NCBI GenBank assembly: GCA_014332815.1
Contig: JACSZT010000007.1
Location: 62,355-126,354, forward strand
Source: Weissella confusa
Lineage (GTDB): Bacteria > Bacillota > Bacilli > Lactobacillales > Lactobacillaceae
Length of the DNA stretch: 64,000 bases
Direction: 5' to 3'
Each line of letters begins with the position of its first letter. The stretch's first letter is position 1. The position numbers and the translations under genes are program-made. This document shows positions 1 through 64,000 of the stretch, piece by piece. A model generated the notes under the pieces. It saw nothing but the letters and a program-made list of their open reading frames with translations. It searched no databases and was not told the DNA's origin.

Positions 1-288
1 AACAGATAGAGGGAAGTCCTTACGTAGTTCCACATCATCTAATGACAACAACTCGTCAATAGTGGCGACGATGGCATCAGCCTTATCGGCATCTAATGAA
101 CCATTAGCCTTATTAGCGAAGGCAGCGGCGCGCTTGATGTTCAGCAAAGCACGGATAATGCCCAATGGCATACGGGATCCGGTTGGGAAGTTTTGCAATG
201 ACCGTTGTGTTTGCGCCATCCAAGCAGCATCAATTGGCACTTGTACTTCACCAATAGCGTCTGATTCAATACGGAATTCTTGTAACAT
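1..288 (-). CDS. fumC: fumarate hydratase class II, N-terminal part (cut by window edge)
   Basis: Class II fumarase interconverts fumarate and malate in the cytoplasm. Only the first 96 codons are in the window; the gene continues past position 1. The visible protein has the family's N-terminal signature: RIESDAIGEVQVP, then AQTQRSLQNF and MPLGIIRALLNIKRAAA, where fumarases and aspartases read GAQTQRS..NF and the first helices begin. The ATG at 286-288 follows an AAGGAGAA ribosome site. It is the last visible gene of a minus-strand cluster with an FMN reductase, ApbE, a PAS protein and a LysR regulator, which suggests it feeds a fumarate-reducing electron sink. The family call is firm; fumarase rather than another superfamily member is very likely from these motifs. 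Confidence 0.9.
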   Translation of the reverse strand, partial: MLQEFRIESDAIGEVQVPIDAAWMAQTQRSLQNFPTGSRMPLGIIRALLNIKRAAAFANKANGSLDADKADAIVATIDELLSLDDVELRKDFPLSV

Positions 289-312
289 TTTATTTTCTCC
301 TTGTTTATAAAC

Positions 313-1197
313 CTAAATCGTTAACGTCTTAATTGCTTCGATGATTTTGTTTTTAGTGACTTCTTCGAAGTCTGAGAGTTGATGATTGCGCTTCTGAATC
401 AAATAGATGTAGAAGTTAATCGGATTAGTTAACGGCACAATCGCCAAATCACGGCGGTCTTCCACGGCCAACCTAGCCATGATGCCTACTCCATTACCTG
501 CGGCAACTAAGCCTTGCTCTGTCAGAGCCTCATTCGTGATATACAAGTTGTGTATTTCTTCTGTCATATCATTTTCAACAAGTTGATCCATGAGAACACG
601 GTACGCTGTGAATTGTTTGGTGACTGTGATGAAACGTTCGCCTTTTAAATCACCTACTGATAGGGATGGTCGATTTGCTAGTGGGTGACCTAATGGCAAA
701 ATCACAACATAAGGGCTTTTAGTAATGAAGTAACTGTTATATTGCTTACTCTTCTCTGGGGTAAGTGATCCAATAAATCCCAAGTCAATTTTGTCTTGGT
801 CAATCAACTCGTACATACTGGCGGGCCCAGTTTCAACCATGTGAAACGAATCAATTTCTTTAGGACCTAACTGCGACATAATTCTTGGAAAAATTGTTGC
901 ACCAATCATCGGAGGAACACCCATGGCAATTTTTTGTTGCTTACCAATTTCGCTTTGAATAATCTCCGTTTCACGCATAATGATGCGACTGTGTCGTAAC
1001 AATGTTTCACCCGTATCGGTTAGACGTAAATCAGCATTTCCCCGTGTACGGATGATCAGCATGGTGTTTAGCTCATCTTCCAATCGGCGTAGCGCATTGG
1101 TTATCGATGGTTGCGAAACAAACTTTACGTGAGCTGCCTTGGTTATTGACCCTTCTTCAGCAATTGCAACAAAGTATTCCAAGTCATTTAATAACAT
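313..1197 (-). CDS. LysR-family transcriptional regulator
   Basis: A 294-residue protein with a winged-helix DNA-binding domain at about residues 1-60 (LEYFVAIAEEGSITKAA, then QPSITNALRRLEDEL) and a periplasmic-binding-like effector domain at about 90-290. This is standard LysR length. The start ATG is preceded by GAGGG. It sits 24 bases upstream of fumC and 37 bases downstream of the PAS gene, all on the same strand, so it is probably co-transcribed and may control the fumarate/flavin cluster in response to a small organic acid. The effector is not visible from sequence. LysR proteins are usually divergent from their targets, so its position inside the operon is slightly unusual. Confidence 0.9.
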   Translation of the reverse strand: MLLNDLEYFVAIAEEGSITKAAHVKFVSQPSITNALRRLEDELNTMLIIRTRGNADLRLTDTGETLLRHSRIIMRETEIIQSEIGKQQKIAMGVPPMIGATIFPRIMSQLGPKEIDSFHMVETGPASMYELIDQDKIDLGFIGSLTPEKSKQYNSYFITKSPYVVILPLGHPLANRPSLSVGDLKGERFITVTKQFTAYRVLMDQLVENDMTEEIHNLYITNEALTEQGLVAAGNGVGIMARLAVEDRRDLAIVPLTNPINFYIYLIQKRNHQLSDFEEVTKNKIIEAIKTLTI

Positions 1198-1234
1198 GTG
1201 TTTCCCTCATTTAACATAGTGGCAAGTTAGTAAA

Positions 1235-1705
1235 TTACTTGTCTGACTTACCTGAATTGAATGCCGTGCGAATGCCACGAAATCCTTGAATACGGGTGAT
1301 GTCCCCTGTGAACTGAAGCGTTCCTAGAAAAGTGCCATCAATATCGCGGACGGAATAATAGTTGGCATAAACTGTTTTGTCATTCTTAGGAAACCATTGT
1401 TCAAAATGACTTGCAGCACCATTGTGAAAATCTGTAAGCATGTTTTGAACGGCCTCTTGATCGGCTTCGGCAAACAATGAAACAAACGGCTTTCCTAGTG
1501 AATTTTGACTACGGGCATTCACACGATTGTCAACCGCTGAATAATAAACCAACTCGTCATCTGCATTAGCAAAGTCGATTTCGAATGGCAACAAGTTCAA
1601 TACTTGCCGTAACGTGTGCAATGAAATTTTACCTGTTGGTAGATTGATGACACCGTTGCCATCAACAATTGTTTGACTGTTTTCTAGTTCAATTTGATCT
1701 GCCAT
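1235..1705 (-). CDS. PAS domain protein (PAS_10-like)
   Basis: A 156-residue soluble protein. From about residue 35 it carries a PAS fold closely resembling the C-terminal PAS domain of DUF438 proteins: LPFEIDFANADDELVYYS, then a central stretch around NSLGKPFVSLF, and the closing strand GTLQFTGDITRI. There is no kinase, HTH or cyclase module, so it is a stand-alone sensor or cofactor-binding protein. Its ribosome site AAAGGAG lies within the last codons of apbE, which points to translational coupling. In this cluster a redox or flavin/heme sensing role is plausible but is inference. Confidence 0.8.
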   Translation of the reverse strand: MADQIELENSQTIVDGNGVINLPTGKISLHTLRQVLNLLPFEIDFANADDELVYYSAVDNRVNARSQNSLGKPFVSLFAEADQEAVQNMLTDFHNGAASHFEQWFPKNDKTVYANYYSVRDIDGTFLGTLQFTGDITRIQGFRGIRTAFNSGKSDK

Positions 1706-1709
1706 AAAA

Positions 1710-2654
1710 CTATGACTCCTTTAAATAAAATTCTGAATTTATAATTTTAAAATTTGACTGATCCATGTTGACCAGCTGTATTGACTTGTCACGGTAAATG
1801 AAAATGGCTCCGAATGGATAGTCACTATCTAGCGGTCCATCATTGAAGAACAAGCGCGTTGTTTCAATTTCACCATCAATTGACTCGGGAGAAATGACAG
1901 TAACACTTGCCAACTCATTATCGTGCGGATAACCCGTTTCTGAATCGATAATATGGTGATACATTTTGCCATCAACCATTAGATGGCGCTCGGCTACTCC
2001 ACTGGTCACGATTGATGCAGCCGGCGTCGTGAAACTTGCAATCTTTTCACCATGTCTAACCAAAGGATTGCGAACGCTCACCCGCCACATACCATTCTGT
2101 TTATGGGGTGCCGGATTCAATAACACGATATTTCCACCGAAATTAATAATGCCAGCAAGTTGTCCTTGTGCTTGCCAAAGATTTTTCACCCGGTCGGCAA
2201 TGTACCCCTTAGCGATTGCACCGAGGTCCAACTCCATGCCCGCAGTTGGTAGATACACCGATAAGTCGTCATCATTAAGAACAATCTCAGCTGGTGAGAT
2301 AATTCGTCGGCAATTTCTGATGTCAATTTCATCAGGCACGTTTGCGTCTGCAAAGCCGATGCGCCAAAGTTTAACCAGTGGTCCAATTGCGACGTTAAAC
2401 CCAAAATATTCGCGACTAACCATCACTGCACGTTTTACTAATTGATAAACCGTAGCTGGTACTTGAACTGAATGATTCCCAGCTGCTTTATTGATTGACA
2501 TCACCGACGAGTAATCACGGTTCACAGTGAACAAATTTTCATACTTTCGCACGAGGTCGATTGCTTCATCTAGGTAACGTTTATCGCTTGTGCCATACAG
2601 TATCACGCTATTCGTCGTGCCCATCGCTCGCCACGTTTTTTCAATTTTGATCAA
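1710..2654 (-). CDS. apbE: FAD:protein FMN transferase (ApbE)
   Basis: ApbE transfers the FMN half of FAD to a Thr or Ser in a short target motif. This 314-residue protein shows family marks: MGTTNSVILYG at the N-terminus, the LDLGAIAKGYIADRV block at about residues 140-155, IVTSGVAERH and HHIIDSETGYP at about 215-240. The start is TTG, with GGAG ten bases upstream, and it overlaps the FMN reductase stop by four bases. The GGAG is itself inside the reductase codons for its C-terminal TGAS sequence. No lipobox or signal peptide is visible, so it should be cytoplasmic. The overlapping upstream gene carries a candidate target site (see findings). Confidence 0.94.
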   Translation of the reverse strand: MIKIEKTWRAMGTTNSVILYGTSDKRYLDEAIDLVRKYENLFTVNRDYSSVMSINKAAGNHSVQVPATVYQLVKRAVMVSREYFGFNVAIGPLVKLWRIGFADANVPDEIDIRNCRRIISPAEIVLNDDDLSVYLPTAGMELDLGAIAKGYIADRVKNLWQAQGQLAGIINFGGNIVLLNPAPHKQNGMWRVSVRNPLVRHGEKIASFTTPAASIVTSGVAERHLMVDGKMYHHIIDSETGYPHDNELASVTVISPESIDGEIETTRLFFNDGPLDSDYPFGAIFIYRDKSIQLVNMDQSNFKIINSEFYLKES

Positions 2655-3502
2655 AACATTGACGCTCCGGTCGTGGCATCGTCTTCTTCATCATCTGTAG
2701 TAGTTGTTGCAGCTACTTTAGGCGTGACACCCTTGTCCGTTAGCTGTGTTTTCTCAATCCACCAACCATCACCACGATCCAACACTTTCGCATTGCCAGC
2801 GGGACTAATAACGATCGAAGGAACAGTATCTAAATCCAAGGCGCTACCCTGCAACACGTTCACAGTATCGCTGTACCCTAAATTTATATTGGCAACTTTA
2901 TCCTCGTTTGAGATTTTTGGTGTGCTGGATGTCGCACGATTCATCGCTATGGCACGCATTGGTCGAAGTGAATCGGCAAACACCATAAAGTTGCTAAAGA
3001 TTTGCTCAAGGAATCCAACGGTACCAGTGTCAGTCAATTCTTCATGGGCCACATCAATGTTAGCTGCTGCTGGTCCCAGCAAAAACTGATTCCCTGGCAA
3101 TACAAACGCGTCCAAACCCGGCGCATCCATAATTTGTCGTAAGTGCTCTTGGGCGTTTGTCGTTCCCATCTTCCCCAATGACGTACCAACAATCATTACA
3201 GGCATGTTCGTAAATGGATGAAGCGATCCATAACTCATCCACTCGATTACCGACTTCAATGACGCAGTAATTGAATGATCATATTCTGGTGTTGAAATAA
3301 TCACACCGTCTGCTGCTTCGATTTGACGCGCCATTTCTTCTACTCGAAGTGGCACCTCCGCCTCCTCACTAAACAGTGGCAAACCGGCGATTTCTGCAAT
3401 TTCAATGTTTGCTTGGTCTTTAAAATGTTTCTTCATAAACCAAAGTAAGCTTCGGTTATACGACTTGCGGGCATTGGTTCCCACAATTGCTACTAAATTC
3501 AT
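2651..3502 (-). CDS. NAD(P)H-dependent FMN reductase with C-terminal flavinylation-like tag
   Basis: Residues 1-185 form a flavodoxin-like NADPH-dependent FMN reductase domain (VAIVGTNARKSYNRSLL phosphate loop, IISTPEYDHSITASLK flavin-contact loop, then MIVGTSLGKMG). The remaining ~95 residues are an extension not found in plain FMN reductases, ending in a Thr/Asp/Glu-rich linker and the terminal residues DDATTGASMF. DATTGAS matches the ApbE substrate consensus Dxx(S/T)GA(T/S). It is the first gene of the cluster, with AGAGGTT before the ATG. Likely role: NAD(P)H-dependent electron input to a flavin-dependent reductase, with a covalently bound FMN on the tail. Reductase fold is well supported; covalent FMN is inference. 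Confidence 0.85.
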   Translation of the reverse strand: MNLVAIVGTNARKSYNRSLLWFMKKHFKDQANIEIAEIAGLPLFSEEAEVPLRVEEMARQIEAADGVIISTPEYDHSITASLKSVIEWMSYGSLHPFTNMPVMIVGTSLGKMGTTNAQEHLRQIMDAPGLDAFVLPGNQFLLGPAAANIDVAHEELTDTGTVGFLEQIFSNFMVFADSLRPMRAIAMNRATSSTPKISNEDKVANINLGYSDTVNVLQGSALDLDTVPSIVISPAGNAKVLDRGDGWWIEKTQLTDKGVTPKVAATTTTDDEEDDATTGASMF

Positions 3503-3546
3503 AATTCAACCTCTAATTCAATTAGTGCTTTTTTTCACATAAATTA

Positions 3547-3600
3547 ATTATATGGTTATTAAACTCTAAATTCAGCACTTTGGTCAATCATTCACAAAGT
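3547..3600 (-). promoter_or_regulatory. promoter and inverted repeat upstream of the FMN reductase operon
   Basis: On the minus strand a TATAAT (3547-3552) is preceded, 17 bases upstream, by CTGAAT, a weak -35. A perfect 6-base inverted repeat, ACTTTG at 3577-3582 and CAAAGT at 3595-3600 with 12 bases between, lies just upstream of and next to the -35. That placement fits a regulator site, perhaps for the LysR protein of the same cluster. Only the sequence pattern supports this. Confidence 0.45.
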
Positions 3601-3726
3601 CTAAAATCAGTTAAAACAGTTGTTTTTTAGGGTTTTGTTGCACTACATATTTTTAAGTTATTTAAAAATAACCCAACCTTATATTTTTTTATTTTGTGAT
3701 ATAACGCACGTCCTATGCACCCAAGC

Positions 3727-3763
3727 AAAAAAACAGCCACCCAGCAATAAGCCAAGTGACTGT
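3727..3763 (-). terminator. rho-independent terminator of cysS
   Basis: Read on the minus strand, ACAGTCAC (3763-3756) pairs with GTGGCTGT (3740-3733) with one G-T pair, followed by a run of T. It lies 16 bases after the cysS stop. Confidence 0.85.
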
Positions 3764-3778
3764 TCTAAAAACTATTAA

Positions 3779-5194
3779 TTATGCACGACGCCAGCGCGTT
3801 CCTTGTGGCGTATCTTCTAGGATAATGCCACGAGCAGCCAACTCGTCACGGATTTCGTCTGAACGAACAAAGTTTGATGTCTCACGGGCAGCATCGCGTT
3901 CCTTGATCAATGCATCAACATCTGCATCCAACAAAGGTGCTTGCTCCAAACCGTCAACACCGAACACGTTCATCAAGTCCTTGATTTGCTTCAAGACAAA
4001 GTTGACCGTGTCAGTCTTTACTTCTTCAGCTTGTGAGTACAAGTTTGCTAATTCAATCAACTCGTAAACCGCCGTCATAGCGTTTTGCGCGTTGAAGTCA
4101 TCGTCCATGGCCTCGACAAAGGCATCAACCTTTTCCTGTGCCTTTGCTTCGATATCTGCATCTGAACCTTCAACTGCTGATCCCAAACGGAATTGCAAGT
4201 TGCGGTAACCAGTGCGGATACGCTCCAAGTTACGGGCAGCCAAGTCCATGTTCTTTTGTGAGTAAGCAATTGGACGACGGTATTGCGTCGTAGCCATGAA
4301 GAAACGCAAAACCATTGGGTCATCGATTTGTTGCAACAACTCGTGAACAGTCGTGAAGTTACCCAAAGACTTTGACATCTTCTCGTTTTCATCACCCACC
4401 GTTACGAATCCGTTGTGCAACCACTTCTCAACGAACTTCTCACCAGTGTGAGCTTCAGTTTGTGCAATTTCGTTCGTGTGGTGTGGGAAAGCCAAGTCAA
4501 TTCCACCACCGTGGATATCCAAGTGGTTTCCCAAGTACTTCGTTGACATCACTGAGCACTCGATGTGCCATCCAGGACGTCCCTTACCCCAAGGTGAGTT
4601 CCAAGCAATGGCACCATCGCCGTTCTCACCCTTCCAGACAGCAAAATCCATTGGGTCTTCCTTACGTGCCAATTCACCGTCATCCAAACGACCAGCGGCG
4701 TTAGATTCCATTTCAGCCAAGTCTTGGTGAGCCAAGATACCGTATCCCTTGAACTTCTTAGCACGGAAGTAAACGTCACCTTCAGACTCGTAAGCGTAAC
4801 CCTTCTTGATCAAGTCCTCAACGAACTCGATAATCTCAGGAATGTGCTCAGTTGCGCGAGGGCGAACAGTTGCAGGCTTAATGTTCAATGGCGCTGTGTC
4901 TTCGTTAAAGGCATCGATGTACTTGTCGGCCAATTCAGGAACCGTAATTCCTTGCTCAGCTGCGGCAGCAATCATCTTGTCATCGACGTCAGTAAAGTTA
5001 GAAACGTAGTTAACTTCGTATCCGCGGTACTCGATGTAGCGACGGATGGTGTCAAAAGCAATCGCAGAACGCGCGTTACCGATGTGGATGTAGTTGTAGA
5101 CAGTAGGTCCGCAAACGTACATGTTGATCGTCTTCTCGTTGATGGGCTTGAAATCTTCCTTTTGCAAGCTCATCGTGTTGAACGTCTTCATCAT
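3779..5194 (-). CDS. cysS: cysteinyl-tRNA synthetase
   Basis: Charges tRNA-Cys in the cytoplasm. The 471-residue length is normal. Class I synthetase signatures are present: HIGN at about residues 37-40 (the HIGH motif), the zinc-ligand Cys28 in YVCGPTVY, and KMSKS in the second half. The C-terminal anticodon-binding helical domain ends in GTRWRRA. Two ATGs stand in tandem at the start; the ribosome site AAAAGGGG favours either. In many Gram-positives cysS follows gltX-cysE under a T-box; here neither neighbour is present and no T-box was seen. A 145-base leader precedes it. Confidence 0.97.
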
Positions 5195-5309
5195 TGTGAT
5201 TTACCCCTTTTAGTTTGTATAAGCCAATGGTAACATGACGACAAAAAATCCCTAAACAATATGCTTATAGTCAGGTGAACAGGTAACCATTTAATTATCA
5301 TATCCTCCT
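5191..5309 (-). other. cysS leader with strong ribosome site and possible short peptide
   Basis: Upstream of cysS on the minus strand lies a perfect AGGAGG (5304-5309). Two short frames follow. One starts with the ATG at 5299-5301, only two bases after the AGGAGG, and runs 36 codons to a TGA overlapping the cysS start. The other starts with the ATG at 5288-5290, 13 bases away, and encodes 12 residues including one Cys. Neither spacing is ideal and no family is recognisable. It may be a leader peptide or a chance match. Confidence 0.3.
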
Positions 5310-5339
5310 AATACATCACACTTATTTTATCATAGTAAG

Positions 5340-5861
5340 TCAAGTTTTTTGCGGTAAATTTTGATACATCGTCATTATCCGAGAAAACGGATGAAACAGC
5401 GCTATGACGCACATAAACGTCGTCACACAATGCGCAAAATCAAACGATAATCCGGCCAACCAATAACTCCAAATTGCGGGCCAATTAAATCCACCAAATA
5501 AGAATGGTGCTTGCAAGATTGTCGTCCAAAATCCGTAAGTTAAACAGAAGACTAGGCCAACAATCAATGCCATGCTTTTTTCATCAGCAACACGCCGACT
5601 ACCACTGGTAATCAATACCAAACCGGCATACAAAATCAGTTGCACCATCACCACCGGGTGCATCCCCAACAACAATCCCGTTAAAATCACAGCAAGACTT
5701 GCTGCTGGTAAGGCAATGCGCCAGCCAAAATACCAAGCAACAAGGATGACCAAGGCGGTGAACGGGGTCACATTTGGCCATGGATGCACGAACAGGCGCG
5801 CGACAACCATCACGGCCGTCAACACGCCTGTCATCGCCACCCAATGTAGCGTTTTTGTCAT
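5340..5861 (-). CDS. cbrT: ECF transporter S component, cobalamin type (CbrT-like)
   Basis: A 173-residue integral membrane protein with about six hydrophobic helices and the family's NVTPFTALVILVAWYFG loop near residue 30, where S components for cobalamin and related ligands have a conserved Pro/Asn region. S components bind the substrate and pair with the shared EcfA-A'-T module, which is not in this window. The gene overlaps the DUF4430 gene by one base (TAATG) and lies downstream of the cobalamin-dependent nrdJ, so vitamin B12 uptake is the best guess. The S-component fold is well supported; the ligand rests on context. Confidence 0.8.
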   Translation of the reverse strand: MTKTLHWVAMTGVLTAVMVVARLFVHPWPNVTPFTALVILVAWYFGWRIALPAASLAVILTGLLLGMHPVVMVQLILYAGLVLITSGSRRVADEKSMALIVGLVFCLTYGFWTTILQAPFLFGGFNWPAIWSYWLAGLSFDFAHCVTTFMCVIALFHPFSRIMTMYQNLPQKT

Positions 5862-6271
5862 TAGAACTGCTTCAACTCAAAGGTAATACGATCACCAGAA
5901 TGCAACTTCAAATCAGCGGGCGCTTCACTGGTTTGCTTTCCATTTACCGTATAAACCCAGTATTGGTTCTTCACTTGATTCTGCGCACGACCATCGATTT
6001 CAGTAATAAACCCATCGGCCGTGACCGACATCTTCGGCTCACGCTTCTCGTTTTGGGCCAAATCTAATAGCGTCTCGCCCTTTTTCAACGTCACTTTGAA
6101 CGTCTTCTCTTTACCATCATGCTTCACAACCATTGTCACATGACGTTCAGCTTTCGATTGCGTTGTTTGAGCATCTGTGCGGCTTTGCCAGTGTTGCATA
6201 CCAAACAGTGTCCCACCAATAATCAAAACCAACGCAATCAACAACATCAAAACTTTACTAATTACTCGCAT
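5861..6271 (-). CDS. DUF4430 cell-surface protein, transcobalamin-like fold
   Basis: A 136-residue protein with a hydrophobic N-terminal segment at about residues 8-25 that should anchor it in the membrane or serve as a signal peptide; there is no Cys lipobox. The remainder is one DUF4430 domain, a beta-rich module related to the C-terminal domain of transcobalamin and intrinsic factor, with the typical KKGETLLDLAQ, QYWVYTVNGK and SGDRITFEL blocks. Placed between nrdJ and an ECF S component with a one-base overlap, it is likely a cobalamin capture or delivery protein for the transporter. Confidence 0.8.
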   Translation of the reverse strand: MRVISKVLMLLIALVLIIGGTLFGMQHWQSRTDAQTTQSKAERHVTMVVKHDGKEKTFKVTLKKGETLLDLAQNEKREPKMSVTADGFITEIDGRAQNQVKNQYWVYTVNGKQTSEAPADLKLHSGDRITFELKQF

Positions 6272-6286
6272 CTCTCTGCTCCTGCG

Positions 6287-8467
6287 TTACTTAATTGGGC
6301 ATGCACCCGTTTCACAATCACTTGAATCAACCAAGTCCATCAACTTATCTTCGCTGTGTAGCGCTTCATAGACTGCTTGCACATCGCCGAATACTGATAC
6401 TGAACGTTCAGCATAATCTTCAGCTGAAATTGGTTCCTTTGGTGCTTGCGCAAAACCATGTCCTGAGTAAGGCAACATTGACGTTGACTTAATTTGTGGG
6501 GCATATTGACGCAACATCTTAGCCAACAAAGGCTTTTCATCCTCTTGGAACGTAATCGTGCAGCTAACCGAATTGTCAGCCCAGTACTTTTGCAAGAACG
6601 CTTGGTTAGCCAATTGCTCGGCAACGCTCACTTCACCAGCTGACTTAAATCCAGGGTAATCAGCTGAAGCAGCCTTAACTGGGAACTCAACAACCATTGT
6701 GTTTTCTGAGTAAACATCCGGTTCGATGTGGTAACGAGCCGCTTGCAACGCCTTCAACAACGGATCCGTATCTTGGAAACGAATACGTTGAATCAAGTGG
6801 TCAGCGTAGTTAAAGTGCATTCCTTCTGAAACACCCGTCAACTTTGATACCGTACCTGATGGCTTAACCGTCGTGCACTTCACTGATGGATTGCAGTGTA
6901 ACGTTGCTGAGTATTGTGCATCAGCTTCCTTAACTGCTTGGTACAAACGGTCAACTTCATTGATCAACTCTTGGTTGTAGATTGGTGTGTCACCATCCCA
7001 GCCCGTCACAACAGGTGCGCCGAATGACGTCAAAACCCAATCTTGAATACCTGACAAAGACACCCCGATACGACGGTTCTTGTTGATAATTTGACGTGAA
7101 ATCTCCCAATCATATGGACTAAATGTGACACGCTTAGCAAAACGAGCTCCCAATGCAACGATGCGGGCAGGGTCAAAACCTTGTTCCATCGCAACGTTTG
7201 GGAAGACCTCAAACAAGTTGCAGGCTTCACCGTTTGCCAAAGAAATTTCACCACATGGGTTCGTTCCTTCAACATCGGCATCAATCCCTGGTTGCTCACC
7301 ATCAGCTAAACGACCGTAGTTACGCAACAAATCCAAGTTAACAACCCCGGGTTCACCATTTTCAGCAATGGCAGCAGCGATGTCATCGTATTCAGCCGTG
7401 TCATCAGCTGTTACGAAAACAGAATTGTTAGATGCCCAACGGTGGTGGTAGAGCTTTTCCTTGTCTTGCTTCATCGCGACAAAGGCTGCATCATCGGCAT
7501 CCCCAAGCGCGATTTCAGCAGAACGGCGTACGCCACCAGAAACAACTGTCTTACCAATCAAGTTTGCAATGTCCGTGCAATCAACTGATGACAAGTGCTC
7601 ACCCAACGTGTCGTTCAACAAGTCGTTCACATCTTGAATCAACTCAATCAATGGGGCTGGACCAGAAGCAACACCACCAAAGCCCTTAATCTTGGTACCC
7701 TTGGCACGGATAGCTGAAACATCATAAACAACCGCACGCTTCATGTCTTGGCGGAAGTGACGATCAATCAAATCAGCCGTCATCAAGACCCAACCTTCAC
7801 GTGTGTCAGGAACCGTCACAACATCGGCATCCCCAACCATGATTTCAGTTGCGTTATCCGCTCCTGCAATACGGGCTTCTTCATACGCATCAGCCTCAGA
7901 GTTAATCACAATAGTGGCATCAACCGTTTGGGCAACCGCTGGCATTTGGACGACATTCTTTTGCGTCACAGAAACACCAACACCGCCACCCTTCATCAAT
8001 TGGTCGAACAAGAAAGCAAATGGCATTGATGCCATGATTTCTTGCTTGTCTGCATATGGTGGCACAATGTGGCTCTCACCATATGCTTGTGGACGCATGG
8101 CCACAAACCAGCAATTGTTCAACGCATCACCGTGCGCCTCTTGATAAGGCGTCCCTGAAATCCACAAGTTACGACCAGATGGTGTTGCAGACAATGAGTA
8201 AATCGCACGGAACAATTCCTCAGCTTCGATTTGTAGCGCATCAATATCAGCAACTGACGCTGTACCTTCTTGCAAACGTGGATCCAAGTTGATGTTTCCT
8301 TCGATTACACGCTTAACCGTTTCATGCCATTCTTCTGTACGTCCCGCTGCATCATTCCAACGTGCATACGTACGCTTGTAGGTTACCCAGCCCAACGTTC
8401 CCCAGTGTGGATTAATGTTCGCAATTGTTTCGGCGACAAACGCGTCTGATAACTTAATAGACCCCAT
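6287..8467 (-). CDS. nrdJ: adenosylcobalamin-dependent class II ribonucleotide reductase
   Basis: Reduces ribonucleoside triphosphates to deoxynucleotides using adenosylcobalamin, as in Lactobacillus leichmannii. The 726-residue size matches the monomeric enzyme. NPHWGTLGWVTYKRTYARW near the N-terminus, NNCWFVAMRP, the thiyl-radical site NPCGEISLANG and the C-terminal redox pair at Cys718 and Cys723 (CETGACPIK) are all present. The start was set at the ATG 8465-8467 because AAAAGGGG lies seven bases upstream; an in-frame ATG eight codons earlier has no such site. It heads an operon with the DUF4430 and ECF genes. Confidence 0.97.
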   Translation of the reverse strand: MGSIKLSDAFVAETIANINPHWGTLGWVTYKRTYARWNDAAGRTEEWHETVKRVIEGNINLDPRLQEGTASVADIDALQIEAEELFRAIYSLSATPSGRNLWISGTPYQEAHGDALNNCWFVAMRPQAYGESHIVPPYADKQEIMASMPFAFLFDQLMKGGGVGVSVTQKNVVQMPAVAQTVDATIVINSEADAYEEARIAGADNATEIMVGDADVVTVPDTREGWVLMTADLIDRHFRQDMKRAVVYDVSAIRAKGTKIKGFGGVASGPAPLIELIQDVNDLLNDTLGEHLSSVDCTDIANLIGKTVVSGGVRRSAEIALGDADDAAFVAMKQDKEKLYHHRWASNNSVFVTADDTAEYDDIAAAIAENGEPGVVNLDLLRNYGRLADGEQPGIDADVEGTNPCGEISLANGEACNLFEVFPNVAMEQGFDPARIVALGARFAKRVTFSPYDWEISRQIINKNRRIGVSLSGIQDWVLTSFGAPVVTGWDGDTPIYNQELINEVDRLYQAVKEADAQYSATLHCNPSVKCTTVKPSGTVSKLTGVSEGMHFNYADHLIQRIRFQDTDPLLKALQAARYHIEPDVYSENTMVVEFPVKAASADYPGFKSAGEVSVAEQLANQAFLQKYWADNSVSCTITFQEDEKPLLAKMLRQYAPQIKSTSMLPYSGHGFAQAPKEPISAEDYAERSVSVFGDVQAVYEALHSEDKLMDLVDSSDCETGACPIK

Positions 8468-8531
8468 TTCAATACCCCTTTTTAGTAACATTTCGTTAGT
8501 ATACGAACATTACTCGTTCTTTGCTGTGTCT

Positions 8532-8566
8532 ATTATCGGAAAAATAAATACAAACGTCAAATGTAT
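8532..8566 (-). promoter_or_regulatory. nrdJ promoter with overlapping inverted repeat
   Basis: On the minus strand TTGACG (8555-8560) and GATAAT (8532-8537) are separated by exactly 17 bases. An inverted repeat ATACA (8548-8552) / TGTAT (8562-8566) is centred on the -35, a good place for a repressor. The repeat does not match the NrdR box as I know it, and no cobalamin riboswitch motif was seen in the leader. Confidence 0.7.
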
Positions 8567-8593
8567 AAATATTCCTAACTATTAGTGAATAGC

Positions 8594-8633
8594 GCTTATA
8601 AAATGCTTATAAAATGCTTATAAAATGCCTATA
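8594..8633. repeat. 11-base tandem repeat upstream of the nrdJ promoter
   Basis: GCTTATAAAAT occurs three times head to tail (8594-8604, 8605-8615, 8616-8626), followed by a partial fourth copy GCCTATA. The unit is close to one helical turn. It lies about 34-73 bases upstream of the nrdJ -35. The rest of the 360-base gap between nrdJ and nadE holds the promoter, this repeat and the nadE terminator; nothing else was recognised. Confidence 0.9.
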
Positions 8634-8776
8634 CGGTGTCTTTTTGTTAATTTATATACAAATGTTCGGACGCAAATTTATTCCTATACATTCGTAACCG
8701 ATAACCTAACGTTCTGTTACATTAAGGTTTTATCATTTTGGCGATTGTCAAAATATACACAATACATTTTCGTTAC

Positions 8777-8811
8777 AAAAAAAGACCTGTTCCCAATCGG
8801 GAAACAGGTCT
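8777..8811 (-). terminator. rho-independent terminator of pncB-nadE
   Basis: AGACCTGTT and AACAGGTCT arms around a short loop, extended by CCC/GGG, with a T run on the minus strand. It lies 17 bases beyond the nadE stop. Confidence 0.95.
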
Positions 8812-8827
8812 CGTTTCTTATAACGTT

Positions 8828-9652
8828 TTACTTCCACCACTCATCAAAAACAGTCACTGGTGATTGGCGCTTGTGCTCAGTTGTCGTAAACAACTTTTCA
8901 ATTTGGATGGCATCCTTTTCAGCAACATCCTTACCTTCTAGGTAGTCATCGATTGCATCGTAAGTCACGCCCAATGCCACTTCATCTGGCAATGCTGGAC
9001 GGTCTTCTTCCAAGTCAGCCGTTGGCGTCTTTTGGTACAAGTGTTCAGGTGCACCCAAGTAAGCCAAGATTTGACGACCTTGGCGCTTGTTCAAACGGTA
9101 CAACGGCGTAATGTCAGCCGCACCGTCACCAAACTTCGTGTAGAAGCCAGCCAACGCTTCAGCTGCGTGGTCAGTTCCGACGACAACACCGTGCATCGCA
9201 CCGGCAACACCGTATTGCGCGATCATACGCTCACGGGCCTTGATGTTACCCTTGTTAAAGTCTGACACCGTCACACCAGCTGCTTCAAGTTGCTTGACCA
9301 CACCTTGCACAGAGTCTTCGATGTTTACACGAATCGTTTGGTCAGCTTGTTGCCAAGCAATTGAATCCAAGGCATCTTGCTCATCGGCTTGGGCGTTGTA
9401 TGGCAAACGCATGGCCACAAACTTGTAGTCCGCATCCCCCGTCTCAGCACGCAACTCTTCAGCTGCCGTTTGTGACATCTTACCGGCAAGCGTTGAATCT
9501 TGACCACCTGAGATTCCCAAAACCAATGTCTTCATCCCAGTCTTCTTAAGGTAAGCCTTCAACAAGTCCACTGAACGGCGGAATTCCGTTTCAGGGTCAA
9601 TGGTTGCTTGAACACCCAACGTATCAATAATCTTCTTTTGCAAATCACGCAT
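8828..9652 (-). CDS. nadE: NAD synthetase, ammonia-dependent type
   Basis: Converts nicotinate adenine dinucleotide to NAD with ATP and ammonia, the last step of NAD salvage. At 274 residues it is the short form without a glutaminase domain. The ATP pyrophosphatase loop SGGQDST is at residues 48-54, and the conserved [10 protein letters not shown] and [20 protein letters not shown] stretches follow. The start at 9652 was chosen because GGAG lies seven bases upstream; a longer frame would begin inside pncB. It follows pncB with a 10-base gap, so the two form a nicotinate-to-NAD salvage operon. Confidence 0.96.
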
Positions 9653-9662
9653 GATGATGCTC

Positions 9663-11147
9663 CTAATTCTCTTCGTATTCTTTTGCGACTTCAGAGACGT
9701 ATTCACGGAGCTCCTTAATCAAATTCATCTTGTGATCCCAAGCGGCTTGTGACAAGTCAACTGGGTATTCTTGTGGGTTCAGATCACGACGGTACTCAGA
9801 CCATAGTGATTCAATATGCTCAGCTGTGTAATCACGAATATCATTCAAAGCTGGCAAGTCATAAACCAGTTCGCCATCCACAAATACATCTTGCAAGATT
9901 GGACGGGCCGTATAATCAACAACCGTCTTATTCAAGTATGGGTAGTTTGGGTGGAACATGTACAAACCGTCTGGCAACTCACGTGGATCTTCATCCCAAA
10001 GGGCAACATAATCACCTTGTGACTTACCATCAGAATTACGTGTAATGCGCCAAACTTGCTTCTTACCTGGGTTTGAAATCTTCTCAGCAGTTCCTGAAAT
10101 CTTGATGGTATCGACCATCTCACCGTTTTCATTTTCCACTGAAACAACCTTATAAACACCACCTAATGCTGGTTGGTCATAAGCCGTAATCAACTTCGTA
10201 CCGATACCCCAAGTATCAATCTTGGCCCCTTGCAACTTCAAACTTGTAATCGTTTCTTCATCCAAGTCATTCGATGCCACAATCTTTGCATCTGGGAAAC
10301 CTGCTTCATCAAGCATCTTGCGGACACCCTTTGAAACGTAAGCCAAGTCACCTGAATCGATGCGGACACCGATAAAGTTCATCTTGTCACCCATTTCCTT
10401 AGCAACGCGGATTGCTGATGGCACACCTGAACGCAATGTATCATACGTATCCACTAGGAATACGACGTCCTTGTGCGTCTCGGCATACGCCTTAAAGGCC
10501 TCGTAATCATTACGGTAAACTTGCACCAAACTGTGGGCATGCGTACCAGAGATTGGAATACCAAATAGCTTACCGGCACGCACGTTTGACGTTGCGTTAA
10601 AGCCACCGATATAAGCAGCACGCGTTCCCCATAGGGCCGCGTCCATTTCTTGGGCACGACGAGTTCCGAATTCCATCAGCGTTTGATCACCGACAACTGA
10701 ACGAATACGTGATGCCTTCGTGGCAATCAACGTTTGGTAGTTAACGATGTTCAATAGTGGTGTTTCCACCAATTGCGCATCAAAAACGCTTCCCTCAACT
10801 TGCAAGATTGGCTCGTTGTTGAAGACAACTTCACCTTCACGCGGTGCACGAACAGTCGCCTTGAAACGCCAATCCTTCAAGTAGTCCATGAAGTCTTCAT
10901 CGAACTCGCCGGTCTCACGTAGGTACGCGATGTCGCTTTCTGAAAAATGAAGTCCCTTCAAGTATTCAACCAAACGTTCTAGTCCAGCAAAAACCGCATA
11001 ACCATTTTCAAAAGGCATCTTTCGGAAGTACATTTCGTAAACCGCCTTGCGCTCATGAATGCCCTTCTTAAAATACGTTTGCATCATCGATAGTTGGTAA
11101 GCATCTGTGTGCAGTGCCAAACTATCATCCGGAAATGCCATTGTCAT
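9663..11147 (-). CDS. pncB: nicotinate phosphoribosyltransferase
   Basis: Makes nicotinate mononucleotide from nicotinate and PRPP, the entry step of the salvage route completed by nadE just downstream. The 494-residue protein has the family's N-terminal [15 protein letters not shown], the EFGTRRAQE active-site loop, [11 protein letters not shown] with the phosphorylated-type His, and [20 protein letters not shown]. The start ATG at 11145-11147 follows GGGAG by nine bases; a second ATG lies two codons later. Transcription likely begins at an extended -10 element just upstream. Confidence 0.96.
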
Positions 11148-11188
11148 GACGTTCGTCTCCCTAACTTTCGTAAGTATATATGCCTTAT

Positions 11189-11197
11189 ATTCTACCA
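11189..11197 (-). promoter_or_regulatory. extended -10 promoter for pncB-nadE
   Basis: On the minus strand TGGTAGAAT gives an extended -10 (TGn followed by TAGAAT, 11189-11194). No good -35 lies 17 bases upstream, which is common for extended -10 promoters. Confidence 0.5.
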
Positions 11198-11310
11198 CAA
11201 TTTACCCACCTAAACGCCAGCACACTTTTTTAGCACTGCTCGAAAGTAAGTTGTATACTGTTATGTGGAATTATTTAATTTTAATAAGAAGAAAGCTGGT
11301 GAGTTTGTTC

Positions 11311-11985
11311 ATGGCAGAACAAAATTTTCCTTATAAGGAGTCTCTCCGTGTAGGTATGTTGCTAGCCGGTACAGCCGGTTACATCGACTCATATACCTTC
11401 GCCTTTCACGATAACCGCTTTGCAAGTTTCCAAAGTGGTAATCTGTTGCAACTTGGTATTAACGTTGCGTCTGGTAAGTGGCACGCGGCTAGTTTGTTTT
11501 TCTGGCCAGTCATTGCCTTCTTCGTTGGTGCGATTTTGAACCAAATCATCAAGAAGGCATCATTTAAGAATGAAGTGCAATGGGAAGAACGATCGGTCTT
11601 CATTGAGTTGCTTGGTGTTCTATTTGTTGCCTTCCTTGAGCTAGCCCGTGTGAACTCATTGATTGTGCTAAGTGTCTTGGCTATCTTCATGGCGATGCAA
11701 GCTGATACGTTCAGTAAGTTGCGTGGTATGCCTTACGCCACGGTTTTGAGCACTGGTAATTTGAAGACGTTCGGTGCAACGTTGGCTAACGGTTTCTTGA
11801 ACCACGACAAGTCACAATTTATTAAGACACGCAATGTTGGTTTGGTTATCGCCTCATTCTTGGGGGCTGCGATCATCGCCCACTTCCTTGGTTTGATGAT
11901 TGGTGACTACACGTTATTCGGTGCCCCAATCCTATTGGCATTCGTTTGGTTCTTCGTTCGTCAAGACCGTTTGGAAACAAAGTAA
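11311..11985 (+). CDS. DUF1275 (YoaK-type) membrane protein
   Basis: A 224-residue integral membrane protein with about six hydrophobic segments. It has the DUF1275 hallmarks: GTAGYIDSYTF near residue 22, FASFQSGNLLQLG, and MPYATVLSTGNLKTFG at about residue 140. The family's function is unknown, though some members are thought to be transporters. The start ATG at 11311 was chosen over a longer frame beginning inside pncB on the other strand; GGTGAG lies seven bases upstream. It stands alone, divergent from pncB, and ends just before the met T-box promoter. Confidence 0.85.
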   Translation: MAEQNFPYKESLRVGMLLAGTAGYIDSYTFAFHDNRFASFQSGNLLQLGINVASGKWHAASLFFWPVIAFFVGAILNQIIKKASFKNEVQWEERSVFIELLGVLFVAFLELARVNSLIVLSVLAIFMAMQADTFSKLRGMPYATVLSTGNLKTFGATLANGFLNHDKSQFIKTRNVGLVIASFLGAAIIAHFLGLMIGDYTLFGAPILLAFVWFFVRQDRLETK

Positions 11986-11994
11986 CTTTTCCTG

Positions 11995-12023
11995 TTGACA
12001 CATTTCTCAGAATCAGTTAATAT
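11995..12023 (+). promoter_or_regulatory. promoter of the met T-box operon
   Basis: Consensus TTGACA (11995-12000), 17-base spacer, TAATAT (12018-12023). It begins ten bases after the DUF1275 stop and drives the T-box leader and metQNI. Confidence 0.88.
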
Positions 12024-12056
12024 ACAAATCAAGCATTTTATAAGTTTTAAACAAGT

Positions 12057-12353
12057 TGAGCAGGAAAGTAAGTTACCTGAAGCATCAAAGAGAGACAACG
12101 TTCGGTGTGAGTTGTTATGTGGATTGTTTCTGAAAATGGCCTGTGATTGGCGTTGGTGAGCAGCAAGTCTGTAAGCTAACGACGGATTGGTCTACGTTAC
12201 AAGACACACGAATCGGCAAAGCATCATCTCGCTCACTGCCCGCTCGTTGTTAAGGTCTGGAGTGGCAACGCTCCAGATGAAGTAGAATGGTAACACGAAG
12301 GCTCGTTTCTATTTGATCATCAAATCGGATGGTCATTTGGAAACGAGTTTTTT
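12057..12353 (+). promoter_or_regulatory. T-box leader (methionine) controlling metQNI
   Basis: A transcription-attenuation riboswitch that reads uncharged tRNA. Stem I closes with CAGG (12061-12064) and CCTG; the AGTA and AGAGAG motifs are present. The specifier loop reads GAAAATGG, giving ATG (12136-12138), methionine. The T-box sequence is GAATGGTAACACG at 12285-12297, somewhat divergent from the usual GGGTGGTACCGCG. The terminator pairs CTCGTTTC (12302-12309) with GAAACGAG (12340-12347) before TTTTTT. Downstream genes are the methionine ABC transporter, consistent with the specifier. This element accounts for the 440 bases between DUF1275 and metQ. Confidence 0.92.
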
Positions 12354-12429
12354 CTTTTTCTACTCATCTGTTTAAAACAAACACATTATTGATATGGACA
12401 TGAACTTTAATTATTTGGGAGATTTATTT

Positions 12430-13260
12430 ATGAACAAGGTATTTAAGACTGGTGTTGCGGTAGCTGCCGCAGCGTTGACTGCATCTGTTGTTTTGCCTGC
12501 TACGACTGTTTCAGCTGATTCAAAGACGGTGACGGTTGGTATCGTTGGAACGTCAGACAAGGGGGTTTGGGAAGAAGTTGCCAAGACGGCTAAGAAGAAG
12601 TACGGCATCACGATTAAGACAAAGGTCTTCACGGACTACAACCAACCTAACAAGGCCGTTGCGGATGGTTCATTGGACTTGAACTCATTCCAACACTACT
12701 ACTTCTTGGAAAACTGGAACAAGTCAAACAAGAACTCAGTTAAGGCCATTGGTAAGACTTTCATCACACCTATCCGTTTGTACTCAGAGAAGTACAAGTC
12801 AGTTAAGAAGTTCAAGAAGGGTGATGCAATTGCCGTTCCTAACGACGCAACTAACGAAGCCCGTGCTTTGACGTTGTTGCAATCAGCTGGCTTGATTACC
12901 TTGAAGAAGGGTGTTGATATGCCAACGGTTAAGGATATCAAGACAAACAAGTTGGACTTGGATATCAAGGAAGTTGCTGCTGACCAAACACCTTCATCAT
13001 TGAAGTCAGTTGATGGCGCAGTTATCAACACGAACTACGCACAACAAGCTAAGTTGAAGTTGAGCTCAGCTATCTACGTTGAGCCTGTTAACAAGGACTC
13101 AAAGAAGTGGATCAACATTATTGCTGCTTCTAAGAAGAACGCTAACAAGAAGATCTACAAGCAAGTTGTTAAGGCTTACCAAACAAAGGCTACTAAGGAC
13201 TACTTGAAGAAGACTTGGGGTCAAGCTGAAATTCCAGCTTGGGACATCACATTGAAGTAA
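12430..13260 (+). CDS. metQ: methionine ABC transporter substrate-binding protein (MetQ/NlpA family)
   Basis: Binds methionine outside the cell and delivers it to MetNI. The 276-residue protein starts with a signal peptide (KTGVAVAAAALTASVV) ending near VSADS, followed by the NlpA-family domain: VTVGIVGTSDKGVWEEVAK, FTDYNQPNKAVADGSLDLN, QHYYFLENWNK, and VPNDATNEARALTLLQSAG. It has no cysteine at all, so it lacks the lipobox used to anchor most MetQ proteins. The start ATG at 12430 follows GGGAG by eight bases; a longer frame in the leader is less likely. It is controlled by the Met T-box. Confidence 0.93.
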   Translation: MNKVFKTGVAVAAAALTASVVLPATTVSADSKTVTVGIVGTSDKGVWEEVAKTAKKKYGITIKTKVFTDYNQPNKAVADGSLDLNSFQHYYFLENWNKSNKNSVKAIGKTFITPIRLYSEKYKSVKKFKKGDAIAVPNDATNEARALTLLQSAGLITLKKGVDMPTVKDIKTNKLDLDIKEVAADQTPSSLKSVDGAVINTNYAQQAKLKLSSAIYVEPVNKDSKKWINIIAASKKNANKKIYKQVVKAYQTKATKDYLKKTWGQAEIPAWDITLK

Positions 13261-13272
13261 TCAACTTCACCC

Positions 13273-13292
13273 CACCGCTTTCACGAGCGGTG
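13273..13292 (+). promoter_or_regulatory. hairpin between metQ and metN
   Basis: CACCGCT (13273-13279) and AGCGGTG (13286-13292) form a perfect seven-pair stem with no T run. Such intercistronic hairpins often protect the upstream message, which would favour excess binding protein over ATPase. Confidence 0.55.
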
Positions 13293-13324
13293 ATACATAT
13301 TGAGATTAATAAGGAGAGATTTTC

Positions 13325-14374
13325 ATGGCTGTTATTCAACTAACTGATGTCAACGTGACATTTAAGCAAAAGAATCGAGAAATTGTGGCGGTTCAAAACG
13401 AATCAATCACAATTGAAAAAGGTGATATTTACGGAATCGTTGGTTATTCTGGGGCTGGTAAGTCAACGCTAGTGCGCACGATTAACTTGTTGCAACGTCC
13501 AACTTCAGGTTCTGTTTTGGTGAACGGCACTGAAATGACGACGTTGAGCCCTGCCCAATTGCGTGACGAGCGTAAGAAGATTGGGATGATTTTCCAACAC
13601 TTCAACTTGATGAGCGAATTGACGGTGTTTGGGAACGTTGCCCAACCATTGAAGCACTCTAACCTATCAAAGGCTGAGAAGGCCGCTAAGGTTAATGAAT
13701 TGCTTGAATTGGTTGGCTTGGCTGACCGCGCTGAGAACTACCCTTCTCAACTTTCTGGTGGTCAAAAGCAACGTGTTGCCATCGCGCGTGCCTTGGCTAA
13801 CGACCCTGAAATTTTGATTTCTGACGAAGCCACATCAGCTTTGGACCCTAAGACGACCAACCAAATTTTGGCCTTGTTGAAGCAATTGAACCAAGAGCTT
13901 GGTTTGACCATTGTGTTGATTACGCACGAAATGCAAGCCGTTAAGGAAGCCGCTAACAAGGTGGCTGTGATGGAGAACGGAGCCATCATCGAACGCGGTT
14001 CATTGCTTGAAATCTTCACGAACCCACAAAAGCAATTGACGAAGGACTTCATTAACACGGCCACTAACCGTGACGAAGCGCTTGAGAAGGTTAATGAGCT
14101 TTTGGCTGAGCAACCATTGTCAGCTGATGAAGAGCTTTTGCAAATCGATTACGTTGGTGCTGATACGGCGCAACCATTGCTATCAACGATTTACGCTGAC
14201 TACGGTGTGACAACAAACTTGTTGTACTCAAACATGGAGATTTTGACGAAGACGCCAGTTGGTTTGGCCATCGCCATCTTCAAGGGAACTGACTCACAAC
14301 GTGCCACGGCGAAGGCAAGCTTTGCTGATCACGGTGTTAAGATTGTCGAACTTGCTAAGGGAGGACAAAACTAA
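13325..14374 (+). CDS. metN: methionine ABC transporter ATP-binding protein
   Basis: The ATPase of the methionine importer. Walker [10 protein letters not shown] lies at residues 40-48, the Q-loop at IFQHFNLM, the signature [15 protein letters not shown] and Walker [13 protein letters not shown] at about 140-165, and the switch His in LITHEM. The last ~80 residues form the NIL domain, which in MetN binds methionine and inhibits transport when the cytoplasmic pool is high. The 349-residue length is typical. It overlaps metI by one base (TAATG), so the subunits are translationally coupled. Confidence 0.97.
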
Positions 14375-15069
14375 TGATTCACTGGATTGAAACAACATTT
14401 CCAAACGTTTATCAACTTGGCTGGAGCGGTGACTACGGCTGGGGAATTGCTATTTGGCAAACTATTTACATGACGATTGGTTCAGCCTTCTTCGGCGGCT
14501 TGCTTGGTCTTGCCTTCGGAACTGGTTTGGTCCTAACAACTGAAAATGGTATTACGCCTAACCGTACCGTATTCCAAATTTTGGATAAGGTGGTCTCTGT
14601 TGGCCGTGCCATTCCATTTATCATCATGGTGGTGGCCTTCTCACCTTTGACACAATTGATTGTTGGTACCACAATCGGTACGACGGCCGCTCTTGTGCCA
14701 TTGTCATTGGGTGTCTTCCCATTCTACGCGCGCCAAGTGCAAGTCGCTTTGTTGGGGGTTGATGCTGGTAAGGTTGAAGCCGCGCGTTCATTCGGTGCCA
14801 CGAACTGGGACATCATCACTGATGTTTACCTACGTGAAGGTCGTTCAGAATTGATTCGTGTCTCAACAGTTACGTTGATTAGCTTGGTTGGTTTGACGGC
14901 CATGGCTGGTGCTATTGGTGCCGGTGGACTTGGAACCACTGCTATCGTTACTGGTTACCAACGTTTCCAAAATGACGTTATGTGGTTGGCAACCATCATC
15001 ATCTTGCTCCTTATCGTGTTGATCCAATTCGTTGGTGACTTCTTCGCTAAGCGTGCACATCACGGATAA
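14374..15069 (+). CDS. metI: methionine ABC transporter permease
   Basis: The membrane subunit of the MetNI importer, 231 residues with about five transmembrane segments. The EAA coupling loop reads VEAARSFGATNWDIITDVYLREG at about residues 130-155, where MetI proteins have EAARSMGATPWQI. The motif RAIPFIIMVVAFSPLTQLIVGT is also characteristic. It ends the T-box operon; an insertion relic begins 33 bases after its stop and interrupts what was probably its terminator. Confidence 0.96.
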   Translation: MIHWIETTFPNVYQLGWSGDYGWGIAIWQTIYMTIGSAFFGGLLGLAFGTGLVLTTENGITPNRTVFQILDKVVSVGRAIPFIIMVVAFSPLTQLIVGTTIGTTAALVPLSLGVFPFYARQVQVALLGVDAGKVEAARSFGATNWDIITDVYLREGRSELIRVSTVTLISLVGLTAMAGAIGAGGLGTTAIVTGYQRFQNDVMWLATIIILLLIVLIQFVGDFFAKRAHHG

Positions 15070-15109
15070 TAAACTTAAGCCTGGTCTCACATGTGTTGAG
15101 GCTAAACTG

Positions 15110-15146
15110 AACCCCATGAGTTGGAGTAAATCTAACTCATGGGGTT
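15110..15146 (+). terminator. hairpin at the left end of the IS relic
   Basis: AACCCCATGAGTT (15110-15122) and AACTCATGGGGTT (15134-15146) are perfect complements of 13 bases with an 11-base loop, followed by TTTCTT. In IS elements such end hairpins guard against transcription from outside. Here it may replace the met operon terminator that the insertion broke. Confidence 0.7.
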
Positions 15147-15151
15147 TTCTT

Positions 15152-15368
15152 ATGTTCTCGAAAGAAATTCAAATTGAAGCAGTATCGATGTATCTCAAAG
15201 GTGTTCCGCCCGTTGCAATACGGCAAAAATTCGGAATCAAAGCTCATTCAACTAAAGTCCGCCATAACTAACTATGTCTATTACTACAACAATAAGCGGA
15301 TAAAAACAAAACTGGCCGGAAGAACTCCGGTTCAATACCGAAATCTTTCCGACCAGTTAGCCGCTTAA
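15152..15368 (+). pseudogene. IS3-family transposase remnant (orfA start fused to orfB end)
   Basis: From the ATG at 15152 a frame encodes MFSKEIQIEAVSMYLKG and stops after 39 codons; this resembles the helix-turn-helix start of IS3-type OrfA. In another frame, ending at 15368, the residues YYYNNKRIKTKLAGRTPVQY match the very end of the OrfB DDE transposase. The catalytic core between them is deleted, with the join near 15250-15275. Confidence 0.85.
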
Positions 15369-15481
15369 ACGTCACTCCAATTTTCGGGGTTCAGTTCAGG
15401 CCAGGCTTTTTTAGTGGGTAATTGCCCCTTCTCCGTGTACAATAAGTGCAGTTAAACACGTAATGAAAGGTGGCTCATATT

Positions 15482-16201
15482 TTGAAATTCATCGCATTTT
15501 TAAAGTGGCTCATCTGGCTTGTCCTCGGGTTCTTCATTAGTGGTGTGATTGGCATTGTCATCGACAAAAGCAATCTCATGACGACCCTATTTGGAAGCCT
15601 TGGCACAACGATTGGGACACAAATCAACGATATCTGGTGGTTCCTACCACTCGCGCTACTTAACCTGCTCTTCTTCCACTACGCCATCGGCTGGTGGGGT
15701 GCAAAAGCCGGCCTTGCTTGGCTCCTTTTATTGCCATACTTGCTCTACGCGGTTGTCAGCACCATTGCCCAAGGGATTACCTGGAACATCACGGCATTGG
15801 TTTACCTAATCGGCGCTTTGGTGGTTGGGTTGACCGAAGAGTACATTTTCCGTGGCGCTTTGTTTGCAGCCTTCAAGAAAGCTGGGGTTGGTGAGACATC
15901 ACTTATCGTCGTATCAGCCCTCATCTTCGCGTCATTCCACATGGTGAACGGTCTTGCTGGTGGCAACTTAATCGCCTTGGTATTCCAAGTACTCTTTACC
16001 TTCGGCTTGGGTATTTTCCTTGGGGTCATCTACCTAAAAACAAAGGCGCTACTCCCAATTGCATTCGCACACGGTTTCTACGACTTTTCAGTCCTAGCAC
16101 CAGGGCATGCATTGTTTAACATGGGTGGTATTACCAACATTCTCATTCTAACGATTGCGTTAATTATTCTTGGTATTGTGTACAAGAAGAAGATCGCATA
16201 G
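15482..16201 (+). CDS. CPBP family intramembrane metalloprotease (CAAX/Abi type)
   Basis: About 239 residues with seven or eight hydrophobic helices. The three CPBP motifs are in order: EEYIFRG (the EExxxR motif), FASFHM (FxxxH) and AFAHGFYDF (HxxxD-like). Members cleave CAAX-like peptides or act in bacteriocin immunity and surface processing; the substrate here is unknown. The likely start is TTG at 15482, with AAAGGTGG eight bases before it; an in-frame GTG at 15470 lacks a ribosome site. It stands alone, after the IS relic, so any read-through from the met operon would enter it. Confidence 0.85.
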   Translation: MKFIAFLKWLIWLVLGFFISGVIGIVIDKSNLMTTLFGSLGTTIGTQINDIWWFLPLALLNLLFFHYAIGWWGAKAGLAWLLLLPYLLYAVVSTIAQGITWNITALVYLIGALVVGLTEEYIFRGALFAAFKKAGVGETSLIVVSALIFASFHMVNGLAGGNLIALVFQVLFTFGLGIFLGVIYLKTKALLPIAFAHGFYDFSVLAPGHALFNMGGITNILILTIALIILGIVYKKKIA

Positions 16202-16202
16202 T

Positions 16203-16234
16203 AAAAGGGCAGCTCAAACTTGAGCTGCCCTTTT
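16203..16234. terminator. bidirectional terminator between CPBP and SPFH genes
   Basis: GGGCAGCTCAA and TTGAGCTGCCC arms nearly touching, flanked by AAAA on the left and TTTT on the right, so it can end transcripts from both converging genes. Confidence 0.92.
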
Positions 16235-16237
16235 CGT

Positions 16238-17110
16238 TTACTTTTGATTTGTGTTTAGAAGCTGTCCTGCGACCTTTAGTTCACCAAGGGCATCAATAGC
16301 TGTATTCGGTACAATAACCGTGTTAGCGGGGCTCTTAGCAACGTCTCTGAAGGCATCAATGTTCTGAGCAACCAAGTAGTTCGCATCTACTGTACTCAAG
16401 ATGTCATTTGCCTTTTGAATACGGTAAGCCTCAGCATCCGCGGCCAAACGCACAGCTTTAGCATTAGCTTCAGCCGTTGAAACCAACGCATCATTCTGAG
16501 CCTTCGTCGTCAACTCAATCGAACGTGCCTCACCTTCAGCACGCGCAATAGCTGCTTCACGTTCACGCGTGGCATTGATTTGCTTGTTCATTGATTCTTG
16601 AATCTCAGGCGTTGGTTGAATCGTATCAATATTAATACGATCAACATTTACACCGTAGGCATCCGTAATTGAACCAAGTTCCTTGCTTAGCGCGGCGTTA
16701 ATACGCTCGGTCCCATTCAAGACTTCGTTCAAATCCATCGTACCAATAATGCCTCGCAAATGTGCACGTGATTGTTGCACCATTGACTTTACTGAGTCCG
16801 CGTTCTCAAACGTAAACTTATATGGGTCCGTCACGTGATAGTTCAGTGACAATGAAATAATAACTTCAGCGTTATCACGAGAGATGACACTTTGCTCGCT
16901 CAGACGCAAAGGTACTTGCGCCAAGTCAACACGGTCAACGCGCGTGATAAACGGCATCACAACGTGGAATCCAGGTTCGATTTGGCGTTGATACTTACCA
17001 AGCACAGATACCATACCCACCATGTTCTGTGGAATGATACGAATACCAGTAAACACAACAAACGCCAATATAATCAGCAACAACACAATTAACACACTAA
17101 ATAAAATCAT
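16238..17110 (-). CDS. SPFH/band 7 (stomatin-like) membrane protein
   Basis: About 290 residues: one N-terminal membrane segment at residues 1-22, then an SPFH domain (RIIPQNMVGMVSVLGKY, EPGFHVVMPF, VPLRLSEQSVISRDNAEV) and a coiled-coil tail rich in Ala and Glu from about 165 to 230 (AIARAEGEARSIEL). Such proteins form large membrane-attached oligomers that organise lipid domains or chaperone membrane proteases. The ribosome site GGGGG precedes tandem ATGs at 17113 and 17110; the second has better spacing. It overlaps the upstream NfeD-like gene by 14-17 bases, the usual stomatin-NfeD pairing. Confidence 0.9.
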   Translation of the reverse strand: MILFSVLIVLLLIILAFVVFTGIRIIPQNMVGMVSVLGKYQRQIEPGFHVVMPFITRVDRVDLAQVPLRLSEQSVISRDNAEVIISLSLNYHVTDPYKFTFENADSVKSMVQQSRAHLRGIIGTMDLNEVLNGTERINAALSKELGSITDAYGVNVDRINIDTIQPTPEIQESMNKQINATREREAAIARAEGEARSIELTTKAQNDALVSTAEANAKAVRLAADAEAYRIQKANDILSTVDANYLVAQNIDAFRDVAKSPANTVIVPNTAIDALGELKVAGQLLNTNQK

Positions 17111-17306
17111 CATTATCCCCCATTTCAACTAACATAACCTTATTACCTATTACGTCATCAATTATAACAGTATCTCCCATACTAAACTGAGACGGATTGT
17201 TAACCTGATAATAAATACCGTTTAGCTTTAGCATGCCATCTGTATAATTATCGTCAGTCAACGTAATGATTTGTTGCTTAAGGCGATTATCAAAATTATA
17301 AGCCAT
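17097..17306 (-). CDS. small NfeD-like OB-fold protein
   Basis: A 69-residue soluble protein. Its core, DGMLKLNGIYYQV then GDTVIIDDVIGNKVMLVEM, follows the pattern of the NfeD C-terminal OB domain (short strand, GxxY, then GxxVxVxxVxGxxLxV). NfeD proteins partner SPFH proteins, and this gene overlaps the downstream SPFH gene. It lacks the membrane helices of full NfeD, so it is only the soluble module. The fold call rests on pattern and context, not on a search. Confidence 0.65.
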   Translation of the reverse strand: MAYNFDNRLKQQIITLTDDNYTDGMLKLNGIYYQVNNPSQFSMGDTVIIDDVIGNKVMLVEMGDNDDFI

Positions 17307-17307
17307 G

Positions 17308-17508
17308 TTAGTTATTACGTTGCAACTTTTCTAGTGCAACAGTGCCATCAGAAACACCAGTGACACGAACAGAATCCCCAATCTGCAACCCATCAAAACA
17401 ACGGTATGGATAACGCTGTCCCTTGATCCAGACCTTATCAGACGTTAGACTCCCCGGTGTCAAATGAAACGTCATATTTAAAATACTATCATCTACACGT
17501 GCGTTCAT
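17308..17508 (-). CDS. second small NfeD-like protein
   Basis: A 66-residue protein with the same arrangement as its downstream neighbour: VWIKGQRYPYRCF followed by GDSVRVTGVSDGTVALEKL. The two look like a tandem duplication that has diverged. The start ATG at 17506-17508 follows GGGGGAA at eight bases; a longer frame overlaps the promoter. It is the first gene of the NfeD-NfeD-SPFH operon, separated from the next by one base. Confidence 0.6.
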   Translation of the reverse strand: MNARVDDSILNMTFHLTPGSLTSDKVWIKGQRYPYRCFDGLQIGDSVRVTGVSDGTVALEKLQRNN

Positions 17509-17545
17509 AATATATTCCCCCTGTAATATCAGTAAGTTTACATAC

Positions 17546-17574
17546 ATTATAGACACATCAACCACTCAGGTAAA
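17546..17574 (-). promoter_or_regulatory. promoter of the NfeD-like/SPFH operon
   Basis: On the minus strand TTTACC (17569-17574), a 17-base spacer and a perfect TATAAT (17546-17551). It begins just after the terminator that ends the ribosomal operon. Confidence 0.75.
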
Positions 17575-17575
17575 C

Positions 17576-17611
17576 AAAAAGCCTTTAAATCGGATCGACC
17601 GACCTAAAGGC
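17576..17611 (-). terminator. terminator at the end of the ribosomal operon
   Basis: GCCTTTA and TAAAGGC arms with an inner TCGG/CCGA stem, followed by TTTTTG on the minus strand. Confidence 0.88.
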
Positions 17612-17621
17612 AAAAGTATAC

Positions 17622-17718
17622 AAAAAAACCTCACACATTACTGGTGCGACACAAGTGCCATTCAACCTAGACTTGGCTTAAAGCCATCATCGTAGCGGTT
17701 TATACCATGTAACATGAG
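17622..17718 (-). ncRNA. probable L17 downstream element
   Basis: A structured stretch in the 3' region after rplQ. A long closing stem pairs 17704-17718 with 17630-17645 (CTCATG with TGTGAG, TTAC with GTAA, TGGT with ACCA, with small bulges). Inside, AACC...GGTT encloses the hairpin TGGCTT/AAGCCA, and GGCA/TGTC may form another. A run of seven T follows directly. Weinberg and colleagues described an L17 downstream element of unknown function in Lactobacillales; position, junction-like structure and T run fit it, but I could not compare with the covariance model. Confidence 0.6.
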
Positions 17719-17751
17719 AGATTTCATTGTTTTATTAATTAACCAATGAAA

Positions 17752-18138
17752 TTAGTCAACCAATTCCAAGATAACCATTGGTGCAGCGTCTCCACGACGT
17801 TGTACCGTCTTCAAGATACGAGTGTAACCACCCGCACGGCCCTCAAAGCGAGGTGCAACATCGTTGAACAAGTGTTGCAAAGCCGTTTCTACCTTAACCT
17901 TGTTATCTTCAGTCGTTTGTACGTCTGCAACAACGTTACGTACGAAAGCAGCGGCCTTACGGCGTGAAGCCAAGTCACCACGCTTACCCAACGTAATCAT
18001 CTTATCTGCAGTACGACGAACTTCCTTAGCGCGGGCTTCTGTCGTTTGAATGCGACCGTTGATCAACAAAGCAGTCGTCAAATCACGCAACATAGCCTTA
18101 CGTTGTGAGCTAGTACGTCCCAACTTGCGGTATCCCAT
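17752..18138 (-). CDS. rplQ: 50S ribosomal protein L17
   Basis: A large-subunit protein near the exit tunnel. The 128 residues start with [20 protein letters not shown], the L17 signature, and include [16 protein letters not shown] and the closing [13 protein letters not shown]. It is the last gene of the S10-spc-alpha run, 38 bases after rpoA. The usual followers in many Lactobacillales, the ecfA-ecfT genes, are not here. Confidence 0.98.
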
Positions 18139-18176
18139 GAGTATGTCCTCCTTTACTTGGAATTCTATCGTTTAAT

Positions 18177-19121
18177 CTAATCTTCCTTGCGGAACCCTAA
18201 ACCGAGCACTGCCAGCTTTTCCTGGATTTCGTCAAGTGATTTCCGACCGAGGTTTCGTACAGACATCATTTGAGTCTCTGTACGCTCCGTCAACTCTTGT
18301 ACAGAGTTGATCCCGGCCCTTTTGAGACAATTATAAGAACGAACTGACAAGTCCAACTCTTCAATAGGAGTGTCGGCATGCTTGCTAGTTGGTACTTCTT
18401 CCTTGTCTACCATCACTTGTGTGTTAACCGCGCGTTCTGACAATTCAACAAATGAGTTCAAGTGGTCTGACATGATACGGGCTGCCAATGAAATAGCTTC
18501 AGTAGCAGTCAATGATCCATCAGTCCAGATGTCCAAAGTCAACTTGTCAAAGTCATCACGTTGTCCCACACGAGTGTTCTCAACTTGATAGTTTACGCGT
18601 TCGATTGGGGTAAAGATTGAATCAATTGCTAGAACGCCAATTGGCATTTCTTCATGCAATTCCTTATTCTGGTCCGCTGACACATAACCACGTCCGCGTT
18701 CTGCAGACAAAGTCATGTGCAACGTAGCCCCAGCCGCAACAGTGGCAATGTGAAGATCCTTGTTCAAGATCTCTACATCACTATCTCCAGCGATGTCGCC
18801 GGCCGTCACAGTAGCGGGACCGGTTACGTTAACTTCGAGCGTCTTCGCTTCATCACTATCGATGCGCATTGAAACCTTCTTGAGGTTCAAGATGATTTGC
18901 GTTACATCTTCAACGACACCTTCGACCGTTGAAAACTCATGCAAAACGCCATCAATTTGTACTGAATTGATTGCCGCACCAGGCAATGAAGACAACAATA
19001 CACGGCGTAGGGAGTTACCCAAAGTAGTTCCGTAACCACGTTCAAGCGGCTCAACCACAAACTTACCGTAATTGCTATCCTCTTCAACCAGCGTAATCTT
19101 TGGGTTTTCGAATTCAAGCAT
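18177..19121 (-). CDS. rpoA: RNA polymerase alpha subunit
   Basis: Assembles RNA polymerase and contacts activators and UP elements. At 314 residues it is the usual Gram-positive size. The N-terminal dimerisation domain has [22 protein letters not shown]; the C-terminal DNA-binding domain spans about 245-314 with [16 protein letters not shown] and [11 protein letters not shown]. The start ATG at 19119-19121 follows AAGGGG; an in-frame extension upstream would add 17 unconserved residues. Confidence 0.98.
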
Positions 19122-19172
19122 ACTGTTTGTTACCCCTTTCAAAGCATTGTGTGAACTAGTTGCAACTGGCAA

Positions 19173-19559
19173 TTAGACACGACGACGCTTTGGTGGACGT
19201 GAACCGTTGTGTGGTACAGGAGTAACGTCCTTAATTGACGTAACTTCCAAACCAGCAGCGGCCAACGCACGGATAGCGGCTTCACGACCTGAACCAGGTC
19301 CCTTAACAGTGACCTCAACAGTCTTCATGCCGTTTTCCATAGCACCCTTGGCAGCAGCCTCAGCAGCCATTTGCGCAGCAAATGGTGTTGACTTACGGCT
19401 ACCCTTAAATCCAAGAGAACCAGCTGATGACCAAGCAACGGCGTTACCTTGAACGTCCGTGATCATCACAATCGTGTTGTTGAACGTTGCGTGGATGTGT
19501 GCAACACCTGACTCAATATTCTTCTTTACACGACGCTTACGATTAGTACGACCTGCCAT
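19173..19559 (-). CDS. rpsK: 30S ribosomal protein S11
   Basis: A platform protein of the small subunit, 128 residues from [10 protein letters not shown]. Conserved blocks [29 protein letters not shown] and the C-terminal [11 protein letters not shown] are intact. A TTG two codons upstream is closer to the AAAGGAG site, so the true start could be that codon; the ATG matches homologues. Confidence 0.98.
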
Positions 19560-19593
19560 AATCAAGTAATCTCCTTTCTTTACAAATTAAGAA

Positions 19594-19959
19594 TTACTTC
19601 TTCTTACCTGCAATTGCAACAGCTGGGCCCTTACGCGTACGGGCATTGTTCTTCGTGTTTTGACCACGAACAGGCAAGCCCTTACGGTGACGGATACCAC
19701 GGTATGATGCAATTTCTTGCAATGCCTTAATGTTCAATGAGATTTCGCGACGCAAGTCACCTTCCACCTTGATACCGTCTACGACGGCACGGATGGCGTC
19801 CTCTTGGTCGGGCGTCAAATCACGAACACGTACGTCTTCAGAAACCTTAGCTTCTTCCAACACCTTCTTGGCAGTTGCGTTACCGATTCCATATACATAT
19901 GTCAATGCGATCACGACACGCTTGTCGCGAGGCAAATCAACACCAGCAATACGAGCCAT
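19594..19959 (-). CDS. rpsM: 30S ribosomal protein S13
   Basis: Head protein of the small subunit that contacts the P-site tRNA and forms bridges with L5. The 121 residues begin [15 protein letters not shown] and include [36 protein letters not shown] and a basic tail ending AGKKK. Gap of 34 bases to rpsK. Confidence 0.98.
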
Positions 19960-20010
19960 TACGATTACCTCCTATATAAGATTTAAAAAGTTTTTGTGTC
20001 AAAATGCAAA

Positions 20011-20130
20011 TTATGCACCTTGGCGTTGCTTGTGCTTAGGGTTTGCTGAGCAAATCACCATCACACGACCGTTACGCTTGATAACCTTGCAGTTATCGCA
20101 CATAGGCTTAACAGATGGACGAACCTTCAT
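20011..20130 (-). CDS. rpmJ: 50S ribosomal protein L36
   Basis: A 39-residue zinc-ribbon protein beginning [20 protein letters not shown] and ending [10 protein letters not shown]. The ligands are Cys11, Cys14, Cys27 and His33, so this is the zinc-binding (C+) form. GGGAGG precedes the ATG at 20128-20130. It lies between infA and rpsM as in most Firmicutes. Confidence 0.97.
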
Positions 20131-20163
20131 GGTATTTACCTCCCTTGGATTTTTTATGGTTGA

Positions 20164-20379
20164 CTACTTAAAGCGGTACGTAATACGTCCCTTAGTCAAA
20201 TCATATGGCGACATTTCAACCGTCACACGATCACCAGGCAAAATGCGGATAAAGTTCTTACGAATCTTCCCTGACACGTGAGCTAGAATGGCGGCGCCGT
20301 TTTCCAATTCAACGGTAAACATGGCATTTGGCAAAGTTTCCTTTACCACACCAGAAATTTCAATAACATCGTTGGCCAC
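20164..20379 (-). CDS. infA: translation initiation factor IF-1
   Basis: A 71-residue OB-fold protein that occupies the ribosomal A site during initiation. Conserved [32 protein letters not shown] and [21 protein letters not shown] are all present. The start codon is GTG, with GGAGG seven bases upstream. An internal promoter lies just before it. Confidence 0.97.
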
Positions 20380-20422
20380 GTTGCTGCCTCCTTAGTTGTG
20401 ACATTGGAGAACGTAACAAGTA

Positions 20423-20452
20423 ATTATAACATGCTCTCTTACAATTTAACAA
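20423..20452 (-). promoter_or_regulatory. internal promoter in front of infA
   Basis: On the minus strand TTGTTA (20447-20452), 18-base spacer, TATAAT (20423-20428) with an extended TGn just before the -10. It would drive infA-rpmJ-rpsM-rpsK-rpoA-rplQ separately from the long operon. Confidence 0.75.
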
Positions 20453-20470
20453 GAAAGCTTCCCGGAATAA

Positions 20471-21040
20471 TTACGCGTTCTTCAAATTATCAAGTAACGT
20501 CTTTACATCAGCGAACACTACATCAAGCTCGCGAGCACCATCAATCTTGTGCAAAATGCCCTTTTCGGCATAGAACTCAGCGATAGGCTCAGTAAGCTTT
20601 CCGTTAACGTCCAAGCGATTCTTAATCACTTCAGGCGTATCGTCTGCACGGCCACGGGCCATCATACGATCAACCAAAACATCAGCATCAGCAGTGAAGT
20701 AAAGAACGCCGTCCAATGAACGACCATCCTTTGCCAACATCTCATCCAATGCCTTAGCTTGGTCCAAGTTACGAGGGAATCCATCAAGGATGAACCCAAC
20801 CTTCGTATCCTCTTCAGCCAAGCGCTCAGCAACGATGCCGTTAGTAACTTCGTCTGGGACCAAGTTACCAGCATCCATGAATGACTTTGCCTTCATACCG
20901 AGTTCAGTCTCGTTAGCCATGGCAGCACGGAACATGTCGCCCGTACTGATGTGCGGCAAGTTGTACTCTTCAACAATCTTCGCAGCTTGGGTACCCTTAC
21001 CAACACCTGGCAAGCCCAATAGCATGATATTCAAACTCAT
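20471..21040 (-). CDS. adk: adenylate kinase, short LID form
   Basis: Interconverts 2 ADP with ATP and AMP. The P-loop LPGVGKGT is near residue 10; HISTGDMFRAAM and ILDGFPRNLDQA bind AMP. At 189 residues it is shorter than the ~215-residue enzyme of most Firmicutes: between MMARGRADDT and the following NRLDVN helix the zinc-binding LID insertion with its four ligands is missing. The gene overlaps the secY stop by four bases (ATGA). Confidence 0.96.
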   Translation of the reverse strand: MSLNIMLLGLPGVGKGTQAAKIVEEYNLPHISTGDMFRAAMANETELGMKAKSFMDAGNLVPDEVTNGIVAERLAEEDTKVGFILDGFPRNLDQAKALDEMLAKDGRSLDGVLYFTADADVLVDRMMARGRADDTPEVIKNRLDVNGKLTEPIAEFYAEKGILHKIDGARELDVVFADVKTLLDNLKNA

Positions 21041-22344
21041 TTTGCTTCGACTCCTTCTTGAATAAATCCAACATATTGCCGCTTCATCATCAATCCTTCA
21101 AGTTGGCGAATCAGATCAATTGCCACACCAATGACAATCAATACTGATGTTCCTGACATTCCAAGGTTACTATCCAACCCGAAGATGTGTGTTGCTAGAA
21201 TTGGTGCCAAAGCGACAAATCCTAGGAACAAAGCGCCGACAACTGACAAACGCATCAGCAAACCAGACAACCACTTTTCAGTGGCACGTCCTGGCCAGAC
21301 GCCCACAATGTAACTACCTTGCTTCTGCAAGTTCTCCGCAACCTTTTCAGGGTTAACCTGAACGAATGCATAGAAGAACGTAAACAAGATAATCAACAAT
21401 GTGTAAACAATACCACCCTGCATTGTCTGCATTGATAGGTATTGCATCAAAGTGTTGTACCAACCTGCGTCCGCAAACTTACTTGCAAATGCTTGCAAGA
21501 TAGTTTGTGGCGTTACCAACAATGATGAAGCGAAGATAACAGGAATAACACCCGCAACATTAATCTTCAATGGTAGGTAAGATGAGTTACCTGAACCAGT
21601 TGAACGACGTGTATATTGCATTGGAATCTTGCGAATCGCTTGGTTGAACCACGTAACAAACGCGATAACCAAAACGAAGATCAACAAGATACCAACCAAG
21701 AATGCCCACCCACGCGCTGGGTCGTCACCTTGTAGGACGTGTTCCTTGAACAGTTGGTATACACCTGCTGGCACACGCGCAATGATACCAGCAAAAATCA
21801 ACATTGAGACACCTTGACCGAGTCCGCGCTCAGTAATCATCTCACCCAACCAAACAGCAAACATAGTCCCTGCAGTTAGAATGAAACCGATCAACAAGTA
21901 CGTCTCCAAATTTGGTGTCTTAACCAAATTCACTTGACTCAGTTGATTGAATCCAGCGGTGATTCCAATAGATTGGACAAACGCTAGAACAATAGTCAAA
22001 TAGCGGGTCACTTGGTTCAACTTACGTCGACCAACTTCACCTTGTTTCGACCATTCAACAAATCGTGGCACAATATCCATTTGTAGGAGCTGTACCACGA
22101 TTTGAGCAGTAACGTATGGTGAAACACCCATTGCGAACAATGAGTAATTTGTAAGTCCACCACCGCTAAACATATTCAAAATGCTGCCGAGCCCAGAATT
22201 TGCTACCTCAGTAAGTGCTGCCGTGTTAATACCCGGCACAGTAATGTAGGCACCCAATCGGTAAACAATCAGAATCCCTAAGGTAAAGAACAACTTTTTA
22301 CGGATGTCCTTTTCCTTAAGTGAGTTGAGCACGGTTTTCAGCAT
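21037..22344 (-). CDS. secY: protein translocase subunit SecY
   Basis: The channel-forming subunit of the Sec translocon, 435 residues with ten transmembrane helices. Landmarks: the N-terminal RKKLFFTLGILIVYRLGAYI, the plug-region FSGGGLTNYSLFAMGVSPYVTA, the cytosolic loop RRKLNQVTRYLT, and RRSTGSGNSSYLPLKINVAGVIP. It overlaps rplO by one base upstream and adk by four downstream. Confidence 0.98.
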   Translation of the reverse strand: MLKTVLNSLKEKDIRKKLFFTLGILIVYRLGAYITVPGINTAALTEVANSGLGSILNMFSGGGLTNYSLFAMGVSPYVTAQIVVQLLQMDIVPRFVEWSKQGEVGRRKLNQVTRYLTIVLAFVQSIGITAGFNQLSQVNLVKTPNLETYLLIGFILTAGTMFAVWLGEMITERGLGQGVSMLIFAGIIARVPAGVYQLFKEHVLQGDDPARGWAFLVGILLIFVLVIAFVTWFNQAIRKIPMQYTRRSTGSGNSSYLPLKINVAGVIPVIFASSLLVTPQTILQAFASKFADAGWYNTLMQYLSMQTMQGGIVYTLLIILFTFFYAFVQVNPEKVAENLQKQGSYIVGVWPGRATEKWLSGLLMRLSVVGALFLGFVALAPILATHIFGLDSNLGMSGTSVLIVIGVAIDLIRQLEGLMMKRQYVGFIQEGVEAK

Positions 22345-22778
22345 TAGATCACCTCAGTCTTACCACCGGCAGCTTCAATAGCCGTAACAGCAGCGGCTGA
22401 GAACTTGTTTGCCTTAACAGTCAATGACTTTTCCAATTGACCGTTAGCCAAGATCTTAATGCCACTCAATTCGTTCTTAACGATACCAGCTTCGACCAAC
22501 AATGCTGGTGAAACTTCAGTTCCGTTATCGAATTGGTTCAACACATCAAGGTTCACAACAGCGAATTCCTTGCGGTTGATGTTAGTAAATCCACGCTTTG
22601 GCTTACGACGGAACAAAGGCATTTGTCCACCTTCAAAGCCCAAACGTACCTTACCACGAGCCTTTTGACCCTTTTGACCACGTCCTGCAGTCTTACCGTT
22701 TCCTGATGACTCACCACGTCCGACACGGTTGCGGACCTTGCGTGAACCTTCAGCAACTTGGAGTTCATTAAGCTTCAT
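22344..22778 (-). CDS. rplO: 50S ribosomal protein L15
   Basis: A 144-residue large-subunit assembly protein. It starts [14 protein letters not shown] and contains [24 protein letters not shown] and [17 protein letters not shown] in part, which are hallmarks of L15. Ends overlapping the secY start by one base. Confidence 0.98.
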
Positions 22779-22815
22779 TAGGTTGTACCTCCTTCAAAGC
22801 AATCTATTTATGTGC

Positions 22816-23001
22816 TTACTTAACTACTTCAACAGTAACCAAGTGAGCAATCTTAAACACTGCACCACGCGTTGCTGCGTTGTCAGGCAACACGACTGAT
22901 GATGACACCTTGTTCAAACCAAGGGCCTTAACAATCGCACGTTGCTTTGGCAAACGGTGGGCAGCACTCTTTACAAGAGTAATCTTAACTTGTTCAGCCA
23001 T
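22816..23001 (-). CDS. rpmD: 50S ribosomal protein L30
   Basis: A 61-residue protein ([41 protein letters not shown]) with the compact L30 ferredoxin-like fold. GGAGG precedes the ATG. Standard place between rpsE and rplO. Confidence 0.97.
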
Positions 23002-23012
23002 TTTCTGCCTCC

Positions 23013-23516
23013 TTAATCTGCCAAGTGCTCAAGTGAGACCTGACGCAATTCAGCAACTTCTTCAGCGTTCTTCAATGAGTTGATTGCATCGAAAGTTGCG
23101 CGCACAACGTTAATTGGAGTTGATGATCCCAATGACTTTGCAGTCACGTCGGCAACACCAGCCAATTCCAAAACGGCACGAGCAGCACCACCGGCTGCCA
23201 CTCCAGATCCTTCAACGGCTGGCTTAAGCAAGATGCGACCACCGCCAAAGACACCATTTGCAGAGTGAGGAAGGGTCGTACCAACAGTTGGAACTGCAAC
23301 GATGTTACGCTTTGCAGCTTCAACGGCCTTGCGGATAGCTTCAGGCACTTCTTGTGCCTTACCAGTACCAAAACCAACGTGTCCGTTACGGTCACCAACA
23401 ACTACCAAAGCGGCGAAACGCAAACGACGTCCACCCTTAACAACCTTGGTAACACGGTTGATGGCAACAACGTTTTCTTCAAGCTCGCCGAGCTTGTTTG
23501 CATCGATAAAAGCCAT
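23013..23516 (-). CDS. rpsE: 30S ribosomal protein S5
   Basis: Small-subunit accuracy protein near the mRNA entry. The 167 residues contain [19 protein letters not shown], the double-stranded-RNA-binding N-terminal half, [20 protein letters not shown] and the [19 protein letters not shown]-terminal region. Twenty bases follow rplR. Confidence 0.98.
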
Positions 23517-23535
23517 GTTTAATTTCCTCCTTCCC

Positions 23536-23892
23536 TTAGAACTTCAAACCAGCTTCACGAGCAGCTTCTGCCAAAGCTTGCACACGTCCGTGGTACAAGT
23601 AACCACCACGGTCGAATACAACAACTTCAACACCTGCAGCCTTGGCGCGTTCTGCGATCAAAGCTCCAACCTTTGCTGCTTGTTCAGTCTTTGGAGCAGT
23701 CTCAACTGACTTGTCCAAAGTTGAGGCACTAGCAAGCGTCACACCCGCTACGTCATCAATCAATTGCGCGTAGATGTTCTTGTTAGAACGGTAAACGTTC
23801 AAGCGTGGGCGCTCAGCAGTACCAGAAATCTTTCCACGAACTCGCGTGTGTCGGCGTTGACGCACCTTGTTCTTGTCTGACTTCGTAATCAT
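23536..23892 (-). CDS. rplR: 50S ribosomal protein L18
   Basis: Binds 5S rRNA with L5. The 118 residues show [35 protein letters not shown] and [23 protein letters not shown], all typical of L18. Confidence 0.98.
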
Positions 23893-23983
23893 GTTCGTAA
23901 CCTCTTTTTGTATATACTCGAAAGATATACCAATAAGTAAATCCCGAGACGTTGCTCCCGGGCCTTAAGCAATAAACTTAAGA

Positions 23984-24520
23984 TTACTTACCAGTCTTAC
24001 CTTCCTTACGTGCAACGTATTCGTTTTCGTAGCGAATTCCCTTACCCTTATATGGCTCAGGTGCGCGTACGGCACGGATCTCTGCGGCCAAGTCACCAAC
24101 AAATTGCTTGTTGATTCCTTCAACAGTGATCGTAGTTGAATCAGGAACTTCAACTGTCAAGCCTTCACGGGCCTCAAACTCAACTGGGTGTGAGTAACCA
24201 ACGTTCAAGACAAGCTTGTCGCCTTGCTTAGCAGCACGGTATCCAACACCGACCAACTTCAAAGTCTTCTTGAAGCCGGCTGATACACCTTCAACCATGT
24301 TCGCAACGTTAGCGCGAGTAGTTCCGTGAAGTGCCTTGATACGTCCTTCGTCTGAAGGACGAGTGAATGATACTTCAGTACCGTCCACAGTGAATTCGAT
24401 TTCTGATGCGATTTCGCGAGAAATCTCACCCTTAGGTCCCTTAACAGTAACGACGTTACCTTCGCGTGACAATTCAACGCCAGCAGGCAAAGTCAAAACC
24501 TTGTTACCAATACGACTCAT
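23984..24520 (-). CDS. rplF: 50S ribosomal protein L6
   Basis: Sits near the factor-binding site and the L7/L12 stalk base. The 178 residues form two repeats of the L6 fold; [16 protein letters not shown] starts it and [25 protein letters not shown] region closes it. A 91-base gap to rplR is the longest in this part of the operon. Confidence 0.98.
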
Positions 24521-24552
24521 CGGTAGACACCTCCTTGTTTAGATTTTATTTA

Positions 24553-24951
24553 TTACCAGACGTAAGCCAATACCTCGCCACCAATCTTCTTGGCGCGAGC
24601 TTCCTTATCGGTGATAACACCTTCGGAAGTTGAGATGATAGCGATACCCAAACCGTTCAAAACCTTAGGTACAGCATCTGCCTTGACGTATGAACGCAAT
24701 CCTGGCTTTGAAATACGCTTCAAACCAGTGATAACGCGTTGCTTGTCGGCACCGTACTTAAGGAAGACACGGATGACACCTTGCTTGTCATCTTCAATGT
24801 ATTCAACGTCGCGAACAAAGCCTTCGTTCTTCAAGATTTCGGCGATGTCCTTCTTGATCTTTGATGCAGGTACTTCAACTGAATCGTGGCGAACCATGTT
24901 CGCGTTACGAATGCGAGTCAAGAAATCTGCAATTGGGTCAGTCATTGACAT
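24553..24951 (-). CDS. rpsH: 30S ribosomal protein S8
   Basis: A 16S central-domain protein and in many bacteria the autoregulator of the spc operon. The 132 residues start [17 protein letters not shown]; the C-terminal RNA-binding part has [20 protein letters not shown] and ends GEVLAYVW. Only 43 bases separate it from rplE, leaving no room for rpsN, which usually lies here. Confidence 0.98.
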
Positions 24952-24994
24952 TGATGTTTGCCTCCTATTATTAATTACTGTAAATCAGTGTTGA

Positions 24995-25537
24995 TTACTT
25001 TGAGAAAGGCATACCCAATTGAGTAAGCAATTCACGAGCTTCTTCGTCAGTGTTGGCCGTCGTTACAACAACGATGTCCAATCCACGAACGCGGTTAACT
25101 TGATCGTAATCAATTTCTGGGAAAATAAGTTGCTCACGAATTCCCAACGTGTAGTTTCCACGACCATCAAAGGCCTTTGGTGAAACTCCACGGAAGTCAC
25201 GAACACGTGGCAATGAAACGTTGATCAACTTATCCAAGAAGTCGTACATACGCTCACCACGCAAAGTAACCTTAGTACCGATTGCCATACCCTCACGCAA
25301 ACGGAAGCCAGCGATTGACTTCTTAGCGCGAGTGATAACTGGCTTTTGACCAGCAATCAATTCCAATTCAGCAACAGCTTCATCCAAGTTCTTTGAGTTT
25401 GATACGGCGTCACCAACACCCATGTTAAGCACGATCTTTTCGATCTTAGGTGCTTGCATGAGTGATGAGTACTCAAACTTCTCGATCAATGAAGGCGTTA
25501 CTTCATTGACGTACTTTTCCTTCAAGCGATTTGCCAT
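24995..25537 (-). CDS. rplE: 50S ribosomal protein L5
   Basis: Binds 5S rRNA and contacts the P-site tRNA and S13. The 180 residues include [37 protein letters not shown] and [20 protein letters not shown], a standard L5. Confidence 0.98.
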
Positions 25538-25567
25538 GATAATGATTTCCTCCTTTCACCTAGAAAA

Positions 25568-25876
25568 TTATGCCAAAGTCGTTCCAGACTTCTTAGCAAA
25601 ACGTACCTTCTTACCATCTTCAACCTTGTAACCAATCTTCGTTGGTTCGTTAGTAGAAGGGTCAAGCAATTGTACGTTTGAAACGTGGATTGGAGCTTCA
25701 AGCTCAACAATTCCACCTTGTGGGTATTGGTTGTTTGGCTTTTGGTGCTTCTTTACGATGTTCACACCTTCGACAACAACACGGTCCTTAGCAGCAATAG
25801 TCTTAACAACTACTCCTTCCTTGCCCTTGTCCTTGCCGGCGATAACCTTAACCTTGTCACCAGTCTTCACAAACAT
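25568..25876 (-). CDS. rplX: 50S ribosomal protein L24
   Basis: An early assembly protein with an N-terminal KOW motif: [18 protein letters not shown] at residues 6-23, then [14 protein letters not shown]. 102 residues, normal. Confidence 0.97.
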
Positions 25877-25908
25877 GCGAGGCTTCCTCCTTGATTTAAT
25901 GATGGTAA

Positions 25909-26277
25909 TTACAATACTTCAGGTGCCAATGACACAATACGCATGTAATCATTGTCACGCAATTCACGCGCAACAGGTCCGAAGATACGAGTACCTACAG
26001 GGCTCTTGTCATCCTTAACGATGACTGCAGCGTTTTCATCGAACTTGATGTATGAACCATCAGCACGGTGAACTCCTGAAACAGTACGAACGATAACAGC
26101 CTTAACGACGTCACCCTTCTTTACAGTACCACCAGGAATAGCTTGCTTAACAGTTGCGACGATCATGTCACCGATACCGGCGAACTTACGACCTGATCCA
26201 CCCAAAACCTTGATAGTCAAGATTTCACGTGCACCAGAATTGTCAGCAACCTTCAAACGACTCTCTTGTTGAATCAC
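25909..26277 (-). CDS. rplN: 50S ribosomal protein L14
   Basis: Forms part of the subunit interface and binds the silencing factor RsfS. 122 residues beginning [19 protein letters not shown], with [14 protein letters not shown] near the end: a highly conserved L14. Confidence 0.98.
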
Positions 26278-26322
26278 GATTTTGTCCTCCTTCCGTTATT
26301 GGTAAGATTCGAGATTAAACGA

Positions 26323-26589
26323 TTAGATAATAACGGCCTTCTCGACGATTTCTACCAAACGGAAGCGCTTTGTAGCTGACGTTGGACGCGTCTCCATGAT
26401 GCGTACGATGTCACCTTGCTTAGCTTCGTTGTTTTCATCGTGAGCCTTAAACTTCTTCGTGTACTTAACACGCTTACCATAAACAGGGTGGTTCTTGTAA
26501 GTTTCGATGGCAACAGTGATTGTCTTATCCATCTTATCTGAAACCACGCGGCCTTGGTAAACCTTACGTGCGTTACGAGCTTCAGTCAT
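26323..26589 (-). CDS. rpsQ: 30S ribosomal protein S17
   Basis: An OB-fold primary 16S-binding protein. The 88 residues contain [35 protein letters not shown] and the [15 protein letters not shown]-type loop (here [14 protein letters not shown]). Confidence 0.97.
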
Positions 26590-26608
26590 ATCGGTCTCCT
26601 CTCTTAGT

Positions 26609-26815
26609 CTACTTGTTCAATTCTTGTTGACGAATGACCGTCTTGATACGTGCAATTTGCTTACGTACTTCTGACAATCGAGCCGTGTTCTCAAGTTGAC
26701 CAGTAGCTAATTGGAAACGCAAGTTGAACAATTCTTCCTTGTAGCTCTTTTCCTTGGCAACCAACTCAGCTTGGCTGAGACCCTTGATTTCGTTTTGTAG
26801 ATCCTTGATCTTCAT
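26609..26815 (-). CDS. rpmC: 50S ribosomal protein L29
   Basis: A 68-residue helical-hairpin protein at the tunnel exit, near the SRP and trigger factor docking site. [19 protein letters not shown] and [12 protein letters not shown] are diagnostic. It overlaps rplP by one base. Confidence 0.97.
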
Positions 26816-27234
26816 TATTCACCCTCCACTTGGCGAGTCAAGATCTTAGTCTTGACTGGCAACTTGTTAGATGCAAGACGCAAGGCTTCGCGGGCAACCT
26901 CTTCAGGAACACCGGCAACTTCAAACATTACCTTGCCGCGCTTAACAGGTGCAACCCATCCGTCTGGAGTACCCTTACCGTTACCCATACGAACACCAAC
27001 ACCCTTAGAAGTGTATGACAAGTGTGGGAAAATCTTGATCCAAACTTGACCACCACGCTTCATGTGACGCGTCATAGCAATACGAGCAGCCTCGATTTGA
27101 CGGTTAGTGATCCAGTGTGATTCAGTGGCTTGCAAACCAAACTCACCAAATGTAACTGTCTTACCACCCTTGGCCTCACCGCGCATCTTTCCACGGTGTG
27201 GACGGCGGTACTTTACACGCTTTGGTACTAGCAT
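26815..27234 (-). CDS. rplP: 50S ribosomal protein L16
   Basis: Organises the A-site and peptidyl-transferase region. 139 residues: [31 protein letters not shown] and [17 protein letters not shown] mark L16. It lies one base after rpsC. Confidence 0.98.
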
Positions 27235-27235
27235 G

Positions 27236-27904
27236 TTACTCGCCTCCTTGCTTCTTTACAGACTTCTTCTCTGGCAAAACATCACCACGGTAAATCCAAG
27301 TCTTAACACCCAATTGACCGTAAGTAGTTGTTGCCTCATCCCATGAGTAGTCGATGTCAGCACGCAAAGTGTGCAAAGGCACCGTACCCTCAGTGTATTG
27401 CTCTACACGAGCAATGTCAGCCCCGTTGATACGTCCAGAAACTTGCGTCTTGATACCCTTGGCACCAGCACGCATTGCACGTTGGATAGCACCACGCATT
27501 GCACGACGGAATGCCACACGGCGCTCCAAGTCTGATGCAATTTGTGAACCAACCAAGTGGGCGTCCAAATCAGGCTTCTTAATCTCAATGATGTTGATGT
27601 GGACGCGCTCGCCCTTAGCAACAAGCTTTGACAACTCGTTACGCAATGCATCAACTTCAGAACCACCCTTACCAATAACCATACCTGGCTTAGCAGTGTG
27701 GATTGAGATGTTCACGCGGTTAGCAGTACGCTCGATCTCGATGCGAGATACAGATGCGTCAGCCAACTTAGTCTCGATGTACTTACGCAACTTCAAATCT
27801 TCGTGCAAAGCCGTTGCGTAGTCCTTCTTGTTAGCGTACCACTTAGCATCCCAGTCGCGGATGATGCCGACACGCATACCAGTTGGGTTAATCTTTTGAC
27901 CCAT
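27236..27904 (-). CDS. rpsC: 30S ribosomal protein S3
   Basis: Part of the mRNA entry channel with helicase activity. The 222 residues carry [18 protein letters not shown], a KH domain with [17 protein letters not shown], and the [18 protein letters not shown]-terminal region. Confidence 0.98.
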
Positions 27905-27917
27905 GACTCAATCCTCC

Positions 27918-28265
27918 TTACTTTTCTTTTACCACAATCGTGATGTGGCTTGTACGCTTGTTGATTGGTGAAGCTGAACCCTTGGCACGTGGACGGAAAC
28001 GCTTTAGCGTTGGTCCTTCGTTAGCAAAGGCTTCTGCAACTACCAAATCTTCGCGATCTAGTGAGAAGTTGTTCTCAGCGTTAGCTACAGCTGAGTTCAA
28101 CACCTTGTATACATCTTCTGAGCTGTGGTTTGGCAAGAATTGCAAAATTGCAAATGCCTCTGCCACAGACTTACCACGAACTTGGTCAAGCACTAGGCGG
28201 ACCTTACGTGGAGCGACACGAACGATCTTCGCCGTGGCGCGTGCTGACGTGATTTGTTCAGCCAT
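27918..28265 (-). CDS. rplV: 50S ribosomal protein L22
   Basis: Lines the exit tunnel; its beta hairpin is a macrolide-resistance site. The 115 residues contain [19 protein letters not shown] and [21 protein letters not shown], the hairpin region. Confidence 0.98.
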
Positions 28266-28282
28266 TGTATTGTCCTCCTATA

Positions 28283-28564
28283 TTACTTGCGCTTAGTCTT
28301 CTTATCGTCTGCTGCGTGTCCGCGGAACGTACGCGTAGGGACGAACTCTCCAAGCTTGTGACCGACCATGTCTTCTTGTACCAAAACTGGCACGTGCTTA
28401 CGTCCATCGTAAACAGCAAAAGTCAATCCGATAAAGCTAGGGAAAATCGTTGAACGACGTGACCATGTCTTGATGACAGCTTGCTTTTCTGAAGCGTTGG
28501 CTTCTTCAACCTTCTTCAACAAGTGAGCGTCAGCAAATGGTCCCTTCTTCAGGCTACGACCCAT
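28283..28564 (-). CDS. rpsS: 30S ribosomal protein S19
   Basis: Head protein near the subunit interface. 93 residues beginning [16 protein letters not shown], with [21 protein letters not shown] and [15 protein letters not shown]. Confidence 0.98.
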
Positions 28565-28621
28565 TTTAAGGTCCTCCTCTCGTTTGCTAAAAACTTATTA
28601 ATTACGGAGTGTAAGTATTGA

Positions 28622-29455
28622 TTACTTGCCCTTACGACCGCGAACAATGAACTTCGTTGAACGAGCCTTCTTGTTACGCGTCTTCTTACCGGCAGTCTTC
28701 TTACCCCATGGTGACATTGGACTTGGACGACCAACTGGGGCCTTTCCTTCTCCACCACCGTGTGGGTGATCGTTAGGGTTCATAACTGATCCACGAACGT
28801 GTGGGCGTTGACCCTTCCAACGACGACGACCAGCCTTACCCCAGTTGATCAATGAGTGTTGTTCGTTTCCAACAACTCCAACCGTGGCGCGGTTAACGGC
28901 CAAGATCATACGTACTTCACCTGATTGCAAGCGAACAAGTACGTACTTTCCTTCCTTACCCAACAATTGTGCTGATGCACCGGCAGAACGGGCCAATTGA
29001 CCACCCTTACCAGGCTTCAACTCGATGTTGTGGATTTGAGTTCCGTCAGGAATGTTTGCCAATGGCAAAGCGTTTCCGACCTTGATGTCGGCATCAGGAC
29101 CTGATTGAACAGTCATACCAACTTCCAAGCCCTTAGGCGCCAAGATATATGCCTTAGTACCGTCAGCGTATTGCAACAAAGCGATGTTAGCAGTACGGTT
29201 TGGATCGTATTCGATCGCAACAACCTTGGCTGGAACATCATCCTTTGTACGCTTGAAGTCGATAATACGGTATTGGCGCTTGTGTCCACCACCACGGTGG
29301 CGCACAGTCATGTGACCGTATGAGTTACGAGCACCAGTGTTTGACTTTGATTCCAACAAGCTCTTTTCAGGCGTCGTCTTAGTGATTTCAGCAAAATCTG
29401 AAGACGTCATGTTACGACGACCGTTAGAGGTTGGCTTGTACTTCTTGATAGCCAC
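28622..29455 (-). CDS. rplB: 50S ribosomal protein L2
   Basis: Essential for peptidyl-transferase centre assembly. 277 residues: [36 protein letters not shown], and [20 protein letters not shown], which contains the conserved His (HPHGGG) near residue 230. Confidence 0.98.
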
Positions 29456-29471
29456 GCTAATTTCCTCCTAA

Positions 29472-29759
29472 TTAGTTTTCGTTGAACAATTGAATGTCCT
29501 TAGAAGCGGCAGTCAACTTAACAGTTGCCTTCTTGCGCTTCTTAGTGTAACCAGCGAAGCGTCCTTGACGCTTCAACTTACCACGTACGTTCGCCGTGTT
29601 GATCTTTTCGATCTTAACATCGAAAATTTCTTCAATAGCGCGCTTAATTTGTGGCTTAGTGGCGCGAACATCAACTTCAAACGTGTAACGCTTTTCATCC
29701 AAAACGCTCATCGTTTGTTCAGTGATGACCGGGCGCAAAATGATATCGCGTGCGTCCAT
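29472..29759 (-). CDS. rplW: 50S ribosomal protein L23
   Basis: Exit-tunnel protein that docks trigger factor and SRP. 95 residues: [35 protein letters not shown] and [18 protein letters not shown]. Overlaps rplD by one base. Confidence 0.97.
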
Positions 29760-30382
29760 TATGCCAAAACCTCCTCAACTTGTGCCAAAGCTGATTGAAC
29801 TACAACCAACTTATCGTTGTTGATTACGTCAAGCACGTTAACACCCTTTGCAGTCATAACAGTAACGTTTTCCAAGTTACGTGCTGCCAATGCTGCGTTA
29901 GCGTTATCATCGTCCAAGACAACCAACGTCTTTTCGTTTACGTTCAAGTTGTTCAAAACTGCCTTGAATTCCTTAGTCTTAGGAGCGTCGAATGACAATG
30001 CATCGACAACAACCAAAGCTGAGTCCAAAACCTTTTGTGACAACACTGACTTCAATGCCAAACGGTAAACCTTCTTTGGCAACTTGTAGGCGTATGAACG
30101 TGGAGTAGGTCCGAAGACGATACCACCACCACGCCATTGTGGTGAACGGATTGAACCTTGACGGGCACGTCCAGTTCCCTTTTGACGCCAAGGCTTCTTA
30201 CCACCACCTGAAACCGCTGAACGGTTCTTAACGGCGTGAGTACCTTGACGCATTGATGCACGTTGCATCAAAACAGCGTCAGTAACAACGTTGTTGTTTG
30301 GCTCGATTCCGAAGATTGAGTCGTTCAACTCGATCTCACCGGCGTTTGAGCCGTCTTGCTTAAACAAAGCAACCTTAGTCAT
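29759..30382 (-). CDS. rplD: 50S ribosomal protein L4
   Basis: Tunnel protein and, in many bacteria, the feedback repressor of the S10 operon. 207 residues: [30 protein letters not shown] region with the tunnel loop, then [18 protein letters not shown]. If it regulates here, the target would be the long rpsJ leader. Confidence 0.98.
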
Positions 30383-30406
30383 GTTAGTTTCCTCCCTTCG
30401 TCCTTA

Positions 30407-31033
30407 TTACTTAGCCTTAACAGAGTACTTAACAGTAACAAGTGACTTGTTGGCACCAGGAACATTACCCTTAACCAAGATCACGTTGTTTTCTACGTCA
30501 ACGCGAACTACTTGCAAGTTTTGTACAGTGCGCTTGTGGTTACCCATGCGTCCAGGCAACTTCTTACCCTTGAAGACGCGGTTGATGATGGCACCCAATG
30601 AACCAGGACGACGGTGGTAACGAGAACCGTGCGCCATAGGACCACGTGATTGTCCATCCTTCTTGATGTTACCTTGGTAACCATGACCCTTTGTGATTCC
30701 AGTTACGTCAACAGCTTCGCCAGCAGCGAAGATATCAACCTTAACTTCATCCCCAACATTGAATTCTCCCTCAGCGTCGCGGATTTCACGAATGTAGCGC
30801 TTAGGGGCCGTGTTTGCCTTGGCAACGTGACCTTGCTCAGGCTTGTTGCTCAAAACGGCACGCTTGTCTTGGTAACCCAATTGAACTGCGTTGTAACCGT
30901 CGTTTTCCAAAGTCTTAACTTGGAGAACTACGTTTGGCGTAGCTTCAATTACTGTTACGGGGATAAGCTCACCGTTCTCAGTGAATACCTGAGTCATGCC
31001 GACCTTGCGGCCTAAGATACCCTTAGTAGTCAT
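30407..31033 (-). CDS. rplC: 50S ribosomal protein L3
   Basis: Initiates 23S assembly and reaches towards the peptidyl-transferase centre. 208 residues: [29 protein letters not shown], and the extended-loop [15 protein letters not shown] with [19 protein letters not shown]. Confidence 0.98.
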
Positions 31034-31123
31034 GACTATCTCCTTTGAATAGTAAATCTAAATTTTTGATCAGTTAAATGCTTAATCAGGCAAGTCGTTG
31101 TTGCTGTTGTTGCGTTGTAAAAA

Positions 31124-31432
31124 TTACAACTTGATTTCGATATCAACACCGCTTGGCAATTCAAGCTTTGACAAAGCATCAACCGTCTTAGCAGTTGGGT
31201 TCACGATATCGATCAAACGCTTGTGAGTGCGCATTTCGAATTGCTCACGTGAATCCTTGTGCTTGTGTGGTGAACGCAAAACCGTGTACAACGTACGCTC
31301 AGTAGGCAATGGAATAGGACCTGAAATTTCAGCACCTGTACGCTTTGCCGTCTCAACGATCTTTTCTGCTGAAGCATCCAAGATCTTGTGCTCGTACGCC
31401 TTCAAACGGATACGAATCTTCTTACTTGCCAT
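31124..31432 (-). CDS. rpsJ: 30S ribosomal protein S10
   Basis: Small-subunit head protein that also binds NusB in antitermination. From ATG at 31430-31432 it encodes 102 residues: [48 protein letters not shown], ending [16 protein letters not shown] precedes the start; the open frame extends 40 codons upstream through the leader but those residues are not S10. First gene of the operon. Confidence 0.98.
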
Positions 31433-31622
31433 GATATAAATTCTCCCTTCGTCCATATTGGAATATGAAACTAACTCCGTGGAAACTACCGACGCACCCC
31501 AAAGAGCTCCATGGCAATGGGCCCCGTGGCAATGCTGCCGGGTGTGTCGCAACCTCCCACATCATCGCTTGTCGATGGCACGCTAATACGCGGGTGCACA
31601 ATGCACCCTGTATTTAACGTAC
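31433..31622 (-). promoter_or_regulatory. structured S10-operon leader
   Basis: About 190 transcribed, untranslated bases precede rpsJ. Near the 5' end is a perfect hairpin GGGTGCA/TGCACCC (31592-31608), then CATCG/CGATG. A long-range stem pairs GACACACCC (31548-31540) with GGGTGCGTC (31499-31491) with one mismatch and encloses GGCA/TGCC and further G+C-rich hairpins. S10 leaders in other bacteria are bound by L4 for autoregulation; the same is likely here but no specific L4 site can be named. Confidence 0.6.
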
Positions 31623-31628
31623 TAGAAT

Positions 31629-31657
31629 ATAATACAGCAGGCTAACCCCGTTGGCAA
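31629..31657 (-). promoter_or_regulatory. main S10-operon promoter
   Basis: On the minus strand TTGCCA (31652-31657), 17-base spacer, TATTAT (31629-31634). It lies about 200 bases before rpsJ. The remainder of the rpsJ-polyprenyl synthase gap holds the S10 leader and the divergent promoter region. Confidence 0.85.
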
Positions 31658-31831
31658 GCCTTTTGAACAACTTTCTTGAATTAATTTCTTAACCCCGTTC
31701 ATGTCGTGTTCATATTTTATTCCGAAAACTATAATAACTGATTTACTTACTAATTTCCACCGTTTTGGTTCTATTTAAAAAAATTCGTAAGTCCCTCTCA
31801 GAATTGCATGTGTTTATTCAGGGTTATTCCT

Positions 31832-31891
31832 ATATAATAGTAGATAGCTTATTCATATCATGTTATGAACACATACATATTATAGTAGATA
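31832..31891 (+). promoter_or_regulatory. promoter region of the polyprenyl synthase gene with repeats
   Basis: A perfect TATAAT at 31833-31838 is the likely -10; no strong -35 is visible. It is inside the first of two nearly identical 15-base copies of ATATAATAGTAGATA (31832-31846; second copy 31877-31891 with one change), 45 bases apart. Between them lies the palindrome TTCATA/TATGAA (31852-31869). Confidence 0.5.
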
Positions 31892-31914
31892 AACAATTAA
31901 GGAGTTCCTTAGTA

Positions 31915-32904
31915 ATGACGCAATCACTCACACAACTTCATCCGATTTGGCAAGACTTTCCTGCTATCCAAAAGGAACTCCAAGCAGTCTTGAATCGCAT
32001 TGAAGCTAATATGGATGCTAATGATCCAGAAGTCGAAGCGGCTCTTTTCGATATGTTTAACGCCGGCGGTAAGTTACTCCGCCCTGCGTTCACATTGTTG
32101 ATTGGTCGTTTCTACCCTGCCGAACGCGAGCCACTATTGAATCTCGCCGCTACGGTTGAAATGCTCCACACAGCTTCTTTAGTTCACGACGACATTATCG
32201 ATGACTCACCAACTCGTCGTCACGCTGAATCAATTCAATCCCGCTTTGGTAAGGACGTTGCTGCATACGCTGGTGACTACCTATTCGCTGTAACATTCCG
32301 TACCTTAGCAGACAACACAAATAATATCGAAACTGTTCGCATGGCAACCCGCTACCTAGAACGCATTCTATCTGGTGAATTGACACAACGTACGAATCAC
32401 TACCGTACTGATATGACGATCGCGGATTATGAAGAACAAATTTCTGGTAAGACAGCTGCCCTATTCGTACTAGCAGCTAAGCTAGGTATCGCAGCTAGTG
32501 ATGCGCCAGATGACTTTGCTGAACTTGCCAGCAACTTCGCCTACAATGTCGGTATGGCATTCCAAATTTTGGATGACATGCTTGATTATCAATCAGATAG
32601 CACGACACTTGGCAAGCCAACATTGAACGACGTGCGTGAAGGTGTTTACTCTGCACCATTGATTATTGCGATGCAAAACAATGAACGCATTCAAGCCTTA
32701 CTCGCAAAGCAAACTGAAATCACGACTGCTGAGGCTGAAGAATTAGCCCAACTTGTTCGTGACTCTGGTGCGCTTGATGAAGCCGGTGATATGGCGATGC
32801 GTTATACAGAGGCTGCATTAAACTATCTAGACGATATGCCAGAACATGAATCAAAAGACATCTTGTTCAGCATCAGTCGTTCACTACTCTCACGTAACGA
32901 CTAA
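31915..32904 (+). CDS. polyprenyl diphosphate synthase (trans-isoprenyl chain elongation)
   Basis: Extends allylic diphosphates with IPP to make the side chain of menaquinone or a carrier lipid. The 329 residues show the fold's KLLRPAF, the first Asp-rich motif HDDIIDDSPTRR, the EQISGKTAAL helix and the second motif FQILDDMLDY. Chain length cannot be read safely; hepta- to octaprenyl is usual for this branch. The start ATG at 31915 follows GGAG by ten bases; a longer frame runs into the promoter region. No menaquinone genes adjoin it. Confidence 0.92.
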   Translation: MTQSLTQLHPIWQDFPAIQKELQAVLNRIEANMDANDPEVEAALFDMFNAGGKLLRPAFTLLIGRFYPAEREPLLNLAATVEMLHTASLVHDDIIDDSPTRRHAESIQSRFGKDVAAYAGDYLFAVTFRTLADNTNNIETVRMATRYLERILSGELTQRTNHYRTDMTIADYEEQISGKTAALFVLAAKLGIAASDAPDDFAELASNFAYNVGMAFQILDDMLDYQSDSTTLGKPTLNDVREGVYSAPLIIAMQNNERIQALLAKQTEITTAEAEELAQLVRDSGALDEAGDMAMRYTEAALNYLDDMPEHESKDILFSISRSLLSRND

Positions 32905-32914
32905 TATATAGTAG

Positions 32915-32952
32915 AAAAGGTACCGACAATTCATTTTGTCGGTACCTTTTTT
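32915..32952. terminator. bidirectional terminator between polyprenyl synthase and tsaD
   Basis: AAAAGGTACCGACA and TGTCGGTACCTTTTTT form a 13-pair stem with an eight-base loop, flanked by A and T runs. Confidence 0.95.
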
Positions 32953-32953
32953 G

Positions 32954-33979
32954 TTAATCTTCTAGATAATCAAATTCCAAACCAGGGTTGGCATTTAAGT
33001 CCAAACCACCACGCTTGCCATGACGATAAGCAATATCACCAGCAGCACCAATCATCGCCGCATTATCACCGGCCAACTTAATTGGCACTGGGATAAATGT
33101 CGTGTCAGGGAATTCAGCCATCATTGCCGTTAGTCCATCACGCAAACCACGGTTAGCTGCAACACCACCAGCGACGATAAATGACTTCACTGGATAATTC
33201 TCCAAGGCACGGCGAGTCTTGGTTACCAAGACATCAACAACTGCCTCTTGGAACGACGCCGCAAGGTTAACATGATCAACCGTCTCGCCACGTTGGTCAG
33301 CATTGTGCATCAAGTTAATCACTGCACTCTTCAAACCAGAGAATGAAAAGTCATAACGGTCATCGTTAATCAAGGCACGTGGCAAATCATAAGTTGGTTC
33401 ACCTTCATGCGCCATTTCATCAATCGTCTTTCCAGATGGGTATTGCAACCCCATCGTACGACCGACCTTGTCATAACTCTCACCGGCAGCATCATCCCGT
33501 GTATCCCCAATTACGAGGTAATCATATTCCTCACGCATCAAAACCAATTCCGTGTGACCACCAGAAACCATCAAGGCTAATGCCGGATAGGCAATTGGTT
33601 GCACGAAGTTCGCCGCACTGATGTGACCAGCCAAGTGAATAACCGGTACCAATGGCAAATCGTGCGCCCAAGCAATCGTTTTCGCCGCCGTAACACCAAT
33701 CAACAGCGCCCCGACCAAACCAGGCCCTTGTGTCACTGCGATTGCCGTCAAGTCATCATACGTCAATTGCGCATCTTCCAAAGCAGCATCAGCTAACACC
33801 GTTACTTGTTCAATGTGGTGACGGCTAGCCACTTCCGGTACGATACCACCAAATCGTTGGTGACTCTTGATTTGTGTCGCTGTCTCCAAGCTCACAATTT
33901 CGGTACCATTTTTGACAATCGCCACACTTGTTTCATCGGCACTTGATTCAAAGGCCATGATATAACGTGTTTCACTCAT
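32954..33979 (-). CDS. tsaD: tRNA N6-adenosine threonylcarbamoyltransferase TsaD
   Basis: Transfers threonylcarbamoyl to A37 of tRNAs that read ANN codons, with TsaB and TsaE. The 341 residues have the ASKHA ATPase fold ([14 protein letters not shown] at the start) and the metal ligands H115 and H119 in HLAGH. AGGAG precedes the ATG at 33979; a longer frame would overlap the upstream acetyltransferase. It ends the operon tsaB-rimI-rimI-tsaD. Confidence 0.97.
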
Positions 33980-33980
33980 G

Positions 33981-34433
33981 CTATTCTCCTTCTCCACGCA
34001 ACGGCAATGTGACATCCATCAAGTAGGCGTCTTCCACCGGGTCACGATAGTAATCTTCTCGTATGTTATAGATGATAAATCCCAAGCGTTCATATAAACG
34101 AATTGCTCGCTTGTTTCGATGACGCACTTCCAATAGTACCCGCGTACCATCCTCAAAGCGCCCAAACCATTCACGAAGTAGTCGTTCGCCAAGGTGTTGT
34201 CCCTGGAAACCAGGCATAACCGCCACATTGGTGATTTCAAGTTCATCACCTAAATGTGTCCCACCAACAAAGCCAACCGTCTCACCGTCTGCTTCGATCA
34301 GCAAGTATTTCGTAAACTTACCTTTCAAGTCATTTTGAAAAACTTTCTTCGACCAAGGTGATCCTTTATAAGCAGCCTTAGCAATCGCGTACAGCTCTTC
34401 GGCGTCCGTACTATCCCTGAATGTAAAATCCAT
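33981..34433 (-). CDS. rimI: GNAT acetyltransferase, RimI type
   Basis: A 150-residue GNAT domain: [20 protein letters not shown] is the acetyl-CoA pyrophosphate loop and [19 protein letters not shown] the second motif, both close to RimI, which acetylates the N-terminus of S18. Start at 34433, with GGGAGAAAG upstream. It follows a second RimI-like gene with a 23-base overlap and precedes tsaD by one base. Confidence 0.88.
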
Positions 34434-34998
34434 CACTCTTTCTCCCGAGAATCTGCGCCATATCAAACGCGTCTTCCCCGTTATCTCCATAATAATTCGT
34501 TTTACGACGAACCGTTTGAAAACCTAGTCGTTCGTACAGGCGTTGTGCATTCACATTCGATACCCGCACTTCCAATGAAACGCGGTGGAATTGAATTTGC
34601 TTAGCAACCGTCATCATATACATGAGCAAAAACGTTCCTAAGCCACGCCCTTGCCAGTGCGGTGTCACCGTCACATTGGTGATATGCACTTCATGAATAC
34701 CAGGTCGGAATGCTGCGCCAATATAGGCAACCATCGTTCCCGTCTCTGGTTCACGAACAACAACGTACAAACGCTCGCGTGAACGGTGTAACTCATTGTG
34801 GAAGATATCTTCCGACCAAGGTTCCTCACCGTCATACGCTGCCCGTTCTAGAACAACCATTTCTTCAACGTCTGTGTATTGCGCTGGCATTAAGTGGAAC
34901 TCAAAGCCGTTAACCGCAATCACCTGACGAAATTCTCGTAAACTTTGTGGCAATGGGTGCATAAACCAATGAACCCAATTCTTAAACCTTTTCCACAT
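34411..34998 (-). CDS. second GNAT acetyltransferase in the tsa operon
   Basis: A 195-residue protein with an N-terminal ~45-residue extension (WKRFKNWVHWFMHPLPQSL) before a GNAT domain with ITNVTVTPHWQGRGLGTFLL and [19 protein letters not shown]. The similarity to its neighbour suggests duplication; one copy presumably acetylates S18 and the other has a different substrate. The ATG at 34998 lies within the last codons of tsaB (17-base overlap). Confidence 0.83.
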   Translation of the reverse strand: MWKRFKNWVHWFMHPLPQSLREFRQVIAVNGFEFHLMPAQYTDVEEMVVLERAAYDGEEPWSEDIFHNELHRSRERLYVVVREPETGTMVAYIGAAFRPGIHEVHITNVTVTPHWQGRGLGTFLLMYMMTVAKQIQFHRVSLEVRVSNVNAQRLYERLGFQTVRRKTNYYGDNGEDAFDMAQILGRKSDGFYIQG

Positions 34999-35704
34999 AA
35001 ACACCATCACCTGCATCAGGGTGAGCCTTGGCCCAATCAGCCTCAGCTTGCGACAAACGATAATAGTTTGGCACAAATTGGTGAATATCTGTCATGTCTG
35101 TTAGTACTTGTGCATCCGTAACCAGCGGCAACACATTTGCGGCATGCGGCAAATTATCAGATGCAAATTGTGCATCTGGCAAAGCCTGTCGCAACTCTTC
35201 CTCAAACCGAGCCCATTCACCAACAAAAACCACTTGTTGATTCTCCTCTGCCAACTGACTAATCAAAGCTGGAACATTCGTGTGTCGATCAGCCGCCGTG
35301 GCATCATACTTGCCATCACGCAACTCATATTGACCAGCATATAAGTTCGCATTACGTGCATCCATCACTGGCACAATCGTCACGCCAGGTGTCGTTACGT
35401 TCGTTGCCAGCAAGCCCAAGCTTGAGATGCCGACCAGTTCGATACCTAACGTAAAGGCCAACGTCTTGGCAGTTGTAACCGCAATACGCAATCCTGTATA
35501 AGAACCAGGTCCTTGGCTAACCACAACCCGGTCAAGATCAGCCGGCGCCCACCCTGCTGACTTCACTAGTTCATCGATAAACGGTAGCAATTGCACCGAA
35601 TGATTCTTAGCGACGTTTGTTTCACGTTGTCCGATTAGCTTGTCGTCTTCAAACAAGGCCACCGACAATGGTTGATTAGACGTATCAAACGCAATAACCT
35701 TCAT
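34982..35704 (-). CDS. tsaB: tRNA threonylcarbamoyladenosine biosynthesis protein TsaB
   Basis: Partner of TsaD in t6A synthesis. 240 residues of ASKHA fold without a full ATPase site: IAFDTSNQPLSVALF at the start, VSQGPGSYTGLRIAVTTAKTLAF at about 65-88, and IVPVMDARNANLYAG. First gene of the operon. A promoter with TATGAT (35744-35749) and ATGAAA 17 bases upstream lies in front. Confidence 0.95.
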   Translation of the reverse strand: MKVIAFDTSNQPLSVALFEDDKLIGQRETNVAKNHSVQLLPFIDELVKSAGWAPADLDRVVVSQGPGSYTGLRIAVTTAKTLAFTLGIELVGISSLGLLATNVTTPGVTIVPVMDARNANLYAGQYELRDGKYDATAADRHTNVPALISQLAEENQQVVFVGEWARFEEELRQALPDAQFASDNLPHAANVLPLVTDAQVLTDMTDIHQFVPNYYRLSQAEADWAKAHPDAGDGVYVEKV

Positions 35705-35743
35705 GCCACACTACTTCCTTTACTCTTTAGTCATATGGTATTT

Positions 35744-35772
35744 ATCATACAACTTTTTACCGGACTTTTCAT
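35744..35772 (-). promoter_or_regulatory. probable promoter of the tsaB operon
   Basis: On the minus strand ATGAAA (35767-35772), 17-base spacer, TATGAT (35744-35749). The -35 matches consensus at four of six positions. Confidence 0.55.
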
Positions 35773-35817
35773 TAACATAAAATTCAGGCGGTGGTTTGTG
35801 TCGGCGCTAACATAAAC

Positions 35818-35854
35818 AAAAAAGACAGTTACCAGAAACCTGATAACTGTCTTT
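35818..35854 (-). terminator. terminator after galE
   Basis: AAAGACAGTTA...TAACTGTCTTT stem with an inner CAG/CTG pairing, T run on the minus strand, 13 bases after the galE stop. Confidence 0.93.
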
Positions 35855-35866
35855 GATAATCAAATA

Positions 35867-36859
35867 TTAGCGGTCTTCATAACCGTTTGGGTGCTTTTGG
35901 TGCCAAGTCCAAGCCGTCTTGATGATTTCCTTAACATCATCGTACTTAGGAGCCCATCCCAAAATCTCACGTGCCTTGTCTGATGACGCAACCAATGAGT
36001 CAGGATCACCGGCACGACGTGGACCAACTTCGGCAGGGATTTCCTGACCAGTTGCTTCACGCGCAGCCTCAACCATTTGCTTAACTGAGAAGCCGTTAGC
36101 TGAACCCAAGTTAAATTGGTTTGAGTCGTTACCCTTAGCCAAGTAGTCCAAAGCCAACACGTGCGCGTTAGCCAAGTCCATTACGTGAACGTAATCGCGG
36201 ACGTTGAATCCATCTGGTGTGTTGTAGTCATCACCGTACATCATGATCTTCTCGCGTTGACCCAAGGCCGTTTGCAAGATGATTGGTACCAAGTGCGTCT
36301 CAACTGGGTGGTCTTCACCGATTGAACCATCAGCCTTTGCACCGGCAACGTTAAAGTAACGCAATGCAACCCACTTCAAGCCGTAAGCTTCATCAGCCCA
36401 CTTCATAATGTGCTCCATTTGCAACTTTGACTCACCGTATGGGTTGATTGGGTTTTGTGGCGTCGTTTCCTTGATAGGGTTTTCCTCAGGAATACCGTAC
36501 GTTGCAGCCGTTGATGAGAAGACAATTTGCTTAACATCAAACTCCAACATAACTTCCAACAACGCAATCATACCTGCCGTGTTGTTGTCGAAGTACTTTA
36601 GCGGATCAGCCATTGATTCTGGCACGATTGATGAAGCCGCAAAGTGAACGACTTGCTCAATGTTTTCCTTCTCAAATACTTCACGCAAAGCTGCCTTATC
36701 ACGAATATCAACTTCGTAGAAAGGTACACCTGCAGGCACCGCAGCACGGTGTCCCGTCAACAAGTTGTCGACAACGACAACATCGCGACCGTCTGACAAC
36801 AATGTGTCAACCATGTGAGAACCGATGTATCCGGCTCCACCTAGAACCAAAATGGCCAT
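35867..36859 (-). CDS. galE: UDP-glucose 4-epimerase
   Basis: Interconverts UDP-glucose and UDP-galactose for galactose use and cell-surface sugars. 330 residues, extended SDR fold: the NAD loop GGAGYIGSH at residues 7-15, FSSTAATYG with the catalytic Ser/Thr, and YGESK with the catalytic Tyr and Lys. It lies 42 bases after the thioesterase gene without a terminator, so it probably shares the housekeeping transcript rather than a gal operon. Confidence 0.96.
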
Positions 36860-36901
36860 GTGTTTTCTCCTTAAATGACTTTCTTCACTAATTAGTTTAC
36901 T

Positions 36902-37645
36902 TTAGTTTTCTGACTTCGTCCAATCAATATGCGCTTCGGCAGACAATGTATCACCAGACCAAATGCGGTGAATCGTCTTATCTTCCATAATTTGCGCTTC
37001 AGAACGCACAGTATCACCGAGCAAAATTTCGTGTTCGTACTTGATGTTCAAATGTGTTGGTTCATGAGCTTCAAGGAATGCTGGTCCCAGCACATCTTGC
37101 ATCCAATCGAAGTACTTTGAATTATTAACGTGGCGGTTTGAATCAATGTCCAAATAGCGAACGGCATATTGTTGATCTACATCAACTGGAATATCACCAA
37201 TCATGTGGTCAGGCTCTGGTTGACGTGGAATCTTCTTCACACGTTCAGGTGCGTAGGCATCCACCATCTCTTGTGGAATACGCGCCATCTTACGCTTCTC
37301 CATATCAATCATTGCGTACAATGCATCGATGCTGACCAATTCATTACCTGCTTCATCGACAATGCGGTACAAACGCTTCGCAAAGAATGGGTTAAACTCC
37401 TTAGCCAATGTCTCCAAGGCCACCTTTTCACCAATCTTAGGACGGCGCTTAATATCAACAACGTGTTGCAAAATAATCCAACCAACCCCGTTTGCGTGTG
37501 CATAATCCGGTCCGACACCCAGGTCGACACTTTGTTGCGTTGAACTCAACACAGCAAGATTAAAAATCATGGGCAGGCTCAACTTGCCTGTCACGTCAGC
37601 TTCGTAGTACAACACCTCGTGCTGCATACTGTAAACTTCAGCCAT
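36902..37645 (-). CDS. acyl-ACP thioesterase
   Basis: Hydrolyses acyl-ACP to free fatty acid. The 247 residues form a double hot-dog fold: VGWIILQHVVDIKRRPKIGE in the first half and the catalytic DIDSNRHVNNSKYFDWM (Asn and His of the plant FatA/FatB-like site) in the second. Overlaps rsmI by one base. Such genes are widespread in lactic acid bacteria; substrate chain length is not predictable here. Confidence 0.92.
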   Translation of the reverse strand: MAEVYSMQHEVLYYEADVTGKLSLPMIFNLAVLSSTQQSVDLGVGPDYAHANGVGWIILQHVVDIKRRPKIGEKVALETLAKEFNPFFAKRLYRIVDEAGNELVSIDALYAMIDMEKRKMARIPQEMVDAYAPERVKKIPRQPEPDHMIGDIPVDVDQQYAVRYLDIDSNRHVNNSKYFDWMQDVLGPAFLEAHEPTHLNIKYEHEILLGDTVRSEAQIMEDKTIHRIWSGDTLSAEAHIDWTKSEN

Positions 37646-38523
37646 TAATTCTCTCCTTGATATTCCAAATACAACGTTTGGCGGTCCAAGTCACGCGCTT
37701 TGGCGACTTGCTTAACCGCAGCCGTTGCTTTTAGCCCTGATGCAACAAGGGCTTGTACTGCCTCCACAGCAGTCATTTCAGCAAGTGGGTCGTCATCCCC
37801 GTCAGTGGTTGGGTTATCATTTCCCGCCACCATCATCACAAATTCACCACGGACTTCGTTTTCACTTGCCCAATCAACCAATTCTTGCGCTGACCCACGC
37901 AAGAACTCTTCATAACGCTTCGTCAACTCACGGGCCAACACAACTTGGCGATCAGGTCCAAACGCTTTCACCAAGTTTTGCAACGTCTTAGCCAAACGGT
38001 GTGGTGCTTCGTAGAAAATCATTGTTTCCGTGTGTGAATTCAAACCTTGCAGTTCTGCCAATTGCTCCTTTGGCTTACGCGCCAAGAAACCGTAAAACAT
38101 AAAGGGTTGTGGTGCCAAGCCAGACGCAATCAACGCCGTAATACCCGCACTTGCCCCTGGAAGTGGCACAACCGGAATATTTTGCGCAATCGCCGCCTTA
38201 ACCAACTCATGACCGGGGTCAGAAATTGATGGCATCCCCGCATCTGACACTTGGGCCACATCTTCACCAGCAGCTAAGCGTGCAACCAACTCAGGAATGC
38301 GACTCTCTTTATTGTGTTCATGGAATGATACTTGCTTCGTTTGAATATCAAACTGGTTGAGCAATTGTTGCGTGTGACGAGTGTCCTCCGCCGCAATTAC
38401 GGCCACAGCCTTCAATGTATCAATTGAACGAACCGTCATATCACCCAAATTACCAATTGGCGTTGGGACAAGATAAAGCGTTCCCGTTGTATGTGTTGCA
38501 AAACTTTTCTGTTGATTCATCAT
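37645..38523 (-). CDS. rsmI: 16S rRNA (cytidine1402-2'-O)-methyltransferase RsmI
   Basis: Methylates C1402 in the ribosomal decoding centre. 292 residues of the tetrapyrrole-methylase-like fold: LYLVPTPIGNLGDMT, AAEDTRHTQQLLNQF, VSDAGMPSISDPGHELV and PLPGASAGITAL are all conserved. Overlaps holB by four bases. Confidence 0.97.
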   Translation of the reverse strand: MMNQQKSFATHTTGTLYLVPTPIGNLGDMTVRSIDTLKAVAVIAAEDTRHTQQLLNQFDIQTKQVSFHEHNKESRIPELVARLAAGEDVAQVSDAGMPSISDPGHELVKAAIAQNIPVVPLPGASAGITALIASGLAPQPFMFYGFLARKPKEQLAELQGLNSHTETMIFYEAPHRLAKTLQNLVKAFGPDRQVVLARELTKRYEEFLRGSAQELVDWASENEVRGEFVMMVAGNDNPTTDGDDDPLAEMTAVEAVQALVASGLKATAAVKQVAKARDLDRQTLYLEYQGEN

Positions 38524-39527
38524 AAACCTGCTAACTTAAACTGACTTTCAAGGACGGTTGATTCGACCGTCGTTTGAAAACTAATATTTTTCTGTAAACG
38601 TTGTGGTGCCGCCAATACGATATCCAACACTTCCAACAGTTTGGCCGTTGTATAACGTTGTGACAAACGCTGCCAATCACTAGCTCCTGGGAAACGAACA
38701 CTCGCATCACCAGTACGACCAAGCAAGATATCACGCCATGCCTGGGCCAGCATCGCCAACAGTACTCGTGCACGGGCTGGCTCACCAGCTAACGGCACCA
38801 AAGCTGTTTGCACGTGGGTAAAGGTGGTATCGTCACCCTTCAGCGTACCAGTCACGATATCACTGACCGCCTTCTCGGCTGAGTTAAACCAATCATCAAC
38901 TAGCCACTCAGCGGCGCTATCCACGCTATCCGTCAACGTACGCGCCAATTCGGCTTGTGCCGGCGTAAAGCCAACTGCCTCCAATGACGTGCGCATTTGT
39001 TCAGGGCCCAAAGCTGGGAAATCAATCACCTGCGTACGTGACACAACCGTTGGCAAAATTTGTGCCCGGTTTTCAGCAATCAAAATGGCCGTTTGTTGGC
39101 CAACTGGTTCTTCGATAAACTTCAACAGACCGTTGGCGGCACTGCTAGTCATCGTATCCGCACCAGAAACGATAAACACCTTTTGATTACCTTCGACGGC
39201 CGTCTTTGTAAATTCATCACGCAAGTAACGTACCTGGTCGACCTTGATGCTGTTACCATCTGGTGCCAATTGAATCACATCTGGGTGTTCGTGTGACGCA
39301 ATACGTTGGCATTGATCACACATCCCGTCTGGCTGTCCGTCAGCCGTAACGTTACGACACATTAAACGCATCGCCAACCAATCAGCCACCAAGTCTTGAC
39401 CACGACCACGTGGCCCAGTAAACAAAAAGGCGTGGGCAAGTTGCTCACTTGCCACCGCCTGTTTGAATTGCGCGATTAACTGCGGTTGTTGTGCATTTGC
39501 CTGTGCAATTAATTCTTTCGCGTCCAT
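38520..39527 (-). CDS. holB: DNA polymerase III delta' subunit
   Basis: Part of the clamp loader with DnaX and delta. 335 residues; FTGPRGRGQDLVADWL is a degenerate P-loop (delta' does not hydrolyse ATP), and the zinc module is CRNVTADGQPDGMCDQCQ. VSGADTMTSSAANGLLKFIEEP is the sensor region. In the operon tmk-darA-holB-rsmI, a common Firmicutes order. Confidence 0.95.
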   Translation of the reverse strand: MDAKELIAQANAQQPQLIAQFKQAVASEQLAHAFLFTGPRGRGQDLVADWLAMRLMCRNVTADGQPDGMCDQCQRIASHEHPDVIQLAPDGNSIKVDQVRYLRDEFTKTAVEGNQKVFIVSGADTMTSSAANGLLKFIEEPVGQQTAILIAENRAQILPTVVSRTQVIDFPALGPEQMRTSLEAVGFTPAQAELARTLTDSVDSAAEWLVDDWFNSAEKAVSDIVTGTLKGDDTTFTHVQTALVPLAGEPARARVLLAMLAQAWRDILLGRTGDASVRFPGASDWQRLSQRYTTAKLLEVLDIVLAAPQRLQKNISFQTTVESTVLESQFKLAGL

Positions 39528-39536
39528 ACTTGCCCC

Positions 39537-39866
39537 TTAGAAGCGGTGGAATTGTTCAATATCTTGAACAAAGACCGTTGCGCCACCAACTTGCACTTCC
39601 ATTGGTGTTGAAGCCGTTGATTCCATTGAGACATCAAGGCTAACCGCTGGTGTCATGAATTGCTTACGGGTGTGTGATGTTTCCTTGATCAACTCAAGCA
39701 CTTCATCGACACGCTCGTCTTCAATACCAATCATAAACGTTGTGTTTCCTGAACGAAGGAACCCACCTGACGTCGCCAAACGAGTGGCACGCACATTCGC
39801 CTTCACAAATTCAGTTCCCAACTTGTTTGCATCTTTATCTTGAACGATTGCGATTACCATCTTCAT
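39537..39866 (-). CDS. darA: cyclic-di-AMP receptor DarA/PstA
   Basis: A 109-residue PII-like protein (DUF970) that binds c-di-AMP: IAIVQDKDANKLGTEFVKANV, RATRLATSGGFLRSGNTTFMIGIED. The TSGGFLRSGNTT stretch is the nucleotide-binding region. Between tmk and holB, its usual place. The output pathway is still poorly known. Confidence 0.94.
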   Translation of the reverse strand: MKMVIAIVQDKDANKLGTEFVKANVRATRLATSGGFLRSGNTTFMIGIEDERVDEVLELIKETSHTRKQFMTPAVSLDVSMESTASTPMEVQVGGATVFVQDIEQFHRF

Positions 39867-39879
39867 AAAGCTGAACCTC

Positions 39880-40524
39880 CTAGTCCTTCATCCCCAAAAT
39901 TGGTGCCAGCGCTGCCCATGTATCAGCAATCACAGCATCCAATTCTTGTTCTGCATTAATCATCAAAAAGCGGTCTGGGTATTGCTTAGCCAATTCATGG
40001 TAAGCATCTGACACACGTTGGTGGAATGACAACGCTTCGACATCGAGACGATTTACTTCATCTTGACGCGTTGTTTGAATACGTTGCAACCCAACCTCTG
40101 GTCGAATATCAAGGTAGACCGTTGCTTGAGGCATAAATCCTTCAATGGCAAAATCATTGATTGCCGCCACCGCATCAGTTCCTAATTCACGGCCCCCACC
40201 TTGATAAGCAATTGAGCTATCAACGTAGCGATCAGTAATCACAACCTTGTCAGCTGCTAAAGCTGGCAAAATCGTTTGTACCAAGTGTTGTCGACGTGAG
40301 GCTGCGTAAAGCAACGCTTCCGTTCGTTGATCCATCTCTGTATTGGCTGGATCAAGTACTAGGTCACGAATCGCTTCCGCAATCTTGTTGTCGGTTCCGC
40401 CCGGCTCACGGGTTAGCAATAAGCGCTCCCCTAGTTCTGGTTGCAACCGTGCGACAATCGCACGCAATACTGATGTCTTTCCAGCTCCATCTGGGCCTTC
40501 AAACGAAATAAATGTCCCTGGCAT
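39880..40524 (-). CDS. tmk: thymidylate kinase
   Basis: Phosphorylates dTMP to dTDP. 214 residues: P-loop FEGPDGAGKTS at about residues 7-17, TREPGGTDNKIAE, and DRYVDSSIAYQGGGRELG. Start at the ATG 40522-40524, five bases after GGTGG; in-frame GTGs lie just upstream. It follows the terminator of the yaaL group, so it probably has its own promoter. Confidence 0.96.
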   Translation of the reverse strand: MPGTFISFEGPDGAGKTSVLRAIVARLQPELGERLLLTREPGGTDNKIAEAIRDLVLDPANTEMDQRTEALLYAASRRQHLVQTILPALAADKVVITDRYVDSSIAYQGGGRELGTDAVAAINDFAIEGFMPQATVYLDIRPEVGLQRIQTTRQDEVNRLDVEALSFHQRVSDAYHELAKQYPDRFLMINAEQELDAVIADTWAALAPILGMKD

Positions 40525-40567
40525 TCTCGCCACCACTTTCCACTTTATCTAATAATACTTTTATTAT

Positions 40568-40607
40568 AGCAAAAAGCCGGCCCAGGCATAACACCTGAAC
40601 CGACTTT
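40568..40607 (-). terminator. terminator after the 71-residue gene
   Basis: A 13-pair stem with G-T wobbles (AAGTCGGTTCAGG with CCTGGGCCGGCTT) followed by TTTTTG on the minus strand, directly after the stop. Confidence 0.88.
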
Positions 40608-40609
40608 GG

Positions 40610-40825
40610 CTAAACGTTCCAGTCGATGTTCTCTGGCTTTACGAAAGCCAATTCGAACAAATAGTTAGAAATGCGCGTTTGTGACCACTTCTTACCGTGG
40701 TCTGGCAACAAACGTGAATTCTCAATGAGACGTTCCTTCACCCACTTAGCATTGGCCTCTGTCCATTGCGTGTTCTTCGCAATCAAAGCACCAAATTGGG
40801 CGTTTGTATAAGTCTTATCACTCAT
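40610..40825 (-). CDS. small conserved-looking protein of unknown function
   Basis: 71 residues, soluble, with NAQFGALIAKNTQWTEAN and RISNYLFELAFVKPENIDW. A perfect AGGAGG eight bases before the ATG at 40823-40825 and a terminator straight after the stop show that it is expressed. It sits between yaaL and tmk in an otherwise conserved region. I do not recognise the family. Confidence 0.8.
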   Translation of the reverse strand: MSDKTYTNAQFGALIAKNTQWTEANAKWVKERLIENSRLLPDHGKKWSQTRISNYLFELAFVKPENIDWNV

Positions 40826-40856
40826 TATAAACACCTCCTATTCTGAGCTTTAGTTT

Positions 40857-41117
40857 TTAAACCTCTGGGTGGACAAAAGCTGTTGACCAGTGACCCTTCA
40901 TATCACGTTGACGTGCCACGCGAAGTAAGAAGAAATACTTCTGACGGGCCTTGGCTGTTTCAGCCTTAATCAAACGTGGGTCAATGTCACTTTCAAACAA
41001 AGCTACTTCTGACATTTTTGCTTTTTCAAAGTCAAACTTTGCTTGATCAATCGCCTTGTTCAGCCGTTCATCGTAAGCTGCTGTATCAACTTTTGGTCGC
41101 TTAAACATGTTAAACAT
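40857..41117 (-). CDS. yaaL: YaaL family protein (DUF2508)
   Basis: 86 residues, charged and helical (YDERLNKAIDQAKFDFEKAK, ETAKARQKYFFLLRVARQRD). DUF2508 proteins are found next to recR in Firmicutes, and this one overlaps recR by one base (TGATG). Function unknown. Confidence 0.85.
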   Translation of the reverse strand: MFNMFKRPKVDTAAYDERLNKAIDQAKFDFEKAKMSEVALFESDIDPRLIKAETAKARQKYFFLLRVARQRDMKGHWSTAFVHPEV

Positions 41118-41716
41118 CAGAGCTTTGTCCTTCCTTCAACCGCTTTAATCAACGTAATTTCATCAGCATAGTCAATATCACTACCAACTGACAATCCAGT
41201 AGCCAAACGTGAAACCGTTAGACCGGCTGGCTTCAATAGTCGTGATAGGTACATAGCTGTTGCTTCACCCTCTGCGTTAGCGTTCGTTGCAACGATAACT
41301 TCTTGGATGGCATCATCCTTTTGCAAACGTGTTACCAATGACTCAATGTTGATGTCATCGGGACCCTTACCAGATAGTGGTGACAACACACCGTGAAGCA
41401 CGTGGTACAAGCCACGGTACTCGCCAGTATTTTCAATTGCCATCAAATCCTTCACTTCTTCAACAACCAAAACTTGGCTTTGGTCACGTGTTGGGTCAGA
41501 GCAAATTGCACAAGGATCCGTCTCCGTCAGATTCCCACAGATTGAACAAAAGCGCAAATCACGCTTAGCAGAAATCAATGATTGGGCAAATCCCGTCACA
41601 TCTTCTTCTTGCATGTCAATTGTGTGGAAAGCTAGGCGTGTCGCTGTCTTAATTCCGATACCGGGCAACTTCGTGTAACTATCAATAAGTTTAGCAATCG
41701 GTTCTGGATATTGCAC
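41117..41716 (-). CDS. recR: recombination protein RecR
   Basis: Acts with RecO and RecF to load RecA. 199 residues: helix-hairpin-helix [15 protein letters not shown], zinc finger [16 protein letters not shown], and the Toprim domain with [12 protein letters not shown] and [14 protein letters not shown]. Confidence 0.97.
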
Positions 41717-41752
41717 GTTACAGACCTTCTTTCTCCCAATAAACCAACCGGC

Positions 41753-42061
41753 TTAGAACATACCCTTTGGTGCGTATTGTCCCAAACGCTTTTGTTGGTC
41801 AGCTTCGATTTGTTGCAATGCATCATTAACTGCAACCAAAATCATATCTGCCATACCGTCGACGTCATCAGCGTCAACGATTTCAGGCTTGATTTGCAAG
41901 TCCTTCAACTCACGGTTTCCGTTAAACGTTGCCAAAACAACGTCTGAAGGCGCGTGACCAGTGTAGTCAGTTGCTGCAATTGCTTCTTGCTCGTTTTGCA
42001 TTTGCTCTTGCATCTTCTTTACTTGCTTCATCATTGATTGCATGTTTTGTCCGCCAAACAT
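41753..42061 (-). CDS. ybaB: YbaB/EbfC nucleoid-associated protein
   Basis: 102 residues forming a dimeric DNA-binding protein: MFGGQNMQSMMKQVKKMQEQMQ helix (in part), then VLATFNGNRELKDLQIKPEIVD. Located between dnaX and recR as in most bacteria. Confidence 0.95.
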   Translation of the reverse strand: MFGGQNMQSMMKQVKKMQEQMQNEQEAIAATDYTGHAPSDVVLATFNGNRELKDLQIKPEIVDADDVDGMADMILVAVNDALQQIEADQQKRLGQYAPKGMF

Positions 42062-42091
42062 AATATCACCCTCGTTTTCTAGTTTTTGTTA

Positions 42092-43906
42092 TTAATCATC
42101 AATTTCTTCTACGATATCAGCGCCAAACAAACGTTCAGCTTCCGCTACAACTGGTTCTGGACCAGCTGCTTCGGTTTGATCATCCATCGCCGTTAGACTT
42201 GCTAAGTCGTCATCAACAGCAGCTGCCACTTGTTGCGGCACTTGCTGTTGCACAGATGGCGTCGCAGCCGTTCCTTGACGTTGGGCCACAAACGCAGCAC
42301 GCATCTTTGGCCAGTCATCAGTCGTGACAAAGACCAATTGGCGCTCGTTTTGGGCTTGCGTCAACAGACGGATTTGCGTCACCATCGTGTGCAACAATTC
42401 GGCGTTGCGCATGGCGTTGGCTTTAATCACTTCAAAGTCAAAGGCCACGACCAAGCCATCTGGCGAAGCAGCAATTGGCTTCGCGACGTTCAACATTGCT
42501 TGTTGTGGCACTGGCAACATGTTAACCATGTCAGCCCATACCGTTTGCACACGGTCTAAGTCGCCACGGGTCGCTGCACTAAGCACGCCGAACACAGCTG
42601 ATTGATCATCCGCTACACGTGGTGCGACACGCGTTGGTGCCGCCGTGGCCGGTTGTTCAGCCGGTGCTGCCGATGCCACTGGTTCAGGTTGTGTCGCTGG
42701 TTGCGTTGGTGTCTCAACAACTGGTGCTGCTGAAGCAACCGGCGCTGGCGCTGGCTTAGTAGGTGCAGTTGGCGTCGGATCAGCAACCACTTGTGGTGCT
42801 GACACACGTTCAACCGTTACTGGTGCCGTCGTGGCCATCGGTTGACTCAACTTGACCGTCAAGACTTCCAAGTAAATGCTTGGGCGGTTCGTGAAACGCA
42901 ATTGTTGTTGCGTGTCATTCAAGATATCAATCATGCGATACCAAACGTTAGCTTGCGTGTTCGCGGCCAAGTCCGTGAATGTCTCATCAGGCACAATGCT
43001 GATCAACTCAGGCGCTTCAGTGTGAAGCAACAAGTCACGGGCATAGCTAATCAAGTCTTCCACAAAGCGGTTAGCGTCCTTACCTGCTGATAATACCTCA
43101 GACAGCTTAGCCAAAGCTTGCTTCGTGTCTTGCTTAACCACCGCTTGTACATATTCGCCAAGCAATGTTTGCGTCACTGAACCAGTCACAAGCAAGGCGT
43201 TTTCCAACGTCACGTGACCATCCCCAAATGACAACGCTTGGTCCAAGATACTCAACGCATCACGCATTCCACCATCAGCGGCGTTCGCAATCACGCGAAT
43301 CGCAGCTTCATCATACGTGTCGCCACGTTGATCCAAGATGTACGTCATACGATCGTATGCGGCTTTGGCATCAATACGTTTGAAGTCGAAACGTTGTGTA
43401 CGGGAAATAATGGTTGCCGGAATCTTTTGTGGTTCCGTCGTAGCCAAAATAAAGATAACGTTTGCTGGTGGCTCTTCCAATGTCTTCAACAAGGCGTTAA
43501 AGGCACCAGTTGAAAGCATGTGGACCTCATCAATGATGTAGACTTTGTACTTCGCTTGCGTTGGGGCGTAGTTAACGTCCTCACGAATCTCACGGATTTC
43601 ATCAACACCGTTGTTTGAAGCCGCGTCCAATTCGATAATGTCACCAAGCGTACCGTTATCGGCTGCTTGACACATCGCACATACACCATCAGGCTCCCCG
43701 TTAATGGGATTTAAACAGTTAATGGCTTTGGCAAAGATTTTCGCAGCGGATGTCTTACCCGTTCCACGCGGTCCGTTGAACAAATAGGCGTGGGTTGTTT
43801 GCCCCGTCATAATTGCGTTTTTCAACGTCTTGGTCACAACTTCTTGCCCAATCATGTCGCTAAATTTTTGCGGACGCCATGTCCGGTACAACGCTTGATA
43901 CGCCAT
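42092..43906 (-). CDS. dnaX: DNA polymerase III gamma/tau subunit
   Basis: Clamp-loader ATPase. Of 604 residues, the AAA+ part has Walker A NGPRGTGKTSAAK, a four-Cys zinc module ending CAMCQ, Walker B VYIIDEVHML and sensor 1 ILATTEP. A Pro/Ala/Thr/Val-rich linker fills about residues 360-430, before the C-terminal domain that in tau binds the polymerase. No obvious slippery frameshift site was examined in detail. Preceded by the SRP RNA gene. Confidence 0.97.
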   Translation of the reverse strand: MAYQALYRTWRPQKFSDMIGQEVVTKTLKNAIMTGQTTHAYLFNGPRGTGKTSAAKIFAKAINCLNPINGEPDGVCAMCQAADNGTLGDIIELDAASNNGVDEIREIREDVNYAPTQAKYKVYIIDEVHMLSTGAFNALLKTLEEPPANVIFILATTEPQKIPATIISRTQRFDFKRIDAKAAYDRMTYILDQRGDTYDEAAIRVIANAADGGMRDALSILDQALSFGDGHVTLENALLVTGSVTQTLLGEYVQAVVKQDTKQALAKLSEVLSAGKDANRFVEDLISYARDLLLHTEAPELISIVPDETFTDLAANTQANVWYRMIDILNDTQQQLRFTNRPSIYLEVLTVKLSQPMATTAPVTVERVSAPQVVADPTPTAPTKPAPAPVASAAPVVETPTQPATQPEPVASAAPAEQPATAAPTRVAPRVADDQSAVFGVLSAATRGDLDRVQTVWADMVNMLPVPQQAMLNVAKPIAASPDGLVVAFDFEVIKANAMRNAELLHTMVTQIRLLTQAQNERQLVFVTTDDWPKMRAAFVAQRQGTAATPSVQQQVPQQVAAAVDDDLASLTAMDDQTEAAGPEPVVAEAERLFGADIVEEIDD

Positions 43907-43986
43907 TGTGTGTGACCCCTTTCGATGCTGTCCATTGTGACAGCAAAGTATGAATTTTACCTACTCTTATATTACCAGAAAACAGT

Positions 43987-44022
43987 AAAAAAAACGCCAA
44001 CCGATTAGTTCATCGGTTAGCG
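43987..44022 (-). terminator. terminator of the SRP RNA gene
   Basis: CGCTAACCGAT and ATCGGTTGGCG arms with a six-base loop and eight T on the minus strand. Confidence 0.95.
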
Positions 44023-44040
44023 ATTAAAGTTCATAAGAAG

Positions 44041-44116
44041 TGAAGCACAATGCACGGTCTCCTTAGTGCTGCTGCCTTCCGACCCTGACACGGTTCGAAG
44101 TGCACACTTGCCCCAC
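44041..44116 (-). ncRNA. ffs: small signal recognition particle RNA (4.5S type)
   Basis: RNA scaffold for Ffh in membrane-protein targeting. The minus strand contains the domain IV core GTGTCAGGGTCGGAAGGCAG, with the asymmetric loop and GGAA tetraloop-type turn, followed by CAGCACTAAGGAGACC. Outer arms AAGTGTGCAC and GTGCATTGTGCTT pair. Ends are set by the promoter and the pairing, so they may be off by a few bases. The tadA-ffs-dnaX order is typical of Firmicutes. Confidence 0.93.
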
Positions 44117-44123
44117 AAACAAT

Positions 44124-44152
44124 ATTATAGCAGGTGGATTACTTTTCTGCAA
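44124..44152 (-). promoter_or_regulatory. promoter of the SRP RNA gene
   Basis: On the minus strand TTGCAG, a 17-base spacer and TATAAT (44124-44129). The -35 lies inside the last codons of tadA. Confidence 0.88.
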
Positions 44153-44684
44153 TCTCATTCGACAATTCTTGTGCTGCCAATTCAGCTGCGCGACGAGCTT
44201 TCTTTTCGGCTTTCTTCTGCTTGCGAATTTCGCGGAAGAAGTTACGCAATAAGTCACCACTTTCTTGCTCACGAACACCTTGGTGTACGTTAACTTGGTG
44301 GTTCAAACGCTCATCCTCTAAGATGTGGTACAAAGAGTGCACCGCCCCAGCCTTTGGATCCTCAGCACCATAATACACATCACTAATACGTGACTGTTGA
44401 ATAATCCCTGCGCACATAATGCATGGTTCCAATGTCACAAACAATTGGGCATCTGGCAAACGCCATGACTTCACCAAACGGTTAGCCTCGGTAATGGCTT
44501 GTAGTTCAGCGTGTTGGCTGGCATCTTCCAACCGCTCACGTAGGTTAAAACCACGTCCGATGATTTGACCATTTTGCACGACGACCGCTCCAATCGGTAC
44601 TTCACCCAAGGCGCCCGCTTTCTTGGCTTCCTTGATGGCCTCACCCATGAAGTAGTCAACTTGTTCAGGCGTTAGCGTCGTCAT
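44139..44684 (-). CDS. tadA: tRNA-specific adenosine deaminase
   Basis: Converts A34 to inosine in tRNA-Arg(ACG). 181 residues: the zinc site HAELQAI and PCIMC with the catalytic Glu, plus VPIGAVVVQNG. Start at ATG 44682-44684 with GGAG upstream; it overlaps the methyltransferase gene by 20 bases. A Lys/Arg/Glu-rich helix forms the C-terminus. Confidence 0.96.
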   Translation of the reverse strand: MTTLTPEQVDYFMGEAIKEAKKAGALGEVPIGAVVVQNGQIIGRGFNLRERLEDASQHAELQAITEANRLVKSWRLPDAQLFVTLEPCIMCAGIIQQSRISDVYYGAEDPKAGAVHSLYHILEDERLNHQVNVHQGVREQESGDLLRNFFREIRKQKKAEKKARRAAELAAQELSNEIAEK

Positions 44685-45282
44685 GGTAGACACTCTCCAA
44701 AATATAGTAACCCTTGTTCTTGGCAATCGTTGCAGCGTTACCAAACGTTTCAGCCATCAACGCCTTGGCAGATGGCGCACCTTGCTTCTTTTGCAAAACA
44801 ACCGTCAGCGTACCGCCATCAACCAAGTAATCCTTCGCCCCAGCAATCATATCTGACACAATATCCTTACCGGCACGTACCGGTGGATTCGTCAAAATCG
44901 CCGCAAACTTACCGTCAACGCCAGAGTAACGGTCTGACAATACCACGTTAATGCGGTCGCCAACCCCGTTCTTTTGGGCGTTACGCTTGACCAATTCAGC
45001 TGCACGCTCGTTGATTTCAGCCGCCACGAATTCGCGGTCAGGCATCACCGTTGCCAATGCAATTGAAACTGGCCCGTAGCCGGCACCCAAATCCAAAATC
45101 TTTCCAGCGGGAATATCTTGATCAAACGCATCCAACATCGTGCGCGTTCCAAAATCTACGGTAGACTTAGAGAAGACACCGGCGTCCGTTGTGAACGTCA
45201 AGGTGTGGTCAAAAAGCGGGAACGTCCAAGTATGCTCGTCGTGAGCAGCACTTGGGTTCGCCGTGTAATAATGTTCAGCCAT
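44665..45282 (-). CDS. class I SAM-dependent methyltransferase, RsmC-like
   Basis: 205 residues: VFSKSTVDFGTRTMLD, motif I LDLGAGYGPVSIALA and the catalytic NPPVRAGK, as in the small RsmC/RlmG (MTS) family that makes m2G in rRNA. Substrate is likely rRNA, but the single-domain Firmicutes members are less studied. Upstream of tadA with overlap. Confidence 0.9.
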   Translation of the reverse strand: MAEHYYTANPSAAHDEHTWTFPLFDHTLTFTTDAGVFSKSTVDFGTRTMLDAFDQDIPAGKILDLGAGYGPVSIALATVMPDREFVAAEINERAAELVKRNAQKNGVGDRINVVLSDRYSGVDGKFAAILTNPPVRAGKDIVSDMIAGAKDYLVDGGTLTVVLQKKQGAPSAKALMAETFGNAATIAKNKGYYILESVYHDDANA

Positions 45283-45304
45283 GTGAACCTCTTTCTATTC
45301 TCAA

Positions 45305-45320
45305 TATCAGAATCCTGATA
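45305..45320. promoter_or_regulatory. inverted repeat between divergent genes
   Basis: TATCAG and CTGATA with a four-base gap, in the 116-base region between the methyltransferase (minus) and the LOG gene (plus). Could be an operator; nothing else supports it. Confidence 0.3.
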
Positions 45321-45398
45321 ATCTTCAAAGTTTTCTATATAAACCATTGTATGATATAGAGACTAATTATAAAAGCAAAGTACTTGGGGGAGTATGAC

Positions 45399-45953
45399 AT
45401 GAAAAAGCAGACAATCGGCGTCTTTATGGGCGCCCAATATGGTCACCTAGAAGAATTCCACGAAGCAGCCGCTGCGATGGGTAAAGGTATCGCAGCCCGT
45501 AACTGGGCCTTGGTCTACGGTGGGTCAAAGAGCGGTTTGATGGGCGAAGTCGCAGTTAACGCCATCGACGCCGGTGCCGAGGTGACTGGCATCCGACCAA
45601 CAAGTTTCCTACCAGAAGAAGCTGGGCATGATTTGAAGATGGAACACATCGACGTGCCGGACATGGATACCCGTAAGCGCATGATGTTTGACCGCGCCGA
45701 TGCCTTCGTCTTTTTACCAGGTGGCATGGGAACGTTGGAAGAGCTTGGCCAAGTGATGTCATGGACGAAGTTAGGTTACTACGAGAAGCCAATCGTCTTG
45801 GTAAATATCGATGGTTATTGGGATGACATGGTGGCTTGGTTCGAAACAGCCATCGAAGCAGAATTCGTCACCCGCGAAGGGCTTTCACGCTTGGCCTTGA
45901 TTCCAACGGTAGACGAAACATTCAAATACCTTGAAGGTGAATTTGGTGAATAA
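45399..45953 (+). CDS. LOG family protein (TIGR00730 type)
   Basis: 184 residues with a Rossmann-like fold: IGVFMGAQYG, VYGGSKSGLMGEVA and the hallmark PGGMGTLEELGQV. Homologues cleave ribose-phosphate from nucleoside monophosphates such as cytokinin precursors; the bacterial role is uncertain. They were long misnamed lysine decarboxylases. The ATG at 45399 follows GGGGGAG by seven bases. Confidence 0.92.
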   Translation: MKKQTIGVFMGAQYGHLEEFHEAAAAMGKGIAARNWALVYGGSKSGLMGEVAVNAIDAGAEVTGIRPTSFLPEEAGHDLKMEHIDVPDMDTRKRMMFDRADAFVFLPGGMGTLEELGQVMSWTKLGYYEKPIVLVNIDGYWDDMVAWFETAIEAEFVTREGLSRLALIPTVDETFKYLEGEFGE

Positions 45954-45956
45954 CAG

Positions 45957-45999
45957 AAAAATGGTGATGATGTCAAAAATTGGGCATCATCACCATTTT
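45957..45999. terminator. bidirectional terminator between LOG and MFS genes
   Basis: AAAATGGTGATGATG and CATCATCACCATTTTTT arms with a 12-base loop, flanked by A and T runs. Confidence 0.94.
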
Positions 46000-47172
46000 T
46001 TATGCAATAATATCGGTCTTTTCAACCATCCAAGCAGCTGCAGCCATGAGGACAATGAGTACCAACAAGACAATCAATTGAATTGTCCAGCTGTGCCACA
46101 ATCCAAAACCGTAACCAAACAAAGTTGGCCCAAACGCAGCCAATAGGTAGCCACCGGATTGTGCCATACCTGATAGTTCAGCCGTTCGCGTTGGTGTGGT
46201 TGTCTTAACTGAGAACATCGTTAACAAGTAAGGAAACAATGCCCCACCTGAGAATCCCATCAATAAGTTAACAATCAACCAAAACAAAAAACTGTGACCA
46301 TTGAATAAGATCATCCCCACCCCAACAAATGCAAAGGCAGAGAATCCCACCATAATCCAGCGACGTTGTTTGTTATTCCAACGTGTAAAGGCAGTTGGTA
46401 GTACAAACGTCAATGGCAATGTGATTAGCGTAAAGATACCTGATAGGTAACCAGCTGCTTCAGCCGATAACCCAGCTTGTTGCGCCATCGTTGGCAGCCA
46501 GGCCATCGCCGTGTAGTAATACAATGACTGTAACCCACCGTATGCCAACAAATACCACGCCCGCTTGTTACGCCAAATTGACGACTGTGCGCCGTCAGCT
46601 GGTCGTGGTTCTAGCACGTGATTTTGCTTTGTATTTGGTAGCCAAACAACCAAAGCAAGCACAATCAATACTGACAAAATCAAAATTAACGTTTGCCAAT
46701 TAGTTGCTCTGACAATTGGCACGGCTAAGGATGATGCCAGGATAGTCGCAATCGTCATCGCTAGTGAATACGTTGACGTATAACGACCAATTTGCGTTGG
46801 AAAATTTGCAACGACGGCACTGGGGAGCAACACATTCAACGTTGCAATACCGACGCCAATCAACACTGTTCCTAAAAACAAAAATGGCATCGAAATAATG
46901 CGTAATAATGATCCGACTGCCATTAACAATACGAAAATAGCGAACGACTTTTCAATCCCCCACTTTTGGCCAAATTTCGGTGCCAAGGGGGAAACAATGG
47001 CAAAACTCAAAAGTGGAATGGTTGTCAAAATACCCAATGAACTAACTGACACCCCCAACCCTTTCGCAACTTCACTAATAACTGGCGGAATTGATGTAAA
47101 CGGAATACGTAATATCATTCCCATCATCACAATGCCAGGCACCAAAAAAGGTGACTGATTCTTCTTTTGCAT
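46000..47172 (-). CDS. MFS transporter, CynX/NimT type
   Basis: 390 residues, 12 predicted transmembrane helices with a hydrophilic loop near 190-210. It resembles the CynX/NimT branch (cyanate, 2-nitroimidazole exporters): GMILRIPFTSIPPVISEVAKGLG at the start, GVGIATLNVLLPSAV, and the second-half SGGALFPYLLTMFSVKT. Substrate unknown. GAGGAGAG precedes the ATG. A monocistronic unit. Confidence 0.88.
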   Translation of the reverse strand: MQKKNQSPFLVPGIVMMGMILRIPFTSIPPVISEVAKGLGVSVSSLGILTTIPLLSFAIVSPLAPKFGQKWGIEKSFAIFVLLMAVGSLLRIISMPFLFLGTVLIGVGIATLNVLLPSAVVANFPTQIGRYTSTYSLAMTIATILASSLAVPIVRATNWQTLILILSVLIVLALVVWLPNTKQNHVLEPRPADGAQSSIWRNKRAWYLLAYGGLQSLYYYTAMAWLPTMAQQAGLSAEAAGYLSGIFTLITLPLTFVLPTAFTRWNNKQRRWIMVGFSAFAFVGVGMILFNGHSFLFWLIVNLLMGFSGGALFPYLLTMFSVKTTTPTRTAELSGMAQSGGYLLAAFGPTLFGYGFGLWHSWTIQLIVLLVLIVLMAAAAWMVEKTDIIA

Positions 47173-47237
47173 AATGAACTCTCCTCAATAGATGCTTCGC
47201 CATCTCTCTAAAACAGCTTATCCATTGTAAGTTAATA

Positions 47238-47270
47238 AAAAGCGCTGCACAACAACGTGCAACGCTTCAC
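47238..47270 (-). terminator. terminator after the hydrolase gene
   Basis: AAGCGTTGCAC and GTGCAGCGCTT arms with one G-T pair, then TTTTTA on the minus strand. Confidence 0.88.
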
Positions 47271-47279
47271 TAATGCTTT

Positions 47280-48245
47280 TTACTTAAAATACTTTGCCAA
47301 GAAATCAGCAACCTTTTGCTCATACTTAGCTGGGTTGGTTGCATATGATTGCACGTGTGAGGCACCTGGGACCAAGTACTTTTCCTTTGGTCCGTTTGAG
47401 GCGTCATACACTTGGTTCAAGAACTTCGTTGGCACAAACGTGTCATCCCCACCGTGAATAAACATCATTGGGCGCGTGTTCTTTTGCAACAACTTCAACG
47501 CGTCAGCTTCAGCGTAGTCATAACCAGCCAAAACCTTTGAGTACGTTGAAACCACTGGCAAGATAATCTTAGCCAACCACATTGGCAAACCATACATATC
47601 ACCCGCTTGGTATTCCAACTCGTCATAAACTGACGTGTAACCAGCATCTTCAATGTACGCCTTAACTTGCGCTGGTGGGTTCATTCCTGACAACATCATC
47701 GTCGTGGCACCACCCATTGAGGCACCCATCACCACGATTTGGCTATCTTGACCATTCTTGGTAATGACCTTACTAATCCATTGCTTGTAGTCCTTGGCAT
47801 CCAAGTAACCGAAACCGATGTACTTACCACCTGACTTACCTGACGCACGATCATCGGGCATCAACACGTTGTAGCCCATGTCATGGAACATTTGCCCATA
47901 AGGTGCCATTGCCTTGTGCTCCACACCAAATCCGTGAATCACAACAACCGTCTTGTTGGTCTTCTTTTCAGCTGGTACATAATTACCAACCAACTTAGTC
48001 CCGTCCTTAGCCGTCAAATGCCACGTTTGTGAATCCAACGCTAGGAACTCTTGTTGACGTGAATACAATGGATCCTTCTTCGTCAACACACCACTACCGA
48101 TAAAGTCCTTCTTCGCACGCACCTCGGCGACGTGGAAGAAATACCCACCAGCAGCACCAAGAATAACCGCCAATACAACCACGATTGAAACTACCCAAGT
48201 GATAATCTTACGTGGCGTTGACCAGCGCTTCTTTTGCTTAGCCAT
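47280..48245 (-). CDS. membrane-anchored alpha/beta hydrolase
   Basis: 321 residues. One hydrophobic segment at about 13-36 after a Lys/Arg-rich start anchors the enzyme with its domain outside. VVVIHGFGVEHK is the oxyanion strand, GASMGGATT the nucleophile elbow, with Asp in GGDDTFV and His in PGASHVQSY completing the triad. Related Firmicutes proteins are called YqkD-like or BAAT-type hydrolases; substrate unknown. Confidence 0.9.
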   Translation of the reverse strand: MAKQKKRWSTPRKIITWVVSIVVVLAVILGAAGGYFFHVAEVRAKKDFIGSGVLTKKDPLYSRQQEFLALDSQTWHLTAKDGTKLVGNYVPAEKKTNKTVVVIHGFGVEHKAMAPYGQMFHDMGYNVLMPDDRASGKSGGKYIGFGYLDAKDYKQWISKVITKNGQDSQIVVMGASMGGATTMMLSGMNPPAQVKAYIEDAGYTSVYDELEYQAGDMYGLPMWLAKIILPVVSTYSKVLAGYDYAEADALKLLQKNTRPMMFIHGGDDTFVPTKFLNQVYDASNGPKEKYLVPGASHVQSYATNPAKYEQKVADFLAKYFK

Positions 48246-48348
48246 ATTCGCTAACCTCTTACTCTTCTATAAATGTATAAGTGCAACCTGTCCATTATAA
48301 GGAAGAACACTAGAAAATAAAAGGTATACCCCGTTAAGCAAATAACGA

Positions 48349-48555
48349 CTACTTCATGTGCAACAATGAGTCGATCAACTTATCGCCCATTCGATCCAAG
48401 TACTGTCCTTGGCGTTCCCAAAGCGACTTGCCACGCAACGACTTCTCACTTTCAGCCGGCAATGGTTGATTTTGCGTCGTAATCGCCGCAACTGCCCCAA
48501 CAATCCAAACACCCAAGCTGAACACCACTAGTAATCTCACTAACTTCTTTCGCAT
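48349..48555 (-). CDS. small membrane-anchored protein, unknown
   Basis: 68 residues: a basic start (MRKKLVRLL), one membrane helix at about 6-25, then a polar tail ending RMGDKLIDSLLHM. The ATG at 48555 follows GGGGG by nine bases. No family recognised. It is separated from the hydrolase by 103 bases and divergent from pepF. Confidence 0.6.
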   Translation of the reverse strand: MRKKLVRLLVVFSLGVWIVGAVAAITTQNQPLPAESEKSLRGKSLWERQGQYLDRMGDKLIDSLLHMK

Positions 48556-48746
48556 GCCACAAGTCCCCCATTCCTTTTTGTTGTCTCTCAGTCTAGTCGC
48601 CAATTGTCAGGTTTTAGCAGGTTTTCGGTCACGATTGTGTAAATGTTTTGTTGCCAAATTCGGAACATGCCCATCATTATTTTTCTCAAAACCAGTCGCC
48701 ACTGTGCTAAACTATTAGAAAACTATGAGAAACACGGAGCACCAAC

Positions 48747-50555
48747 ATGAGCTATTCATTGAACTGGGATTTGGATCCCATCTACCCTGGTGGTATCGAA
48801 TCACCTGAGTTCGCTGCCAAGCTAACTTTACTCGATCAACAAATTAAGCAATTCGCGTCTGACGTGACTGCTTACGACCGTTTCACAGACACGGACTTCA
48901 GCAAGCTCGTCGCTTTGGTGAACGACGCGCAAGTGATTCGTTCAGGTTTGGGCACAGTGGCGCTATTCGTCAACGCCCTTTACTCAGCCGACTACACGAA
49001 CCCGGTTTACCGTCCCTACCAAACGAAGGTCTCACACTTGGAAGTTGCTTACCAAGCCCCATTGGACGCCTTTGCGAAGTTGTTGACGTCATTTGATGAT
49101 GAGACATTTGCTAAGGTCAGCACGTTGCCCGGCATCGCTGAAGTCGCCTTCCACTTGAACGAGTTGCGCGATGACGCTGCTCGCTTGTTGGATGACCGCG
49201 CCGAAGAATTGCTCAACAAGTTGCGTTTGGACGGATTGCAAGCCTGGTCAGAGCACTACGACACCATCTCATCTGGACTTTCAATGACCTACACGGATGA
49301 AAACGGCGACGAGCAAGCTTTGTCTGCGGGACAAGCTTTGAACCAATTGGACGGTTACCCAGACAATAAGGTGCGCGCCAACATCATGGCCAACTACGAA
49401 AAGATGTGGGGCAGCGCCGAAAACTTGGCCGCCGATACGATTAACCACTTAGCTGGTGCCCGATTGACGGAACAAGTTGCCCACGGTTACGAAAACCACT
49501 TGGATCAACCACTAGAGTTGAACCGTATGTCACGTGAGACATTGGACGCCATGTGGCAAATGGTCGATGACAACAAGCACATGTTTAAGGCGTACTTCGA
49601 TCGCAAGAAGGACTTGCTTGGTTTGACGGAGCTAGGTTGGCAAGACCAAGTCGCCCCTATCACAGATTTGGGTGACTACAAGCCAAGCACATTGTCATAT
49701 GATGAAGCGGCTGCGTTCATTATTAAGAATTTTGGCAAGTACTCACCTAAGATGGCCGCATTCGCGCAACACGCGTTTAAGAATCAATGGATTGAAGCGG
49801 AAGACCGTCCTGGTAAGACGCCAGGTGCCTGGATGGAAAGTGTGCCTGACATTCACGAGTCACGTATCATCACGACGTTTACAGGCTCTGTGAACGATGC
49901 AGCGACGATTGCCCACGAAATCGGTCACGGGTTCCACTCTTCAGTCTTGACGGACTTGCCAGTTTGGCGTGATGGTTATGCCATGAACGTTGCTGAGACC
50001 GCTTCAACGTTTGCTGAAATGCTGATTGCGGATGCCAACGTACAAGCGGCCCAATCAGATGCGGAAAAGGTTGTCTTGTTGGATGCGAAGATGACGAACC
50101 CAATTGCCATGTTCTTGAACATCCACGCCCGTTTCATCTTTGAAGACAACTTCTACACAGAGCGCAAGCAAGGCTTCGTCCCAGCTGCGCGTTTGAACGA
50201 ATTGATGGACGAGGCACAAAAGGTGGCCTTCGATGGTCTTTTGGATCACCGTCACCCACACTTCTGGTCATCAAAGTTGCACTTCTTCATTGATGACGTG
50301 CCATTCTACAACTTCCCATACACGTTCGGTTACTTGTTCAGCCAAGGCATCTATGCTTGGGCCCACACGCAAGATAATTTCGAAGAGGCTTACATCGCCT
50401 TGCTTCGCGATACGGCCAACATGTCAACGGAAGAATTGGCCCAAAAGCACCTTGGTGTCGATTTGACTAAGCCAGACTTCTGGCAAGCTGGTGCCGATTT
50501 GGTTAAGAAGGACATCGATGAATTCTTGGCTTTGTCAGAGCAATTTGTAAAGTAA
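48747..50555 (+). CDS. pepF: oligoendopeptidase F (M3 family)
   Basis: Cytoplasmic zinc peptidase that degrades oligopeptides. 602 residues: ATIAHEIGHGFHS holds the HExxH zinc site at about residue 390, with the third ligand Glu in NVAETASTFAEML. YTFGYLFSQGIYAW near the C-terminus is typical. CACGGAG precedes the ATG. Stands alone between convergent/divergent neighbours. Confidence 0.95.
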   Translation: MSYSLNWDLDPIYPGGIESPEFAAKLTLLDQQIKQFASDVTAYDRFTDTDFSKLVALVNDAQVIRSGLGTVALFVNALYSADYTNPVYRPYQTKVSHLEVAYQAPLDAFAKLLTSFDDETFAKVSTLPGIAEVAFHLNELRDDAARLLDDRAEELLNKLRLDGLQAWSEHYDTISSGLSMTYTDENGDEQALSAGQALNQLDGYPDNKVRANIMANYEKMWGSAENLAADTINHLAGARLTEQVAHGYENHLDQPLELNRMSRETLDAMWQMVDDNKHMFKAYFDRKKDLLGLTELGWQDQVAPITDLGDYKPSTLSYDEAAAFIIKNFGKYSPKMAAFAQHAFKNQWIEAEDRPGKTPGAWMESVPDIHESRIITTFTGSVNDAATIAHEIGHGFHSSVLTDLPVWRDGYAMNVAETASTFAEMLIADANVQAAQSDAEKVVLLDAKMTNPIAMFLNIHARFIFEDNFYTERKQGFVPAARLNELMDEAQKVAFDGLLDHRHPHFWSSKLHFFIDDVPFYNFPYTFGYLFSQGIYAWAHTQDNFEEAYIALLRDTANMSTEELAQKHLGVDLTKPDFWQAGADLVKKDIDEFLALSEQFVK

Positions 50556-50559
50556 TGCC

Positions 50560-50596
50560 AAAAACGCCTGCATTCAATTCAGAATGCAGGCGTTTT
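50560..50596. terminator. bidirectional terminator between pepF and ClC genes
   Basis: AAAACGCCTGCATTC and GAATGCAGGCGTTTT form a 15-pair stem with a six-base loop. Confidence 0.95.
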
Positions 50597-50606
50597 ACTA
50601 TGCTTA

Positions 50607-51869
50607 TTACTTCTTATCCAAAATCATCTTTGACGTTAGGATGGCAAGTGATACTGCCAAGCCCATTGGCATCAAAGCCGTGTAGTCCAAATGACTCACT
50701 TCGAACATCATGAACAAGGCCATCAATGGTGCTTGTTGCGAGGCAGCTAGCAATGCCGTGGCACCGATAACGGCTGCTTGGGCAACTGATGCACCAGGCA
50801 CCATCATGATGTAGCCGAAGCCAAGGATGGCACCGAATGATCCACCAATACCAATTGATGGTGCCAACGTACCACCATAGGCACCGGCCTTCAATGTGAA
50901 GACCGTAATGGCAGCCTTAAGCAACATCCCAATCAACAAGACCCCAATCACCTTCGTGCTCGTGCTGTTAATGGCGAATTCTGCCAAACCACGTCCGTTC
51001 CCCATAATTTGTGGGAAGAAGATGGCAACCACACCAGTTACGGCTGCAGCCAATGGCAATTGCCACAAGACTTGCACTTGCTTAGCCTTGGCCTTACCGC
51101 CGGCCCATTGGAAGGCCTTGCGGAAGTATGCACCCGCAACACCCATCAATGGTCCAACGACAATCACGAACGGAATCATACCCAACGTGAAGTGCTTATC
51201 AGGCACAAAGTAGTATGGGTGGAACCCGTGGACTGACATACCCACCCACATGGCAATCGTTGACATCGTCAAACTGACCGCAACTGAACGCTTTGACACG
51301 TTCTTGTGCAAGATTTCAACGGCGAACAACATACCAGTGATTGGCGCGATATAAATACCGGCGAAACCAGCACCCGCAGTTGCTGCAATCAACAAGCGAC
51401 GGTCGTCAGCCGTTAGTGAATCCATGTGCCAACGGCGGAGTAGCTTCTCCCAACGTTGGGCAAGCAAAGCACCAAGTTCACGAGGTGCCAATTCACGTCC
51501 AACTGATCCACCAGTTGCTACGTAGAAGACTTGCGTCACGGCGTGGACAACTGAAGGCCAGAATGGCATCTCATCCCCATCCATCGCCTTGTTGATTCCA
51601 ACCGTTGGCTTCATCTTCGTTTGCACAATGAACCAGACAATCGCCGCAATAATTCCACCAATCAATACTGATAAAAAGCGTTGTCCGCCAGCAATGTGCG
51701 TTGAAACTGGCATCAGCGTGTTTTCTTCAAATCCCAAGAAGAAGTGCTCAACCAGTTCCAAGAACAAGCTGAGCAACACTGAACTTAACCCTACAACAAT
51801 CCCCAAAATAACGGTAGATAGCGCCAAGACCCCCATCTTGTGGCGCTCGCTGTAAGTTTTCTCTTCCAA
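50607..51869 (-). CDS. ClC-family chloride channel/antiporter
   Basis: 420 residues, about ten helices. The ClC pore motifs are partly kept: GGSVGRELAPRE (gating Glu in the G-R-E motif at about 125) and YGGTLAPSIGIGG in the second half. The first selectivity motif GSGIP is not recognisable; the matching region reads VGINKAMDG, so ion selectivity may differ. Start is TTG, with GAGG upstream; the next Met is at residue 12. No regulatory CBS domains. Confidence 0.88.
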   Translation of the reverse strand: MEEKTYSERHKMGVLALSTVILGIVVGLSSVLLSLFLELVEHFFLGFEENTLMPVSTHIAGGQRFLSVLIGGIIAAIVWFIVQTKMKPTVGINKAMDGDEMPFWPSVVHAVTQVFYVATGGSVGRELAPRELGALLAQRWEKLLRRWHMDSLTADDRRLLIAATAGAGFAGIYIAPITGMLFAVEILHKNVSKRSVAVSLTMSTIAMWVGMSVHGFHPYYFVPDKHFTLGMIPFVIVVGPLMGVAGAYFRKAFQWAGGKAKAKQVQVLWQLPLAAAVTGVVAIFFPQIMGNGRGLAEFAINSTSTKVIGVLLIGMLLKAAITVFTLKAGAYGGTLAPSIGIGGSFGAILGFGYIMMVPGASVAQAAVIGATALLAASQQAPLMALFMMFEVSHLDYTALMPMGLAVSLAILTSKMILDKK

Positions 51870-51953
51870 AACAGTAACCTCATCTCAAATAATCGTTTAC
51901 AAAAAGTTATTATAACACTGATACAACGTCCTCACATGCGGACCTATTGAACA

Positions 51954-51990
51954 AAAATAACCGTTCAAGCTTACAAGTTTGAACGGTTAT
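51954..51990 (-). terminator. terminator of the XRE/Rossmann/Phd-like group
   Basis: ATAACCGTTCAA and TTGAACGGTTAT arms with a ten-base loop and T run on the minus strand. Confidence 0.94.
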
Positions 51991-51994
51991 CGGG

Positions 51995-52231
51995 TTAAAT
52001 CTCTTCAAAATCAGCGTCAATCGCAGTTTCCATGCGACTAATCACCGTACGCAAGACATTGTTTTCGCCCAAATACAACGCTTCCTTCATGCGGTTGTAC
52101 TCAGACGTTGGCAACATCACAACGCTCTCCTGTTCATCAGTTTCAATTTCATAAGCTACCTTGCGTTCAGTCACATCACGCAACAAGTCAAACAAATGCG
52201 CCTGAGCAAAATCTACTGTTAGCTTCTTCAT
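51995..52231 (-). CDS. Phd/YefM-like antitoxin-type protein without a toxin
   Basis: 78 residues arranged as a Phd/YefM antitoxin: a short N-terminal strand-helix (LTVDFAQAHLFDLLRDV), central strands (YEIETDEQESVVMLPTSEYNRM) and a C-terminal helical tail (LRTVISRMETAID). Such proteins bind DNA as dimers and neutralise RelE/Doc toxins with the tail. No toxin gene adjoins: upstream is a Rossmann protein and downstream a ClC gene. Fold call from pattern only. Confidence 0.65.
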   Translation of the reverse strand: MKKLTVDFAQAHLFDLLRDVTERKVAYEIETDEQESVVMLPTSEYNRMKEALYLGENNVLRTVISRMETAIDADFEEI

Positions 52232-52262
52232 GTTAATCTACCTCCGAAAACCTCGAGCAATC

Positions 52263-53105
52263 TTACTTCACTAAATAGACACGCTCATCAATCAAGTCGA
52301 ATGATTGGTGGTGCGCGTTCAATGCGGGTACTTCTTCTAACTCGGCTTCGTGCCAGAAGACATCCGAGTCCGTTGCCCCGTCCTTTTCACCAATCACGAT
52401 GAAATCAAAATCAAAGCGGTATTGGTTATCACGGATGTATTGCAACACCTGCCAATCTGCATCGGTTGTGTCTGGCGCCCAACTCATAATAACCGTTGAG
52501 ACATTCTCACCGTACATATCCAACGCTGCGATGGCATCCATGTTTTCCACATCCGTCACCGGCTTAGCAGATGTTGGATCTGGTTGTGTGCGCCAATCCT
52601 CGTTGTCCGTCGCAATAATCTTTTGTTCCGGCGCAATCGCCTTCAAGCCGGCTGAGATATACCCATGACCAGCCATCAACTCCAATACAGGTTGGCCGTC
52701 CGTGTACGCTGACAAGTCACGCACAAAGTCACTTGAGACAAAGCCGTACATGCTGAAGTATTCGATTAACGCATCACGTAAATGGCGAAGCAAGAAGTCG
52801 ATATCTTCTAATGGTTCCGTTAACTCAAGCCAGAGCGCATTCCCAGCATCCGCGTTATCTGGGTATTGCGCCAAGACGTAATGTTGCAGTTCTGGAATGA
52901 CTGACTCTGGTACTTCCATCGTTGGCAATGCAGCTGGCAAATAACCCGCATTCAATTGTTCAAGCGTATCAATCGCTTGTTGCATGAGGTTGGCCATCGT
53001 GGGGATGTTTTGGTAACGGTCTAGATATGGCAACAGCTCACCAAGGTAGTCCATCTCAGTGAGCTGTTGGCCAGACCCAAACCGAATTGCTTGGTTTGTT
53101 GTCAT
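52263..53105 (-). CDS. SAM methyltransferase-like Rossmann protein, unknown substrate
   Basis: 280 residues. The middle carries a methyltransferase motif I, VLELMAGHGYISAGLKA (about 140-157), with an acidic end of the next strand (ATDNEDW). The N-terminal ~110 residues are helical and unassigned. The typical catalytic NPPY is absent; MSWAPDTTDADW occupies the corresponding place. It lies 15 bases after an XRE regulator. Function unknown. Confidence 0.7.
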   Translation of the reverse strand: MTTNQAIRFGSGQQLTEMDYLGELLPYLDRYQNIPTMANLMQQAIDTLEQLNAGYLPAALPTMEVPESVIPELQHYVLAQYPDNADAGNALWLELTEPLEDIDFLLRHLRDALIEYFSMYGFVSSDFVRDLSAYTDGQPVLELMAGHGYISAGLKAIAPEQKIIATDNEDWRTQPDPTSAKPVTDVENMDAIAALDMYGENVSTVIMSWAPDTTDADWQVLQYIRDNQYRFDFDFIVIGEKDGATDSDVFWHEAELEEVPALNAHHQSFDLIDERVYLVK

Positions 53106-53120
53106 GATAATATCCTCTAG

Positions 53121-53522
53121 TTAGAACAGGCTTTCTTGGTGGTTGCTACGCACATCATCCTCCGGCGTGTATGATACCGGGTTCAAGTATGAGTTAACAT
53201 ACTGGAAAATGTCGAAACGTTGCTGGTCAGTTAGTGGCTTACCGTTAAAGTCGATTTCCTTACCTGACAAGAACAGCAATGACAAGTCAGTCTTTTCTGA
53301 CATGGCACGGCCGACCAAGAAATCCATTGAAACATTGAAAAAATCCGCTAGCTTTCGAACTTCAATGTACGAAGGCGAACGGTCACCACGCTCCCAGTTT
53401 CCGATTTGCGCAGCTGTATTTGGTTTTTGCCCTGGTTCAAGGTGCTTATTCATCTCTTCAGCCAAGGTTTCCAATGTGATGTTGCGGCCTTTGCGCAACT
53501 CACGCAGACGATCTGGAAACAT
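53121..53522 (-). CDS. XRE-family regulator
   Basis: 133 residues: a lambda-repressor-like HTH at about 5-68 (RLRELRKGRNITLETLAEEM, then NTAAQIGNWERGDRSPS and KLADFFNVSMDFLVGR) and a C-terminal segment without a known domain (LTDQQRFDIFQYVNSYL). First gene of a three-gene group; it may regulate its own promoter, which contains DnaA-box matches. Confidence 0.9.
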   Translation of the reverse strand: MFPDRLRELRKGRNITLETLAEEMNKHLEPGQKPNTAAQIGNWERGDRSPSYIEVRKLADFFNVSMDFLVGRAMSEKTDLSLLFLSGKEIDFNGKPLTDQQRFDIFQYVNSYLNPVSYTPEDDVRSNHQESLF

Positions 53523-53605
53523 GTGCGTCGTTCTCCGTTTTCATAAAGTAGATTGGGCACGCTAAAAGCCCTAATATATTTCTATTTTAACGAACATTAA
53601 CCGAT

Positions 53606-53648
53606 TTTTCCACACCCAAATTGTGGAAAACCACTTATTTTATCCACA
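53606..53648. promoter_or_regulatory. cluster of DnaA-box matches upstream of the XRE gene
   Basis: Three 9-mers fit TTWTNCACA: TTTTCCACA (53606-53614), its inverse TGTGGAAAA (53622-53630) and the perfect TTATCCACA (53640-53648). A fourth, one mismatch away, follows at TGTGAATTA. They overlap the presumed -35 region of the XRE promoter. DnaA binding is inference. Confidence 0.6.
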
Positions 53649-53657
53649 CGCTGTGAA

Positions 53658-54506
53658 TTACGGCTTAACTGTCAACACAACCACGTTGACTGTCACAGCT
53701 GGTAATGGCGTAGCTTCCGCTGCCGCTTGGGCTTCTGGACGTGCACCCCAGTGCAATGGCGTCATGTGTAACAGATCAACATACAAGTCGGCTGGAATTT
53801 GCCATTGGTATGAAATCTCGGTTTGCGTGGCGTTTGGATAGTTCTCCATGAAGCGATCGACCACTTTTTGGTTACTGTACGTGTGATTTGGTGAATCCAC
53901 AGGGTACAACATTTCACGCAATTCGTGAAGATAACCTGATGATGGGACCACCTTCACCAACGTTCCCTCGGGCGCTAAGACACGCTTGAATTCTTCATAA
54001 GCACTTGGTGAGAAGAACTCCACGATACTATCAAAGCTATTGTCGTTAAATGGTAGGTTCGCTAAGTCGGCCACCGCAAAGAACGCATCTGTGTCCAATT
54101 GCGTTGCCAAGTTAACCCCTGCCTTAGAAATATCGAAACCAATGCCGGTATCGATGTTGCCACGCTTGGCTAGCAAACGGGCGAATGGCGTTCCTTCACC
54201 GGTTCCCACATCCATGATGCGTTGTGGGTCGGCTGGCAATTGGGCCGCAACTGCGTCCACAATGCCATCAAACAAACCGGCCGTCAAAACACGACGACGG
54301 GCCGCCAACATAGCATCATCATACTCCGTATTAACAGCGTGGTTCAAGAAATAAAGGGAACCCTTCTTATTAATGTCCAAGCGGTGGTTATGCGCACATA
54401 CCAAGGTATTACCTTCAACGTGGTCATAAGGCTCGCCATCTACGGTACAACGGAACATGTCCAAGTGTTCACTGACGAACTTAATCCCTTTTTCAATCTT
54501 CTTCAT
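53658..54506 (-). CDS. rlmA: 23S rRNA (guanine-N1)-methyltransferase, RlmA family
   Basis: 282 residues: an N-terminal zinc-ribbon-like region, then a class I methyltransferase with MDVGTGEGTPFARLL and FSPSAYEEFKRVLAPEGTLV, and the RlmA C-terminal motif LLHMTPLHWGA. RlmA methylates G745 or G748 in the exit tunnel. Of the usual zinc ligands, Cys20, Cys37 and His41 are kept, but the second Cys is replaced by Asp23. It overlaps tetR by 14 bases. Confidence 0.88.
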   Translation of the reverse strand: MKKIEKGIKFVSEHLDMFRCTVDGEPYDHVEGNTLVCAHNHRLDINKKGSLYFLNHAVNTEYDDAMLAARRRVLTAGLFDGIVDAVAAQLPADPQRIMDVGTGEGTPFARLLAKRGNIDTGIGFDISKAGVNLATQLDTDAFFAVADLANLPFNDNSFDSIVEFFSPSAYEEFKRVLAPEGTLVKVVPSSGYLHELREMLYPVDSPNHTYSNQKVVDRFMENYPNATQTEISYQWQIPADLYVDLLHMTPLHWGARPEAQAAAEATPLPAVTVNVVVLTVKP

Positions 54507-55086
54507 GTGATTCCTTCCTCATTGCTGCCCAGAGCATTTCATAGAGCTGTTCAAACTCTGCCTCATGTTCAACCTTGTCTGACTTCTGCCGTGCAAACGT
54601 GACAATCGACCCAAAGGCCATCGTCATGAATACTTGGACTGGCATGTCACGCAGTTCACCTGTCGCAACCCCCGCTGACAGCATCTCAGCAACCACATTT
54701 TGTTGCTGGTCAGCTGGATCAGCTGCCACGCGATTCAACACCGGACTGTCTGGCAACTGCTTAATTTGCGAAACCGTCGTCAATGTATCTGGTCTTTCAA
54801 CCGCGATGCGATACAGTGTCCGCAACCAGACACGCACCTTCCCAGCCAAATTTGGCTCGGCGGTTATTGATGTGACCAACATGTCACGCATAACTGCTTG
54901 CTCATGTTCAAAGACTTGCGTTAGCATATCAGCCTTATTATTAAAGTAAATATAGATGTTGGATTGCGAGATACCAACGGCCTTGGCGACCTTCGTTGTT
55001 GATAAACTAGCCGCCCCTTCAGTCACGATAATCTGTATCGCTGCCTGAATAATTGTCTCATACTTCGATTCATCTTTTTTCTTCAT
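54493..55086 (-). CDS. TetR-family repressor
   Basis: 197 residues: HTH at about 10-55 (AAIQIIVTEGAASLSTTKVA, then VGISQSNIYIYFNNKADML) and a helical ligand domain. It is divergent from an NmrA-like reductase, with two matching operators in the gap, so it almost surely represses both units. Inducer unknown; such pairs often respond to reactive electrophiles or quinones. Confidence 0.92.
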   Translation of the reverse strand: MKKKDESKYETIIQAAIQIIVTEGAASLSTTKVAKAVGISQSNIYIYFNNKADMLTQVFEHEQAVMRDMLVTSITAEPNLAGKVRVWLRTLYRIAVERPDTLTTVSQIKQLPDSPVLNRVAADPADQQQNVVAEMLSAGVATGELRDMPVQVFMTMAFGSIVTFARQKSDKVEHEAEFEQLYEMLWAAMRKESHEED

Positions 55087-55123
55087 GGTACTAATATAAC
55101 TGGTTTATTCTGAAACGACAACG

Positions 55124-55184
55124 TTGACAAAAGATAAGTTTATCTTTTATAATAAGTCCACCAATTAAAGATAGAGTTATCTTT
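55124..55184 (+). promoter_or_regulatory. promoter with two TetR-type operators
   Basis: TTGACA (55124-55129) and TATAAT (55148-55153) are separated by 18 bases that are exactly one palindrome, AAAGATAAGTTTATCTTT (55130-55147). A second copy, AAAGATAGAGTTATCTTT, lies at 55167-55184, downstream of the -10, 37 bases further on. Repressor binding would block both the polymerase and the start of the reductase transcript. Confidence 0.88.
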
Positions 55185-55206
55185 TAAGAAATAGAGGCTA
55201 TTAAAC

Positions 55207-56082
55207 ATGAAGATTGCAATGCTTGGATCACTTGGTAACGTTAACCGCGTTGCTGTACCTGAATTACTTAACGCTGGCCACGAAGTTACCCTACTAACGT
55301 CTTCAGCAGATCGTGTCGCTGAAATCGAAGCACTCGGCGCACACGCGGTAGTTGGTTCAATGACCAACTTGGATGACCTAGTTGCCACATTGACTGGTGC
55401 CGACGTGGCGTACCTCATGTTGACTGGTCGTGCCACAGGCAGCCTAGTCGCTCACGGGGAAATGGTCGGTAACTTGTTCAAACAAGCTATCGAGACAACT
55501 GGTATCAAGCGTGTCGTTAACCTCAGCAGCGTTGGTGCCGATCAAGGTCCTGAAATCGGCGCTCTTTATGTCTATAACATCATTGAAGGTTTGTTGGCTA
55601 GTTTGCCAATCGATATTACGTTTGTTCGTCCAGTCGCCTTTTACGGCAACCTAATGGGTAGCATTCAAACGATTAAAGCACAACATGCCATCATTAACAA
55701 TTTCCCCGCTTCTCATCGTAATGCGTATGTTTGGCCTGCCGATATCGCCGAGACGGTTGTCGATGCTATCTTGCACCCGGTTGCCGGTCAAACGGTTCGC
55801 TACGTAGTTTCTGACTTATTCACCGGTGACGAATTGGTTGCTGCGCTACAAGAAACGTTGACCATGCCTGATTTGAAGTGGATTGAGATTTCAGATGAGC
55901 AAGCCTTAGCAAATATGACAGCTAAGGGGATGCCGGAAGCAGTTGCGACTGAATTCGTTAAGTTGGGGGCTTCTCAACGTAACGAATCTGCATACACTGA
56001 CTTAACAGCCCATATGCCAGTCCTTGGCGACTTTAAGTTGGCAGACTTCTTGCCAATCTTCAAGGCAGCCTACAACAAGTAA
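55207..56082 (+). CDS. NmrA-like NAD(P)-binding protein (atypical SDR)
   Basis: 291 residues, Rossmann fold with an N-terminal dinucleotide loop (MLGSLGNVNRVAVPELL) and VVNLSSVGAD. It follows NmrA/YtfG-type atypical SDRs that act as NADPH sensors or quinone oxidoreductases. The start loop GSLGNVN differs from the usual GATGxxG, so nucleotide binding may be altered. Driven by the TetR-controlled promoter. Confidence 0.88.
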   Translation: MKIAMLGSLGNVNRVAVPELLNAGHEVTLLTSSADRVAEIEALGAHAVVGSMTNLDDLVATLTGADVAYLMLTGRATGSLVAHGEMVGNLFKQAIETTGIKRVVNLSSVGADQGPEIGALYVYNIIEGLLASLPIDITFVRPVAFYGNLMGSIQTIKAQHAIINNFPASHRNAYVWPADIAETVVDAILHPVAGQTVRYVVSDLFTGDELVAALQETLTMPDLKWIEISDEQALANMTAKGMPEAVATEFVKLGASQRNESAYTDLTAHMPVLGDFKLADFLPIFKAAYNK

Positions 56083-56089
56083 CCCTAGC

Positions 56090-56122
56090 AAAAAAGCGAA
56101 TGATTGCTCATTCGCTTTTTTC
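56090..56122. terminator. bidirectional terminator between NmrA-like and GNAT genes
   Basis: AAAAAAGCGAATGA and TCATTCGCTTTTTT arms with a four-base loop. Confidence 0.95.
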
Positions 56123-56632
56123 GGCTAAATCAATGTCGTACGCTACCCGATTGCCGGCTAGTTTTCCTCGGTATGCGAAACCACGACGGGCGATAATTGC
56201 TTGCATCTTTTTATTTTTTTCATGGGTATCGATGCGAATGTAGTCAAAACCATTTGCCTGGGCCGTCGCAAATAAATGCGTAAACAACGCTGTCGACAAG
56301 TGGTAGCCCTGGTGTTGGAATGACACCGCCATGCGATGGATCACCGCATAGGGCTTTCGCTTGGTGGGATACAGCCAGCGCCCACCTTGCAGGCGTTGAT
56401 AGTTCACATCTTTTTCTTGCCAAAGCGTGGCCGTGGCGACAATTTCATCATCGAGTTGCAAGATGTATGCGTACCCTTTGGCGATGTCGGCTTTGATGAT
56501 TTCTGGGGATGGATAACCATTATCCCACTGCGGATTATGATCAATAGACATGACTGCCTTAGCATCTGATATAATTTGCCAAATTGCGTCTGCGTCAGCC
56601 ATGGTCGCTTGTCGGTAAGTTATATTGGCCAT
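56108..56632 (-). CDS. GNAT N-acetyltransferase
   Basis: 174 residues: a GNAT fold with YRQATMADADAIWQII, IHRMAVSFQHQGYHLSTALF (acetyl-CoA loop; the second Gly of QGxGxG is replaced) and IDTHEKNKKMQAIIARRGF. Substrate unknown. GAGG precedes the ATG. Promoter elements TTGACA (56685-56690) and TATAAT (56659-56664) lie upstream but 20 bases apart. Confidence 0.87.
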   Translation of the reverse strand: MANITYRQATMADADAIWQIISDAKAVMSIDHNPQWDNGYPSPEIIKADIAKGYAYILQLDDEIVATATLWQEKDVNYQRLQGGRWLYPTKRKPYAVIHRMAVSFQHQGYHLSTALFTHLFATAQANGFDYIRIDTHEKNKKMQAIIARRGFAYRGKLAGNRVAYDIDLAEKSE

Positions 56633-56712
56633 TGGTCTACCTCACTTCAATAAGCAACATTATACGCCGTTTTCGGGCAATAATTGTCAACAAAAACGTC
56701 ATACCTGGTTGC

Positions 56713-56804
56713 GATAATAACCTCAGTCATAATAAATGATTTGCGGTGAATCCCATCGCCGCACCTTCTTTCACCACTCGGTACTCCTTGCCGGGTGGTT
56801 TTTT
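56713..56804 (+). ncRNA. candidate small RNA with C-rich hairpin loops
   Basis: In the 230-base gap before the GNAT gene, plus strand: an extended -10 TGCGATAAT (GATAAT 56713-56718), then a hairpin GCGGTGA/TCGCCGC (56743-56762) with loop ATCCCA, a CT-rich single strand, and a terminator ACCACTCGG/CCGGGTGGT (56773-56799) whose loop contains ACTCCTT, followed by six T. No reading frame of note lies on this strand. CCC and CTCCTT loops could pair with ribosome sites. Expression not shown. Confidence 0.5.
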
Positions 56805-56818
56805 GTTGTCCGAAAACT

Positions 56819-56852
56819 AAAAAGGACAAAGCACAACATGTACTTTGTCCTT
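56819..56852 (-). terminator. terminator of the alcohol dehydrogenase gene
   Basis: AAGGACAAAG and CTTTGTCCTT arms with T run on the minus strand, 12 bases after the stop. Confidence 0.93.
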
Positions 56853-56863
56853 CAGTAGGTTAA

Positions 56864-58063
56864 TTAGTCTTCAAAACCGTCAGTCGTCATTGATGCTTGG
56901 TACAAAGCCACAACATCATCAACCGTCAAGTTCACGTAACCACCCTCGTGATCCAAACCACCGATTTCAACGGCTGACTCAGCCATCGCACGGAAGTTCG
57001 TCTCATCGTTGATATCAACACCTTGCAAAGTCGTTGGCACTTCCAATGACTTTACCCAGTCGTAAGTGGCTTGGATAGCCTTCTCAGCAACGACTTGGTC
57101 ATCGGCATCTTGGATATCCCAAACATTGCGTCCGAAGCGGGCAAACTTAGCAACCGTAGCTGCTGACAAAGCACGCTTCATCCAACGTGGCGTCAAGATT
57201 CCCAAACCAACACCGTGGGTGATGTCGTAGAATGCTGACAATTCGTGCTCGATTGGGTGAACCATCCAGCCGTTTACGTTTCCTGAACGTACCAAACCGT
57301 TCAAAGCCATCGTTGAAGCCCACATCAAGTTAGCACGGGCATCATAGTTATCTGGCGTTGCCAAAGCAACTGGCGCCCACTTGATAACGGCACGCATCAT
57401 ACCTTCAATCATACCGTCAGAAATATCTGTGTTCTCGGCACGGTCGAAGTATTGCTCAGTCAAGTGTGAGAAGATGTCGATTGAACCGGCAGCCGTTTGC
57501 CACTTTGAAACTGAGTACGTCAATTGTGGGTCCAAGAATGAAACAGCTGGTGTGTTTGGTCCATACGTACCAATCTTAGCGTTCAATTCTGGGTTTGAGA
57601 TAACTGAGCCTGGGTTCATTTCAGTACCCGTTGCAGCCAACGTCAAGATGTCGACAACTGGCAATTGGTCCAACTTTGAGCGGTACTTGACACCGTGGTC
57701 AGCGACCAAATCCCAGGCATCCCCATCATAAAACTTTGCTGATGCAATCACCTTTGATGCATCGATAACTGATCCACCACCAACGGCCAAAATGACGTCG
57801 ATGTCGTTCTCCTTAGCCAAACGTTGACCCTCGCGAACTGAATCAATCTTTGGGTTAGGCTCGATACCGTCCAATTCAGTGACGTTCAAACCTTCCAAAG
57901 CCTTCATAACACGCTCATACAAGCCAGAACGCTTGATTGAACCACCACCGTACGTCAACAAAACGTTTTGACCAAATTGGGCCACGGCATCGTGCAATTC
58001 TGCATCGATGTGGTTCTTTCCAAAGCGAATATCTGTCTTATTTACAAAGCGAAAATCTTCCAT
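56864..58063 (-). CDS. iron-containing alcohol dehydrogenase (butanol dehydrogenase-like)
   Basis: Reduces aldehydes to alcohols with NAD(P)H. 399 residues: VILAVGGGSVIDASK (nucleotide site), LAATGTEMNPGSVISN, and metal ligands in GSIDIFSHLTE (Asp, His), HPIEHELSA and ITHGVGLGIL (His). It is closest to the BdhA/YqhD branch. The ATG at 58061-58063 follows GGAGG by nine bases. Confidence 0.93.
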   Translation of the reverse strand: MEDFRFVNKTDIRFGKNHIDAELHDAVAQFGQNVLLTYGGGSIKRSGLYERVMKALEGLNVTELDGIEPNPKIDSVREGQRLAKENDIDVILAVGGGSVIDASKVIASAKFYDGDAWDLVADHGVKYRSKLDQLPVVDILTLAATGTEMNPGSVISNPELNAKIGTYGPNTPAVSFLDPQLTYSVSKWQTAAGSIDIFSHLTEQYFDRAENTDISDGMIEGMMRAVIKWAPVALATPDNYDARANLMWASTMALNGLVRSGNVNGWMVHPIEHELSAFYDITHGVGLGILTPRWMKRALSAATVAKFARFGRNVWDIQDADDQVVAEKAIQATYDWVKSLEVPTTLQGVDINDETNFRAMAESAVEIGGLDHEGGYVNLTVDDVVALYQASMTTDGFED

Positions 58064-58163
58064 AATTGTCGTCCTCCAATGAGTTGTGCAGACTACTTTA
58101 CTTACTAAACGTAACATACACTATACACCTTTAGGGGACGTTAAACAAATTCTCACTACGCAA

Positions 58164-58207
58164 AAAAGCACTTCAACTAGATTCACATCTAAGTTGAAGT
58201 GCTTTTT
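58164..58207 (-). terminator. terminator of rpoBC
   Basis: AAAGCACTTCAACTTAGAT and ATCTAGTTGAAGTGCTTT arms, 18 to 19 pairs with a short loop, T run on the minus strand. Confidence 0.95.
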
Positions 58208-58235
58208 GTTATGAACTAACAGCGATTAACCGAGA

Positions 58236-61200
58236 TTAGTCGTTGTGCAAGTTCATTGAGTTTTCAATATCAGCGATTGAAGGAATCTTCGTACCCTCTT
58301 CAGTTGATACAACAACAGGATCTGCAACGACCTTGTCTTCAACAGCTTGGTATTGCTTCATACCAGTACCAGCTGGGATCAACTTACCGATGATAACGTT
58401 CTCCTTCAAACCAACCAATGGATCGTTCTTTCCACGGATAGCAGCGTCAGTCAAGACACGAGTCGTCTCTTGGAATGATGCGGCTGACAAGAATGAGTTC
58501 GTCTCCAATGATGCCTTGGTAATACCAAGCAAAACTGGACGTGCTGTGGCTGGCAAGCCACCCTTCAACAACGTCTCTTCGTTAGCATCACGGAATTGCG
58601 CGATATCCATCAACGTACCTGGCAACAAGTCCGTCTCACCCGGATCCATGACACGCACCTTACGAAGCATTTGGCGAGCCATAACTTCGATGTGCTTGTC
58701 AGAGATCTCAACACCTTGCATACGGTAAACCTTTTGCACTTCACGCACAATGTAGTTTTCCGTAGCCAACGTGTCACGTACTTGGATGATTTCCTTAGGG
58801 TCAGCTGAACCTTCGTTCAACGTCTCACCACGGTGGATTTGATCACCTTCGGCCACACGCATGCGTGCAGTCATTGGCAACGTGTAAGTACGCGTATCCG
58901 TCTCACCTTGAACAGTAACTTCCTTAGTACGTTCTGCTGGGTTTTCTTCAATAGAAGTAACCTCACCAGTAACTTCAGTAATCATAGCACGACCCTTAGG
59001 GTTACGTGCTTCAAAGATTTCTTGCACACGAGGAAGTCCTTGCGTGATATCGTTTCCGGCAACACCACCAGTGTGGAAAGTACGCATAGTCAATTGCGTA
59101 CCAGGCTCACCGATTGATTGTGCGGCAACAGTACCAACAGCTTCACCAACTTCAACAACGTCACCAGTAGCCATGTTGCGACCGTAGTCGTATACGCAGA
59201 CACCGTGTTCCGTGTTGCAAGTAAAGGCTGAACGAATGTTAACAGTCGTTACGCCGGCGTTGACAATAGCCTTAGCCTTGTCTTCGTCGATCATTTGGTT
59301 GTGAGCAACGATGACTTCACCAGTCTTAGGGTCGATAACAGCCTTTTGTGCGTAACGTCCCAAAATACGCTCGTACAATGACTCGATGACTTCGTTACCG
59401 TTCATGATTGCAGAAACATCCAAACCACGATCAGTACCACAGTCGATCTCACGAATGATAACGTCTTGCGCAACGTCAACCAAACGACGAGTCATGTAAC
59501 CTGAGTCGGCCGTCTTCAAGGCCGTATCAGTCATACCCTTACGAGCACCGTGAGTTGAGAAGAACATTTCCAAAACTGACAATCCCTCACGGAAGTTGGC
59601 GATGATAGGCAACTCCATGATACGTCCGTTAGGCGCAGCCATCAAACCACGCATACCGGCCAATTGCGTAAAGTTAGAAATGTTACCACGAGCTCCTGAA
59701 TCTGACATCATGAAGATGTTGTTATCAGGCTCGAAGTGCTCAATAAGCTTAGCAGTAATGTCATCCTTCGCTTGGTTCCAGATGGCAATAACACGCTCAT
59801 AACGCTCATCGTCAGTAATCAATCCACGACGGAATTGCTTAGAAACAGTAGCGACTTGCTTGTGAGCTTCTTCGATGATTCCTGGCTTTTCCTTCAAGTC
59901 AGTAACGTCGGCCACACCAACCGTCAAACCAGACTTAGTTGACTCATCGTAACCCAAGTCCTTCATACGGTCCAATAGCAATGACGTTTCAGTAACCTTG
60001 TAGATCTTGTAGACTTCGGCAACGATGTCTGACAAGAATCCCTTCTTGAATGGAGGCAAGATTGGCGTCTCAGCAAAGTGTGCCTTGATGTCAGTTCCTG
60101 GCTCCAAGAAGAAGCGGTCGTCAATGGCGCGCAAGTTAGCCTCAGTTGGCTCGTTCAAGTATGGGAAGTCGACTGGCAAGATGTCGTTAAAGAACAACTT
60201 ACCAACAGTCGTCGTCATAATACGTGAACGTTGCTCGTCAGTGAATGGCTTTTCTGCAGGGAATGAAGACGTTTGAACTCCAATACGCGTGTGCAAGTGC
60301 ACATACTTGTTTTGGAACGCAGTACGAGCTTCGTTGATATCCTTGAAGACCATACCTTCACCTTCACGACCATCTTCTTCAGTCGTCAAGTAGTAGTTAC
60401 CGATAACCATGTCCTGTGATGGAGCCACGATAGGCTTACCATCCTTAGGAGCCAAGATGTGTCCAGCGGCAAGCATCAACAAACGAGCTTCTGCTTGAGC
60501 TTCATCTGACAAAGGAACGTGGATGGCCATTTGGTCACCGTCAAAGTCGGCGTTATAAGCTTCAGTAACCAATGGGTGCAAACGCATAGCCTTACCTGGC
60601 ACTAGGACAGGTTCGAACGCTTGAATACCCAAACGGTGAAGCGTTGGTGCACGGTTCAAAAGAACTGGGTGCTCCTTGATAACGTCATCCAAGACGTCCA
60701 TAACAGCGTCATCACGACGGTCGATCATACGCTTTGCGGCACGGATGTTTCCAACCAAGTCACGCGCAACCAATTCCTTCATGATGAATGGGCGGAACAA
60801 TTCCATAGCCATTGGACGTGGCAATCCCATTTGGTTCATCTTCAAGAAAGGACCAACGTCGATAACTGAACGTCCTGAGTAGTCAACACGCTTACCAAGC
60901 AAGTTTTGACGGAAACGTCCTTGCTTACCCTTAAGCATGTGTGACAATGACTTCAATGGACGGTTACCAGGACCAGTTACAGGACGTCCACGACGACCGT
61001 TGTCAACCAACGCGTCGACGGCTTCTTGCAACATACGCTTTTCGTTTTGCACGATAATTCCAGGTGCGTTCAACTCCAACAAACGCTTCAAACGGTTGTT
61101 ACGGTTGATAACACGACGGTACAAATCGTTCAAGTCAGACGTTGCAAAACGTCCACCTTCCAATTGCACCATTGGACGCAAGTCAGGTGGGATAACTGGA

Positions 61201-61892
61201 ATAACATCCATAACCATCCACTCTGGCTTGTTACCTGACTTAACGAAAGCTTCGATAATGTCCAAACGACGAACGGCGCGAACACGCTTTTGACCAGTGG
61301 CCTCACGCAATTCTGCCTTCAACGTCTCAACTTCGGCTTCCAAGTCAACGTTTGACAACAACGTTTGTACAGCTTCAGCACCCATGCCAGCTTCAAATGC
61401 GCTACCATATTCTGCCTTCAACTCGCGGTACTCGCGTTCTGACAACAATTGCTTTTCAGTCAAAGGTGTATCACCGGCCTTTGTAACCACGTAAGAAGCG
61501 AAGTAGATAATCTCTTCCAATGAACGTGGTGACATGTCCAAGACCAATCCCATACGTGAAGGGATTCCCTTGAAGTACCAGATGTGTGATACAGGAGCGG
61601 CCAACTCAATGTGACCCATGCGCTCACGGCGGACCTTTGAAGACGTTACTTCAACGCCGCAACGATCACAAACGATTCCCTTGTAACGAATACGCTTGTA
61701 CTTTCCGCACGCACATTCGTAATCCTTGGTAGGTCCAAAGATACGCTCGTCGAAAAGTCCATCCTTTTCAGGCTTGAGCGTACGATAGTTGATTGTCTCA
61801 GGCTTCTTAACTTCACCATAAGACCAGCTGCGAATCTTGTCTGGGCTAGCCAGTCCGATTTGCATGCTTTCAAACTTATTGACATCAATCAA
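58236..61892 (-). CDS. rpoC: RNA polymerase beta' subunit
   Basis: The 1218-residue catalytic subunit. The N-terminal zinc finger is [19 protein letters not shown], the active-site Mg loop [12 protein letters not shown], the trigger-loop region [11 protein letters not shown]-type ([11 protein letters not shown]). The start is TTG at 61892, with GGGG eight bases upstream, giving [17 protein letters not shown] as in other lactobacilli. Not followed by rpsL-rpsG-fusA. Confidence 0.98.
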
Positions 61893-61950
61893 TGGTTTGA
61901 CCCCTTTCGTAGGTTCCTATATACAATCCAATCCAGCACTTCACTAAGTC

Positions 61951-62011
61951 CGTGCTTACCATGCTCGAATGATCAAACGCAGTAAGCACGAACCTAGCAA
62001 TGTGCTAGGTT
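61951..62011 (-). other. two adjacent hairpins between rpoB and rpoC
   Basis: In the 163-base rpoB-rpoC gap, AACCTAGC/GCTAGGTT (61991-62011) and CGTGCTTAC/GTAAGCACG (61951-61990) are perfect and touch end to end. Neither has a T run. They could be RNase III sites or stabilise the messages. Confidence 0.6.
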
Positions 62012-62055
62012 GGCTAACAATCTCTTAAAAGTAGCGCAGGGCTAAGAATAATCTC

Positions 62056-64000
62056 TTATTCAGCGTCGTTCAAGTTAACGACACCGTCAGCCTTTGGAGC
62101 TGATGCTTCGGCACCGTCGGCAGCAAATTCTTGTGCCAAACGTTGTGCTTCTGCATTAGCGGCTTCGATGTTAACGATTGAATCGTCATCATCCATGTCA
62201 CGCAATTCGATCTCACGATCATCTGCGTCCAAGACCTTCATGTCCAAACCAAGAGCTTGCAATTCCTTAACCAAGACACGGAATGACTCCGGAACACCTG
62301 GCTTAGGGATTTGGTCACCCTTAACGATGGCCTCGTAAGTCTTAACACGACCAACAACGTCATCTGACTTGTACGTCAAGATTTCTTGCAAAGTGTGCGC
62401 AGCACCATAGGCCTCAAGGGCCCAAACTTCCATTTCACCGAAACGCTGTCCACCGAATTGCGCCTTACCACCAAGTGGTTGTTGCGTAACAAGTGAGTAA
62501 GGTCCGATTGAACGGGCGTGCATCTTGTCGTCGACCATGTGGGCCAACTTCATGTAGTGCATGATTCCGACAGAAACACGCTTGTCGAAGGCTTCACCAG
62601 TACGACCGTCATACAAAACAGTCTTACCGTCTGATGGCAAACCAGCTTCCTTCAAAGCGTCCCAGATATCCGCGTCACGGGCACCGTCAAAGACAGGTGA
62701 TGCGATGTGAATACCCAATTCACGAGCAGCCATACCCAAGTGCAATTCAAGCACTTGTCCGATATTCATACGAGATGGCACACCCATTGGTGACAACATA
62801 ATGTCGATAGGTGTTCCGTCTGGCATGAATGGCATGTCTTCTGAAGGTACGATAACAGAAACAGTTCCCTTGTTACCGTGACGACCGGCCATCTTGTCAC
62901 CAACTTGAATCTTACGACGTTGTGCGATGTAAACACGAACCATCATGTTAACACCTGGTGCCAATTCGTCACCGTTCTCACGCGTAAAGATACGAACGTC
63001 TTGAACGACACCGCCACCACCGTGAGGAACACGCAATGACGTATCACGAACTTCACGGGCCTTCTCACCGAAGATGGCGTGTAGCAAACGCTCTTCAGCT
63101 GACAATTCAGTAACACCCTTAGGCGTAACCTTACCAACCAAAAGATCACCGTCTTCAACTTCAGCACCGATACGGATAATTCCGCGCTCGTCCAAGTTCT
63201 TCAATTGCTCTTCACCAGTGTTAGGGATTTCGCGAGTGAACTCTTCAGGGCCAAGCTTCGTATCACGAGCCTCTGATTCGTATTCTTCAATGTGGATTGA
63301 CGTGTAAACATCATCGCGGATCAAACGTTCGTTGATGATGATGGCATCTTCAAAGTTATATCCTTGCCAAGTCATGAAGGCGATCAATGGGTTTTGTCCC
63401 AAAGCCAATTCACCTTGCTCCATTGATGGACCATCGGCCAAAACTTCGTCGGCATCAACTGCATCCCCAACCTTAACGATTGGACGTTGGTTGTAGTTCT
63501 TACCAGCGTTTGAACGACGGAACTTCATCAATTCGTACTTATCAAGTGAACCATCTTCGCGACGAACGCGGATTTCGCGACCGTCAACGTACTCAACCGT
63601 ACCAGGGTACTTAGCAATAATGGCAACACCGGCGTCGTGGGCAGCCTTGTATTCGATACCCGTACCAATCAATGGTGCGTGTGGATCAATCAAAGGAACC
63701 GCTTGACGTTGCATGTTGGCACCCATCAAGGCACGGTTAGAGTCATCGTTTTCCAAGAAAGGAATTGCGGCCGTGGCAACGGCAACAATTTGCTTAGGAG
63801 AAACGTCCATGTAGTCAACTTGGTCGATAGAAACTTCGACGTTTTCCTCACTCTTACGAGCCAAAACAACGTCAGAAGCAAATGATCCATCTTCGTTCAA
63901 AACTGAGTTACCTTGGGCAACGATGAAGTTATCTTCTTCGTCGGCCGTCAAGTAGTCAATCTTGTCCGTAACCTTGTGAGTCGTCCAGTCAACACGACGG
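62056..64000 (-). CDS. rpoB: RNA polymerase beta subunit, C-terminal part (cut by window edge)
   Basis: The gene enters from the right edge; 648 codons are visible to the stop. Conserved parts: [68 protein letters not shown], and [21 protein letters not shown] near the end. The rifampicin region lies mostly outside the window. Followed by rpoC after 163 bases. Confidence 0.98.

Follow-up and report, generated by a model that had tools for sequence, protein, structure and literature searches.

A tailed FMN reductase encoded beside apbE in Weissella confusa: a predicted ApbE substrate and candidate electron donor to a soluble fumarate reductase

The window analysed here, a stretch of 64,000 nucleotides of W. 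confusa DNA, contains the head of a run of genes in the order FMN_red-apbE-PAS-LysR-fumC-fumarate reductase (Frd)-DASS transporter. The seven genes lie on one strand, are separated by a few to about forty bases, and are headed by the reductase and apbE; the last of them lie beyond the window edge (coordinates on L001). The features are as follows.

1-288, minus strand: start of fumC (fumarase, 464 aa), the only part inside the window; the gene continues past the window edge (L001 17249-18643)
313-1197, minus strand: LysR-type regulator (Pfam HTH_1, 6.2e-19; LysR_substrate, 6.8e-22)
1235-1705, minus strand: stand-alone PAS_10 protein of 156 aa without tail motif (Pfam PAS_10, 5.7e-11)
1710-2654, minus strand: ApbE, FAD:protein FMN transferase, with a TTG start (Pfam ApbE, 3.2e-61)
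2651-3502, minus strand: NAD(P)H:FMN reductase (FMN_red) of 283 aa, with a flavodoxin-fold core (residues 1-188) and a disordered C-terminal tail
2660-2662, minus strand: predicted FMN acceptor Ser281, the last motif residue
2660-2680, minus strand: ApbE motif DATTGAS in the sequence, residues 275-281, followed by MF to the stop
2747-2788, minus strand: residues 239-252, a segment of the tail that is conserved, includes GDGWWIEK, and is predicted to form a weak hairpin
L001 14397-15818, beyond the window: DASS transporter
L001 15849-17300, beyond the window: fumarate reductase Frd, FAD_binding_2, 483 aa (464 from the likelier ATG)

The FMN_red domain spans residues 1-144 of the 283-aa reductase (Pfam, 8.8e-35). 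In an AlphaFold prediction based on 15 sequences, the core reaches a pLDDT of about 90 up to residue 188, and the tail (residues 189-283) lies mostly below 50, i.e., is disordered. The structures nearest to the core are 1rtt and ChrR 3svl (Foldseek, in agreement with sequence comparison), and Ser14 and Glu73 are unchanged across 15 aligned relatives. Within the tail, low-confidence strands at residues 239-244 and 247-251 form a faint hairpin, and G[DE]GWW[IV]E is common to the tails of the window protein, of three close orthologues (G056, G087, G138), and of Lactococcus fujiensis. Neither FMN_bind (PF04205) nor any other Pfam family matched the tail, even at E values up to 1, which rules out a hidden FMN_bind domain. 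The reading frame (2651-3502) terminates in TTTTDDEEDDATTGASMF before the stop codon, also read as DDEEDDATTGASMF-stop. A preliminary description of this DNA had noted that the reductase ends in the ApbE motif DATTGAS, and the match is indeed complete, at residues 275-281 of 283. The same description had called the linker rich in Thr, Asp, and Glu; this holds for approximately the last 15 linker residues but not for the rest of a tail that comprises residues 189-283. The protein combines the sequence and gene-context features of an ApbE-associated FMN_red, namely a PF03358 domain, one strict motif in a C-terminal extension, and an adjoining apbE.

Reductase and apbE, both on the minus strand, share the bases TTGA, and the four-base overlap described earlier is thus real. 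The encoded ApbE matches the solved FMN transferase 7esa (2.7e-55) and is 68-69% identical to the ApbE proteins of the three close orthologous clusters (G056, G087, G138). As its start, MIKIEKTWRAMGTTNS, shows no lipoprotein signal when judged by eye, the enzyme is probably cytosolic. It is the single ApbE in its own genome, the assembly of which scored 66.5% complete. No FMN_bind domain was found in this genome, and at 66.5% completeness such an absence is weak.

The strict motif was defined as D-x-x-[ST]-G-A-[ST] and the relaxed motif as D..[STA][GSA][AS][ST]. Among the 69 non-overlapping window ORFs of at least 100 aa (18,893 aa), only the reductase contains the strict motif. It also occurs in four of 846 ORFs of at least 150 aa in related loci that were unlabelled by the seven query proteins (280,882 aa), and all four are located directly before an apbE (L064, L090, L101, L109). 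The relaxed pattern is present anywhere in 26 of these 846 ORFs, near the C-terminus in two (L101 and L109, both actually strict), and twice or more within the last 120 residues in none. Shuffling the 95-residue tail 100,000 times produced the strict motif in 0.34% of the shuffles, and in 0.04% at most eight residues from the end. The orthologues in G056, G087, and G138 (genus g19, Periweissella) are 64-66% identical to the window reductase; identity extends to 138-139 of 185 residues in the core, to 35-39 of 89 in the linker (39-44%), and to all nine of the last nine residues. The motif codons, however, differ synonymously among the four genes. The apbE ribosome site had been placed within these codons, and GGAG is in fact found roughly 10 nt ahead of the TTG, where the codons specify Gly and Ala, but it is absent from the motif codons of the three orthologues, which have GGT GCA. 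Because GGAG is not kept and the codons vary synonymously, what is conserved is the protein and not the ribosome site, which is ruled out as the cause of the motif conservation.

The core of this finding is already known in kind. FMN_reds with an extended C-terminal region and one to two motifs, mainly from Firmicutes, were named as a class of ApbE substrates in 2024 (PMC11334425). Two of them, from Lactococcus (WP_021723379.1 and WP_205872264.1), were flavinylated by their cognate ApbE according to UV gels, and replacing the Ser/Thr at the site by Ala abolished this modification (PMC11334425). Since the motif, its gene neighbourhood, its conservation, and the flavinylation demonstrated for FMN_reds from Lactococcus all agree, the tail of the window reductase is very probably an ApbE substrate and flavinylated, and the earlier prediction to this effect gains support from each of these lines.

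Relatives were surveyed in a non-random sample that consisted of the best 80 of 584 ApbE loci (species genomes scanned with six such ApbEs), 40 regions picked by frame length among 150 listed FMN_red matches, and 22 sequences read of 30 listed matches of the size of LjPAS, a PAS protein of Lactobacillus johnsonii, from 41 genomes that share their genus with G037 (assumed to be Lactobacillus). Class counts refer to unique sequences and leave out Frd-matching proteins and proteins above 600 aa, which removes the 887-aa L100 from Aerococcaceae with its FMN_red, three PAS_10 domains, and three strict motifs. Beside apbE, the strict motif was found in nine of nine FMN_reds longer than 240 aa and in 22 of 26 FMN_red-PAS fusions, the other four having relaxed motifs only; fusions not beside apbE carry it in 22 of 24 cases (two relaxed). 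Stand-alone PAS proteins not beside apbE have it in 21 of 22 cases, the exception (L203) having a frameshifted tail. Of those beside apbE, four of nine bear it; the other five correspond to the arrangement in the window, where the FMN_red next to the PAS protein has the motif instead. Short FMN_reds (up to 240 aa), which serve as a built-in negative control, contain the motif in one of 80 cases. The last strict motif ends at most five residues from the C-terminus in 70 of 79 motif-bearing proteins. The 264-aa L145 ORF, which entered the counts as a motif-less FMN_red not adjacent to apbE, resembles a broken fusion rather than a tailed protein.

The preliminary description had regarded motif-less homologues beside apbE as speaking against its proposal. 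Such homologues do exist among the short FMN_reds, 30 of 31 of which lack the motif beside apbE, but not among the long ones (nine of nine with motif), so that the outcome is mixed. The notion of a motif on each apbE-adjacent FMN_red is ruled out; for most of the 30, a motif is present on the FMN_red-PAS fusion next to them or, in Lactobacillus, on LjPAS from a different locus. In 21 of the best 80 ApbE loci, from Enterobacterales and Gilliamella, ApbE is encoded beside a Frd-like protein with its own motif. The other 59 loci comprise 25 with a strict motif on an FMN_red, FMN_red-PAS_10, or PAS_10 protein within four genes, seven with a different motif protein only (e.g., an FMN_bind fusion), and 27 without a motif-bearing neighbour within four genes (13 Lactobacillus, with LjPAS elsewhere, seven Lactiplantibacillus, and seven others). 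The number of tail motifs ranges from one in Periweissella fabalis through three in Lactococcus fujiensis and Ligilactobacillus ruminis and four in Limosilactobacillus oris to six on a PAS protein of Lacticaseibacillus kribbianus. Among the 40 chosen regions, tails with strict motifs, between one and six of them, occur in 31, and in most cases the tail belongs to an FMN_red-PAS fusion that follows a short FMN_red; seven regions have relaxed motifs only, and two have none.

Across 201 genomes of the family Lactobacillaceae, ApbE was detected in 121, an FMN_bind domain in 92, and this FMN_red in 96, a count that takes in tailless proteins and FMN_bind-bearing fusions. With kinship ignored, 95 genomes have both ApbE and FMN_red, one has FMN_red only, 26 have ApbE only, and 79 have neither. 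This association is strong, and the inspected tails weigh more. With FMN_bind as the one substrate domain considered, 29 genomes have ApbE but no FMN_bind. FMN_red is present in 26 of them; a strict tail was seen in 20, relaxed motifs only (SSAS, VASAS, ASAS, and the like) in seven, and no tail in two, G114 and G043, the latter with a weak ApbE match. In G116 and G155, the motif carrier is a PAS protein instead of an FMN_red. Some lineages have perhaps shifted the motif from GAS to SAS together with their ApbE.

The PAS-borne tails point to a characterised system. FRedA/B of L. johnsonii are NADH oxidases that produce H2O2, and LjPAS modulates this activity and slows assembly of the active complex (PMC4500961). 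The published reverse primer for LjPAS, read by hand, encodes Ser-Gly-Ala-Ser-Glu-Tyr-stop (PMC4500961). In the 22 orthologues, the strict motif is present in 21, three motifs in 17, and the exact SGASEY ending in seven. Native LjPAS may therefore bear covalent FMN, as its sequence leads us to infer. FMN_red-PAS fusions were already mentioned in the same study, the main text of which refers neither to ApbE nor to covalent flavin, and the part of its E. coli strain table examined here contains no ApbE co-expression (PMC4500961). A profile with the window PAS_10 protein as its first row retrieves LjPAS-type proteins and FMN_red-PAS fusions.

The continuation of the window cluster into PAS, LysR, fumC, Frd, and transporter genes suggests a function for the tailed reductase. 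Frd matches flavocytochrome c3 fumarate reductases (1d4c, 2.9e-107), the alignment beginning at residue 116 of 1d4c, so that the N-terminal haem part is unmatched. Its stretches IQIHPT, EMTTRDKA, IHYTMGG, and NNRIGGN align with those holding His365, Arg402, His504, and Arg544 of the 1d4c type, which we take to be the catalytic fumarate-site residues of flavocytochrome c3 fumarate reductase. In Pfam searches, Frd showed no FMN_bind or haem domain of its own, only FAD_binding_2 and overlapping FAD/NAD-binding families. Its own genome (66.5% complete) yielded one full-length FAD_binding_2 match, along with two short stretches, and one FMN_red match at E <= 1e-20. The seven-gene order recurs in G056, G087, and G138, i.e., in three of five Periweissella-genus genomes examined. 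Of the remaining two, G019 has apbE and two FMN_reds, one with relaxed motifs only and the other without, with Frd on another contig, and G114 has ApbE but no FMN_red match. This FMN_red was found in none of seven further genomes from the genus to which the window belongs, one of which (G137) has Frd. Conservation of the cluster throughout is thereby ruled out.

The link between FMN_red and Frd takes several forms in relatives. FMN_red-PAS proteins are encoded beside Frd in L155, L156, and L157 (two with strict motifs, one relaxed), and L083 is a single chain of FMN_red, FAD_binding_2, and FMN_bind with a flavinylation motif. Open frames of at least 700 aa hold 45 of the 150 listed FMN_red matches. 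In five further genomes (L215-L219), a tailless FMN_red is the neighbour of Frd in a group that also includes fumC and DASS; it is located between fumC and Frd in four of them and after Frd in one. Such tailless enzymes either work without a tethered flavin or rely on one from another protein. Of the 116 listed Frd matches, 110 were taken, and a distance of at most 9 kb to any of the 150 listed FMN_reds was found for only 14. At the genome level, with kinship ignored, Frd and FMN_red co-occur in 72 genomes, 24 have FMN_red only, and 73 have neither. Frd without such an FMN_red match was seen in 32 of the 104 Lactobacillaceae genomes with Frd, and 23 of these 32 have neither FMN_red nor ApbE; they include G137 and three g17 genomes, with reductases 68-70% identical. 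Frd can thus do without a tailed donor, and the idea that it always needs a tailed reductase is ruled out. In the window cluster, the reductase is likely the donor to Frd, which does not apply generally across the family.

The favoured reading, with a probability of about 0.57, is that the window protein is a tethered-flavin NAD(P)H dehydrogenase that here feeds a soluble fumarate reductase. In this scheme, a cytosolic NAD(P)H:FMN reductase would be flavinylated on Ser281 of its disordered tail by the ApbE of the overlapping gene. NAD(P)H would reduce FMN at the flavodoxin-fold active site, and the tail FMN would either be identical with the flavin at that site or be a second one that is reduced there. 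It would then swing out and pass electrons to a partner flavoprotein, most likely the soluble Frd of the same cluster. As Frd has no FMN_bind of its own, the tail could carry its electrons, and we infer a route from NAD(P)H via FMN_red, the tail FMN, and the FAD of Frd to fumarate. Together with FumC and the dicarboxylate transporter, this would provide a cytosolic NADH sink in which malate would probably be converted via fumarate into succinate. As for the PAS_10 protein, it probably binds to the reductase or adjusts its activity in the way reported for LjPAS. Because Frd can be independent of the reductase and the cluster is patchy, we weighted this reading slightly lower, and the two stronger alternatives that follow slightly higher, than we would have otherwise. 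The five tailless FMN_reds beside Frd and the 27 of 59 ApbE loci without a motif-bearing neighbour also count against it.

According to the strongest alternative, the tail only locks one FMN in the reductase pocket, the acceptors are those of ordinary FMN reductases (free flavin, oxygen, or quinones), and nothing but co-regulation connects the fumarate genes with the reductase. This corresponds to the published proposal that the tail secures FMN in an existing pocket, with the motif modelled beside the non-covalent FMN site (PMC11334425). It would also agree with the invariance of Ser14 and Glu73 in 15 relatives, since these residues are FMN contacts in the FRedA/B model (PMC4500961), the same numbering being assumed for the window protein. 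However, tails with three to six motifs (L063, L088, L163, and 17 of 22 LjPAS orthologues) cannot all fill one pocket, stand-alone PAS proteins with the motif have no FMN_red pocket in their chain, the disordered linker of 95 residues exceeds the length needed, and L083 unites FMN_red, FAD_binding_2, and FMN_bind. Judged from sequence, several motifs per tail would favour a carrier over cofactor retention, and the single motif of the window protein fits both. We consider this alternative unlikely, though deserving of attention. Clearly less probable is a module that mainly reduces O2 or senses redox state, with H2O2 formation under PAS control and without Frd as acceptor. Flavins commonly reduce oxygen as a side reaction, and fumC, Frd, and DASS occur in the same gene run in the window and its three close counterparts, both of which count against such a module, whereas the PAS_10 protein in the window cluster, the many tailed loci without Frd nearby, and the H2O2 formed by FRedA/B with NADH under modulation by LjPAS (PMC4500961) speak for it. 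Finally, a chance or vestigial motif beside an ApbE that modifies something else is highly improbable, for although Ser instead of Thr cuts flavinylation by 10-55% (PMC12052999) and some lineages have degenerate motifs, this reading is opposed by the rarity of the motif in shuffled tails, its invariance in three orthologues despite synonymous codon change, the lack of a detected FMN_bind domain in the genome (66.5% complete), and relatives with proven flavinylation (PMC11334425).

A broader reading extends the swinging tail to Lactobacillaceae as a whole, where covalent FMNs, between one and six of them on the intrinsically disordered tail of a chain and none in an FMN_bind fold, might act as cytosolic swinging-arm carriers from an NAD(P)H:FMN reductase to interchangeable acceptors. 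We put this forward tentatively, with the odds somewhat against it. Equally provisional is the assignment of the acceptors, which might be soluble Frd in the window organism and Periweissella, and O2 or PAS-gated acceptors in Lactobacillus. Flavinylation has mostly been discussed for folded FMN_bind domains and non-cytosolic proteins; a flavin arm that is cytosolic, disordered, and equipped with multiple sites would be the redox counterpart of lipoyl and biotinyl arms. If correct, the broader reading would also tell us where the soluble fumarate reductases found in lactic acid bacteria could obtain their electrons, and it would account for most ApbE genomes without FMN_bind in the family sample (27 of 29 with a candidate tail). 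Some ApbE genomes still have no known substrate, 4% of the genomes in one dataset being orphan, and the tails would provide substrates for such seemingly substrate-less enzymes, a gap named in the same work (PMC8238504). LjPAS, a known H2O2 modulator, would be an unrecognised multi-flavin protein, and the published L. johnsonii LjPAS experiments may have used cofactor-free protein.

In comparison with known systems, the window reductase shares with the Lactococcus FMN_reds the FMN_red domain, the unstructured C-terminal extension with its motif, and the adjoining apbE. The latter proteins have one to two motifs (PMC11334425), whereas up to six, as well as PAS-borne tails, were observed here. 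The string "lactobacill" is absent from the main text of that paper, and the parts of it examined here contain neither the fumC-Frd-transporter cluster nor PAS-borne tails or FMN_red tails with three or more motifs. In the open-licence literature, we recognised no paper linking LjPAS or FMN_red-PAS proteins with ApbE. The seven-gene cluster, the FMN_red-PAS and PAS tails with one to six motifs, the motif at the end of LjPAS, and the candidate tails in ApbE genomes without FMN_bind (20 strict and seven relaxed of 29) were not found in print. The FRedA/B-LjPAS system resembles the window in having an FMN_red enzyme and a PAS_10 partner. It differs in that L. johnsonii carries the motif on LjPAS, whereas in the window it is on FMN_red and the PAS protein is bare. 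FRedA and FRedB are two FMN_red subunits of a heterodimer; the window genome, scored 66.5% complete, gave one FMN_red match at E <= 1e-20. In L083, and presumably in the HcrB/Par1-type reductases of lactobacilli (PMC10295242), an NADH-reactive FMN_red module is joined to a Frd-like FAD module. L083 is one 800-aa chain with FMN_bind, whereas the window has separate genes and a disordered tail instead of FMN_bind. The domain composition was determined on L083. In the fumarate reductase of Klebsiella, the flavinylation site presumably lies in the FMN_bind domain. In that organism, a cytosolic ApbE likewise serves a soluble fumarate reductase, which has this ApbE as its own and is itself the flavinylated protein (PMC12052999), whereas the predicted site of the window is on a separate FMN reductase.

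The tail of the FMN reductase in the window contains a segment that is common to this protein and its three close orthologues from Periweissella, and that recurs in similar form in Lactococcus fujiensis:

2747-2788, minus strand, GDGWW[IV]EK tail segment of the FMN reductase

The segment forms a weak hairpin in the predicted structure and may perhaps act as a docking element. One of the related loci of other genomes (L-numbers) encodes a multidomain protein:

L100:8541-11204, Aerococcaceae protein of 887 aa, FMN reductase followed by three PAS_10 domains

Its three strict flavinylation motifs (D-x-x-[ST]-G-A-[ST]) are placed between and after PAS_10 domains. The L203 orthologue of the Lactobacillus johnsonii PAS protein has an apparent frameshift in the tail immediately ahead of the motifs, which may reflect either an error in the sequence data or a genuine loss.

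Five loci (L215-L219) encode a tailless FMN reductase, located between fumC and fumarate reductase in four genomes and directly after fumarate reductase in one; it is a plausible donor for the soluble fumarate reductase. Elsewhere in the window, adjacent genes at 5340-8491 code for an ECF-transporter S-like protein (match below the Pfam cut-off), a DUF4430 protein and a B12-dependent ribonucleotide reductase, probably cobalamin uptake adjoining a cobalamin enzyme.

In fusions of FMN reductase and PAS_10 (L125, L129, L139, L150, L154, L157, L227-L229), GAS is changed to SAS or similar jointly across the repeats of one tail (DAVSSAS, DAVASAS, DTGASAS). In most of these loci apbE adjoins the fusion gene, and the joint change possibly reflects a shift of ApbE specificity. 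In seven Lactiplantibacillus loci (L046-L048, L050-L052, L056), the same ApbE adjoins a motif-free protein of 136-157 aa. No motif-bearing protein is encoded within four genes of this ApbE, and its substrate in these loci must be encoded elsewhere.

A pattern reading of related ApbEs, which left 39 of them unread, found GEIETT, GEVETT or AEIETT in those of the window, Periweissella, Ligilactobacillus, Lactiplantibacillus and Lactococcus fujiensis. When the window ApbE (1710-2654, minus strand) is aligned with the solved FMN transferase 7esa (Listeria FmnB), its GEIETT occupies the position of GDGLST, so that the Asp of the latter, taken to be the active-site one, is replaced by Glu.
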